DNA from: Gammaproteobacteria bacterium
Lineage (GTDB): Bacteria > Pseudomonadota > Gammaproteobacteria > Enterobacterales > Kangiellaceae
Assembly (NCBI GenBank): GCA_029880585.1
Contig: JAOUOC010000003.1
Coordinates: forward strand, 1 to 43,758
Direction: 5' to 3'
DNA: 43,758 nucleotides
Shown: positions 1 to 43,758 of the stretch, piece after piece
How positions within the stretch are numbered: position 1 is the stretch's first letter
Layout of the letters: each line of letters begins with the position of its first letter
The notes under the pieces: generated by a model
Databases searched by the model: none
What the model was told of the DNA's origin: nothing
The model's input: only the letters and a program-made list of their open reading frames with translations
Made by a program: the position numbers and the translations under genes

Positions 1-2157
1 ATTATTACTGATTGGAGATCCGCCCTTAGTTTGCAAATCCAGTGGCGCATCAAACAGAAAAACCAAATCCAGATCGGAGCCAAATCCCAATTCACCGCCA
101 CCCATTTTCCCATAACCAATAACGGCAAAACCTGACTGATATAAATCATTAACTTCTGCTTGACCAGCGTCATATTCTGTTGATGTTGATCGCTGTGGTT
201 CACCATGCTTCCGGATCAATTGTTGCCAACAGAAAACAAGAGCGTTTTGCATAATGACTTCAGCCAGCAAAGTCAGATATTGTCCAACTTGCGCCACATC
301 AAACTGGTGCGTCAATAAAGCAGCAGCCACTCGCAATTCGTTCAATTGCTTAAACTGGCGTAAGCTATCCAAAATGGCCTCTTCATCATCCGCTTCTATA
401 CGCAACATTCTTTGCCTTAACTCTGACTCAAGTGATTCTCTGCCTGGCGGATGGTACAAGCTACTGGGATAAAGTAATTCATCCAGTAACACAGGAAAAT
501 CTGATAATCTTTCAGTTATCCATGGACTCTTTACGACCAAATCAACAAGATGTTGCAACACTGGCTGATTTTGACTTAACAACTCAAGATATGCTGTTCT
601 TTTCAGAATTGACGTCAAAATTTTAAGACTGCCTTTCAAGGCCACCAACGGCTTTCTCTGTGACAGACAAACGGAAAGCAAGGATGGAAAAAACATTTTT
701 AGCCGACTTAATCCCTTTTGTGAAAGCTGTCTGGTTGATGCATCATTGTTAAAGCCATTTATCATTGCTATAAATTCTTCTGATTCCTGTTCAGTGAGTT
801 CAGCAACCAGAGACTGCGTTTTTTCCATCAACTGCTCGGCTGAGATATAACCTTCATAAAGAGAAACATAAAATTCATCCCGGGTTAATGATTCCTGTCT
901 TTTTTCTCCCAACAATTGACTGAAATGTAAGTTAACGGATTCCATTTCCTCTTCAAGCTTTTGACGATAACTTTGCCAGTTATCAAATCCCAGCACCTTG
1001 GCCAAAATACTTTGCTGCGTTTTATCTTCTGGCAAATATTGTGTCTGCTTTTCTTCAAAGGACTGAATACAATGTTCACTCAAGCGCAAAAATCGATAGC
1101 TTTGTAATAAACTTTCCGCAGTTTCTTCTGGCAGCATTTTACTGGCGACCAGCAATGGCAAAACCTTAAAAACATTCGCTTCTTGCAAAACTTTATCACG
1201 ACCACCCTGAATCAACTGCAATGCCTGAACGATAAATTCGATTTCTCTAATCCCACCAGCACCCAGCTTGATATTATCCTGCAAACCTTTTTCTCTGATC
1301 TCGCGTTGAATCATTGACTTCATGGCTCTGATCCCTTCAATCACGCCATAATCAATGTAACGTCTGAAAGCAAAAGGGCGAATAATTTGTTGTAACTGTT
1401 TTTGTTCTTTTTCGTTGCCGGTCAATATTCTGGCTCTCAGCAATGCAAATCTTTCCCATTCTCTGCCCTGATCCTGATAATATTCTTCAGCCTGTCCAAA
1501 GGACATCACCAACATCCCTGATTCTCCATAGGGACGTAATCGCATATCGACACGATAAACAAAACCATCCTGTGTAATCTGATCCAGCAATCTGATGAGT
1601 TGAACACTCAATCGATTGAAAAATCTGGCGCTGTCTTGACTTCTCTCACTTCCTTTCATCTCTTCTGTTTGAGGATAAAAAAAGATCAAATCGATATCAG
1701 AAGAAAAATTAAGCTCCTGTCCACCAAGTTTTCCCATGGCGAGAATTAGCATATTTTGTTGTGGTGAAACCTTATCACCTAACAATTTAATTTGACGATC
1801 ATAGCACCATTGGTAGGCTTGCCTAATCAAACAATCAGCCAAACTGGCATAACGCGCTGCACTGGATTTAACATCAAGTTTCTGTGTCAATTCCAAAATA
1901 ACAATCGAAGCTGAATGAATACGTCTAAATTGCCTGAGAAATGACATCATCTCCTCTTCTGACGTTTCTTCCGGTTTGTCAGCTATAAATGACTGCCACT
2001 GCTGGTAAAATGCATTATCAATCACTTCATCAGAAATGGTTAAATGCCATTGAACATTTTGCTCAATCGCTTGAGGAAACAGACTATTGAGCCCTTGAAC
2101 AAACTGGCTGTATTGGCAGGCTTTTTTAATGATTTGTACGGTATCAACATCCCGCAT
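1..2157 (-). CDS. glnE: Bifunctional glutamine synthetase adenylyltransferase/deadenylyltransferase, 3'-truncated by window edge
   Basis: GlnE adds AMP to, and removes it from, glutamine synthetase in response to PII, setting nitrogen assimilation. The minus-strand frame starting at ATG 2157 (MRDVDTVQIIKKA) is open to base 1. It contains both nucleotidyltransferase signatures: LAMGKLGGQELNFSSDIDL in the N-terminal deadenylylase domain, and GYGKMGGGELGFGSDLDLV near the left edge in the C-terminal adenylylase domain. Both lie in the same frame, so about 719 residues are present and roughly 230 C-terminal residues of a usual ~950 lie outside. The ORF track omits it only because it has no stop inside the window. 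It is divergent from lemA, and the 199-base gap between them must hold both promoters. In E. coli glnE sits beside ygiF, which is also nearby here. Confidence 0.96.
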   Translation of the reverse strand, partial: MRDVDTVQIIKKACQYSQFVQGLNSLFPQAIEQNVQWHLTISDEVIDNAFYQQWQSFIADKPEETSEEEMMSFLRQFRRIHSASIVILELTQKLDVKSSAARYASLADCLIRQAYQWCYDRQIKLLGDKVSPQQNMLILAMGKLGGQELNFSSDIDLIFFYPQTEEMKGSERSQDSARFFNRLSVQLIRLLDQITQDGFVYRVDMRLRPYGESGMLVMSFGQAEEYYQDQGREWERFALLRARILTGNEKEQKQLQQIIRPFAFRRYIDYGVIEGIRAMKSMIQREIREKGLQDNIKLGAGGIREIEFIVQALQLIQGGRDKVLQEANVFKVLPLLVASKMLPEETAESLLQSYRFLRLSEHCIQSFEEKQTQYLPEDKTQQSILAKVLGFDNWQSYRQKLEEEMESVNLHFSQLLGEKRQESLTRDEFYVSLYEGYISAEQLMEKTQSLVAELTEQESEEFIAMINGFNNDASTRQLSQKGLSRLKMFFPSLLSVCLSQRKPLVALKGSLKILTSILKRTAYLELLSQNQPVLQHLVDLVVKSPWITERLSDFPVLLDELLYPSSLYHPPGRESLESELRQRMLRIEADDEEAILDSLRQFKQLNELRVAAALLTHQFDVAQVGQYLTLLAEVIMQNALVFCWQQLIRKHGEPQRSTSTEYDAGQAEVNDLYQSGFAVIGYGKMGGGELGFGSDLDLVFLFDAPLDLQTKGGSPISNN

Positions 2158-2356
2158 TATTTTTACATTCCATTTAAAATGGTTTATCCAATCATATCAT
2201 TATTCTATTCGCTACGAAATTACTGAACACAAGTTGGGAAAGTCAGAACTGGGACACAGATAATTACATCATTCACTATCATTTTTTTAGAAATATTGAT
2301 AGGCTATCTTTCATTCAACCAATTAAAAAACAGTCAGACACAAAGAGGAATATAAC

Positions 2357-2941
2357 ATGGAACTCTGGATTACAATTATTGTTGTTATAGTTATTCTTTT
2401 TTATCTCGTTAGCATCTACAACAAGCTGGTTTCTTACAAAAACCGCTTCAAAAATGCTTTCTCTCAAATCGATGTGCAATTACAAAGAAGGTACGATCTG
2501 ATCCCCAATCTGGTTGAAACCGCTAAAGGTTATATGGCACATGAAAAATCCACGCTGGAAGCTGTCATTCAAGCCAGAAATGCAGCGGTAAGTGCGAGTA
2601 AAAGTGCCGCTGACAATCCTGGCGATGCATCAACCATGAAAGAACTGGCTGCTGCCGAAACCTTACTTACCGGTTCACTAGGTAAATTGTTTGCCTTATC
2701 CGAAAGCTATCCCGACTTAAAAGCTAACGAAACAATGAACAATCTTATGGAAGAACTCACAACTACTGAGAATAAAATTGCTTTTGCCCGTCAGGCTTTT
2801 AATGACAGTGTCATGCAATACAACATCCTCAGAGAACAATTTCCAAGCAATATGATAGCCGGTTTTTACGGGTTTGCAGCTGCTGAATTACTTGAAATTG
2901 AAGAGCCCGCCGCTAAAAAACCAGTCAAAGTATCTTTTTAA
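2357..2941 (+). CDS. lemA: LemA family membrane-anchored protein
   Basis: This is a 194-residue protein with one N-terminal membrane segment (about residues 4-23), followed by the family signature region (YNKLVSYKNRFKNAFSQIDV and RRYDLIPNLVETAKGYM) and a helical coiled-coil body. LemA proteins are inner-membrane proteins with a long cytoplasmic or periplasmic helical domain; their biochemical role is still unclear. The start ATG at 2357 has an AGAGGA-type ribosome site about seven bases upstream. It lies 24 bases ahead of an M48 metalloprotease gene, a pairing common in proteobacteria, so the two are very likely co-transcribed and act together in envelope protein quality control (inference). 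The C-terminus ends in a short Ala/Pro/Lys tail. Confidence 0.93.
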   Translation: MELWITIIVVIVILFYLVSIYNKLVSYKNRFKNAFSQIDVQLQRRYDLIPNLVETAKGYMAHEKSTLEAVIQARNAAVSASKSAADNPGDASTMKELAAAETLLTGSLGKLFALSESYPDLKANETMNNLMEELTTTENKIAFARQAFNDSVMQYNILREQFPSNMIAGFYGFAAAELLEIEEPAAKKPVKVSF

Positions 2942-2965
2942 TTAAACAGGTCTAAAGCAGTTACG

Positions 2966-4957
2966 ATGGACTTTTTTAGCCTGCAAGAAAAAGCCAGAAA
3001 GCAAACCAAATATTTGGTAATGCTATTTCTGGCTGCTGTGCTTGCTATTGTTTTAGCAGTTAATCTATTAGTCTTTTGGGCTATGTCGCAAGACAATAAA
3101 AGTTTAAGTCTTTCCGCCTGGCTGGAAGATCCCCTCTGGATTTACATTTCCGGAGGTTTGCTGGTCATGATCATTATCACCAGTCTTTTCAGAACCAGGC
3201 AACTCAGTGCCTCACCGCAAGCTATCGCACATATGGTTAATGCCACACCAATTTCTGCCAACTCTAAAAACGCTCTTGAAGTCAGGTTGCAAAATGTGGT
3301 TGAAGAAATGTCCATCGCCTCCGGCATGCCTATGCCACAAATTTTTGTTATGAAAGAAGAAGATGGTATTAATGCTTTTGTCGCGGGCACCGATCCTTCA
3401 CAAGTCACTTTGGTTGTCACACAGGGCTTGCTTGAAAATTTATCTCGTCAGGAACTTCAGGGCGTTATTGGTCACGAGTTTAGTCATGTTTTTCATGGTG
3501 ATATGAAAATCAATGTGCGGCTGATTGGTATATTGGCTGGCATTCTTGTGATCGGCCAATTTGGCGAAATGTTGTTAAGAAATACCTCTCGCTCCTCTCG
3601 TCGTTCTTCCAGAGGAAAAAATGGTAATGCCGGTGCAGCTTTAATATTTGCATTCGGATTAATGGCGATTGGTTATATTGGTCTTTTCTTTGGAAGGTTG
3701 ATTAAAGCTGCTATATCCAGACAAAGAGAGTTTTTGGCTGATGCCTCTGCTATTCAATACACAAGAGACAAGCAAGGTATTTGCAATGCACTGTTTAAAA
3801 TAGAATTAAATTCTCAAGGTGCTCTGCTTAATGCAGCCAAGGCTGAAGAAATGAGTCATATGTGCTTTGGTCAATCAGTCAAAATGTTTTTCGCCGATAA
3901 GTTTGCTACCCATCCACCAATCAGGGAACGAATTATTGCTCTGGATCCCAGATTTGATTTTAATGGATTTGTAAACAATACAAATGATATTAGTGATGTT
4001 CCGCTCGATGATAATTCAAACTTTGCTGAAATTGTTTCTGGCCTATCAGCAGCAGGGAACTATTCCACACAAAAATCCGAGAATGATATTAAATCAATAT
4101 TAGAAGAGGAAAAGAATCTCAACTCAGCAAATAAACTTTCCAATAATATAAGCAACGAACAACAAAAAATAGACAAACTTTTGTCCTCTGTTGGAAATAT
4201 GACGGAAAAACAACTTGCAGCTGCCCGTGAAATTATTGCCAGCATTCCAAATAGCTTGCTTGAACTGGCAAGGGGCAAAGCCAATTCAAAATTTGGCTTT
4301 GATTTTATTATTGCCTTGATTACAGCAAATCAACAAACCACAGCTTCATCAAAGAATAAATTTCATAATTTCATGGCCGATAAAAGTTTTCAGGAATTGA
4401 CTATTGAACTGAAAAAACTGGATTTTCGTCAACAGCATATACTTCTTGAAATTGCATTAAACACACTTTTTCCTTTAAGTCAGAATGATAAAAAAGATTT
4501 TTCGATCAAATTAGGGCAATTGATTAATCAGGATAATCGTGTCACTCAAAATGAATTTATGATTTATGCAACAACCTTAAAGAAATTGCTGCCTACTTCA
4601 AAACAAAAAACTATCAATCGCTTTTCTGCTATCAAAACAGAGATCAGCTACTTTTTTAATTTGCTATATCAAAACAGCAACCTGACAACGGAAGAAAAAG
4701 TGGAGCGATTCCAAAAACAAATGCGTCAATTGGGAATTGAAACCGCACAATTGAATAATCAAGCCTTATCGGTCAATAAACTGAATGAAGCCCTGAAAAA
4801 AATTGCCTGCCTGAATAATTTGTTAAAAAAGGATTTTTTGCAAATGTGTATTGATATTGTAGAAAATGACCAACAAATTACACAGTCAGAATTTGAATTA
4901 ATACGTTTGCTTGCAGCCTACATGGCCGTTCCGGTTCCAGTAATACTGCTAAACTGA
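2966..4957 (+). CDS. M48 family zinc metalloprotease with long C-terminal extension
   Basis: This is a membrane-anchored HtpX-like endopeptidase of 663 residues. Two transmembrane segments are visible near residues 17-40 and 55-75. The zinc site HEFSH lies at 170-174 and the third ligand Glu is near residue 255 in REFLADAS. Further hydrophobic segments lie between (about 183-200 and 222-245). HtpX itself is about 290 residues, and here some 320 extra residues follow the protease. That tail is helical and carries at least two TerB-like acidic patterns, one containing NQDNRVTQNEF and one near the C-terminus containing ENDQQITQSEFELIRLL. The gene follows lemA by 24 bases, so a LemA/M48 unit degrading or sensing damaged membrane proteins is likely. 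Its last 40 bases overlap the end of the convergent rsmF. Confidence 0.9.
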   Translation: MDFFSLQEKARKQTKYLVMLFLAAVLAIVLAVNLLVFWAMSQDNKSLSLSAWLEDPLWIYISGGLLVMIIITSLFRTRQLSASPQAIAHMVNATPISANSKNALEVRLQNVVEEMSIASGMPMPQIFVMKEEDGINAFVAGTDPSQVTLVVTQGLLENLSRQELQGVIGHEFSHVFHGDMKINVRLIGILAGILVIGQFGEMLLRNTSRSSRRSSRGKNGNAGAALIFAFGLMAIGYIGLFFGRLIKAAISRQREFLADASAIQYTRDKQGICNALFKIELNSQGALLNAAKAEEMSHMCFGQSVKMFFADKFATHPPIRERIIALDPRFDFNGFVNNTNDISDVPLDDNSNFAEIVSGLSAAGNYSTQKSENDIKSILEEEKNLNSANKLSNNISNEQQKIDKLLSSVGNMTEKQLAAAREIIASIPNSLLELARGKANSKFGFDFIIALITANQQTTASSKNKFHNFMADKSFQELTIELKKLDFRQQHILLEIALNTLFPLSQNDKKDFSIKLGQLINQDNRVTQNEFMIYATTLKKLLPTSKQKTINRFSAIKTEISYFFNLLYQNSNLTTEEKVERFQKQMRQLGIETAQLNNQALSVNKLNEALKKIACLNNLLKKDFLQMCIDIVENDQQITQSEFELIRLLAAYMAVPVPVILLN

Positions 4958-6453
4958 TAATTATCTTTGACCATATCTCTGGGCAAAGCATTTTTGATTC
5001 GATTTTTCTGTAAAAGCCCACAGGCAAAAACACTATTGTTGAAACTCAGTAATATATCGCCATCTGTCAGCTTTAACTGCGCAAGCACTTTATCGTCACA
5101 ATCAACGGCTTTACCTTGCATATATTCTTCAAATCCATGTACCGTTAAGGGATAAGTGTTTTGCTTGGCCAAACGTCCCAGACCACTGGCAAATTCATGA
5201 GTAATTCTTATCTTTTTACCATACAACCTAAACAGCTTAATACCTGAACGGTTGATTTTGATGTAAGGATTGATCTCATCGTTAAACATTGGAAATAACC
5301 AGATTTCATTGTCACGTTGTTTGATCTGTTCCTTTTTATAAGGCATATCTATAGAAAACCTTTGATTCATGAATTCCTTTACCAGCTTATACTCTTTTTG
5401 ACTAACTGGCATAAATGGTGAATCGTATATTTTCTTCAGTGTTGTTGAATCATTATTCAGGCTCTGTGATTCCGGCTTGCTAAAACAAGAAACAAAAAAA
5501 CCTTCACTATCGTAATGATGAGGCAAAACGTGTAAATATCCTTCATTGGTCAGGCTTTTTTCTGCTCCTGAGAACAAATCTTTCAATGAAACAACTTTGG
5601 CATCGGTTTGTTGTAAAAGAAATGCCGCCACCTGCTGATTTTCTTCCGGTGATAAGGTACAGGTGGAATACACCATTCTGCCACCTGGCTTGAGGCTTTG
5701 ATAGGCAGAAATAATCAATTGTTTTTGCAATTCAGCCAGTTGATTGACGCTTTCTAATGACCAGTCTTTCAAAGCATTTATATCTTTTCTCACAGTCCCT
5801 TCTCCACCGCAAGGTGCGTCAAGTAGAACATAGTCGAACTGCTCAGGCAGAAAGGATGAAAATTTGGCTGCGTCCAGATGGCAAATACTGGTGTTGTTAA
5901 TTCCACATCTCACCAGATTAGCATGTAATCCTTTTAGCCTGCTGGCAGAAAGTTCATTCGCCAAAATGGTGCCGCGATTATCCAGAATGGAAGCTAACTG
6001 TGTTGTTTTTGAGCCTGGTGCAGCGGCTAAATCTACAATCAGAGGATCCGCGATTGTGTTTTGATGTAATAAGGCTTCCACCGGTAACATTGAGCTGGCT
6101 TCCTGAATATAAAACAAACCCTGAATATGCTCTGGGCAATTGCCCAGCGCCATTGAAAATGACTGCTCATCATAATCAATCCAGAAACCGGTTTCACACC
6201 AGGGAATTGGCGTGACACTCCAGCCATAATTGTTTGCCCACTGTTTAAAGTCTTCCACAGACGATTTAATACAGTTAATCCGCACACTTTTTCGTAGTGG
6301 CTTTCCGCATGCTGCCAGAAAATCATCTTGCGACTGAGCTTCAAGAAATGTAGATTTGGCGTGGTCAAGATAGTCTTGTGAAACCAGACCGCCCGATTCA
6401 AGCTGGACGGTCTTGTTGTCACTATCAGAGTTTGAAGAATGGTTTATGCTCAA
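4918..6453 (-). CDS. rsmF: 16S rRNA (cytosine-C5)-methyltransferase RsmF
   Basis: This is a SAM-dependent RNA m5C methyltransferase of 511 residues (E. coli RsmF/YebU is about 480), expected to methylate C1407 of 16S rRNA. Visible motifs are the SAM-binding loop LAAAPGSKT (about 142-150), motif IV DAPCGGEGT with release Cys215, and motif VI STCTL with the predicted nucleophile Cys265. The C-terminal part (about 340-511) matches the RsmF-specific PUA-like extension. The gene starts 21 bases after putA on the same strand and may be read with it. It runs tail-to-tail into the M48 gene with a 40-base overlap. Other NOL1/NOP2/sun members such as RsmB are possible, but RsmB has an N-terminal NusB domain that is absent here. 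Confidence 0.93.
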   Translation of the reverse strand: MSINHSSNSDSDNKTVQLESGGLVSQDYLDHAKSTFLEAQSQDDFLAACGKPLRKSVRINCIKSSVEDFKQWANNYGWSVTPIPWCETGFWIDYDEQSFSMALGNCPEHIQGLFYIQEASSMLPVEALLHQNTIADPLIVDLAAAPGSKTTQLASILDNRGTILANELSASRLKGLHANLVRCGINNTSICHLDAAKFSSFLPEQFDYVLLDAPCGGEGTVRKDINALKDWSLESVNQLAELQKQLIISAYQSLKPGGRMVYSTCTLSPEENQQVAAFLLQQTDAKVVSLKDLFSGAEKSLTNEGYLHVLPHHYDSEGFFVSCFSKPESQSLNNDSTTLKKIYDSPFMPVSQKEYKLVKEFMNQRFSIDMPYKKEQIKQRDNEIWLFPMFNDEINPYIKINRSGIKLFRLYGKKIRITHEFASGLGRLAKQNTYPLTVHGFEEYMQGKAVDCDDKVLAQLKLTDGDILLSFNNSVFACGLLQKNRIKNALPRDMVKDNYQFSSITGTGTAM

Positions 6454-6474
6454 ATGATATCTTTCCTATATCAA

Positions 6475-9400
6475 TCACTTTGAAGAGCCATCACCCAATG
6501 ACAGGAGCGTTGTATTGCCACCAATAGCTGCCGTGTTGTTGGTACGAGTTCTTTCCGTTGCAAATCGATGCAGATAACGCGGCCCACCTGCTTTTGGACC
6601 TGTTCCTGAAAGACCTTGCCCACCAAAAGGTTGTACGCCAACCACCGCACCGATCATATTTCGATTAATATAGACATTGCCCACTCTAACTCTGGAATCA
6701 ATATATTCTGCAGTTTTTTCATTGCGGGAATGAATGCCTAACGTCAAGCCGTAACCATAATCATTGATTGAATCTATCACCGCATCAAGTTCTTTGGCTT
6801 TGTAAGTGATCACATGAAGAATTGGACCAAACCACTCTTGCTTCAGATCATTAATATGCTTGATTTTAAATGCTGTGGGTGTCAGGAAAGAACCCTTTTC
6901 CATGCCCGCCTGTTCTGGCGTTTTGGAAATTAACTGTCCTGCATTGGTTAATTCCTCAATATGCTCCATTAACTCTTTTCTGGAAGCAGCATCAATAACT
7001 GGCCCCACATCCGTTGAAATATCATGGGAAGGTCCAATTTTAAGTTCTCGCATAGCGCCTTCTAGCACTTCCAGCATTCTTGGCGCGACCTCTTCCTGTA
7101 GATACAAAATACGCAAAGCGGAACATCTTTGTCCGGCACTTGTAAAAGCAGAATGGATAACATCATCAACCACTTGTTCCGCTAAAGCCGAACTATCGAC
7201 AATCATGGCATTCTGACCACCGGTTTCCGCAATAAAGGGCACGATGGGCGCATCGACTCTTGCAGCCAATGACTGATTAATATGAACTGCTGTACTGGTT
7301 GATCCGGTGAAGGCGATACCGGCTATTCTCGGATCACTGGTTAAAACCCCACCAATTTCACGTCCACTGCCTGGTACAAAATGCAGCACATCGGCAGGAA
7401 TCCCAGCCTCATGCATCAATTGTATTGCTTTCCATGCGATAATTGGCGTTTGCCCGGCCGGCTTTGCCAAAACACTATTTCCAGCCGCCAAAGCTGCCGC
7501 AACCTGCCCTACAAAAATAGCTAACGGAAAGTTCCACGGACTGATACAGGCAAAAACGCCCCTGCCTTGCAAATAGATTTCGTTACTTTCTCCTGTAGGC
7601 CCTGGCAAAACAATTGGTTCTGCAAAATCCTTAACGGCTTGCATGGCATAATATCTGGCAAAATCAACTGCCTCTCTCACTTCATCAATGCCATCCTGAA
7701 TCGTCTTTCCGCCTTCTCGAGCACAAATTGCAATGAGTTCTGCTTCATTCTCTGTTAGCAGATCAGCAAATTTTCGCAGACACGCTGCTCTTTTTTCTGC
7801 TCCCGCGCGATTCCACTTGACTGCGGCTGGCGCTGCAATATCAATTGCTCTTCTGCTATCTTCTGCTGTAGCTAAAGTGACGGTGCCAATTTGATGTAAA
7901 TTGTCGTAGGGACAATAAACATTTCCGGCTTCCCCCTTAAGGTTTTCGCCACCAATGATTGGTGTTGCATGCCATTGATTATCCAAATGCTCATTAACCT
8001 TTTCCATAAAAGGTTTTAACTCGCTATCCACATGAAGATTAGTGCCTTTGGAATTGGTTCTGCCTTCACCATATAAATTTGCAGGTAATGGAATATGCTC
8101 ATTGGCCAGCTGCCTATAGGACTGCAGGGTCACACAGGGATGCTCAACCAAATCCTCAATTGATGTTTTTTCGTCAACCAGTTTATGCACAAAAGAAGTA
8201 TTGGCTCCGTTTTCGAGCAAGCGTCTTACCAGATAGGGCAGCAAGTCCTTGTGTTTCCCCACAGGGGCATAGATACGACAATTAACATCCGGATTTGCTT
8301 TTAAAAAATGATTGTAAAGCGCTTCTCCCATGCCGTGTAAGCGCTGGAATTCAAATTTTCGGTTACTGCCGGCCATTTGCATGATGGAAATAACCGTTTG
8401 TGCATTGTGAGTCGCAAATTGAGGATAAAAAACGCCTTCTGTGGCGAGAATATACTTGGCGCAAGCTAAATAGGAAACATCTGACGCTGATTTACGGGTA
8501 AACACTGGATATCCATCATAACCACCTTGTTGTGCCCACTTAACTTCAGAATCCCAATAAGCTCCCTTAACCAATCTGAGAGAGATAACTCTTCCTGTTT
8601 CAATGGAAAGTTTTCTTAACCAGACCAAAATAGGCATAGCTCTTTTGGAATAGGCTTGCACCACCAGCCCCAATCCTTGCCAATCCTGACAGACATCACT
8701 GCGGAACAGCTTTTCGAACAACTCCAGGCTGATTTCCAATCTGTCTGCTTCTTCTGCATCAATAGTGATATCGACATTTAGCTCTTTGGCAATTTTAAGC
8801 AAACGATAAACACTGTCATACATTTCAGTCATGACACGTTGGTGTTGACTATGTTCATATCTTGGATGAAGCGCGGATAATTTGATTGAAATACTTGGTG
8901 CTGGCACATTGGCAGGCCTGGCAATACGACCAATTTCTCGAATGGCATCACAATAAGCATTCCAGTATCTGTCAGCATCTTCAGCAGTATAAGCCGCTTC
9001 TCCCAACATATCAAAAGAATGGGTATAACCCTTGCTGACTGATTTTGAACCGCGCTTGATGGCTTCACCAATAGTATTTCCCAATACAAATTGCTTGCCC
9101 ATTAACTTCATTGCCTGATTCATTGCTTTTCGGATAACAGGTTCACTGACATTGCCAATTAGCGCTTTCAGAGCATTAACCGGATTGCCATCGATAGAAT
9201 CTTTTAAACCAACAAACTTGCCAGTTAGCATCAAACCCCAGGTTGAAGTATTCACCAGCCATGATTCACTTTGCCCCAGATGCTTTTCCCATTCTGCAGC
9301 CTTTATTTTATCCTTGATTAAATTATTGGCCACATCAGCATCAGGAATTCTGAGTAATGCCTCGGCCAGACACATGAGGATAACACCCTCTTTGGTAGAC

Positions 9401-9648
9401 AAACTATATTGTTGTAAAAATGCCTCTACACCGTCTTTGGCATCACTGTCTTTTCTGACCTTGCTGACCAAATCAATTGATTTTCTGGTTACCGAAGCTA
9501 TTTCATCATCAGATAATGACAGATAATCGATCAACCCCTGTAAACAGGCTGACTCGTCAACGCAGTAATTTTCAGAAATCATAGCCTGCAACTCTTTCAA
9601 TGAAAGAGAATCTTCTGCACTGTGTACTACATTTTTAATATCAAACAC
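6475..9648 (-). CDS. putA: Bifunctional proline dehydrogenase / glutamate-5-semialdehyde dehydrogenase (short PutA)
   Basis: PutA oxidises proline to glutamate in two steps, passing electrons to quinone via FAD and then reducing NAD+. The 1057-residue protein has the PRODH barrel in the N-terminal half (SIKLSALHPRYE, RLVKGAYWDSEVKWAQ) and an aldehyde dehydrogenase module from about residue 560 (ISPWNFPLAIF, FTGSTST, AGQRCSALR with catalytic Cys842). It lacks both the ribbon-helix-helix DNA-binding domain of E. coli PutA (1320 residues) and the extra C-terminal ALDH-like domain. It is therefore a type A, non-autoregulating enzyme, and another regulator must control it. The start is GTG at 9648, supported by a GGAG ribosome site nine bases upstream. 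ygiM lies 64 bases upstream and rsmF 21 bases downstream. Confidence 0.97.
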   Translation of the reverse strand: MFDIKNVVHSAEDSLSLKELQAMISENYCVDESACLQGLIDYLSLSDDEIASVTRKSIDLVSKVRKDSDAKDGVEAFLQQYSLSTKEGVILMCLAEALLRIPDADVANNLIKDKIKAAEWEKHLGQSESWLVNTSTWGLMLTGKFVGLKDSIDGNPVNALKALIGNVSEPVIRKAMNQAMKLMGKQFVLGNTIGEAIKRGSKSVSKGYTHSFDMLGEAAYTAEDADRYWNAYCDAIREIGRIARPANVPAPSISIKLSALHPRYEHSQHQRVMTEMYDSVYRLLKIAKELNVDITIDAEEADRLEISLELFEKLFRSDVCQDWQGLGLVVQAYSKRAMPILVWLRKLSIETGRVISLRLVKGAYWDSEVKWAQQGGYDGYPVFTRKSASDVSYLACAKYILATEGVFYPQFATHNAQTVISIMQMAGSNRKFEFQRLHGMGEALYNHFLKANPDVNCRIYAPVGKHKDLLPYLVRRLLENGANTSFVHKLVDEKTSIEDLVEHPCVTLQSYRQLANEHIPLPANLYGEGRTNSKGTNLHVDSELKPFMEKVNEHLDNQWHATPIIGGENLKGEAGNVYCPYDNLHQIGTVTLATAEDSRRAIDIAAPAAVKWNRAGAEKRAACLRKFADLLTENEAELIAICAREGGKTIQDGIDEVREAVDFARYYAMQAVKDFAEPIVLPGPTGESNEIYLQGRGVFACISPWNFPLAIFVGQVAAALAAGNSVLAKPAGQTPIIAWKAIQLMHEAGIPADVLHFVPGSGREIGGVLTSDPRIAGIAFTGSTSTAVHINQSLAARVDAPIVPFIAETGGQNAMIVDSSALAEQVVDDVIHSAFTSAGQRCSALRILYLQEEVAPRMLEVLEGAMRELKIGPSHDISTDVGPVIDAASRKELMEHIEELTNAGQLISKTPEQAGMEKGSFLTPTAFKIKHINDLKQEWFGPILHVITYKAKELDAVIDSINDYGYGLTLGIHSRNEKTAEYIDSRVRVGNVYINRNMIGAVVGVQPFGGQGLSGTGPKAGGPRYLHRFATERTRTNNTAAIGGNTTLLSLGDGSSK

Positions 9649-9712
9649 GCTTTTTTACTCCAACCAGTGTCCAACGACATTTATAAAAAAATAAACAGAT
9701 ATACGATTAAGA

Positions 9713-10285
9713 TTAATTCCAACCTGAATTACGCTTTTTACCGCCCACTCGACCAAATAGCCAACCCAGAAAAATACCACCCAATGCTACCAAGCCACCA
9801 TTTCTAAAGGCATCACTTTGAAAACCACTTTCATAAATTTGCGCTTTTTCAACAGCCTGATTTAATTCAACTTCCTGACGGGTTAATTTAGCCAATAACT
9901 CCTGATTGCCACCTTTAAGTGGCGCGAGTTCCTCCAGTTGCTTTTCCAGATTGGAAACCTTCTCTTCATACTGCGCAGTTAAGGTTTTTATTTTTCTTTC
10001 CGCATCAGCCAAACGGTAATTATTTGTTGGCTCTCTGGTGACATATTTTTGTTCTATCCAGAAAATTTTATCCTGCTCATTTTTAACTCGAAAGTATCCT
10101 GCTTCATCATTGCTTTCAAGTACTTCAAGTCGTGTGCCTGGCGCTAATTTATATATCAGTCTGAATTCTTCTCCAGGACCACTTCTGGTCCATACCAATT
10201 GCTGCTGGTCATCAATATATACAGTTTGAGCAAAAAGGCCGGAAGATAAAAAAGCTGAAAAGATAAGAAGGAGTTTGGTTTTCAT
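9713..10285 (-). CDS. ygiM: YgiM-type SH3-domain protein (TIGR04211 family), signal peptide and C-terminal membrane anchor
   Basis: The 190-residue envelope protein has a signal peptide ending near LFAQ (about residues 1-19) and a bacterial SH3 domain at about 22-85 (VWTRSGPGEEFRLIYKLAPG, FWIEQKYV). A Glu/Lys/Leu-rich coiled coil follows (about 90-150), then one transmembrane helix (about 165-182, GLVALGGIFLGWLFGRVGG) with a basic C-terminus. This layout is that of E. coli YgiM, whose function is poorly defined; the SH3b domain suggests peptidoglycan or envelope protein binding. It is divergent from ygiF, its usual neighbour in E. coli, with a 182-base gap between them. No terminator separates it from putA 64 bases downstream. 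Confidence 0.92.
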   Translation of the reverse strand: MKTKLLLIFSAFLSSGLFAQTVYIDDQQQLVWTRSGPGEEFRLIYKLAPGTRLEVLESNDEAGYFRVKNEQDKIFWIEQKYVTREPTNNYRLADAERKIKTLTAQYEEKVSNLEKQLEELAPLKGGNQELLAKLTRQEVELNQAVEKAQIYESGFQSDAFRNGGLVALGGIFLGWLFGRVGGKKRNSGWN

Positions 10286-10467
10286 TGCAGGAAGGTCTCC
10301 GTTTAAAAACGCTATTGTACGAAATACTCAAGTTGATTAAAACTGCAAAGGATCATCTTTTTGATCAGAAACAATAAAAAGATTTTCTCATTGAATGTGA
10401 TCAAAGGGATGACAAAGGCTATAATCAATGCTTAAATAACAAGATAACTCATGCTCAAGGGGATAAT

Positions 10468-11976
10468 ATGTCCAGCGAACTGGAACTGAAACTCTCGGCA
10501 ACATCGAATAAACTTGAAAAAATAAAGGGCTTGTCTTTTCCTGGTGCTGAAACGCAATCAGACTGGGAAACGGACGAGTTGATTAATACTTACTACGATA
10601 CTTCAAATTTTAAGCTCTTTGATGCCAATATTGGTATGCGGATCCGTCAGAGTTCAAAAGGTTTTATTCAAACTGTTAAGGCTTCAGGAAAATCCATTGG
10701 TGGTTTGCATGAGCGTAATGAAGATGAATGCCTGCTCGAAGAGAACAAGCTTAATCCTGAACTCATCACCGAACCCTACCTGCAAATTCTGGTTGAAGAA
10801 GCTGAAGAAGAAGATGGTGGTTTTATTCCATGCTTTACCACCAATTTCGAACGCAGTACCTGCCTGTTAACTTTTTCCGATGATACTCAAATTGAAGTTG
10901 CTCTGGATATTGGAACAATTGAAGCTGGTGAGCAATCTTTACCCATCTGTGAAGTAGAACTGGAATTAAAACAGGGCAGTCCTGAGTACATTTTTGCTAT
11001 TGGACGATACCTTATCAAGGAACTCGATTTAACGCTTTGCAATGCCAGTAAGGCCAGACGCGGATATAGTCTCTGTGAAAACATTGCCCATAGCTACCGA
11101 CGTATGCATGTCGTGGAATTGAGTCAGGGTATTGAATCGGAAAAAGCCTTTGAACAAATTGCCTTTACAGGGCTTAGACACTGGCAATATCACGAGCTGT
11201 TTTTAAATCAGGAGCAGGCGCATTCTGCAATTTTGGAAATGTATCGTGCTTTGATTTATTTACATCACATGTATATTGTTTTTGGTGGATTAATTCCCCG
11301 ACAGGCTACTGATGATTTGCGTAATAACTGGGGCTGGCTGGCTGAAGCCATGAGACCTATTGTAGATGCCGCCAAACACAAGAGATATCTGGTTCATTAT
11401 TTAAAACAAAAAGCTGACTGGGATCTGGTTGATACCCAAAGAGAAAAAATTCAGTCAGAAACTGAAGAGGCCATCGAAGCTTTTAAAGAACTATTAGCAA
11501 CTCAAAGATACAATTTAATGATGCTTAATATGTCTCAATGGCTTTATTTTAAAGAATGGCGAAATTATATTCCTGAAAAACAACAAGAACAGCTAAAAAC
11601 CCCCATCATTGAATTTGCAAAAAAACAGCTCGAACATATTCTTAAAGATCTTAAACGTGAATTTTCAGATACCAGCACGCTTCAACCTCAGGATTATTTT
11701 CAATTAATTGCGAAAATAAGAAGAGCGCTGGACACCGGACTTTATTTTGGCGGTTTATTTGAAACTCAAAAAAGACAATCCTATCGTAAACAATGGTTGC
11801 ACTTGCTGGATGAAATACGCGATCTGCAGGTTAATCAGTACATCTACGGTCTACAACTGGAAAATCATGAAGAAGACGAATCATTGCAATGGCTGGAAAA
11901 CCGGAACAATCCAATACTTGAAGCTATTGGTGAAACAACCAAAGGGATTTTCAAATCAACACCCTATTGGAGTTGA
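10468..11976 (+). CDS. ygiF: Inorganic triphosphatase YgiF-like (CYTH + CHAD-like)
   Basis: The 502-residue protein has an N-terminal CYTH triphosphate tunnel domain (about 1-200). It shows the ExExK signature at residues 4-8 (ELELK) and alternating basic and acidic strand motifs (GMRIRQSS, ARRGYSLCE). The CYTH domain of E. coli YgiF hydrolyses inorganic triphosphate with Mg2+. The C-terminal half (about 215-500) is helical and sits where YgiF has its CHAD domain. The usual CHAD His/Arg signature is not obvious here (LHHMYIVFGGLIPR instead of a VHxxRVxxRR-like string), so polyphosphate binding is uncertain. The start ATG at 10468 has an AAGGGG ribosome site close upstream, and a TATAAT at 10420-10425 may be its -10. 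thpR starts 11 bases after the stop. Confidence 0.9.
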   Translation: MSSELELKLSATSNKLEKIKGLSFPGAETQSDWETDELINTYYDTSNFKLFDANIGMRIRQSSKGFIQTVKASGKSIGGLHERNEDECLLEENKLNPELITEPYLQILVEEAEEEDGGFIPCFTTNFERSTCLLTFSDDTQIEVALDIGTIEAGEQSLPICEVELELKQGSPEYIFAIGRYLIKELDLTLCNASKARRGYSLCENIAHSYRRMHVVELSQGIESEKAFEQIAFTGLRHWQYHELFLNQEQAHSAILEMYRALIYLHHMYIVFGGLIPRQATDDLRNNWGWLAEAMRPIVDAAKHKRYLVHYLKQKADWDLVDTQREKIQSETEEAIEAFKELLATQRYNLMMLNMSQWLYFKEWRNYIPEKQQEQLKTPIIEFAKKQLEHILKDLKREFSDTSTLQPQDYFQLIAKIRRALDTGLYFGGLFETQKRQSYRKQWLHLLDEIRDLQVNQYIYGLQLENHEEDESLQWLENRNNPILEAIGETTKGIFKSTPYWS

Positions 11977-11987
11977 TTGTTTCTATT

Positions 11988-12554
11988 ATGCCAAAGTTGC
12001 AAACCACCTCTCGCCTGTTTTTTGCAATTGACTTACCTGCATCGGTTAAAACTCGTCTGATGGATATTCAACATTCCATTTCCATTGATGAAGCCAGACT
12101 GGTTCAACCTGAAAACTTTCACATCACGCTGAGCTTTCTGGGCAAAGTGTATCAAGATCAAATGGATCAAATTCTCACCCATTTTACCGACTTAGAACTT
12201 GCTCCTTTTGAAGTCAAAACTGATCAATTGATTTTTTGGCCAGGCAGCAAGATTTTGGCTATCGGCATTGATGGCCAACAACAGCAATTACTTGCCTGTA
12301 AAAAACAAATTGAATATCAATTAAGTCAGTTGAACATATTTCAATATGATAAAAAGGATTTTGTGCCACATATCACCTTGTTTAGACAAGTCACACAAAT
12401 TGACAAATTACCCGAACTATCAACAATGAATATTACAGTTGATAGAATCAGCTTGATGGAATCTCGGCCTCATATTAGCAATCAGCAATATCAAACAGTA
12501 GAATCCTGGCGATTAATTAACAAAAGTGTAAAGCAGCAGTTATTGGGGAGATAA
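11988..12554 (+). CDS. thpR: RNA 2',3'-cyclic phosphodiesterase (2'-5' RNA ligase family)
   Basis: ThpR/LigT is a 2H phosphoesterase that opens 2',3'-cyclic phosphates on RNA ends and can join tRNA halves by 2'-5' bonds. Both catalytic HxTx motifs are intact: HITL at about 45-48 and HITL at about 128-131. The opening RLFFAIDLP is the family N-terminal strand. The ORF track starts at TTG 11967 inside ygiF; ATG 11988 fits the family better and gives 188 residues. It follows ygiF by 11 bases and precedes a broken DUF4440 gene by three, so the three form one plus-strand transcription unit. Confidence 0.9.
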   Translation: MPKLQTTSRLFFAIDLPASVKTRLMDIQHSISIDEARLVQPENFHITLSFLGKVYQDQMDQILTHFTDLELAPFEVKTDQLIFWPGSKILAIGIDGQQQQLLACKKQIEYQLSQLNIFQYDKKDFVPHITLFRQVTQIDKLPELSTMNITVDRISLMESRPHISNQQYQTVESWRLINKSVKQQLLGR

Positions 12555-12557
12555 TAA

Positions 12558-12943
12558 ATGGAAAAATTACTCGATACCCTTATTCAATTGGAAAATATTT
12601 AATCAACCCTAAAGTTAGGTCTTCTTATGAAGAATTAGATAAATATCTGTCTGATGATTTCATCGAAATAGCCAGTACCGGTGTTCAGTTTGATAAAGCT
12701 CATGCATTGTCACGAATTCCGCATGAAGTTTCACCTGATTTTTGGCAACAAGATTTTAGTCTTAATAAATTTAAGAATACTCTGGCACAACTCGTTTACA
12801 AAGCCGCAATCAAGCATCCCGATAGCGAAGAAATAAAATACTCTCGCAGAAGTTCAATCTGGCGGTTTAACGGAGATGTCTGGCAAATGATATTTCATCA
12901 GGGCACTCTATGCGAGCCTTTTGAAATTCACTCACCATCATAA
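12558..12943 (+). pseudogene. DUF4440 (NTF2-like) gene disrupted by a -1 frameshift
   Basis: From ATG 12558 the reading runs MEKLLDTLIQLENI and hits TAA after 14 codons. Adding one T to the ATATTTAATC run (about 12597-12604) restores a continuous frame (...LINPKVRSSYEELDKYLSDD...). This joins the ORF-track reading starting at 12707, giving about 129 residues in total. The restored protein matches the DUF4440/NTF2-like layout: early DDFIEIASTG, then SRRSSIWRFNGDVWQMIFHQGT at the end. The rest of the frame is intact, so the lesion is recent or a sequencing error in a short T run. It lies three bases after thpR and its end overlaps the convergent reductase gene by 16 bases. The 78-residue ORF from 12707 is unlikely to be the native product. 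Confidence 0.82.
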
Positions 12944-13494
12944 TATCGGGATTGATGCTCGATATCATATCGAGACTGCACAAAACCACTGGGGTATGAT
13001 TGAGAGCGAGTGAGTTTTAACTTGATATCATGGGAAAACTCGGCAAAAAGCGGAAGCCCCTTATTAATCAAAATAGGAATTTGAGTGATGATCAACTCAT
13101 CCATGACCCCGGCGCGAATAAAAGATTGAATGGTTTTTCCGCCATCAATGTAAATATGCTTGTATCCCCGACTTTGTAGATCAACTACCAACTCCTCAAC
13201 CTTACCGGAAAACAAAGAAATCTTGTCTTCAAAGGCAGAGGGAATCTGTTGCATTTTTTTCGACAGTACAATGACTCGCTTGTCGACATATGGCCACTGT
13301 GCAAAAGAAGCAACTTTTTCAAAAGTATTACGCCCCATTACAATGCAATCCATTGCCCGTAAAAACTTCTGATAACCATAATCTTCTGTGGATTCTTTAT
13401 CAGCACTGGCTTCGAGCCAATCCAGCTTACCATTTTCCCGAGCCAAAAAGCCATCCAGACTAACAGCGCAAAAAGCGATAAATTTGGTATTCAT
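12928..13494 (-). CDS. Dihydrofolate reductase-like (RibD C-terminal domain) family protein
   Basis: The 188-residue single-domain protein has the DHFR/RibD-C fold pattern: an N-terminal strand and loop FCAVSLDGFLA, a central IVMGRNTFEKV, and the NADPH-loop region HIYIDGGKTIQSFI. Strand motif DELIITQIPILINKGLPLF completes the domain. Relatives (YwjB/YyaP type) are NADPH-dependent reductases of unknown substrate; it is not the housekeeping FolA. The ATG at 13494 lies 20 bases after the stop of the OPT transporter gene, so co-transcription with that gene is likely. Its 3' end overlaps the frameshifted DUF4440 gene by 16 bases. Confidence 0.88.
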   Translation of the reverse strand: MNTKFIAFCAVSLDGFLARENGKLDWLEASADKESTEDYGYQKFLRAMDCIVMGRNTFEKVASFAQWPYVDKRVIVLSKKMQQIPSAFEDKISLFSGKVEELVVDLQSRGYKHIYIDGGKTIQSFIRAGVMDELIITQIPILINKGLPLFAEFSHDIKLKLTRSQSYPSGFVQSRYDIEHQSRYYDGE

Positions 13495-13514
13495 AAATTA
13501 AAACAACTTCCCTT

Positions 13515-15476
13515 TTACTTTTCTGCTGGCGTTTGTTTTATCTTGTTAAAGAACCAGCTTGCCAAAAGCACAAAGCCAATTAAGCCAGCCAACATGGCCA
13601 TCCACTCACTACCAGCCCATCCGGTACCAATACCCGAAGGTTTTGTTCCCTGAATGTAGGCCGTAGCCGCTATTGCAACGCCAAGTAGGCCTTCACCGCC
13701 AACAAAACCACTTCCGAGTAAAACACCGGTTTCACGGCGATTCTCAAGCTGTTTTTTATCAGCTGTTTTTCTTTCAAAATAATGTCGAATTAAACCACCG
13801 ATAAATATTGGTGTCATGGTTGAAACAGGTAAGTAAACGCCAACTGCAAAAGGCAAAGAAGGGATTTTAAACAATTCACAGACGACAGCTATAGCCACCC
13901 CTACACCCACTAATTCCCAAGGGAGATTTTGCTCAAGAACACCATCAATCACCAGTTTCATTAATGTTGCTTGAGGAGCAGGCAACTCTTTTGAACCAAA
14001 ACCATAGGTATCCGCCAATAATAGTACAGCCATACAAACAAAAGTTGCTGAAGTTAAAACGCCAATCAATTCTACAATTTGTTGTCTTTTAGGTGTCGCT
14101 CCAAGAAGATAACCTGTTTTCAGATCCTGTGAAGTATCGCCAGCAATAGAAGCTGCTATGGCAACCACACAACCAACAATCAAGGTTGCGGCCTTGCCAG
14201 TATCATCTGTCCAACCCATTAGCAAAAAGATTGAAGCCGTTGCCAACAATGCAGCAATTGTCATACCGCTGGTTGGATTGGATGTTACACCAACCAGACC
14301 GACTATTCTTGAGGCCACAGTCACAAAAAAGAAAGCAAAAACTGCAACACAGATAGCGGCAATAATACGAGTCTCCAGACTTCCAATTTGCCCAAAAGTT
14401 TGTGGTACAAAGGCCAGAACCAGTACCACTATAACAACACCAATGCCGACAACCTTAAGCGGCAAATCCAGACGAGTTCTTTCTGTGCTGGCATTGCTAT
14501 TTCCAATATGCTTTGCTGTCATTTTGAAACTTTCTATCATCATTGGAATGGTTCTTATCAAGGTGATAATGCCCGCAGCTGCCACTGCACCTGCACCAAT
14601 GTAACGCACATAACGCGTCCATATTTCGCTGGCCGACATATCCTTGATCAATTTAACTGTTTCAGGATACAAGGGAGCTGTCATACTGTCTCCCCAATAG
14701 GCAATAGCAGGAATGATAATCAAGGCTGACAATAGACCGCCGCCAACCATAATAGCCGCAATTCTTGGTCCCAAAATGTAACCCACACCAAACAGTGCTG
14801 CGGACAGATCCAGTCCGATATTAGCTTTTTTGATAAATGGTACATTAAATGAAATGTGGGCAGGAATTATCTTGACCCATGCGGTTAAAGTTTTGAATAA
14901 CGCCGCCACGCCCATACCATAGAAAATATATTTAGCCTTGTTACCACCCTCTTCATTGGCTACCAGCACTTCAGCGCAAGCAGTGCCTTCAGGATAGGGC
15001 AAATTACCATGCTCTTTTTCAATCAGGAATTGACGAAGCGGGATCATAAACAAGACACCGAGCAAACCACCACACATCGCCAACAGGGTCATTTGTAATA
15101 AGTCAGGTGCCATGCCCCACAAAAAAAGCGCAGGCAAGGTGAAGATCACGCCGCTGGCAACTGAACTGGATGCCGAACCGGTGGTCTGAGCAATGTTGGT
15201 TTCCAGAATTGAGCTTTTAATACCGGTTTTTGCCAGAATACGAAATACCGCAACAGCCATAACTGCAACAGGAATTGAAGTACTGATTGTCAAACCAACT
15301 TTAAGCCCCAAATAAGCATTGGCGGAGCCAAAAATGACACCAAACAAAACGCCAAGACCAATCGCCTTGAAAGTAAACTCCGTTAAACTTTGTTTACTGG
15401 AAACGTAAGGTTGATAGGTTTCACCATTTTCCAAAGCTCTGTATGCCTTGGGATCTAATCCTTTTTTCTGACTCAA
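13515..15476 (-). CDS. OPT family oligopeptide transporter
   Basis: This is an inner-membrane protein of 653 residues with about 15-16 hydrophobic segments. It has the OPT-family N-terminal motif region (FGSANAYLGLKVGLTISTSIP), the PYPEGTACAEVL segment, and GDTSQDLKTGYLLGATPKRQQ. Prokaryotic OPT proteins import small peptides or, in some groups, metal chelates, probably with protons; the substrate cannot be read from sequence. The start is TTG at 15476, decided by an AGGAG ribosome site six bases upstream. The RibD-C-like reductase follows 20 bases downstream on the same strand. Confidence 0.93.
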   Translation of the reverse strand: MSQKKGLDPKAYRALENGETYQPYVSSKQSLTEFTFKAIGLGVLFGVIFGSANAYLGLKVGLTISTSIPVAVMAVAVFRILAKTGIKSSILETNIAQTTGSASSSVASGVIFTLPALFLWGMAPDLLQMTLLAMCGGLLGVLFMIPLRQFLIEKEHGNLPYPEGTACAEVLVANEEGGNKAKYIFYGMGVAALFKTLTAWVKIIPAHISFNVPFIKKANIGLDLSAALFGVGYILGPRIAAIMVGGGLLSALIIIPAIAYWGDSMTAPLYPETVKLIKDMSASEIWTRYVRYIGAGAVAAAGIITLIRTIPMMIESFKMTAKHIGNSNASTERTRLDLPLKVVGIGVVIVVLVLAFVPQTFGQIGSLETRIIAAICVAVFAFFFVTVASRIVGLVGVTSNPTSGMTIAALLATASIFLLMGWTDDTGKAATLIVGCVVAIAASIAGDTSQDLKTGYLLGATPKRQQIVELIGVLTSATFVCMAVLLLADTYGFGSKELPAPQATLMKLVIDGVLEQNLPWELVGVGVAIAVVCELFKIPSLPFAVGVYLPVSTMTPIFIGGLIRHYFERKTADKKQLENRRETGVLLGSGFVGGEGLLGVAIAATAYIQGTKPSGIGTGWAGSEWMAMLAGLIGFVLLASWFFNKIKQTPAEK

Positions 15477-15581
15477 GAGAAACTCCTGCTATGCTTTGAT
15501 TTTTTAGTGTGTATTATTAAATACAGTCATCGCGCCGTTGTCAACTCAGTGTGAAGATTTACATCAATTTAACTGATTGGC

Positions 15582-15611
15582 TAGACAAGCCTTTTTTTAA
15601 CACCTTATAAT
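15582..15611 (+). promoter_or_regulatory. Predicted sigma70 promoter of ung
   Basis: TAGACA (15582-15587, five of six consensus bases) and a perfect TATAAT (15606-15611) are separated by 18 bases. Transcription would start near 15618. The upstream start codons of the ung ORF (TTG 15618, ATG 15624) would then have no leader, which supports ATG 15675 as the true start. Confidence 0.75.
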
Positions 15612-15674
15612 CTTCGTTTGCTAATGCAAAGCAAACAAGAGCAAAGAAAACAAACAATCCCTTTGAGTAAACTT

Positions 15675-16349
15675 ATGAATAAAAGCTGGACCGACATTCT
15701 GGGCAAGGAAAAACAGCAGGATTATTTTAAGCAAACTTTGCAATATGTTGCTGAAAGACGCTCAAAAGGAATTGTTGTCTATCCGCCTCATGATGAGGTA
15801 TTCAGTGCTTTTAAAATAACACCCTTTGATCAGGTAAAGGTCGTGATATTGGGACAAGATCCCTACCATGGACCTAATCAGGCGCATGGTTTGTGCTTTT
15901 CTGTTAAACCTGGCATACAACCGCCACCATCCCTTGTGAATATGTACAAAGAACTGGCTAATGATATAGAAGGCTTTAAAATTCCTGATCATGGCTATCT
16001 CATTTCCTGGGCGCAGCAAGGTGTTCTGCTACTCAATACCGTATTAACCGTAGAACAGGGGCAGGCTCACTCTCATAAACATTTAGGCTGGGAGGCATTC
16101 ACCGATAGAGTGATACAGGGCTTGAGTGATGAAAATCAGGATATTGTGTTTTTACTCTGGGGAAGTCATGCGCAAAAAAAAGGTGCCAGCATTGACACTA
16201 AAAAGCATATTGTATTGAAAGCGCCACACCCTTCACCGCTATCGGCTCATCGTGGTTTTTTGGGTTGCAAACATTTTTCCCTGACCAATCAAAAATTAAA
16301 GGAAAGAGGAAAAGTCCCCATCAATTGGCATTTACCTCAAAGTGTTTAA
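15675..16349 (+). CDS. ung: Uracil-DNA glycosylase
   Basis: Ung removes uracil from DNA to start base-excision repair. The water-activating motif GQDPYHG is at residues 60-66 (Asp62) and the DNA-intercalation loop [11 protein letters not shown] near 186-196, both intact. Length from ATG 15675 is 224 residues, against 229 in E. coli, and [18 protein letters not shown] aligns with the E. coli N-terminus. The ORF track begins 19 codons earlier at a TTG that coincides with the predicted transcription start, so I reject that extension. The last 29 bases overlap the end of convergent gluQ. Confidence 0.96.
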
Positions 16350-17262
16350 CCGATTGTTTAGGCACAGTATTGAGCTGCCAGTTTTGTAGTGCAGTTTTCA
16401 AAATTTCTTTTGGCGATATATGGTAATAACCTTCTTCGACTTTTTGTCCTAAATGTGCCAGCGCCTTGCAAAGATAATAACTGGCCTTATGGCTTTCTAT
16501 TGCTGGCGAGAATTTTGATTTACTTAACTTGTTACCATCTGCATCAACAACCAAAGGTAAATGATAATAACGAGGCGGCTGATGATTAAGAAGATGATAA
16601 AGGAAGTTCTGCCGTGGTGTTGAATCAAGAAGATCAGCGCCTCTTACCACATGATTAACGCCCTGGTCTATATCATCAATTACGACAGCCAGTTGATAAG
16701 CATGTAAGCCGTCTCGCCGTTTAACAATAAAATCTTCCAGATCAGCTGGCTGAGAAAAACAACAGGCACCTTTTATTTCATCATTAAAACTGGAAAAAGC
16801 ATCATTAAATTTAATGCGCATAGCTGCCAAAGGGTCTCTTATCTGACGATTTAAACAGAACTGATCGTATACACCCTGATTTCGCTGCTGAATTTGTTTT
16901 CGGCTACACTTACAATAATAAATTAACTTCTGTTGGTACAAGCTATCTATTGCCTGTTGATATGCAAGGTTTCGTTGACTTTGATACAGAATTTCTCCAT
17001 CCCATTCAAAACCAAAATTTTCCAGGGTTTGAATAATTTGTTTGGCTGCACCCTCCACCTCTCTCGGAGGATCTATATCTTCTATTCTGAGCAACCACTT
17101 TCCGTTGTTTTGTTTGGCAATAAGATAACTTCCCAAAGCGGCGATCAGTGAACCAAAATGCAGTTGCCCCGATGGTGATGGCGCAAACCGACCAATCCAG
17201 TTATTTTCACGCTTATTTTCTTTTGTAGTTGATATGAGAGAACTATCCATCATGTTAAACAT
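16321..17262 (-). CDS. gluQ: Glutamyl-Q tRNA(Asp) synthetase
   Basis: GluQ-RS attaches glutamate to the queuosine base of tRNA(Asp). It resembles the catalytic half of GluRS and lacks the anticodon-binding domain, consistent with 313 residues. Visible motifs are [16 protein letters not shown] (HIGH-type), the zinc ligands CKC and [15 protein letters not shown], and KLSKS as the KMSKS loop. The start is one of three nearby ATGs (17262, 17253, 17250). The gene lies downstream of dksA across an intrinsic terminator, the same arrangement known in enterobacteria, where gluQ is expressed by read-through. It overlaps ung tail-to-tail by 29 bases. Confidence 0.94.
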
Positions 17263-17302
17263 TCTTTTTCAACAAATTTTGAAAAATCATAGCAAGCCTT
17301 GC

Positions 17303-17335
17303 CATAAAATAAAACAGGCGCTCAATGGCGCCTGT
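17303..17335 (-). terminator. Intrinsic terminator between dksA and gluQ
   Basis: The perfect 8-bp stem ACAGGCGC/GCGCCTGT (17314-17321 with 17328-17335) and a 6-base loop are followed on the minus strand by TTTTATTTTAT. It sits 39 bases after the dksA stop and 51 bases before gluQ, so it would attenuate gluQ transcription from the dksA promoter. Confidence 0.9.
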
Positions 17336-17374
17336 CTACTCAGTGACTTTCCGATAAATGAGAAAGGTATCAGC

Positions 17375-17824
17375 CTATCGATTAATATGTCTCTCTTTTA
17401 TTTCATCCAGCGTTTTGCAATCAATGCACAATGTTGCAGTTGGTCTGGCTTCCAATCTGCGAATACCAATTTCGATACCGCAAGATTCACAATAACCATA
17501 TTCTTCATCATCAATAGAGTTGATCGATTTGGTGATTTTTTTGAGTAACTTTCTCTCTCTGTCACGCGCTCTCAACTCAAGGCTAAATTCTTCTTCCTGA
17601 CTTGCTCTATCAACAGGATCAGGAAAATTGGCAGCCTCATCTTTCATATGAGAAACCGTTCTGTCCACCTCTTCCATAAGCTGGATTTTCCATGCATCCA
17701 GAATTGAACGAAAATGCTTGAGTTGATCAGCATTCATGTACTCTTCGCCACGCTTTTCCTTGTAGGGCGCTATTCCCAGAGAGCCTAAAGTGGTCGCTGT
17801 ATTTGCCGATTTGTTATTTGGCAT
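17375..17824 (-). CDS. dksA: RNA polymerase-binding transcription factor DksA
   Basis: DksA enters the secondary channel of RNA polymerase and with ppGpp mediates the stringent response. The protein has 149 residues (E. coli 151). The coiled-coil tip motif DPVDRA and the four zinc-finger cysteines (YCESCG and LCIDCK) are intact, and most of the body (EEEFSLELRARDRERKLLKK, GIRRLEARPTA) is nearly identical to the enterobacterial protein. The ATG at 17824 has a GGAGAA ribosome site. A leader of about 100 bases separates it from a predicted promoter at 17931-17967. gluQ lies downstream behind a terminator. Confidence 0.98.
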   Translation of the reverse strand: MPNNKSANTATTLGSLGIAPYKEKRGEEYMNADQLKHFRSILDAWKIQLMEEVDRTVSHMKDEAANFPDPVDRASQEEEFSLELRARDRERKLLKKITKSINSIDDEEYGYCESCGIEIGIRRLEARPTATLCIDCKTLDEIKERHINR

Positions 17825-17930
17825 CTGCTTCTCCGCAATTTAACTAATTGAAATCAAAGGAGTTTGTTTTTAAATCCTGATTCAAAAATCAAACAAAAAT
17901 CAATTAAAGTCCGTGTTGACTTTTATTTTA

Positions 17931-17967
17931 GGCGCGGATATATATCACATACCTAAAACAAGAACAA
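17931..17967 (-). promoter_or_regulatory. Predicted dksA promoter with GC-rich discriminator
   Basis: On the minus strand TTGTTC (17967-17962), a 17-base spacer and TATATA (17944-17939) are followed almost at once by CCGCGCC (17937-17931). A G/C discriminator next to the -10 is the hallmark of promoters inhibited by DksA/ppGpp, so autoregulation is plausible. The hexamers themselves are only moderate matches. Confidence 0.5.
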
Positions 17968-17990
17968 TAATAAATTTATTTTTTTGTTTA

Positions 17991-18419
17991 CTACAGGCTG
18001 GTTGTCAATCCGGATTTTATCAAAACAGGCAGCAGATTTTGCCTGATTTTTTCAACTTTCTCAGCTTGATAACCAACCATTGGCAACTTGCCCCATATTG
18101 GCGCGGGCCAACAAGGATCGTTTTTATATCTCACCACATGATGTACATGCAGTTGCGGCACGAGATTTCCTATCGCCGCGATATTCAGTTTATCACCTTT
18201 AAAAAAATCAATAATGATCTTAGACAATATATCAGACTCTTGCCACAAGAGTTGCTGTTGATTTTGAGATAATTGATAAACTTCACTAATATCTGCTACT
18301 TCAGGCACCAGCGCAAACCAGGGAAATTGACTGTCATTCAGCAATAACAATCGTGACAACTCAAAAGATCCGAGCGTAATGCTATCTTTCTCAAGTTGTG
18401 GGTGTAAACTAAATTTCAT
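17991..18419 (-). CDS. HIT-domain protein
   Basis: The 142-residue (from ATG 18419) single-domain HIT (histidine triad) protein has its nucleotide-binding motif in LVPQLHVHHVVRYKNDPCWP. HIT proteins are nucleotidyl hydrolases or transferases; the gammaproteobacterial subfamily with the C-terminal WPAPIWG segment has no assigned substrate. The ORF track starts at 18458, inside the mrcB end. I prefer ATG 18419 because family members begin MxxSLHPQL, but ATG 18434 or 18458 is possible. It overlaps or abuts mrcB and is the last gene of the gspA-gspB-mrcB unit. The 166 bases between it and dksA hold the dksA promoter. Confidence 0.85.
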   Translation of the reverse strand: MKFSLHPQLEKDSITLGSFELSRLLLLNDSQFPWFALVPEVADISEVYQLSQNQQQLLWQESDILSKIIIDFFKGDKLNIAAIGNLVPQLHVHHVVRYKNDPCWPAPIWGKLPMVGYQAEKVEKIRQNLLPVLIKSGLTTSL

Positions 18420-18448
18420 GATGTTATTTTCCATCTCGTTAAACTGAA

Positions 18449-20668
18449 TTACTGGCATACTTCATAATCATCAGGGATCCGGTTTTCCCAAAAAGGTAAT
18501 TGCTTTTCATCCTTACAGGAACCAAATCCTGAAAAAAAACCTCTTTTCTCGCTTGCCCAAACCAAACCATCTGGCAGTGTCAAATCCACAGAGGGCTCAT
18601 CCAGTTGACCAATCAAATCTCTCCACACATATAGCGCACCTGTTGCACCAGTGAGGTTCATCGCCTGATTATCGTCTCTGCCTAACCAAACTACAGCTAC
18701 TTTTGAACCTCCAAATCCGGCAAACCAGCTATCTCGCAAATCGTTGGTTGTTCCTGTTTTTCCGGCATAAAGTTTACGACTATAATATTTGCCAACCGAT
18801 TGACCAGTTCCTTCCTTAACCACCCGAGTGAGCAGATACTTCACCATAAAAGCTGCCTGAGGCTCCAATTGATGACTGGCATGACGTGGATAGCGTTGTA
18901 GCACGTTACCTTGATGATCCTGAACCGCGAGGATACCACTTGCATCAACATGTACACCACCATTGGCCAGCGTTTGATAGAGTCTTAAAACTTCCAGTGG
19001 TGACATTTCTATCGAACCCAATGCAACAGAAGGATAAGCAGGAATATCTCTTGTAAACCCTGCATCAAGCACTGTCTCAACCACATTATCAACTCCCACT
19101 GACATTGCCAGTCTTGCTGTTGCAAGATTATAGGAATTGATGAGTCCGGTTTGCAGTTCAATAGTGCCGTGAGTTTCCTTATCATAATTTTTAGGCGTCC
19201 ATAAACTGCCATCACTTCCTTTTAATGAAAAAGCTTCATCCTGAATTTTACTGGTCAGATCATAGCCACGCCCTTCCTCCAGCGCAGTAAGATACACAAA
19301 AGGTTTTATCACTGATCCGGTTTGTCTGTAGGCATCAATAGCTCTGTTAAAGCCTGCATAATTTGGATTTCGATCACTTACCATAGCCAAAATATCACCA
19401 GTCAAAACGTCAGCAACAATATTGGCTCCCTGTAGATGCCCTTTCTGTTTTGTGTAGATCTTTTCCAGTTGATTAATGCGACTGGACATCGCCTTTTCCG
19501 CCTTGGCCTGAACAATCGGATCAAGACTGGTAAATAACCAGAGTCCTTCACTATAAAGCTCTGAAAGACTGTACTCCTGAGTCAATTGGCGTTTCACATA
19601 TCCCATAAATGCTGGCACTTTACTGCTGCGGTATTTAGGCTTGGCGACTACCTGTAAACTCCTGGAAGCGGCACTGTCATATTCTTCCTGACTAATTAAT
19701 TGAGCTCCAAGCAATTGTGATAACACCAGATCTCGTCTTTTTTTCGCTCTATCAGGATTTTTTCTTGGATTATAAAAAGAAGGTCCATTTACCAACGCCA
19801 CTAACAGGGCTGTTTGTGAAAGATTCAGATTCTCCAGAGGCTTATCAAAATAAAATTCACTGGCTCTGGCGAATCCATGAATGGCGGTACTGCCATCCTG
19901 CCCAAGATAAACCTCATTAATGTAGGCCTGTAATATTATATCCTTGTCGTAATGCACTTCTGTGAGCACAGCCATAATGGCTTCACGCAGTTTTCGCCAA
20001 ATTGTTCGCTCATTACTTAAAAAGTGATTTTTCATTAACTGCTGCGTCAAGGTGCTACCGCCTTGCGCCAGCTCACCCTGAGTAATATTACTCCATGCCG
20101 CTCGAGCAATACCTTTAAATGAAATACCTGAATGTTGGTAAAAAGCCTTATCCTCAGTATTTAAAAGCGCAGTCACAAAATGCTCGGGTAGCTGCTTCAA
20201 TGTCACCAGCCTCCTGTCTTCAGGGTTGGCTGCATCTATACTGCCCAGAGAAAGCGGATCAAGTCGCAAAAAATTAACACTTTTTTGATTGGAAAAATCT
20301 TTTAATTTTACAATCTTTCCCTGAGAGATAGTGACCTCCAATACTTGCTCAGGCTGAAAACCATCCCAAAATTTAAATCCGCGAGTATAGATCACCATTG
20401 TGTTGTCATATTGCTCATATTGACCTGGACTCACCGCCTTGATTACCGGACGATAGCCTAACAAGTCCAGTTCATACTTCAGATCTTTAAGCGCCAGATC
20501 TTTTCCTAAAGAAAAGGAGAGAGGTCGAGCAAAAACCTTGGCGGGAATTTGCCAGGCTTGCTGATTAAACTCATCTCGTACCAGAGAATCAAGATAGATA
20601 GTTAAAATCACCAGGAATAAAAAGATAACCAGTGATAATTTGGCAATAAAGGCTTTAAATTTTTTCAT
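18449..20668 (-). CDS. mrcB: Penicillin-binding protein 1B, bifunctional peptidoglycan synthase
   Basis: This class A PBP has 739 residues, with a short cytoplasmic tail and one transmembrane helix (about 8-28). A UvrB-like domain 2 region follows (about 60-145). The glycosyltransferase domain has catalytic Glu172 in NTEDKAFYQHSG and GGSTLTQQLMKN. The transpeptidase domain has active-site Ser452 (SVIK), the SxN motif at about 512-514 (SYN) and KTGT at 637-640. It polymerises and cross-links peptidoglycan in the periplasm. All catalytic motifs are intact. The cytoplasmic tail is much shorter than in E. coli PBP1b. It starts 21 bases after gspB and its stop overlaps the longest reading of the HIT gene, so it is mid-operon. 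Confidence 0.95.
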   Translation of the reverse strand: MKKFKAFIAKLSLVIFLFLVILTIYLDSLVRDEFNQQAWQIPAKVFARPLSFSLGKDLALKDLKYELDLLGYRPVIKAVSPGQYEQYDNTMVIYTRGFKFWDGFQPEQVLEVTISQGKIVKLKDFSNQKSVNFLRLDPLSLGSIDAANPEDRRLVTLKQLPEHFVTALLNTEDKAFYQHSGISFKGIARAAWSNITQGELAQGGSTLTQQLMKNHFLSNERTIWRKLREAIMAVLTEVHYDKDIILQAYINEVYLGQDGSTAIHGFARASEFYFDKPLENLNLSQTALLVALVNGPSFYNPRKNPDRAKKRRDLVLSQLLGAQLISQEEYDSAASRSLQVVAKPKYRSSKVPAFMGYVKRQLTQEYSLSELYSEGLWLFTSLDPIVQAKAEKAMSSRINQLEKIYTKQKGHLQGANIVADVLTGDILAMVSDRNPNYAGFNRAIDAYRQTGSVIKPFVYLTALEEGRGYDLTSKIQDEAFSLKGSDGSLWTPKNYDKETHGTIELQTGLINSYNLATARLAMSVGVDNVVETVLDAGFTRDIPAYPSVALGSIEMSPLEVLRLYQTLANGGVHVDASGILAVQDHQGNVLQRYPRHASHQLEPQAAFMVKYLLTRVVKEGTGQSVGKYYSRKLYAGKTGTTNDLRDSWFAGFGGSKVAVVWLGRDDNQAMNLTGATGALYVWRDLIGQLDEPSVDLTLPDGLVWASEKRGFFSGFGSCKDEKQLPFWENRIPDDYEVCQ

Positions 20669-20689
20669 CTTTTGACTTGCACTAACGCT

Positions 20690-21373
20690 CTAATTAAACG
20701 GAATTTTTATCTGATGCCCATAGAACTCTACCACCATAAATTCCTTTTTTATTTGTCGCAGAACCAGATTGGGTGCTATTAGCTGGTTTTCCTCGTATAG
20801 ACTACCATCAAGAATCACAAAACTGTCTTTTGGATTTTCTGACAACACATAGGAGTTAATCTGAAGATCAGGAAATATCTTCTTGAGGTCTTCAGGTAAT
20901 TGACCCAATGTAATAAGCGCTGCAGGGTTTACCGGCTTTGTTGGTATAGAGACATCATTTTTTTTCAATTCAGGGATTTTCGCCGTTGTTGCTTCGCGTT
21001 TAACCGGTTTATAAATTTCTTTATTGTTTTCAATCGTTGCAACAGATGGTTCTGTCAGCGCTGCTTCAGCAAAAGCGTTATCCTGACCATTTTGAGGGTT
21101 ATTCGATGTCTCTACTACGATATTTGGAGAATTCGACGTTTGATTTTGCTTCGTCTGAAGTGTTGTTTGTTTTGGTAAATAGGCATAACCAAAAACCACG
21201 ATCAAAAGTACCAATATAACAAGCAGCAAACTTGTTTTTTTCCAAAAATTCAGTTTATGTTGTAATAGTTCAATTGCGGCTCCATTATCATCAAAATGCG
21301 ATTCATTGAGTAAATTGCCTGCATCGTCTGAGGCGGCGTTTTGTTGTTTTAAATAATCAAATAAAATTGACAA
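20690..21373 (-). CDS. gspB: General secretion pathway protein B (GspB/ExeB-like)
   Basis: The 227-residue protein has a cytoplasmic N-terminus (about 1-44), one membrane helix (about 45-68, LLLVILVLLIVVFGYAYL), a low-complexity Asn/Thr/Pro linker, and a C-terminal periplasmic GspB domain (about 155-227: ITLGQLPEDLKKIFPDLQIN, IAPNLVLRQIKKEFMVVEF). In Aeromonas, ExeA and ExeB form an inner-membrane complex that inserts the type II secretin through peptidoglycan. The start is TTG at 21373 with GGAG six bases upstream, only three bases after the gspA stop. No other type II secretion genes lie in the window. Confidence 0.87.
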   Translation of the reverse strand: MSILFDYLKQQNAASDDAGNLLNESHFDDNGAAIELLQHKLNFWKKTSLLLVILVLLIVVFGYAYLPKQTTLQTKQNQTSNSPNIVVETSNNPQNGQDNAFAEAALTEPSVATIENNKEIYKPVKREATTAKIPELKKNDVSIPTKPVNPAALITLGQLPEDLKKIFPDLQINSYVLSENPKDSFVILDGSLYEENQLIAPNLVLRQIKKEFMVVEFYGHQIKIPFN

Positions 21374-21376
21374 AAT

Positions 21377-23047
21377 CTACTCCAAACCATTAGTTGATGA
21401 AATTTTTTCGGCATCTTTTAATATCGGAATCCCTTGCAAGGTTTCACTATTAATTTGCAATATGGTTTCCATTCCGGCAATACCATCAGCTTCAATGCCT
21501 CTACTGGTTTGATATTGTTTGAGTTGCAAAAACAGATTTTGATCAAAATAATTAATCGGTTCATTGTTTTTTTGCATAATCAAATTCAATTTTTCGCTTA
21601 ACCATAAAACCGTGCCACCACTGTCATACAATTTGATATTATCAGTAAAGCCCTCCGGGGATTGCCAAATTAACAAAGCTTCACCTGTCCATAAATCCGA
21701 TAATTCCTGTAACGATATTTGCTGATCGGACTGTCCGAAGTTCATCAACCCATTCAAACCATCCAGTCGTATCAGGGTTCCCCAGAATTCACCGTGAATG
21801 CCCGCAGAAAATTTTAAAATGACCGGACGATTATACAAACGCAACTGCTGCCAATTAGATTGGAGCGATTGACACTTTAATCCATATTGAGAGGCATAAT
21901 CACAGGCTTCTCCATTTTTGAGCGGCTGATAATCAAGCTGCCATAATTTCAGCAATTGTTGTTTAGAACGAATACCATTGTGATCCCAACTCTGATCGCC
22001 AATCCATTGATTAACCTTATTTAATGTCGAATTTGTTTCCGAACTCTGAATGATAATTTCTGCTGTTTCCTGTAATTCAGATTGAGCTTTGTTGCTCGAC
22101 TGGCCAAGATAGTAACCACCAACCAACACAGCGACCATCAATAACGCAACTCGCCATGCCCCGGAAGTCGATTGCCAAAAATCACCAAACCATTTTTGTG
22201 TATGGTTTGCATGAGAAGTGGTATGTGATTCTACTTTCCAATCACCCAGAATTTCTTCAACAGATTGCTTCATCATGTTTTTCTCAACCACATTTTGCTG
22301 CTGAGTGTAAGCACCAATCAATGCTCTTTCACAGATGGTGTTGATTAACCGCGGTACGCCTTTAGCGTGCTGAAACAGGTAATCAATAGCTGATTTTGAA
22401 AACAGTGATTTTTTAGCGCCTGCAATTCTGGTTCGATGCAAAATATAAGCATCCGTTTCTTTTAGATTGAGTGGTTGTAAGTGGTATCTTGCTGTCACTC
22501 GTTGTGCCAACTGACGAAGATTTCGGTGCGCCAGTTTTTCCTGCAATTCCGGTTGACCTACCAAAATAATCTGCAGCAATTTTTTTTGATTGGTTTCAAG
22601 GTTGGTTAAAAGTCGTATCTGTTCCAGCACATCACTATCAAGATTTTGAGCCTCATCAATCATCACCACTACATTGAGATTTTTCTCATAGGCTTTCAAT
22701 AAATAAGCCGTTAATTTATCGGTTAAAACCTTTAGGCTGGAAGTAGCGGCCGGATATCTGATTTTCAGTTCATCGCAAATAGTCGCAAGCAATTCCAGAC
22801 TGTTCAACTTGGGGTTTAACACAAAGGCTAATTTGGTATTGGCTGGCAATTGCTGTAACAAACTTCTACAAACAGTGGTTTTGCCCGTTCCGACTTCACC
22901 GGTTAACAGGACAAATCCACCACCTTCCTGCACACCATAAAGCAAATGACCCAGCGCTTCCTTGTAGCGATGGCTCAGGAATAAAAACCGCGGATCCGGC
23001 GAAATGGAAAAAGGTTTTTCTTTTAATGCAAAGTGTGACAGGTACAT
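21377..23047 (-). CDS. gspA: GspA/ExeA-type AAA ATPase with periplasmic peptidoglycan-binding domain
   Basis: The 556-residue inner-membrane ATPase has an N-terminal AAA module (about 1-265) with Walker A GEVGTGKTT (50-58) and Walker B VVMIDEAQNL (about 126-135). One transmembrane helix follows (about 297-316, VALLMVAVLVGGYYLGQ). The periplasmic part has a region resembling the C39-like domain of GspA proteins (CDYASQYGLKCQSL ... NRPVILKF) and a C-terminal peptidoglycan-binding repeat (about 505-545, LKQYQTSRGIEADGIAG). The opening MYLSHFALKEKPFSISPDPRF is typical of ExeA/MshM proteins. With gspB three bases downstream, GspA is favoured over MshM. It probably heads the operon with mrcB and the HIT gene. 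Confidence 0.9.
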   Translation of the reverse strand: MYLSHFALKEKPFSISPDPRFLFLSHRYKEALGHLLYGVQEGGGFVLLTGEVGTGKTTVCRSLLQQLPANTKLAFVLNPKLNSLELLATICDELKIRYPAATSSLKVLTDKLTAYLLKAYEKNLNVVVMIDEAQNLDSDVLEQIRLLTNLETNQKKLLQIILVGQPELQEKLAHRNLRQLAQRVTARYHLQPLNLKETDAYILHRTRIAGAKKSLFSKSAIDYLFQHAKGVPRLINTICERALIGAYTQQQNVVEKNMMKQSVEEILGDWKVESHTTSHANHTQKWFGDFWQSTSGAWRVALLMVAVLVGGYYLGQSSNKAQSELQETAEIIIQSSETNSTLNKVNQWIGDQSWDHNGIRSKQQLLKLWQLDYQPLKNGEACDYASQYGLKCQSLQSNWQQLRLYNRPVILKFSAGIHGEFWGTLIRLDGLNGLMNFGQSDQQISLQELSDLWTGEALLIWQSPEGFTDNIKLYDSGGTVLWLSEKLNLIMQKNNEPINYFDQNLFLQLKQYQTSRGIEADGIAGMETILQINSETLQGIPILKDAEKISSTNGLE

Positions 23048-23255
23048 GATAGTTATCGATGCTTTGTAGCTCTTTGTCTGTTTAATAAATACCTTAATGA
23101 CTCATCCGCTAATTTAAAGTTCCTTGTTTACCTTCTTCGAATCAGGTAATCCGGAAATTAACATAGCAAAAAGACAACTGATTAAGGTATGATTCTTTCC
23201 CTAATATTTTTCAACATGCAATTATAGTGCACTCAAAAGACAAGCAAAGAATACC

Positions 23256-23621
23256 ATGAGTCAGACAAGTAGTGTAAGTCAAAGAGAAATAAAAATAACA
23301 CTATTGTGTCAAGCTTTGGCACTTGTCGGATTAATCTTGCCTTTGTGCAATATACTCTTTCCTTTTTTGCTTTGGAAAATATTTAACAACCAATCAGCAT
23401 TTATTGATAGACATGGCAGGGCAATTATTGACTTTCAGATAACCATTACATTGTCATTGTTTATTGCTGTTTTACTAACATTTGTCTCCATTGGCATACC
23501 TTTTATCATGGGTTTAATTGCTTTTAATATTGGCTGTATTATCATAGCGATGATAAAAGCCAATAATGGACTGAATTATGCCTTTCCTTTCAGTCTTGAG
23601 TTGATGAGAAAATCGGTTTGA
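23256..23621 (+). CDS. DUF4870-like small membrane protein
   Basis: The 121-residue protein has three hydrophobic segments (about 14-38, 56-76 and 80-98) and the motif HGRAIIDFQITI between them, as in the DUF4870/Tic20-like family. The function is unknown. The start at 23256 is preceded by an A/G-rich stretch. It is divergent from gspA across 208 bases, in which I see no clear paired promoter hexamers. cca follows 52 bases downstream and may be read through. Confidence 0.75.
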   Translation: MSQTSSVSQREIKITLLCQALALVGLILPLCNILFPFLLWKIFNNQSAFIDRHGRAIIDFQITITLSLFIAVLLTFVSIGIPFIMGLIAFNIGCIIIAMIKANNGLNYAFPFSLELMRKSV

Positions 23622-23673
23622 TAGCAAGTCGATCAATGTATGATGTAACGATCAAAGATCAAAGTGTAGCAGT

Positions 23674-24894
23674 ATGCAAATTTATCTAGTCGGCGGAGCT
23701 GTAAGAGACAAATATCTGGAATATCCGGTCAGAGAAAAAGACTGGGTTGTAGTTGGCTCATCAGCTGATGACTTACTCTCTCAAGGTTATAAACAGGTTG
23801 GTAAGGGTTTTCCTGTTTTCCTGCACCCTGAAACTCATGAAGAATACGCGCTGGCTCGAACTGAAAAGAAATCGGGGCAAGGCTATTACGGCTTTGATAT
23901 TTATACAGGCAAGGAAGTTACTCTGGAAGAAGATCTTGCCCGCCGTGATCTGACCATTAATGCTATGGCATTAGATAATAAGGAAAATCTGATTGACCCA
24001 TGCAATGGATTGAATGATTTAAAAAAGAAAGTTCTTCGTCACATCTCTCCCAGCTTTGCAGAAGATCCATTAAGGGTTTTAAGAGTTGCCCGTTTTGCTG
24101 CCAGATATCATCATCTGGGATTTTCCATAGCAAAAGAAACGCTTTCACTAATGAAATCTCTGGTAGATTCCGGAGAGCTAAAAACCTTACCAGCCGAACG
24201 TGTCTGGCTTGAAACCGAAAAAGCCTTAACAGAAAAATCTCCTCAAATTTACTTTGAGGTACTGAGGCAATGCAATGCTTTAAAATACTGGTTTGAAGAA
24301 ATTGATTGTTTGTGGGGAGTTCCCAACCCACCTCGCTGGCACCCGGAAATTGATACCGGTATTCATACCATGATGGTTTTGGAGCAGGCCGCAAAGATAA
24401 CAGATGATCCGGTTACCCGTTTTGCGGCTCTTTGTCATGATTTGGGCAAAGGCGCAACACCGGCTCACATTCTGCCAAGTCATCCGGGACACGAGAAACG
24501 CGGCATTCCGATCATTGTCAAACTCTGCAAACGACTAACAACACCACGTCATTATGAAAAACTGGCAACCTTGTGCAGTGAATACCACCTACATTTACAC
24601 CGCATTGAAGAGCTCAGGGCAAACACAATTGTAAAAGTGCTTGAGGCAACTCGAGCGTTTCATAATCCGGCTATGTTAGAAAAGTTTGTTCAGGTTTGTG
24701 AAGCTGATTTTAAGGGACGAACAGGATTTGAAAACCGCCCTTATCCTCAGGCAACGATAATCAAGCAGGCGTATCACGCTTGTCAAAGCCTTGATGTACA
24801 GGATTTGATTGCTCAGGGATTTAATGGCAGTCAACTGGGCGAAGAACTACATCGTCAACGCGTTAATCTGGTTAAACAACTCACCAACAAATAA
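23674..24894 (+). CDS. cca: Multifunctional CCA tRNA nucleotidyltransferase with HD domain
   Basis: Cca adds or repairs the 3' CCA of tRNAs; the HD domain has phosphatase/phosphodiesterase activity in E. coli. The 406-residue protein matches E. coli Cca along its length: VGGAVRD (6-12), HEEYALARTEKKSG, RRDLTINAMA, EDPLRVLRVARFAARY, HPEIDTGIHT and the HD motif in ALCHDLGKG. One oddity is that the catalytic DxD carboxylates (Asp21/Asp23 in E. coli) read Glu21-Lys-Asp23, a conservative change that should still bind metal. It keeps its E. coli neighbourhood between ygiM and uppP, although several genes are inserted on either side. Confidence 0.96.
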   Translation: MQIYLVGGAVRDKYLEYPVREKDWVVVGSSADDLLSQGYKQVGKGFPVFLHPETHEEYALARTEKKSGQGYYGFDIYTGKEVTLEEDLARRDLTINAMALDNKENLIDPCNGLNDLKKKVLRHISPSFAEDPLRVLRVARFAARYHHLGFSIAKETLSLMKSLVDSGELKTLPAERVWLETEKALTEKSPQIYFEVLRQCNALKYWFEEIDCLWGVPNPPRWHPEIDTGIHTMMVLEQAAKITDDPVTRFAALCHDLGKGATPAHILPSHPGHEKRGIPIIVKLCKRLTTPRHYEKLATLCSEYHLHLHRIEELRANTIVKVLEATRAFHNPAMLEKFVQVCEADFKGRTGFENRPYPQATIIKQAYHACQSLDVQDLIAQGFNGSQLGEELHRQRVNLVKQLTNK

Positions 24895-24966
24895 CTCGCA
24901 AAGAGATAATTTTTCAAATTCCGTTAATTTGTAGATTACTTCGCTTTTTACTATATAAGAAAATCA

Positions 24967-24988
24967 TATAATGTTATAGCAGTATAAC
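24967..24988 (+). promoter_or_regulatory. Possible -10 box with adjacent palindrome upstream of small secreted gene
   Basis: TATAAT (24967-24972) abuts a perfect inverted repeat GTTATA-GCAG-TATAAC (24973-24988). The palindrome would cover the transcription start, an operator-like position. No good -35 is visible 16-18 bases upstream, so an activator or an extended AT element may be needed. Confidence 0.35.
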
Positions 24989-25012
24989 GATAATTTACTA
25001 TGGAGAGCATCA

Positions 25013-25366
25013 ATGAAATATCTAGTTCTATTTTTATCATTTTTTAGTTTCGGCGCAATGGCATCTCAAACTATCTGTACGCACGGCGATCAGGAAAGAA
25101 AAATTGAAATCGTTTACCCAAGCGGTGGCAATGTTCCTTGCGAAGTTCACTATACCAAAGCTGGCAGTTCTCAGGTTTTGTGGGAAGCCAAAAATACTGA
25201 AGGGTATTGTGAAGAAAAAGCTGCCGAGTTTGTAGCCAAACAGGAAAATTGGGGTTGGAGCTGTTCTGCTGTTGCAGAAGCGCCTGAAGCTCCAGAAGCA
25301 CCTGCTGAGGAAACTCCTGCTGCTGAACCAGCTGCAGAAGAAACAACTGACGATTCACAACAGTAA
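25013..25366 (+). CDS. Small secreted protein, unknown function, Cys-containing with Pro/Glu/Ala tail
   Basis: The 117-residue product has a signal peptide ending at MAS (about residues 1-18). A compact domain of about 65 residues follows, with four cysteines (ICTHGDQ, VPCEVHY, GYCEEK, WSCSAV) that could form two disulfides in the periplasm. The last 30 residues are a low-complexity acidic tail built from EAPEAPEAP and PAAEPAAEE. I recognise it only as a conserved hypothetical type with the CEVHYTK string; no function is known to me. The start is supported by a GGAGAG ribosome site. It is a single-gene unit with its own terminator. Confidence 0.85.
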   Translation: MKYLVLFLSFFSFGAMASQTICTHGDQERKIEIVYPSGGNVPCEVHYTKAGSSQVLWEAKNTEGYCEEKAAEFVAKQENWGWSCSAVAEAPEAPEAPAEETPAAEPAAEETTDDSQQ

Positions 25367-25380
25367 TTTTACATTATTGT

Positions 25381-25439
25381 AAAGCTCACAAGGCTGTTTC
25401 AACATTGCTTGATAAGCATAAAACTTGTGAGCTTTTTTA
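25381..25439 (+). terminator. Terminator-like hairpin after the small secreted protein gene
   Basis: The 12-bp stem AAAGCTCACAAG (25381-25392) pairs with CTTGTGAGCTTT (25424-25435) and is followed by further T residues. The 31-base loop carries a nested small hairpin GCTT-GAT-AAGC (25407-25417). It starts 14 bases after the stop codon. Confidence 0.8.
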
Positions 25440-25564
25440 TTTCCCCAGATTATCCAAAAAATCCTGTTCCCCCATTTCCAAGTGCCAAACCGTATTTTTT
25501 CCTGTAACATTGCCAGCTCTTTTTCGTCAAATAATAATCATATAACTTAAATCAAGAGGAAATC

Positions 25565-26119
25565 ATGAAATTAAAATCACTTTTATTCTTTTTAGCCGCA
25601 ATGATGCCACTGTCAATTTCAGCAGAAAAACTGGTTGAAAAAGAAACAGGTCTTCCACTGAATCAAAAAACACCTGAAATTCAAACCTATATGATTGATG
25701 GCAATCCTGCAACGCTGGCAGATATTAGTGGTGATAAAGGCGCTATTCTGGTTTTTTACCGATCTGCTGACTGGTGTTCATTCTGCAAAAAGCATTTGAT
25801 TGAAATTAATGGCTGGAACCAAAAGTTTAATGACATTGGCTACAAGTTTGCTGGTATATCCTACGACTCGACAGACATTTTAAAAACTTTTTCTGATGCT
25901 CAAAACATTGCTTTTCCTTTATTATCAGATCCGCAAAGCAAAACTATTATCAGTTACAACATTTTAAATACCGAGCAAAAACCTGGCTCAAAAGGTTATG
26001 GTATTCCGTTTCCTGGCATCATGCTCATCAATCCAGAAGGGGTTTTAACCTATAAATACTTTTATGAAGGTTACAAAGATAGAGTGAATCTTGAGGAACT
26101 GTATAACAGCCTGAAATAG
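25565..26119 (+). CDS. Periplasmic peroxiredoxin/redoxin-like protein (AhpC/TSA fold)
   Basis: The 184-residue protein has a signal peptide (about 1-20, ending SISA). A thioredoxin-fold redoxin domain follows: ILVFYRSADWCSFCKKHL with Cys71 and Cys74 as a CxxC pair, then FPLLSDPQSKTI and GIPFPGIMLINPEG, which holds the cis-Pro region. The substrate could be a peroxide or a protein disulfide; the CxxC spacing resembles thioredoxin/TlpA proteins more than classical one- or two-Cys AhpC. The start ATG 25565 is preceded by AAGAGGAA. It stands alone between a terminator and a REP-like palindrome. Confidence 0.85.
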   Translation: MKLKSLLFFLAAMMPLSISAEKLVEKETGLPLNQKTPEIQTYMIDGNPATLADISGDKGAILVFYRSADWCSFCKKHLIEINGWNQKFNDIGYKFAGISYDSTDILKTFSDAQNIAFPLLSDPQSKTIISYNILNTEQKPGSKGYGIPFPGIMLINPEGVLTYKYFYEGYKDRVNLEELYNSLK

Positions 26120-26130
26120 AAGATTCTTAT

Positions 26131-26160
26131 TGGCGTCATTCCCGTGCAAACGGGAATCCA
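26131..26160. repeat. REP-like palindrome
   Basis: GTCATTCCCG and CGGGAATCCA flank a 6-base centre; ATTCCCG (26138-26144) pairs with CGGGAAT (26151-26157). The GTCATTCCCGnnnnnnCGGGAATCCA pattern recurs as an extragenic palindrome in many proteobacteria. Only one copy is seen in this window. There is no T tract, so it is a weak terminator candidate. Confidence 0.65.
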
Positions 26161-26236
26161 TAATTAAATATACTGTCTAATGAGTTTGCTACATTATCAC
26201 CTTCATACGTATAGCTATACAAAAAAAAGGGGTTAT

Positions 26237-26773
26237 ATGAAAATTATTATCTATTTTTGGATTATTTTAATTTCCACCAATATAAATGCAAAAGAAATCT
26301 TTTTGCACAAACTGGATAGCTGGTTGATTGTTACTATGGAAGGTGAAGAACAATCCGATGTTTTGGCCTACAAGGTAAGTATTTTGGACAAAACCAGAAC
26401 TCGTAAAATTGAATTTCCCAGTCTGATAGGAGAAATAATAGTTTCGGAAGAAAACAATCAATTATTTAGCTGTGAATCAAATTCTATATTGGCTACAGAG
26501 GAAGCTTTAGCCTTTGATTTGAAAGGGAATCAGGTATTCTCCTATAAGCATCATGGCTATCTTAGAAATTGCGGTATCACAGAAGATAAAAAGATTTACT
26601 GGCTACAGTACAATCTTGTGGAAGACATAAATCCTCACAATGTTTTTATTGCACTATCATCTGATGGAAAAGTAATACACAAGGAGTCCTTTCAAGATGG
26701 TAAAAATGTAACCTTTAGATATTTGAATCGGTCATACTCAATTTCTATTCCTGATGCGGACTTACCAGGCTAA
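26237..26773 (+). CDS. Secreted protein of unknown function
   Basis: From ATG 26237, which has a GGGG ribosome site four bases upstream, the product is 178 residues. It has a clear signal peptide (MKIIIYFWIILISTNINA, then KE). The ORF track's 19-residue upstream extension from 26180 would bury the signal peptide, so I reject it. The mature part is mostly beta-strand-like (SWLIVTMEGE, AFDLKGNQVFSYKHHG, VFIALSSDGKVIHKESF) and resembles one or two blades of a repeat propeller, but I recognise no family. Two cysteines (FSCES and RNCGI) may pair. The stop overlaps that of the convergent GNAT gene by four bases. The gene looks AT-rich. Confidence 0.7.
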   Translation: MKIIIYFWIILISTNINAKEIFLHKLDSWLIVTMEGEEQSDVLAYKVSILDKTRTRKIEFPSLIGEIIVSEENNQLFSCESNSILATEEALAFDLKGNQVFSYKHHGYLRNCGITEDKKIYWLQYNLVEDINPHNVFIALSSDGKVIHKESFQDGKNVTFRYLNRSYSISIPDADLPG

Positions 26774-27240
26774 GTATTTTTCTCAGCAAGCCTCAACACC
26801 ATCGGATTATACAAAACCCCGTTTTTTTCCTGCATAGGCTCGGTTTGTACAAATCCAAATGCCTCATACATCCCGATAGCGTAATTTGATGAATTGACAA
26901 TAAATTCTTTAACATCCTGTTTTTCGACAATTTTTTTCATCACATACTGCCAAAGAGAGCCTGCTATACCTCTGCCATGATGAAGGGAATCCACAAAAAG
27001 ATGGTACAAATGATTATTATTTTTCATCCCAATTACACCGACAATTCGATCATCAATTTCAGCCACGTGGTAGACAAAACCGGTTTCCATGTAATCCCTG
27101 ATCACATTCTTTCTTATCAGATTCAAAAATACCTTACGACCTTCCGCTGAAAATTCATTGATAATGAACTCCTTGGCAGATCGTGTCATCAGAGCTGAAA
27201 TATCAGCTATATCTTTGGTTGTAGCACGGCGAATATTCAT
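26770..27240 (-). CDS. GNAT family N-acetyltransferase
   Basis: The 156-residue single-domain acetyltransferase opens with MNIRRATTKDIADISALM. The acetyl-CoA pyrophosphate loop is HHGRGIAGSLW in motif A, preceded by strand HLYHLFVD, and motif B ends NYAIGMYEAFGF. It transfers an acetyl group from acetyl-CoA to an unknown small molecule or protein N-terminus. It lies downstream of the formyltransferase-like gene on the same strand with a 103-base gap, so co-transcription is uncertain. Confidence 0.88.
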   Translation of the reverse strand: MNIRRATTKDIADISALMTRSAKEFIINEFSAEGRKVFLNLIRKNVIRDYMETGFVYHVAEIDDRIVGVIGMKNNNHLYHLFVDSLHHGRGIAGSLWQYVMKKIVEKQDVKEFIVNSSNYAIGMYEAFGFVQTEPMQEKNGVLYNPMVLRLAEKNT

Positions 27241-27343
27241 GAGAACTAATAAAATGTCCCTATCATATTTTGCAATTATAATTCGAAATAATGTAATAAA
27301 AAATAAAAGAAGACAAAAGCGGATACTGACAAAAAGCGTTTAT

Positions 27344-28114
27344 TTATGGCTGTTTGGTTAAAAAATTCAGATCTTCATTTGTTTCGAATAATTTAAGTCC
27401 TTTATTATAGAAATCATCAATCAAATTCTCATCAGGATAAGAATAATATTTTGATTGCCCTTCCTGATGAGTCGCTTTTTGCACATCTTCCCGAGTCAAT
27501 TGACCGACTGCATTAAGAATATTTTTGCAGCCATCGGGATATAAATTCAGCACATGCCACAAGTAGGATTTATGCTCATCTACCGACAGACATGAAGTTG
27601 CCAAAACATCCCCTGTATCAATTTTGCTATCAGAAATATAATGAAGGGTTGTTGATAATTGCTTATCACCGTTAAGTAAAGCATAAAAAGTGGCCATCAC
27701 CCCTTGATACTCTGGCAATTTACCAGAATGAAGATTGATCACACCTTTTTTGGGAATAGCGATCACCTCATCTTTCAAAATCAGACCGAAGCGAATGGAA
27801 ATAAATAAATCCGGTTCCAAGCTCTTTAATTCTGAACAAATTTGCGGATGATTAATTTTTTCAAGAAATTGGAAAGGCTGTGTCAAATAAGCATTATATT
27901 GTTCAAAGGGATGAGAATGCCCTTCTAATATCAGGCTATTCAGACAATTTTTTTCAAATACCGACAGCTTTTCGATCGGCTCCGGTTTGGGCTTGCTTGA
28001 ACCTACCCGATGGGATAAAAAAAGAGAACACTGATGTTCAGACAAATTAGGCAACAGTAACTTGAGGGCATACCATGCCGCTAAATCTGCATTTGCCAAA
28101 ATAACAATCTTCAT
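27344..28114 (-). CDS. Formyltransferase-fold protein of unknown substrate
   Basis: This 256-residue protein has the catalytic core of the 10-formyl-THF transferases. Asn127 and His129 lie in INLHSGKLPEYQG, and Asp166 in KIDTGDVL matches the N-H-D triad of GART and Fmt. It is shorter than Fmt (about 315) and lacks the Fmt C-terminal tRNA-binding barrel, so the substrate is more likely a sugar nucleotide, amine or other small molecule. The N-terminal portion (MKIVILANADLAAWYALKLL) is a plausible Rossmann start. It lies 29 bases downstream of uppP on the same strand and probably belongs to that unit. Confidence 0.8.
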   Translation of the reverse strand: MKIVILANADLAAWYALKLLLPNLSEHQCSLFLSHRVGSSKPKPEPIEKLSVFEKNCLNSLILEGHSHPFEQYNAYLTQPFQFLEKINHPQICSELKSLEPDLFISIRFGLILKDEVIAIPKKGVINLHSGKLPEYQGVMATFYALLNGDKQLSTTLHYISDSKIDTGDVLATSCLSVDEHKSYLWHVLNLYPDGCKNILNAVGQLTREDVQKATHQEGQSKYYSYPDENLIDDFYNKGLKLFETNEDLNFLTKQP

Positions 28115-28143
28115 TCTTGAGCCTTATCAAATATCAATAAAGA

Positions 28144-28950
28144 CTATATTACCATCACGCCAATTAACGCAGCACCCAATAACAAACGATAGTATATAAA
28201 TGGCTTAAACCCGACTCTTTCCAACAAAATCAAAAAGAAATGAATACAAGTTAATGCGGCAATTCCCGAAACCAATGCGCCAACAATCAGAAAATCCCAG
28301 GGGACAGCTTGCGTGCTGGTTGCCAGTTCCAGCGTCTTTAATCCACCGGGCAACAGGATCGCAGGAATGGACAAAAGAAATGAGAAACGTGCGGCGGCAG
28401 TTCTGGTTAAACCTAATATCAAACCAGCCGTCATGGTAATACCCGAACGAGACGTACCAGGAACCAAAGCCATCGCTTGGGCAAAACCAATAAACAGGAT
28501 ATCTTTAACTTTGAGCTGGTTTTCATTTCTTTGTTGTTTGGCGTAACTATCCGCCCACCACAAAACCAGTGCGAAAATAATAGTGGTTGCCGCAATCACC
28601 TGAGTGCTTCTTAAATAATCATCCACAATTTTAAAATAATTAAAGGCAAAACCAACCAATCCGACAGGAATAGTTCCCCAGATTACCGCCCATGCCAGAC
28701 GGCCATCATCACTTTTTTCACCTTTAAGCACCCATGCAAACCAGGCAACAATCATCGCTTTCACTTCATTTCTGAAATAATATAAAACTGCTGCCAGAGA
28801 GCCGACATGAACCGCTACATCAAAGGCCAAACCTTGCTCCGTCCAGCCAAGTAACTGTGAAGGCAGAATTAAATGTGCAGAACTGGAAATGGGTAAAAAT
28901 TCAGTTAAGCCCTGAATGATGGCCAGTATTATGGCTTCAAACCAACTCAT
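28144..28950 (-). CDS. uppP: Undecaprenyl-diphosphatase UppP (BacA)
   Basis: UppP dephosphorylates undecaprenyl pyrophosphate in the inner membrane, recycling the lipid carrier for peptidoglycan and O-antigen. The 268-residue protein has about eight hydrophobic segments. Its first motif is QGLTEFLPISSSAH (the E/QxxxE form, with Gln in the first place) and its second is PGTSRSGITMTAGL. Both are intact. It lies 15 bases after an 85-residue membrane protein gene and 29 before the formyltransferase-like gene. In E. coli uppP lies between cca and folB, the same relative place as here. Confidence 0.96.
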   Translation of the reverse strand: MSWFEAIILAIIQGLTEFLPISSSAHLILPSQLLGWTEQGLAFDVAVHVGSLAAVLYYFRNEVKAMIVAWFAWVLKGEKSDDGRLAWAVIWGTIPVGLVGFAFNYFKIVDDYLRSTQVIAATTIIFALVLWWADSYAKQQRNENQLKVKDILFIGFAQAMALVPGTSRSGITMTAGLILGLTRTAAARFSFLLSIPAILLPGGLKTLELATSTQAVPWDFLIVGALVSGIAALTCIHFFLILLERVGFKPFIYYRLLLGAALIGVMVI

Positions 28951-28965
28951 AAGTTATTCTCTTTT

Positions 28966-29223
28966 TTATTGGGTAAAATGATAATAAATGGCAAACAAAA
29001 TCAGCTGTGCAAAGGTAGTGATCCAGAAATAAAGTCCGGCTAACAATATCTTGCTTAATCGACTATCAGCTTTTTCATTTCTACGGCTTAAATAAATTCC
29101 CACTGTAAGAGAAATAGCAATCATCAACAAAACATAACCAACCCAACTATCCATTGGCGCTGCCAAAGCTGGCGTGGTGAAAACCGCGAGAAAAATCATT
29201 CCCAAAATACGATTAATTGACAT
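28966..29223 (-). CDS. Small three-helix membrane protein, unknown function
   Basis: The 85-residue protein has three hydrophobic segments (about 4-22, 27-46 and 60-80). The first could be a cleaved signal (TTPALA), which would leave two helices. A charged loop (SRRNEKADSRLSK) separates the last two. I do not recognise the family. It directly precedes uppP by 15 bases and is probably co-transcribed with it. The 135 bases upstream show no clear paired promoter elements. Confidence 0.68.
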   Translation of the reverse strand: MSINRILGMIFLAVFTTPALAAPMDSWVGYVLLMIAISLTVGIYLSRRNEKADSRLSKILLAGLYFWITTFAQLILFAIYYHFTQ

Positions 29224-29358
29224 ATTGAATTCCTGATTCTGTCGATAAAACTATTCTATTTGATACCCTTGCAAAAGGATGGTTAGCTTATCATACGACC
29301 GATAAACATTCGATAAATTCTGCTTAATTTTTGGATTTGGCGAACATTGCAAACCGTC

Positions 29359-30516
29359 CTATAAACGATGCAACTGACATTGCAAATCAAAGCCTTTTAA
29401 ATCCGCTGTCATTTGTTTACTCAACCCGATAACTTTGATGATCTCTCCCATCTGACCTTGAGTGGTTAATTTCTGGATCTGTTGACTCATCATATATTGC
29501 TGTTTTTCATCAACGGCCGCTTGCTGATCCAGAATACCATTTTCAATTAAAAATCCTGCCTGAGTGGTATATCCCTCAATATCAAATCCTTCATTATGCG
29601 CCGTCTCAATCACTTGTGTAAAATCCACATGGGCTGTAATATCTTGCAATCCAACCAGCTGGAAAGGATTGTCATTTTTTGTATGTCGACTAAAACACTG
29701 CAATGTTCCTTTTAGTCTTTGAGAATGATAATACTCACTTTGTCCGTAACCATAATCGAATAACAAAACGGCACCTTTTTTCAAACATTTTGACAGCCCC
29801 TTGATCCAGCCAGATAGCCACGGTCGAAGTTCAGTCATGTAATCTGCAGGATAGTCTTCTGATTGTAAAGCCGCGGGCAGTGATGATAATTCGACAGCTT
29901 CACCTGCTTGCCAGACAAAACCACCACCCTCATCCAGACCGACATTTAGATAATGCCAACCGTCCTGCTTGTCTTCCTGTTTCTGAATCATCTGGCAAGG
30001 AATGGCGTCCATCACCTCGTTGGCAATAATAATACCTTCAAAATTTTCAGGTAAATTATTCAGCCAGGTTACCTGTTGGTAAAATTTGTCTGCCTGAGTT
30101 TTTATAGTTTCATTTTGTAGACTCTGAAGTGTTGCACTGGGCTCTAATATTAAGTATTTCAGATTTTCATTATTAAAGGTTAACAATAAATCAGTCGCCA
30201 ACTGACCACTGCCCGCACCAATTTCAAGAATACTCATTCCAGCTTCAGACAAAGCATCTTTAATTGATTTAGCAATCCCATGGGCGAACAAATTTCCCAT
30301 TTCAGGCGCGGTAATAAAATCACCCTGTTCACCAAAAGTTCGCAGATTATTTTGATAATAACCTAACTGCGGTTCATACAAAGCCATATTCACAAAGTCA
30401 TCAAAACCGATTTCTTTTGTATCGCTGTTTCTGATTTTCTCTTGAATTAACTGTACCAGTTTTTGCTGAATGGCCTCTGCTTGCGGGGATAGTTTTAATT
30501 GATTTTGATTGGTCAT
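29359..30516 (-). CDS. SAM-dependent methyltransferase, MidA/NDUFAF7 family
   Basis: The 385-residue protein matches the COG1565 family. It opens with a segment including IGFDDFVNMALYEPQLGYYQ, then GDFITAPEMGNLFAHGIA, the SAM motif ILEIGAGSGQLATDLL (about 96-111), ANEVMDAIPCQMI and a C-terminal LLFDYGYGQSEYYH. The mitochondrial homologue NDUFAF7 dimethylates an arginine of the complex I NDUFS2 subunit; bacterial substrates are not established. The AT-rich two-gene cassette lies 33 bases upstream on the same strand. No separate promoter is visible in those 33 bases, so midA may depend on read-through from the cassette. Confidence 0.92.
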   Translation of the reverse strand: MTNQNQLKLSPQAEAIQQKLVQLIQEKIRNSDTKEIGFDDFVNMALYEPQLGYYQNNLRTFGEQGDFITAPEMGNLFAHGIAKSIKDALSEAGMSILEIGAGSGQLATDLLLTFNNENLKYLILEPSATLQSLQNETIKTQADKFYQQVTWLNNLPENFEGIIIANEVMDAIPCQMIQKQEDKQDGWHYLNVGLDEGGGFVWQAGEAVELSSLPAALQSEDYPADYMTELRPWLSGWIKGLSKCLKKGAVLLFDYGYGQSEYYHSQRLKGTLQCFSRHTKNDNPFQLVGLQDITAHVDFTQVIETAHNEGFDIEGYTTQAGFLIENGILDQQAAVDEKQQYMMSQQIQKLTTQGQMGEIIKVIGLSKQMTADLKGFDLQCQLHRL

Positions 30517-30549
30517 TTAATTTCTAATTAAAAATACGCTTATATTTCT

Positions 30550-31368
30550 TCAAAACAATGATTTTTGATATTCTTTTGGAGGATAAAACACTCCAATGAT
30601 TACAAAAGGATTCGGAGCTCTTTTATCCCAAAGCTTAGTTGTGCCAAGGAACAAGTAAATATCATTTTTTGCAAGGAAATTGGTTAGATATTTTTCTTTA
30701 ACTTTCTCAATAGCAATTTGTTCATCTTTGTATTTATTGTAACTTTTCCAATACAAAGCTCCTAATTCCCAATCCTCAATCATCATTTTTGATTCTTTTC
30801 CGTTTACATCTTCAATCTTATACGAAAACTTATATGGTAATTTATCAACTATTTTAAAAGGCTTCTTTTCTTTGTTGAAAAGGTCTCCTTGCAATAACTT
30901 CGCTTTCAATAATTCTATTTTTGATTTATCCCATTCCCTTTCAATTTCTTCAACAACTAAATCTAATATTTTTACAGGACTGAATGTTGCCAAGGAGAGC
31001 AAACCTTCTTTGTTTTTCTGTATCAATTCGCTCAAATCTCTATATATGGTGCTATTTTCTAAAATAAGCTTTTTTCTTTCATACCATCCTTGCTCTGTTC
31101 CGATTCTTTTCAATACTTTGATTGAATCTTGTTTTATTGGTCTAAAGCTTTCTACTCTATGATCTGATTTATTTTTCTCTACCTCAATCTCAATCCATTC
31201 CCACTTTTTATATTTTTTCTCATAATCTTCAATTTGTCTGAATTGAATCGGGTATAACCTTATCCATGAACCATCTTCTCTCAAGCCAGCAGTACATACT
31301 AACTCATCATATGTTTCTGACAAAACTGGATACGTTTTAACTGTGATTAGAACTTTTTCTGTTAACAT
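30550..31368 (-). CDS. Conserved protein of unknown function, possibly dual-OB-like; partner of DUF488 gene
   Basis: The 272-residue cytoplasmic protein has no signal or membrane segment and is rich in Lys/Glu. The N-terminal part (EKVLITVKTYPVLSETYDEL, VCTAGLREDGSWIRLYPI) reads as short beta strands. From memory it resembles proteins annotated as dual-OB-domain, usually found near DUF488 genes; I hold this loosely. A helical middle (about 95-175) follows, and the C-terminus again has strands (YLFLGTTKLWDKRAPNPFVIIGVF). If OB folds are present, nucleic-acid or nucleotide binding is likely. It starts 17 bases after the DUF488 stop, so the two form one operon. A+T content is visibly higher than in the flanking housekeeping genes. 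Confidence 0.72.
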   Translation of the reverse strand: MLTEKVLITVKTYPVLSETYDELVCTAGLREDGSWIRLYPIQFRQIEDYEKKYKKWEWIEIEVEKNKSDHRVESFRPIKQDSIKVLKRIGTEQGWYERKKLILENSTIYRDLSELIQKNKEGLLSLATFSPVKILDLVVEEIEREWDKSKIELLKAKLLQGDLFNKEKKPFKIVDKLPYKFSYKIEDVNGKESKMMIEDWELGALYWKSYNKYKDEQIAIEKVKEKYLTNFLAKNDIYLFLGTTKLWDKRAPNPFVIIGVFYPPKEYQKSLF

Positions 31369-31385
31369 CCTTATTCAAACCATTT

Positions 31386-32270
31386 TTATAAGTGTGATAT
31401 TTTTATGTCTTCATCTATTGTTTTCATCCGCACAGCAATTCTACCTCTGTGACACATGGTATGACTTTCCTCAAAACAGGTAAGCGCAATTCTTTTCTTT
31501 TTGTTGTAGAACTCACAAAGACTTAAAAGCTCTTTTTCACTCTTGTTTAGCGTGTACTTTTCATAATCATCAAATAATCTTTCATAATCTTGGATTGTTT
31601 TTAAACTTTGTCTTTTTTCAGTTACTATACCCAACTCTGGTAAATGGTAATAATCAATCCCTACTTTAAAAAGTACATCTTTCAAAGTTTTTTTAGAAAA
31701 TCCATACTTTCTACTAATCGGATTTTTTCTTACATCAATCAATAGCTTTATATTATTTTTAATTAGCTTGTTGATATACGCCTCCAAAGATATACCTTCA
31801 TAGCCTATAGTAGCAAACAGCTTATCTTCTTGGCTTTCAACTTGATTTCTTATTCTTGCAAGTCCATTCTCATCTAGCACCTCGTGGGCTATTACACTCT
31901 TAATCGCATAATAAGGGTATTTTTCATATACATACCTAATTAATTCTTTGCCCTTCAGATGCTCAAATTTCTGTTTAAATAATTTTAATTTTTTTTCTGC
32001 TCCATTTTTTAATTGCTTTCTAAAAGAAAATGCTCTTTCTCTTATTGTCCAATCGTCTGCATCCATCAAAATACCTGATTCAATCAATTTGTTCTTATCG
32101 GCATAAGATTGAAACGAAAAACAACCAAACTTAAATGGAATAAACTCATAGCTTTTTTCTTTTTCACAAATAGTCGTGTAAAGAAATAAGTATTTTTGAA
32201 AATCTGTACTTTTCAAACTTCCTCCAAATTCTTCTAGGAGTGCTAAAAGTACTTTTTGTCTATAAAACAT
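31386..32270 (-). CDS. DUF488 protein with N-terminal winged-helix-like region
   Basis: The 294-residue protein has two parts. Residues about 1-140 include LLEEFGGSLKSTDFQKYLFL and FIPFKFGCFSFQSYADKNKL, ending ESGIL. This pattern resembles the winged-helix-like N-terminus of YwgA/SocA-type proteins. Residues about 148-290 are a DUF488 domain: FATIGYEGISLEAYINKL, LLIDVRKNPISRKYGFSKKT, and the signature TCFEESHTMCHRGRIA with conserved Cys, Glu and Cys-His-Arg. DUF488 has no settled biochemical function but recurs in stress and conflict islands. The ATG at 32270 has a GGA ribosome site, and a promoter is predicted at 32302-32331. It is first gene of the AT-rich cassette. Confidence 0.85.
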   Translation of the reverse strand: MFYRQKVLLALLEEFGGSLKSTDFQKYLFLYTTICEKEKSYEFIPFKFGCFSFQSYADKNKLIESGILMDADDWTIRERAFSFRKQLKNGAEKKLKLFKQKFEHLKGKELIRYVYEKYPYYAIKSVIAHEVLDENGLARIRNQVESQEDKLFATIGYEGISLEAYINKLIKNNIKLLIDVRKNPISRKYGFSKKTLKDVLFKVGIDYYHLPELGIVTEKRQSLKTIQDYERLFDDYEKYTLNKSEKELLSLCEFYNKKKRIALTCFEESHTMCHRGRIAVRMKTIDEDIKISHL

Positions 32271-32301
32271 GAAACTATCCTAAGTGGTTCAGCAAGCACA
32301 T

Positions 32302-32331
32302 TGTATAGAATTTTTCTTAATTAATCTTCAA
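32302..32331 (-). promoter_or_regulatory. Predicted promoter of the DUF488 cassette
   Basis: On the minus strand TTGAAG (32331-32326) and TATACA (32307-32302) are separated by 18 bases. Transcription would start about 24 bases before the DUF488 ATG. Each hexamer matches four of six consensus positions. Confidence 0.5.
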
Positions 32332-32451
32332 TTGATTTTTCCTGAAATAAATTTTCAAGAGAAATTAACGCTATCAAACTTCATGCTACTACTGAATTTT
32401 ATTTTTTTGTTCCTTATAATGGGAAACCAAACAAAAACATATGGAAAATTT

Positions 32452-32916
32452 ATGCAAATTTGGGTCGATGCCGACGCTTGTCCTGTTGTGATAAAAGAAA
32501 TTCTTTTTCGTGCCGCAAGACGAGAAGAAATTTTGGTGACCTTTGTTTCCAATCACGCTATCAATGTACAAAAATCACCCTTTATCAAGCATTTAATGGT
32601 CGAAAAAGGATTTGATGTGGCCGATAACGAAATTGTAAAACGTATGCAGGGTGGTGATCTGATCATTACCGGTGATATCCCTTTGGCGGATGAAGTGATT
32701 GATAACAATGGTATTGCTCTGAATCCAAGAGGTGAATTGTATAGCAAGGAAAATATCAAATCCCGACTCAATATGAGAGATTTTATGGATACACTCCGCG
32801 CTTCAGGCATTGATACCGGCTCAACACCTTCTCTTAACCAAAACAATCGACAACAATTTGCCAATCAACTCGATAAGCTGATTGCAAAACATCATCGAAA
32901 ACCAAAAACGCAATGA
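32452..32916 (+). CDS. yaiI: YaiI/YqxD family protein (DUF188, PIN-like)
   Basis: From ATG 32452 the protein is 154 residues (E. coli YaiI 152) and opens with [20 protein letters not shown], the family hallmark. Asp-rich motifs such as [18 protein letters not shown] and the C-terminal RPF-like region complete the domain. The fold is related to PIN/NYN nucleases, but the activity is undetermined. The ORF track's 56-residue extension to GTG 32284 is hydrophobic and non-conserved and is rejected. A TATAAT at 32415-32420 may be the -10. The stop overlaps the folM start by four bases (ATGA), so they are translationally coupled. Confidence 0.92.
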
Positions 32917-33677
32917 AAACACAATCGACCAACTCGCAACGCCCAACGGTATTGATCACCGGTGCAGCCCTGCGATTGGGCAAAGCTATGGCTGAAGCTT
33001 TTTTTGCTCGTGACTGTAATTTGATGTTGCATTATCGCCAATCTGGAGAAGCAGCTGAAAGTCTTGCTCACCATTTTAATCAAATCAGAGCTGGTAGTTG
33101 CCATCTTGTACAAGCTAATTTATCACGACCATATGCGAGCAAAACAATTATTGAATCGACTATAAACCACTTTGGACGGCTGGATCATGTGGTCAACAAT
33201 GCCTCCATTTTTTATCCAACGCCCTTTGAATCAATGTCTGAAAATGAACTTTTGAGTATTATACAAACCAATGCGCTGGCACCGATTTCATTGATAAAAC
33301 AGGCTTTATCTTATTTAAAACAATCCAATGGTTCAGTCGTAAATTTAATTGATATCTATGCCCAAAGTGGTCTTAAAAATCATACGGCATATGTGGCCGC
33401 AAAATCCGCACTTGAAGCCGCTACTTTTCAATTAGCCTATGAACTGGCACCAGAAGTCAGGATCAATGGTGTTTCACCTGGCGCAATTCTGTGGCCAGAT
33501 AATGAAACTACTAGTGACCAAGAAAAAGCTCGCCAACAAATACTGGAAAATACAGCTTTAAAACGCCTGGGAGAACCTGAAGATATTGCTGCTACGGTAA
33601 TTTATCTGACGCTAGATGCCAGCTATACGACGGGAAGTGTTATTAAAGTGGATGGGGGAAGAAGGTGGTATTTGTAA
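32913..33677 (+). CDS. folM: Pteridine reductase / FolM-like short-chain dehydrogenase
   Basis: The 254-residue SDR has the cofactor motif [13 protein letters not shown], the Arg-containing TGxxxRxG form typical of pteridine reductases. It also has NNAS, the active-site YVAAK (Tyr-xxx-Lys) and the terminal [15 protein letters not shown]. FolM/PTR1 enzymes reduce dihydrobiopterin or dihydromonapterin (and weakly dihydrofolate) with NADPH. The location beside folK and folB supports a pterin role, although a general SDR cannot be excluded. Its start overlaps the yaiI stop. It is convergent with folK across 48 bases holding a tandem heptamer repeat. Confidence 0.88.
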
Positions 33678-33681
33678 CACC

Positions 33682-33716
33682 TAGTTTCTAGTTTCTAGTT
33701 TCTAGTTTCTAGTTTC
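33682..33716. repeat. Tandem repeat, five perfect copies of TAGTTTC
   Basis: Five consecutive perfect TAGTTTC units occupy most of the 48 bases between the convergent stops of folM and folK. A flanking C and T extend the period slightly. Such a short perfect array is prone to slippage and may vary in copy number between strains. It contains no obvious terminator hairpin. Confidence 0.97.
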
Positions 33717-33725
33717 TGACAAAGC

Positions 33726-34208
33726 TTAGCTCTTAGAACTTGCAACCTCTATTGGTTGTTTTTTCTGGTCAAAATCCTGCCATAACTGCTGGTAGGTTTT
33801 CATATGAACCGGGTCTTTCATATCCCCAGCCAGATCGGCCAAAGGCTTAAGAACATAGGCCTGATGATAAATTTCTTCTCGCGGTAAAACGATAGGCTGC
33901 TGATAAGCCTGGTCGCCATAAAGCAATATATCAATATCAATGTGCCTGGATGAAAACTTCTCACCTGCTCTTACTCTACCCAATTCATTTTCCAGATTTT
34001 TTAGTTTTTCAATCAAGTCTTTCAGTTCAAGATCAGTGCGTATTTCAGCAACAGAGTTTAAAAAATCATCACCATCAAACCCTACAGCCTTACTTTTATA
34101 GACAGGTGAAAAGCGAACTTTATCAAAGGTAGTCCTCAGTGCTGCATGACATTGATTAATATTTTTTTCAGCATCAATATTGCTGCCCAGACCCAGATAG
34201 ACGATCAA
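33726..34208 (-). CDS. folK: 2-amino-4-hydroxy-6-hydroxymethyldihydropteridine diphosphokinase
   Basis: HPPK transfers pyrophosphate from ATP to 6-hydroxymethyl-dihydropterin, the step before dihydropteroate synthesis. The 160-residue protein has the opening MIVYLGLGSNIDAEKNI, the ATP/pterin loop segment FSSRHIDIDILLYGDQ and the C-terminal YVLKPLADLA. The start is TTG at 34208, overlapping the folB stop (TTGA), so folB and folK are translationally coupled. They catalyse consecutive steps. The last residues (EVASSKS) are not conserved. Confidence 0.94.
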   Translation of the reverse strand: MIVYLGLGSNIDAEKNINQCHAALRTTFDKVRFSPVYKSKAVGFDGDDFLNSVAEIRTDLELKDLIEKLKNLENELGRVRAGEKFSSRHIDIDILLYGDQAYQQPIVLPREEIYHQAYVLKPLADLAGDMKDPVHMKTYQQLWQDFDQKKQPIEVASSKS

Positions 34209-34561
34209 TGTTTGACGCCCCGCTCAATTTTCACACCCACGCTTTTTGATACACTCACAGCACCAGGTTTATTTAATGTTATGGATACCCACTTAACCGG
34301 GAAATCCTGCAGGATCATTTCAGCAACTTTTTCCGCAACCGTTTCAACTAACTGATAGGCACTTGCCTCAACCATATCATGTACGGCATGCGAAATTGCC
34401 TTGTAATCCAATGTATCTTCAAGCTGATCAGTTTTGGCTGCTTTGGCTATATCAGCCCCCAATTCAATATCAAAAACCAGTTTCTGTTTGATTTCCCTTT
34501 CCCAATCAAAAACGCCAATAATCGTTCTGACTTCCAGCTCTTTAATAAAAACAATATCCAT
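34205..34561 (-). CDS. folB: Dihydroneopterin aldolase
   Basis: FolB cleaves 7,8-dihydroneopterin to 6-hydroxymethyl-dihydropterin and glycolaldehyde. The protein is 118 residues, the usual length, with IKELEVRTIIGVFDWEREI (substrate-binding Glu), DTLDYKAISHAVHDMVE, QLVETVAEKVAEMIL and ITLNKPGAVSVSKSVGV holding the catalytic Lys. It heads the folB-folK pair. It is divergent from plsY across 121 bases. Its E. coli neighbours uppP and plsY are conserved. Confidence 0.95.
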   Translation of the reverse strand: MDIVFIKELEVRTIIGVFDWEREIKQKLVFDIELGADIAKAAKTDQLEDTLDYKAISHAVHDMVEASAYQLVETVAEKVAEMILQDFPVKWVSITLNKPGAVSVSKSVGVKIERGVKH

Positions 34562-34682
34562 AGTATTCTGTACTTTTAGTAAAATTAAATGGTTACAAGT
34601 TGCCGATTTTAATTAACGGCTGAATGCTTTACAATGTTGCGATAAATATTGTACACAGGTTTAATGATAACTGCGATTAATT

Positions 34683-35273
34683 ATGGACTTAGCTTACTTC
34701 GCATTATTAATTTTTGCATATCTCACGGGGTCTATTTCAACGGCTGTCATCGTATGCCGAATTTTCACACTACCCGACCCTCGCATTGTGGGCTCACATA
34801 ATCCAGGTGCAACAAACGTATTAAGGATTGGTGGCAAAAGAGCTGCCATTGCGACTTTACTTGGCGATATGTTTAAAACTGCGTTGCCGATTTTAATCGC
34901 TATTTTTATCGACTATGAACCTAATCAATTGGCATGGATAGGTGTTTTTGCCATGCTCGGACATTGCTTTCCGGTTTATTTTAATTTCAAGGGTGGTAAA
35001 GGTGTTGCCAGCATGATGGCAGTGATTGCACTTTCATTGCCTCGATTTTTCTTTCTGGCATTAGGCGTTTGGTTGATTGTACTTTTTATCTCGAAACGCT
35101 CATCAGTAGCATCAATGACAACCGCACTGGTAGTGCCGCCTTTTGTTTATCACTTCGCAAACCTGTGTTTCCTTCCATTTATGGCATTATCATTGGTTGT
35201 CATGTTGAGACATCGTAGCAATATCATCAATATTGCCAAAGGCACCGAACCGATTGTCGGACATAAGGCTTAA
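34683..35273 (+). CDS. plsY: Glycerol-3-phosphate acyltransferase PlsY
   Basis: PlsY acylates glycerol-3-phosphate from acyl-phosphate to begin phospholipid synthesis in the inner membrane. The 196-residue protein has about five to seven hydrophobic segments. Its three conserved loops are visible: SHNPGATNVLRIGGK, GHCFPVYFNFKGGKGVASMM, and the C-terminal RHRSNIINIAKGTEPIVG. No strong ribosome site precedes ATG 34683. TTGCGA (34637-34642) and TTTAAT (34660-34665) with a 17-base spacer could be a promoter, but would leave only about a 10-base leader. It converges on tsaD with 21 bases between stops. Confidence 0.94.
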   Translation: MDLAYFALLIFAYLTGSISTAVIVCRIFTLPDPRIVGSHNPGATNVLRIGGKRAAIATLLGDMFKTALPILIAIFIDYEPNQLAWIGVFAMLGHCFPVYFNFKGGKGVASMMAVIALSLPRFFFLALGVWLIVLFISKRSSVASMTTALVVPPFVYHFANLCFLPFMALSLVVMLRHRSNIINIAKGTEPIVGHKA

Positions 35274-35294
35274 TCAGATCCTGATTGAATGTTT

Positions 35295-36329
35295 TTAGCC
35301 ATTTGACAAAGGCCAGCGAGGTCGCACTTCAATCTGATGGCTTACATCTTGCCTGTCTAATAATTTGAATTGACAAAAACCGGCATAGGCAATCATCGCA
35401 CCGTTATCGGTACAATATTCAAGACGGGGATAAAAAACCTCTCCATTGAGTTTTTCCATCAACAAAGCCAATTGCTCTCGCAAATAAGTATTTGCACTGA
35501 CGCCACCAGCAACAACTAATTGACTGTAACCAGTTTGTTTTAATGCTCGCTTGCACTTAATTGCCAGAGTATCAATCACCGCTTCCTGAAATGCCTCAGC
35601 AATATTGGCTTTGGATTGTTCGGAGCCATCAGAAGCATAAATTCGATTGGCAGCAAAGGTTTTCAAACCACTAAAGCTAAAATCCAGTCCCGGTCTATCC
35701 GTCATGGGTCTTGGAAATTTTATTTCATTTCCTTCACCTTTTTCTGCCAGTTTGGCTAACAATGGGCCGCCAGGATATCCAAGTTCCAGTAACTTTGCAG
35801 TTTTGTCAAAAGCTTCTCCTGCCGCATCGTCAATTGATTCTCCGATAATGTCGTAATCGCCTAGTCCTTTAACATCGACCAACATGGAATGCCCACCTGA
35901 AACCAGCAACGCCAGAAAAGGATATTTTGGAGACTTATCTTCCAGTAAAGGCGCTAGCAAATGGCCTTCAAGATGATGAATACCAATGGCTGGAACTTGC
36001 CAGGCAAAAGCCAGACTTTTGGCGACTGTTGCACCAACCAATAAAGCACCAATTAAGCCAGGCCCCTGAGTATAGGCAATAGCACTAATGTCAGATTTTG
36101 TCATATTGGCCTGATTTAAAGTAGCCTCTATTAATGGCAGAATTTTGCGTACATGATCTCTGGAAGCCAACTCAGGCACAACGCCACCGTAGGTTTGATG
36201 CAACTTGACCTGGGAATAGAGCTGATGCCCGACAATTCCTGAGTGTTCATCATAAATGGCCACACCAGTTTCATCACAGGAAGTTTCAATCCCTAATATT
36301 CGAATTGGACTGTTATTTTTCTCGGACAT
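35295..36329 (-). CDS. tsaD: tRNA N6-adenosine threonylcarbamoyltransferase
   Basis: TsaD transfers threonylcarbamoyl to A37 of ANN-decoding tRNAs, with TsaB/TsaE. From ATG 36329 the protein is 344 residues and opens [22 protein letters not shown], as expected. The metal-binding [22 protein letters not shown], the [10 protein letters not shown] region and [13 protein letters not shown] are intact. The ORF track's 21-codon extension begins at a TTG and is not conserved. The gene is divergent from rpsU, the same relation as in E. coli. Confidence 0.96.
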
Positions 36330-36460
36330 AATTAGTAAATTTAAGTAAAAACTGATGCGATCATACCTGCCGATCATCAATTTGCCAAACAACTATGAAC
36401 ACCTGTACAAGATTTAACTGATTTTTTTCATAAAAAAGCTTGTAAAATGCGCCGAATGCT

Positions 36461-36489
36461 TTGCAATCTTTGTAAAAAAGCAGTAGAAT
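36461..36489 (+). promoter_or_regulatory. Predicted sigma70 promoter of the rpsU-yqeY-dnaG unit
   Basis: TTGCAA (36461-36466), a 17-base spacer and TAGAAT (36484-36489) lie about 80 bases before rpsU. The following CTGCGCCC is GC-rich at the discriminator, as at growth-rate-controlled ribosomal promoters. Confidence 0.7.
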
Positions 36490-36570
36490 CTGCGCCCTTG
36501 TTGATATTGACGAATTTTTGTTCATGGACTAACTTTTGTTAGCCAAATTTTTAAACGCAGGAAAATATAG

Positions 36571-36786
36571 ATGCCAGCAGTTAAATTGAAAGAAAATGAA
36601 CCATTTGATGTTGCACTTCGCCGCTTCAAGCGAGCATGCGAAAAGGCAGGTATTCTGTCTGAAGTCAGACGACGCGAACACTATGAAAAGCCGACTTCAA
36701 TTCGCAAACGCAAAAAAGCAGCAGCTGTAAAACGTTCATTGAAAAAATCTTCTCGCGATCAATTACAACGTAGACGTATGTATTAA
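36571..36786 (+). CDS. rpsU: 30S ribosomal protein S21
   Basis: The 71-residue basic protein opens [21 protein letters not shown] and has [21 protein letters not shown] and a Lys/Arg-rich end, the S21 pattern at exactly the E. coli length. S21 binds the 30S platform near the anti-Shine-Dalgarno and helps initiation. A CAGGA site precedes the ATG. It is first gene of the macromolecular synthesis operon, separated from yqeY by a hairpin. Confidence 0.98.
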
Positions 36787-36803
36787 TTGATTGCTGATGT
36801 TCT

Positions 36804-36835
36804 GACTGAAGTTCGACTGATATCGAATTTCAGTT
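36804..36835 (+). other. Stable hairpin between rpsU and yqeY
   Basis: CTGAAGTTCGA (36806-36816) pairs with TCGAATTTCAG (36823-36833) around a 6-base loop: 11 pairs with one G-U, plus two possible outer pairs. No T tract follows, so it is more likely an RNA-processing, stabilising or partial attenuation element than a full terminator. In E. coli the rpsU-dnaG gap holds an attenuating terminator. Confidence 0.75.
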
Positions 36836-36954
36836 GGAAACCAGCTGTATTTGTTTATAAATAAACAAGACTGTCAATGAGACAGCTTTTGATGGAAAAT
36901 CTTCTTTCCTCAAAAAAGAATAAACCACACGCAATAACGATTCAGGTCATGAAA

Positions 36955-37404
36955 ATGTCAGCACTGTTAGATGAAATCAAACAAAGCATGAAAGATGCCA
37001 TGAAGGCAAAAGATAAAATGCGTTTGTCTACCATTCGTTTACTGTTGGCACAAGTCAAACAGGTTGAAGTTGATCAACGCATTGAATTAACTGACACCGA
37101 TGTTTTGGCCATTCTGGACAAAATGATCAAACAAAGACGTGATTCGTTCTCTCAATACAAAGATGCTGGCCGTGATGATCTGGCAGAAGTTGAGCAAAAT
37201 GAAATTGAAGTGCTGCAAACCTTTATGCCTCAAGCATTATCAGATGACGAAATCGACCAGATGATAGCTGCGGCAATTGCAGAATCTGGTGCAGAATCAA
37301 TGCGTGACATGGGAAAAATCATGGCAATTCTTAAACCGGAAATGCAAGGTCGTGCCGACATGGGTGCTGTTAGTGGTTTGGTTAAATCCAGACTCAATGG
37401 CTAA
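36955..37404 (+). CDS. yqeY: GatB/YqeY domain-containing protein
   Basis: The protein is 149 residues from ATG 36955. It has a helical YqeY domain (LLDEIKQSMKDAMKAKDK, RLSTIRLLLAQVKQVEVD, FMPQALSDDEIDQMI, MGKIMAILKPEMQGRADM), the same module found at the C-terminus of the GatB amidotransferase subunit, where it contacts tRNA. The stand-alone protein has no proven role; tRNA binding is an inference. An AGG ribosome site eight bases before 36955 decides the start over the ORF-track start at 36877. It sits between rpsU and dnaG, an insertion relative to E. coli that is common in other gammaproteobacteria. Confidence 0.93.
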   Translation: MSALLDEIKQSMKDAMKAKDKMRLSTIRLLLAQVKQVEVDQRIELTDTDVLAILDKMIKQRRDSFSQYKDAGRDDLAEVEQNEIEVLQTFMPQALSDDEIDQMIAAAIAESGAESMRDMGKIMAILKPEMQGRADMGAVSGLVKSRLNG

Positions 37405-37485
37405 ATTGCCATTTGTCACCCTGCTTTACCATCATTTGACAAGTTTATTTAAATTTCTTCCTGTTGATCATTCACATTGCCTTCA

Positions 37486-37525
37486 CATTTAGGCAAAATA
37501 GATATCATTTAGGCGATACATATCT
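37486..37525. repeat. Imperfect tandem 20-base direct repeat upstream of dnaG
   Basis: Two adjacent units both begin CATTTAGGC (37486 and 37506) and stay similar over about 20 bases, with differences mainly in the second half. They lie 57 bases ahead of the dnaG ATG. A protein-binding or promoter role is possible but unproven. Confidence 0.6.
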
Positions 37526-37581
37526 TCTAATAAAAAAATTCAAATCAATTCTCTAATTACAGGTTGAGCACGATCCAGACT

Positions 37582-39363
37582 ATGGCAGGCATGATACCAC
37601 AAAGCTTTATCCATGAATTACTCGCCAGAGTCGATTTGGTTAATGTCATTGAAAAACGTGTCAACCTGAAAAAAGCGGGAAGAAACTATCAGGCTCGCTG
37701 TCCATTTCATAACGAAAAAACACCCTCATTTTCCGTCAATCCCGATAAACAGTTTTATTACTGCTTTGGTTGTGGCGCCAGTGGCAATGCAATCAGCTTT
37801 TTAATGGAGTATGAGGGGCAGGAATTTGTTGCTGCCATTGAAGATCTTGCTGCCAGTATTGGATTACCTGTTCCAAGAGATGCTCTTGCACAAACAAACC
37901 AGTTTGACCAGAATCTGTTTGAGGTCATGCAAAAAGTTTCTCAATATTATCAACAACAATTAAAACAGCACCCTGAAGGTAAAACAGCCGTCAATTACCT
38001 TAAAAACAGAGGCTTAACCGGTGAAATTGCCAAGCAATACGGTATTGGCTACGCACCAGCCGGATGGCAAAATTTACTTACGCTTTCAAAGGAACAGGAA
38101 AAATTTCAAAAAGATTTGATCACCACTGGCATGATGATCAAAAACGATAATGGTAAAACTTATGATCGTTTTCGTGAACGCATTATGTTTCCCATCAGAA
38201 ACAGACGCGGTCAAGTCATTGGGTTCGGCGGCAGAATTATTGATCAGGGTGAACCCAAATATCTGAATTCGCCGGAAACACCACTTTTTCACAAAAGTAA
38301 TGCCCTTTACGGCATCTACGAAATGCGTAGGCAATTAAGAGATATCAATCAGATCATAGTGGTTGAGGGTTATATGGATGTGGTTTCTTTGGCGCAGTAC
38401 GGCATCTACAACTGCGTAGCCACTCTTGGAACCGCAACCACCGAGGAACATATTCAAACCCTGTTTAGAATGTGTCCCACCATTGTTTTTTGTTTTGATG
38501 GTGATAAAGCTGGTCGGGCTGCAGCCTTGAAAGCATTAAATCAGGCTTTACCTCTATTGAAAGAAACCCGTGAAGTCAGACTGATGTTTTTACCTGAAGG
38601 AGAAGATCCTGACACGATGGTCAGAAATCATGGCAAGGATGAATTTAATCATCAGGTTGAAAATTCCGTTACCTTGTTTGATTATCTGATTGATTATTTA
38701 ACCGGTCAAGTTGATATGAATACCTTTGAAGGCCCTGCCAAACTGGTGCACCTGGCAAAACCTTATCTGCAAGCAATTACTGATCAGATTTTATTAATGC
38801 GCTTTAAACAAAGACTATCAGAGCTTTCCAGCCTTCCACTTCAACAACTGGACAAGTTTGTCGATGAAGCTTCTCCCATACATCAAAAAAATACAACTGA
38901 AATACAGCCACCTGCTGCTGAACAAAAACCTTCTGCCAGACCTGATTCTGCCAACAAACATCTATTCAGGCGCACTATTGCATTACTGCTTCAATATCCT
39001 CAATCGCTACCAGATGGCGATTATGAATGGCTTGAAAATCTTGAAGAAGCGGCAGCCAACATCCTAAATCAATTAATAAAGTTGATAACCAACAACGAGA
39101 AATTAACTACTGCTATTTTGGTTGAAAACTGGCGTGACAAGGAAGAAGAAAAAGGCATTCTCAAACTGGCAAATATGGATTTACACACGGAAGAACAAGG
39201 TGTTACCAAGGAATTAACCGAGATATTTTCGCGCCTTAAAAAATTGCAAATTATTGAACAATGGGACAGATTAATAGAAAAATCACGTCTGGGTTATCTG
39301 TCCGAAGAGGAAAAGTTGCAACTCAAGCAATTGCAAGTCAGCATGACGAATCTATCAGAGTAA
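37582..39363 (+). CDS. dnaG: DNA primase
   Basis: DnaG makes RNA primers at the fork with DnaB. From ATG 37582 it is 593 residues and opens MAGMIPQSFIHELLARVD, like E. coli DnaG; the track's TTG 37564 adds six non-conserved residues. The CHC2 zinc ligands are Cys40, His43, Cys61 and Cys64 (CPFHNEKTPSF, YYCFGCG). The RNA-polymerase core holds RFRERIMFPIRNRRGQVIGF and YLNSPETPLFHK, and the Toprim motifs are VVEGYMDVV and FCFDGDKAGRAAA. The C-terminal DnaB-interaction domain covers about 440-593. The final gap to rpoD holds a possible weak hairpin (CTCAA/TTGAG, 39373-39386) with a T run. Confidence 0.97.
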   Translation: MAGMIPQSFIHELLARVDLVNVIEKRVNLKKAGRNYQARCPFHNEKTPSFSVNPDKQFYYCFGCGASGNAISFLMEYEGQEFVAAIEDLAASIGLPVPRDALAQTNQFDQNLFEVMQKVSQYYQQQLKQHPEGKTAVNYLKNRGLTGEIAKQYGIGYAPAGWQNLLTLSKEQEKFQKDLITTGMMIKNDNGKTYDRFRERIMFPIRNRRGQVIGFGGRIIDQGEPKYLNSPETPLFHKSNALYGIYEMRRQLRDINQIIVVEGYMDVVSLAQYGIYNCVATLGTATTEEHIQTLFRMCPTIVFCFDGDKAGRAAALKALNQALPLLKETREVRLMFLPEGEDPDTMVRNHGKDEFNHQVENSVTLFDYLIDYLTGQVDMNTFEGPAKLVHLAKPYLQAITDQILLMRFKQRLSELSSLPLQQLDKFVDEASPIHQKNTTEIQPPAAEQKPSARPDSANKHLFRRTIALLLQYPQSLPDGDYEWLENLEEAAANILNQLIKLITNNEKLTTAILVENWRDKEEEKGILKLANMDLHTEEQGVTKELTEIFSRLKKLQIIEQWDRLIEKSRLGYLSEEEKLQLKQLQVSMTNLSE

Positions 39364-39438
39364 TCTCTCTCCCTCAAAAAATTGAGAACTAATTGTTTTT
39401 TTTACTTGTCAAACCACTTAATTTGAACCACAGTTATC

Positions 39439-39468
39439 TTGCTTATTAGGCTTTGTAACGTGTATAAT
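39439..39468 (+). promoter_or_regulatory. Predicted internal promoter upstream of rpoD
   Basis: A perfect TATAAT (39463-39468) follows TTGCTT (39439-39444) by 18 bases, about 104 bases before the rpoD ATG. It would let the sigma factor be expressed apart from rpsU-dnaG, as internal promoters do in E. coli. Confidence 0.6.
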
Positions 39469-39571
39469 CGCCCGTTTGTGTATGGTTTGATTCAAGAAAA
39501 TCGAATTTCGGCCGATAGCTTGGTATTAAACATTTCATATCTGATTGAGTTCTTCTAAAAGGTTAGACTAC

Positions 39572-41452
39572 ATGGCAGACAAATCACCGCCGCAAGAGCA
39601 AAATCCTGCGCCAGCGTCACAACAATCACAATTAAAATTGCTTATCACTCGTGGTAAAGAGCAAGGCTTTTTGACTTATTCAGAAGTTAATGATCATTTA
39701 CCACCTGATATTGTTGATCCTGAGCAAATCGAAGACATTATTGCCATCATCAATGATATGGGCGTTCAGGTTTTTGAAACTGCACCGGAAGCTGATGCCT
39801 TATTAATGAGTGATAATTCAGCGACTGATGATGAGGCAGCTGAAGAAGCTGCGGCTGCACTCGCGAACGTTGATAGCGACTTTGGTCGTACAACCGATCC
39901 TGTTCGTATGTACATGCGTGAAATGGGGACGGTTGAGCTATTAACCCGTGAAGGCGAAATTGATATTGCCAAAAGAATTGAAGAAGGTATCAAGCAGGTA
40001 CTGGATTCCATTGCCGAATACCCTGAGACTGTTTCTCGTTTGTTAGATGAGTATGATCGCTATCAGGCAGATGAAATCAGGTTGACCGATATTATTACCG
40101 GTTTTGCCTCAAATGAAGAAGAAGCAGCTTCTGCTGCAGCTCACGTTGGTTCTGAACTGCCAGCAGAAGAGCTTGAAGATGAAGATTCTGATGTGGAATC
40201 TGATGATTTTGATGATGCCGATGATGATGCCGCCGCTACTGGCCCCGATCCTGAAATGGCAGCTGAAATTTTCTCTAGCTTGCGTAAATGTCATGAAAAG
40301 GCAATTTCCGCAATAGGTAAGTATGGCCGCAACCATAAAAATGCGATTCAAAAAATTGAAGAAATGAAAGAGCATTTCCTTCAATTAAGACTTTTACCAA
40401 AAATGTTTGACAGTCTTTGTGAAAGAATGCGTAAGCGTATGGCGACGATTAAAACGCAGGAAAGACTGATCATGCGTTTGGCAACTGAAACCGCCAAAAT
40501 GCCTCGTAAACTTTTTATTAAAAGTTTTCCAAAAAATGAGGTCAATACCAAGTGGATAGATACCTTTTTATCTGAAGAATCTGACTTTAGAGATCGTTTG
40601 GAAGAAGTGGCAGAAGATATTATTCGTGCGCAAACCAAAATTGCGAAAGTAGAGCAGGAAAGCAGCCTGACTATTCTGGAAATTAAAGAAACCAATCGCA
40701 AAATGTCGATCGGTGAAGCCAAAGCTCGTTTGGCCAAGAAAGAAATGGTTGAAGCGAACTTGAGACTTGTAATTTCTATCGCCAAAAAATATACCAATCG
40801 CGGGTTACAATTCCTTGATCTGATTCAGGAAGGTAATATCGGTTTGATGAAAGCGGTTGATAAATTTGAATACCGTCGTGGTTACAAGTTTTCGACTTAT
40901 GCCACCTGGTGGATCAGACAGGCAATTACCAGATCGATTGCTGATCAGGCACGAACCATTCGTATTCCGGTTCATATGATTGAAACGATTAACAAGCTGA
41001 ATCGTATTTCTCGTCAAATGCTGCAGGAAATGGGCAGAGAGCCTCAGCCGGAAGAATTGGCTGAAAGAATGGAAATGCCTGAAGACAAAATTCGTAAAGT
41101 TTTAAAAATTGCCAAAGAGCCAATTTCTATGGAAACGCCTATTGGTGATGATGAAGATTCATATTTGGGTGATTTCATCGAAGATACCAATCAGGATTCT
41201 CCGATTGATTCTGCGACTTCAGAAAGCCTGAAAGAAGCCACTAAAATGGTATTGTCCGGCTTAACTGCCAGAGAAGCTAAAGTTCTGAGAATGCGTTTTG
41301 GTATTGATATGAATACTGATCATACGTTGGAAGAAGTAGGAAAACAGTTTGATGTTACTCGTGAGCGTATTCGTCAGATTGAAGCAAAAGCTTTAAGAAA
41401 ATTACGTCATCCAACTCGCTCAGACCAATTACGTAGTTTCCTGGATGAATGA
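39572..41452 (+). CDS. rpoD: RNA polymerase primary sigma factor (sigma70)
   Basis: From ATG 39572 (AAAGG ribosome site) the protein is 626 residues; the track's TTG 39545 start is not conserved. Region 1.1 is at the N-terminus, with region 1.2 near [16 protein letters not shown]. The large non-conserved insert includes an acidic run ([18 protein letters not shown]). Regions 2.1-2.4 follow ([40 protein letters not shown]), then region 3 and region 4.2 with the helix-turn-helix [20 protein letters not shown]. All core and -10/-35 contact regions are intact. It is last gene of the operon and is followed by a strong terminator. Confidence 0.98.
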
Positions 41453-41480
41453 TTTTAGATAGTTTATTCTAAATGAAGAA

Positions 41481-41503
41481 AAAGAGCCTTATGGCTCTTT
41501 TTT
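41481..41503 (+). terminator. Intrinsic terminator after rpoD
   Basis: The 8-bp stem AAAGAGCC/GGCTCTTT (41481-41488 with 41493-41500) with loop TTAT is followed by TTT and TGTTTT. It lies 28 bases after the rpoD stop. On the other strand the flanking A-run gives a partial T tract, so it may also serve the convergent GGDEF-EAL gene. Confidence 0.92.
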
Positions 41504-41527
41504 GTTTTACCGACACTTCCCTTAAAA

Positions 41528-43758
41528 TCATACACTTTTTATTACGCTACCTTTTACCATTAAATCAGTAAATACAGACTCCTCGAGTGGATGCGAAAAA
41601 TAATATCCCTGACAATATTTACATCCTGCACGCTCAAGCCAGTCAAGTTGTTCTGCGCTTTCTACACCTTCAGCTACAGTTTCCAGATCCAGTGCATCGG
41701 TTAGTGCCAAAACTGCCTTTGCTATTGCTTCGTCTTCCTTTTCCTTTCCAAGTCCATCAACAAAACTTTTGTCAATCTTTAGTTCTGATAACGGTAAATG
41801 TTTTAGATAACTCAATGACGAATAACCCGTGCCAAAATCATCTACAGCCACACGAATTCCAGCTTGTGCAAGTAATTCAAGATTAGCAACAACCACATCA
41901 CTATGTTCAAGTAGGGCAACTTCGGTAATTTCCACCTGTATCAAATGACTTGAGACATGGTGTTCACCTAATAAATGAATTAATTCCTCAGCAAATGAAG
42001 CCTCTCGCAAACAGCGAGGTGAAACATTAATCGCAATAGTCGGCACATTTATTCCCAGAGCGAGCCATTTTGCTATCTGAGTAATCAACAGTCGTCTGCC
42101 TAAACGATCACCTTCAACAATTTGACCACTTGCCTCGGCAATTGGAATAAATTCATCAGGAGGCACTTCGCCCAATTCAGGGTCATGCCAACGCATTAAA
42201 GCTTCAGCACCAATCATCGGATAACCCTCAGTAAGTTTTACCTTAGGCTGAAACACTAATCGTAATCGCTCTTCCTTTAGAGCTTTTCGTAGAGCGTTCT
42301 CCAATTTTGTTCGTTTAATTAACTTGTCGCGCAGATCTGGAATAAAGAACTCAACCCGATTGCGCCCTCGTTCCTTGGCTCTATACATTGCTGTGTCAGC
42401 AGACTTGATTAGCCCTGCCGCATCTTCTCCATCCTCGGGATAAAAGGCAACGCCTACACTGGCGGTAATGAACAGGGAATGTCCTTTCACGTCAAATGGA
42501 TTAAGCAAGCTTTGCTGTATTCTTGAAGCCACCTCATCTGCAGTTGTGGTGGTACAATCCGAGACTATGGCAGTAAATTCGTCTCCGCCCATTCGTGCCA
42601 CAGTGTCAATATCCCGAACTGCAACTCGAAAACGATCAGCTGTCATCTGCAATAAAGTATCACCAATATCATGCCCCAGCGTATCGTTAATTGTCTTGAA
42701 GTTATCCAAATCAATAAACATAAGTGCAAGCCGAGATTTACGACGGCGCATTTGATCGAGCGCATGCATTAGGCGGTCATGAAACAACGCTCGATTAGGC
42801 AATTGGGTCAGAATGTCATGGGTCGCTAAAAACTCCACCTTACGTTGTGAACTTTTTAGTTGAGTGATATCAGAGTACACGGCAACGTAATGTGCAATCT
42901 GGCCTCGGTCATCATCAACCTGTGTAATGGTCAACCATGCCGGATGGATGTCTCCATTCTTATGGCGATCCCAGATTTCACCTTGCCAGAATCCCTGTTC
43001 AGAAAGGGATTCCCTCATCTGAAGGTAAAACTCTCGACTGTGTCGTCCAGAATTCAAAATACTAACAGGCTGCCCTATCAACTCAGCGGCCTGATATCCA
43101 AATAGATCGCAAAATGCCATATTTACGGTTTGAATCACATCGTCTGGCCCTGCTACCATGATTGCTTCACCAGACTGATCAAAGATGCGAGCAGTTACAC
43201 GCATTTGATTCTCAGCCATCATGAGCGGGGTAATGTCTTCAGTAAACATGACAGCGCCACCCACACAATCACTTGCATCAAACCATGGGCGGATCTCCCA
43301 ACGCAACCAATTCGCTTCCCCTTCAGGGCGAACCATTTTATCAACTTCCTTACGTATTACCTCACCATTTAGTGCTCGACGAAAAATCCCTTTCCATTCT
43401 TTGCGAGTCTCTGGAAAAATTTCGAAATGGGAACGACCAATAATCTCCTGTTTGCCAATTTTGTAATATTCGATCCAACGACGACTCACAGCAATGTATC
43501 GCATATCAGTATCAAACATCGCAAGAGCCACTGGCGCATTACTCATAAATAATTCCAGTTTTTCCTGACTTTCCTGAATAACCTGTTCGGCTAGTTTTCG
43601 CTCTGTTATATCCTGAAATGTACCCAAAACTTTAACCACTTCTTCGTCAATCAATATCCCTTTTCCAATGGCTCTAACCCAGATACAGTTCTTTTTAGCG
43701 GTAATTAGCTGCATTTCGAGATCGAATGACTCACCTGAGGCAGAGGCTTTCTCAAATG
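41528..43758 (-). CDS. PAS-GGDEF-EAL cyclic di-GMP signalling protein, 5'-truncated by window edge
   Basis: The frame stays open past ATG 43714 to the right edge; the codons upstream read FEKASASGESFDLEMQL, a PAS continuation, so the N-terminus is outside the window. Within the 728 codons from 43714 there are the end of one PAS/PAC module (to about 40), two more PAS/PAC modules (about 45-170 and 170-295), then GGDEF and EAL. GGDEF is intact at 376-380, with an inhibitory RxxD site (RDID, 367-370) five residues before it. EAL is intact at 505-507, with DDFGTGYSS further on. Both cyclase and phosphodiesterase activity are possible. No membrane segment is visible in this part. It is convergent with rpoD. 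Confidence 0.94.
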   Translation of the reverse strand, partial: FEKASASGESFDLEMQLITAKKNCIWVRAIGKGILIDEEVVKVLGTFQDITERKLAEQVIQESQEKLELFMSNAPVALAMFDTDMRYIAVSRRWIEYYKIGKQEIIGRSHFEIFPETRKEWKGIFRRALNGEVIRKEVDKMVRPEGEANWLRWEIRPWFDASDCVGGAVMFTEDITPLMMAENQMRVTARIFDQSGEAIMVAGPDDVIQTVNMAFCDLFGYQAAELIGQPVSILNSGRHSREFYLQMRESLSEQGFWQGEIWDRHKNGDIHPAWLTITQVDDDRGQIAHYVAVYSDITQLKSSQRKVEFLATHDILTQLPNRALFHDRLMHALDQMRRRKSRLALMFIDLDNFKTINDTLGHDIGDTLLQMTADRFRVAVRDIDTVARMGGDEFTAIVSDCTTTTADEVASRIQQSLLNPFDVKGHSLFITASVGVAFYPEDGEDAAGLIKSADTAMYRAKERGRNRVEFFIPDLRDKLIKRTKLENALRKALKEERLRLVFQPKVKLTEGYPMIGAEALMRWHDPELGEVPPDEFIPIAEASGQIVEGDRLGRRLLITQIAKWLALGINVPTIAINVSPRCLREASFAEELIHLLGEHHVSSHLIQVEITEVALLEHSDVVVANLELLAQAGIRVAVDDFGTGYSSLSYLKHLPLSELKIDKSFVDGLGKEKEDEAIAKAVLALTDALDLETVAEGVESAEQLDWLERAGCKYCQGYYFSHPLEESVFTDLMVKGSVIKSV

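Follow-up and report, generated by a model that had tools for sequence, protein, structure and literature searches.

The window, by which we mean the whole stretch of DNA analysed (43,758 nucleotides), contains a DUF4440 gene whose reading frame is broken close to its 5′ end, and we consider it likely that this is an accessory gene of that family which was recently inactivated. It is an ordinary case. The gene lies on the forward strand. Its 5′ remnant (12558 to 12602), identified by translation, codon preference and an N-terminal motif kept in relatives, consists of 14 codons (MEKLLDTLIQLENI) followed by a TAA stop at 12600 to 12602, and the sequence at the break is AAT ATT TAA. The body of the gene is found in the -1 frame (12600 to 12943, forward strand, 114 codons, stop at 12943). 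This frame (12557 phase) is open from 5′ of the ATG at 12558 to the TAA at 12941 to 12943, which amounts to more than 140 codons from stop to stop. Its translation reads LINPKVRSSYEELDKYL...SSIWRFNGDVWQMIFHQGT...HSPS, the product also being written LINPKVRSSYEELDKYLSDDFIEI...SSIWRFNGDVWQMIFHQGTLCEPFEIHSPS, and its first ATG, GTG or TTG is the TTG at 12707. A Shine-Dalgarno-like GGGGAG was read from the sequence at 12545 to 12550 (forward strand), within the final codons of thpR and 7 nt 5′ of the ATG at 12558. The coordinates given in a preliminary description were right when re-read from the sequence and its translation, but the downstream start at 12707, described there as ATG, is a TTG codon.

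Both halves of the broken frame belong to one DUF4440 gene. Against the Pfam profile PF14534 (DUF4440, gathering cutoff 25.2 bits), the body frame alone scored 39.5 bits (8.6e-10, profile positions 12-107) and the joined reading scored 43.6 bits across the whole profile (1-107), both passing the cutoff. No single uninterrupted frame runs across the domain; the zero frame ends at 12600 and the domain goes on in the -1 frame. The lesion would be disabling and has in-register homology on both sides, as expected of a recent pseudogene. All splice points at which one frame could pass into the other were then scored against a profile of relatives. Scores were flat at ~101 bits up to codon 7 and rose to 113-114 bits at codons 12-14, and none of 200 shuffled N-termini matched the joined score. 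A second profile avoided circular selection by including only relatives found with the body frame, before joining; with this profile the joined N-terminus lifted the score from 93.3 to 103.4 bits, a value again equalled by 0/200 shuffled N-termini. These splice-point scores place the lesion within about 12594 to 12602 on the forward strand, the best splice falling anywhere from zero-frame codon 12 to the stop, across which the optimum is flat. The A5 tract at 12562 to 12566, like any other position in codons 1-11, was rejected as the site of the break because splices short of codon 12 gave low profile scores.

Of 29 relatives, 28 have the conserved Glu of the N-terminal motif, and in 27 the spacing between Glu and the conserved Arg is 10 residues, as it is in the joined reading. 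The conserved Glu and its spacing therefore indicate that one base is missing net, rather than two being extra. The preliminary description had proposed a T missing from a T run; the net loss of one base holds, but the run is only TTT, and which base was lost is indistinguishable at the protein level. Over 12558 to 12599 codon usage preferred frame 0 (5.6 nats vs 0.7 and -3.1), and over 12600 to 12940 it preferred the -1 frame (15.3 vs -41.6 and -114.8). In Pseudoalteromonas orthologues the segment corresponding to LLDTLIQLENILINPKVRSS of this gene is LFNHLIDAERQLLEPEVRQS, read in a single frame. Moreover, the break is not common to the relatives; where their start is clear, a single frame runs from the N-terminus through the body. 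The DUF4440 body has no further lesions and retains its signature residues. Two earlier claims were thus borne out, namely that a single-base shift near 12600 breaks the gene (by the joined profile score, codon usage and register with relatives) and that the remainder shows no decay (by the open body and the codon bias and signature residues kept).

The explanation we favour is that a variable slot behind thpR gained or kept a small NTF2-like DUF4440 gene, which would probably have been translated together with thpR, via the ribosome-binding site in the thpR end. One base would then have been lost within 12594 to 12602, presumably in the living cell and not through assembly alone. Ribosomes starting at 12558 would now yield a 14-residue peptide ending at 12600. 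No folded DUF4440 domain is expected from the current allele because the body offers ribosomes no usable start ahead of the TTG at 12707, and the product would be non-functional.

Alternatively, the gene may be intact in the organism, with one base dropped from the contig by a sequencing or assembly consensus error. We regard this as possible, though on the unlikely side. The source assembly is a draft of 384 contigs (92% complete), and the body frame is fully open with codon bias and family signature residues kept, as in an intact gene; a total absence of further decay is also how a consensus error would look. However, the break site is TTT and not a long homopolymer, it is interior to the 43.7 kb contig and away from its edge, and the other genes sampled from this assembly showed no frameshift. 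For the latter comparison, some 400 kb of the assembly (the window and about 355 kb from other contigs) was set against roughly 1.2 Mb from a congener; the orthologous genes numbered about 80, with 73 kb aligned, and a frameshift was seen in none of them. Apparent N-terminal truncations among these genes were, where checked, start-site or domain differences. This baseline is strong for interior shifts and would miss many within about 15 codons of gene ends, the zone in which the DUF4440 break itself sits. The absence of frameshifts from about 80 other genes favours a recent real mutation over a consensus error, in that it argues for the former without proving it. No second strain of the same species was found by searches of genome contigs, GTDB r220 and relatives. 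A pattern search in which the halves of the site could be one to five bases apart had no match in GTDB r220 genomes or IMG/VR, DNA of 701 bases searched against 60 relatives matched in just one 50-base patch, and a related-locus search of genome contigs gave no match.

It is very improbable that this allele still gives DUF4440 protein, whether from a non-AUG start or through a -1 shift at AAT-ATT-TAA, where a classical slippery site is lacking. Recoding at this site, by programmed -1 frameshifting or otherwise, would yield a full-length protein of roughly 128 residues; it would be consistent with a body frame lacking visible decay, and the required shift (-1) is in a direction open to ribosomes. 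However, inspection of the zero frame ahead of the stop found no X-XXY-YYZ slippery heptamer. There is no conserved recoding site, since relatives whose start is clear need no change of frame between N-terminus and body, and the conserved heptamer that characterises programmed -1 frameshifts is lacking here. With no heptamer, and with those relatives unshifted, programmed recoding is hardly credible.

It is similarly implausible, and strongly so, that the gene is intact and starts in the body frame at a non-canonical ATT (12566) or at the TTG at 12707. The body frame is indeed open from stop to stop, and in a related gene of a congener (L004) the conserved N-terminus is likewise not preceded by ATG, GTG or TTG. 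However, the upstream residues of the body frame (ITRYPYSIGKY) bring no gain on the family profile, where the zero-frame residues give 10 to 13 bits, and the ribosome-binding site is positioned for the ATG at 12558, not for the ATT at 12566. A start at the TTG was rejected, as the resulting fragment covers only profile positions 66-107 and scores 17.3 bits, below the cutoff, with over half of the domain gone. The preliminary description had named related intact proteins truly starting at 12707 as what would refute it; against this, in almost every relative examined the conserved N-terminus lies upstream of that point.

Of the three causes first proposed, very recent mutation (favoured) and assembly error stand, but a phase-variable switch by homopolymer slippage near the start is exceedingly improbable: the lesion is at the 5′ end of the gene, a frequent place for phase-variable tracts, and an A5 tract lies at 12562 to 12566, yet the break tract of three Ts is too short, A/T runs of this order are ubiquitous in the window (1366 of three bases, 558 of four and 237 of five), and the long homopolymer or tandem repeat expected at the switch of a contingency gene is absent.

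The gene is flanked on its upstream side by an intact thpR (11985 to 12554, forward strand), encoding a 2′-5′ RNA ligase/LigT-like protein (Pfam PF02834), and downstream by an intact, convergent gene for a RibD C-terminal/DHFR-like reductase (12928 to 13494, reverse strand, Pfam PF01872), the 3′ end of which shares 16 bp with that of the DUF4440 frame. Scanning the window for Rfam families and tRNAs gave none. Whilst thpR is conserved in most other genomes of the genus and many of the family, what lies between thpR and the RibD-like gene varies, and here the slot holds DUF4440 (12555 to 12927). The order of the block is kept in a congener, running from an SH3-type protein through a CYTH/CHAD protein, thpR, the slot and the RibD-like gene to an OPT transporter, where the SH3-type, CYTH/CHAD and OPT names are those we presume from the appearance of the sequences. 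An M28 peptidase lies behind thpR in four congeners, with the RibD-like gene next in three of them, and in three genomes of another genus the slot is almost empty (roughly 20-90 bases). DUF4440 was found behind thpR in none of 19 thpR loci of relatives, about 1.5 kb of flank having been examined for each, which speaks for its being dispensable, as does the in-frame stop in a congener's copy (see below). The family is patchy: 61 related genomes included 8 that carry it, and a class sample of 369 included 21. An accessory gene so scattered is likely to fall to early gene loss. The host genome (2.93 Mb, 92% complete) is much below the 3.8-7.0 Mb of its congeners, and with a genome so much smaller, gene loss in this lineage would be unsurprising. 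If the base loss is real, the locus offers a snapshot of the very early loss of a small accessory gene from a variable slot in an otherwise conserved block. An annotation pipeline would give either a 78-residue stub from the TTG at 12707 or a pseudogene mark, and the break has little significance beyond annotation.

DUF4440 belongs to the NTF2-like clan (PMC8853679; PMC3924330). The C-terminal end of the present gene carries the S-[IL]-W...FHQGT signature, as in its relatives in PF14534, but its frame is broken after codon 14 and no intact member is encoded as assembled. The closest relatives found were DUF4440 proteins from Pseudoalteromonas plasmids or chromids (e.g. WP_062567970.1), with up to 49% identity over body-frame residues 13-124 and the same N-terminal register. 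In contrast to the present gene, theirs are intact and sit beside a sensor histidine kinase and a response regulator, not between thpR and a RibD-like gene. In loci L155-L158 the DUF4440 gene directly precedes this pair, suggesting a possible functional link. A search of the gene product against NCBIfam gave no family, a PDB sequence search gave no significant match (the best being 3ksp, E 0.11), and the literature on DUF4440 gives no function for the present lineage.

Two congener genes (L003 and L004) are of the same family, with 38-42% identity, but are located elsewhere, beside a gene that we take to be of DUF523 type, and are not positional orthologues. The one in congener G001 (L004:1495-1923, reverse strand) has no ATG, GTG or TTG before the conserved N-terminus, so its start codon is either a rare one or has been lost. 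In another congener, G004, the DUF4440 gene (L009:1456-1830, forward strand) has an in-frame TAA just before the conserved RFHQGT motif; it is the second copy in the genus to be broken. In a class-level relative (G165), a DUF4440 frame near a contig end (L018 around 170-510) has neither a start codon nor the conserved N-terminal motif. Finally, an unannotated DUF4440 homologue was observed in a Pseudomonas phage record (OQ658365.1:33010-33330).
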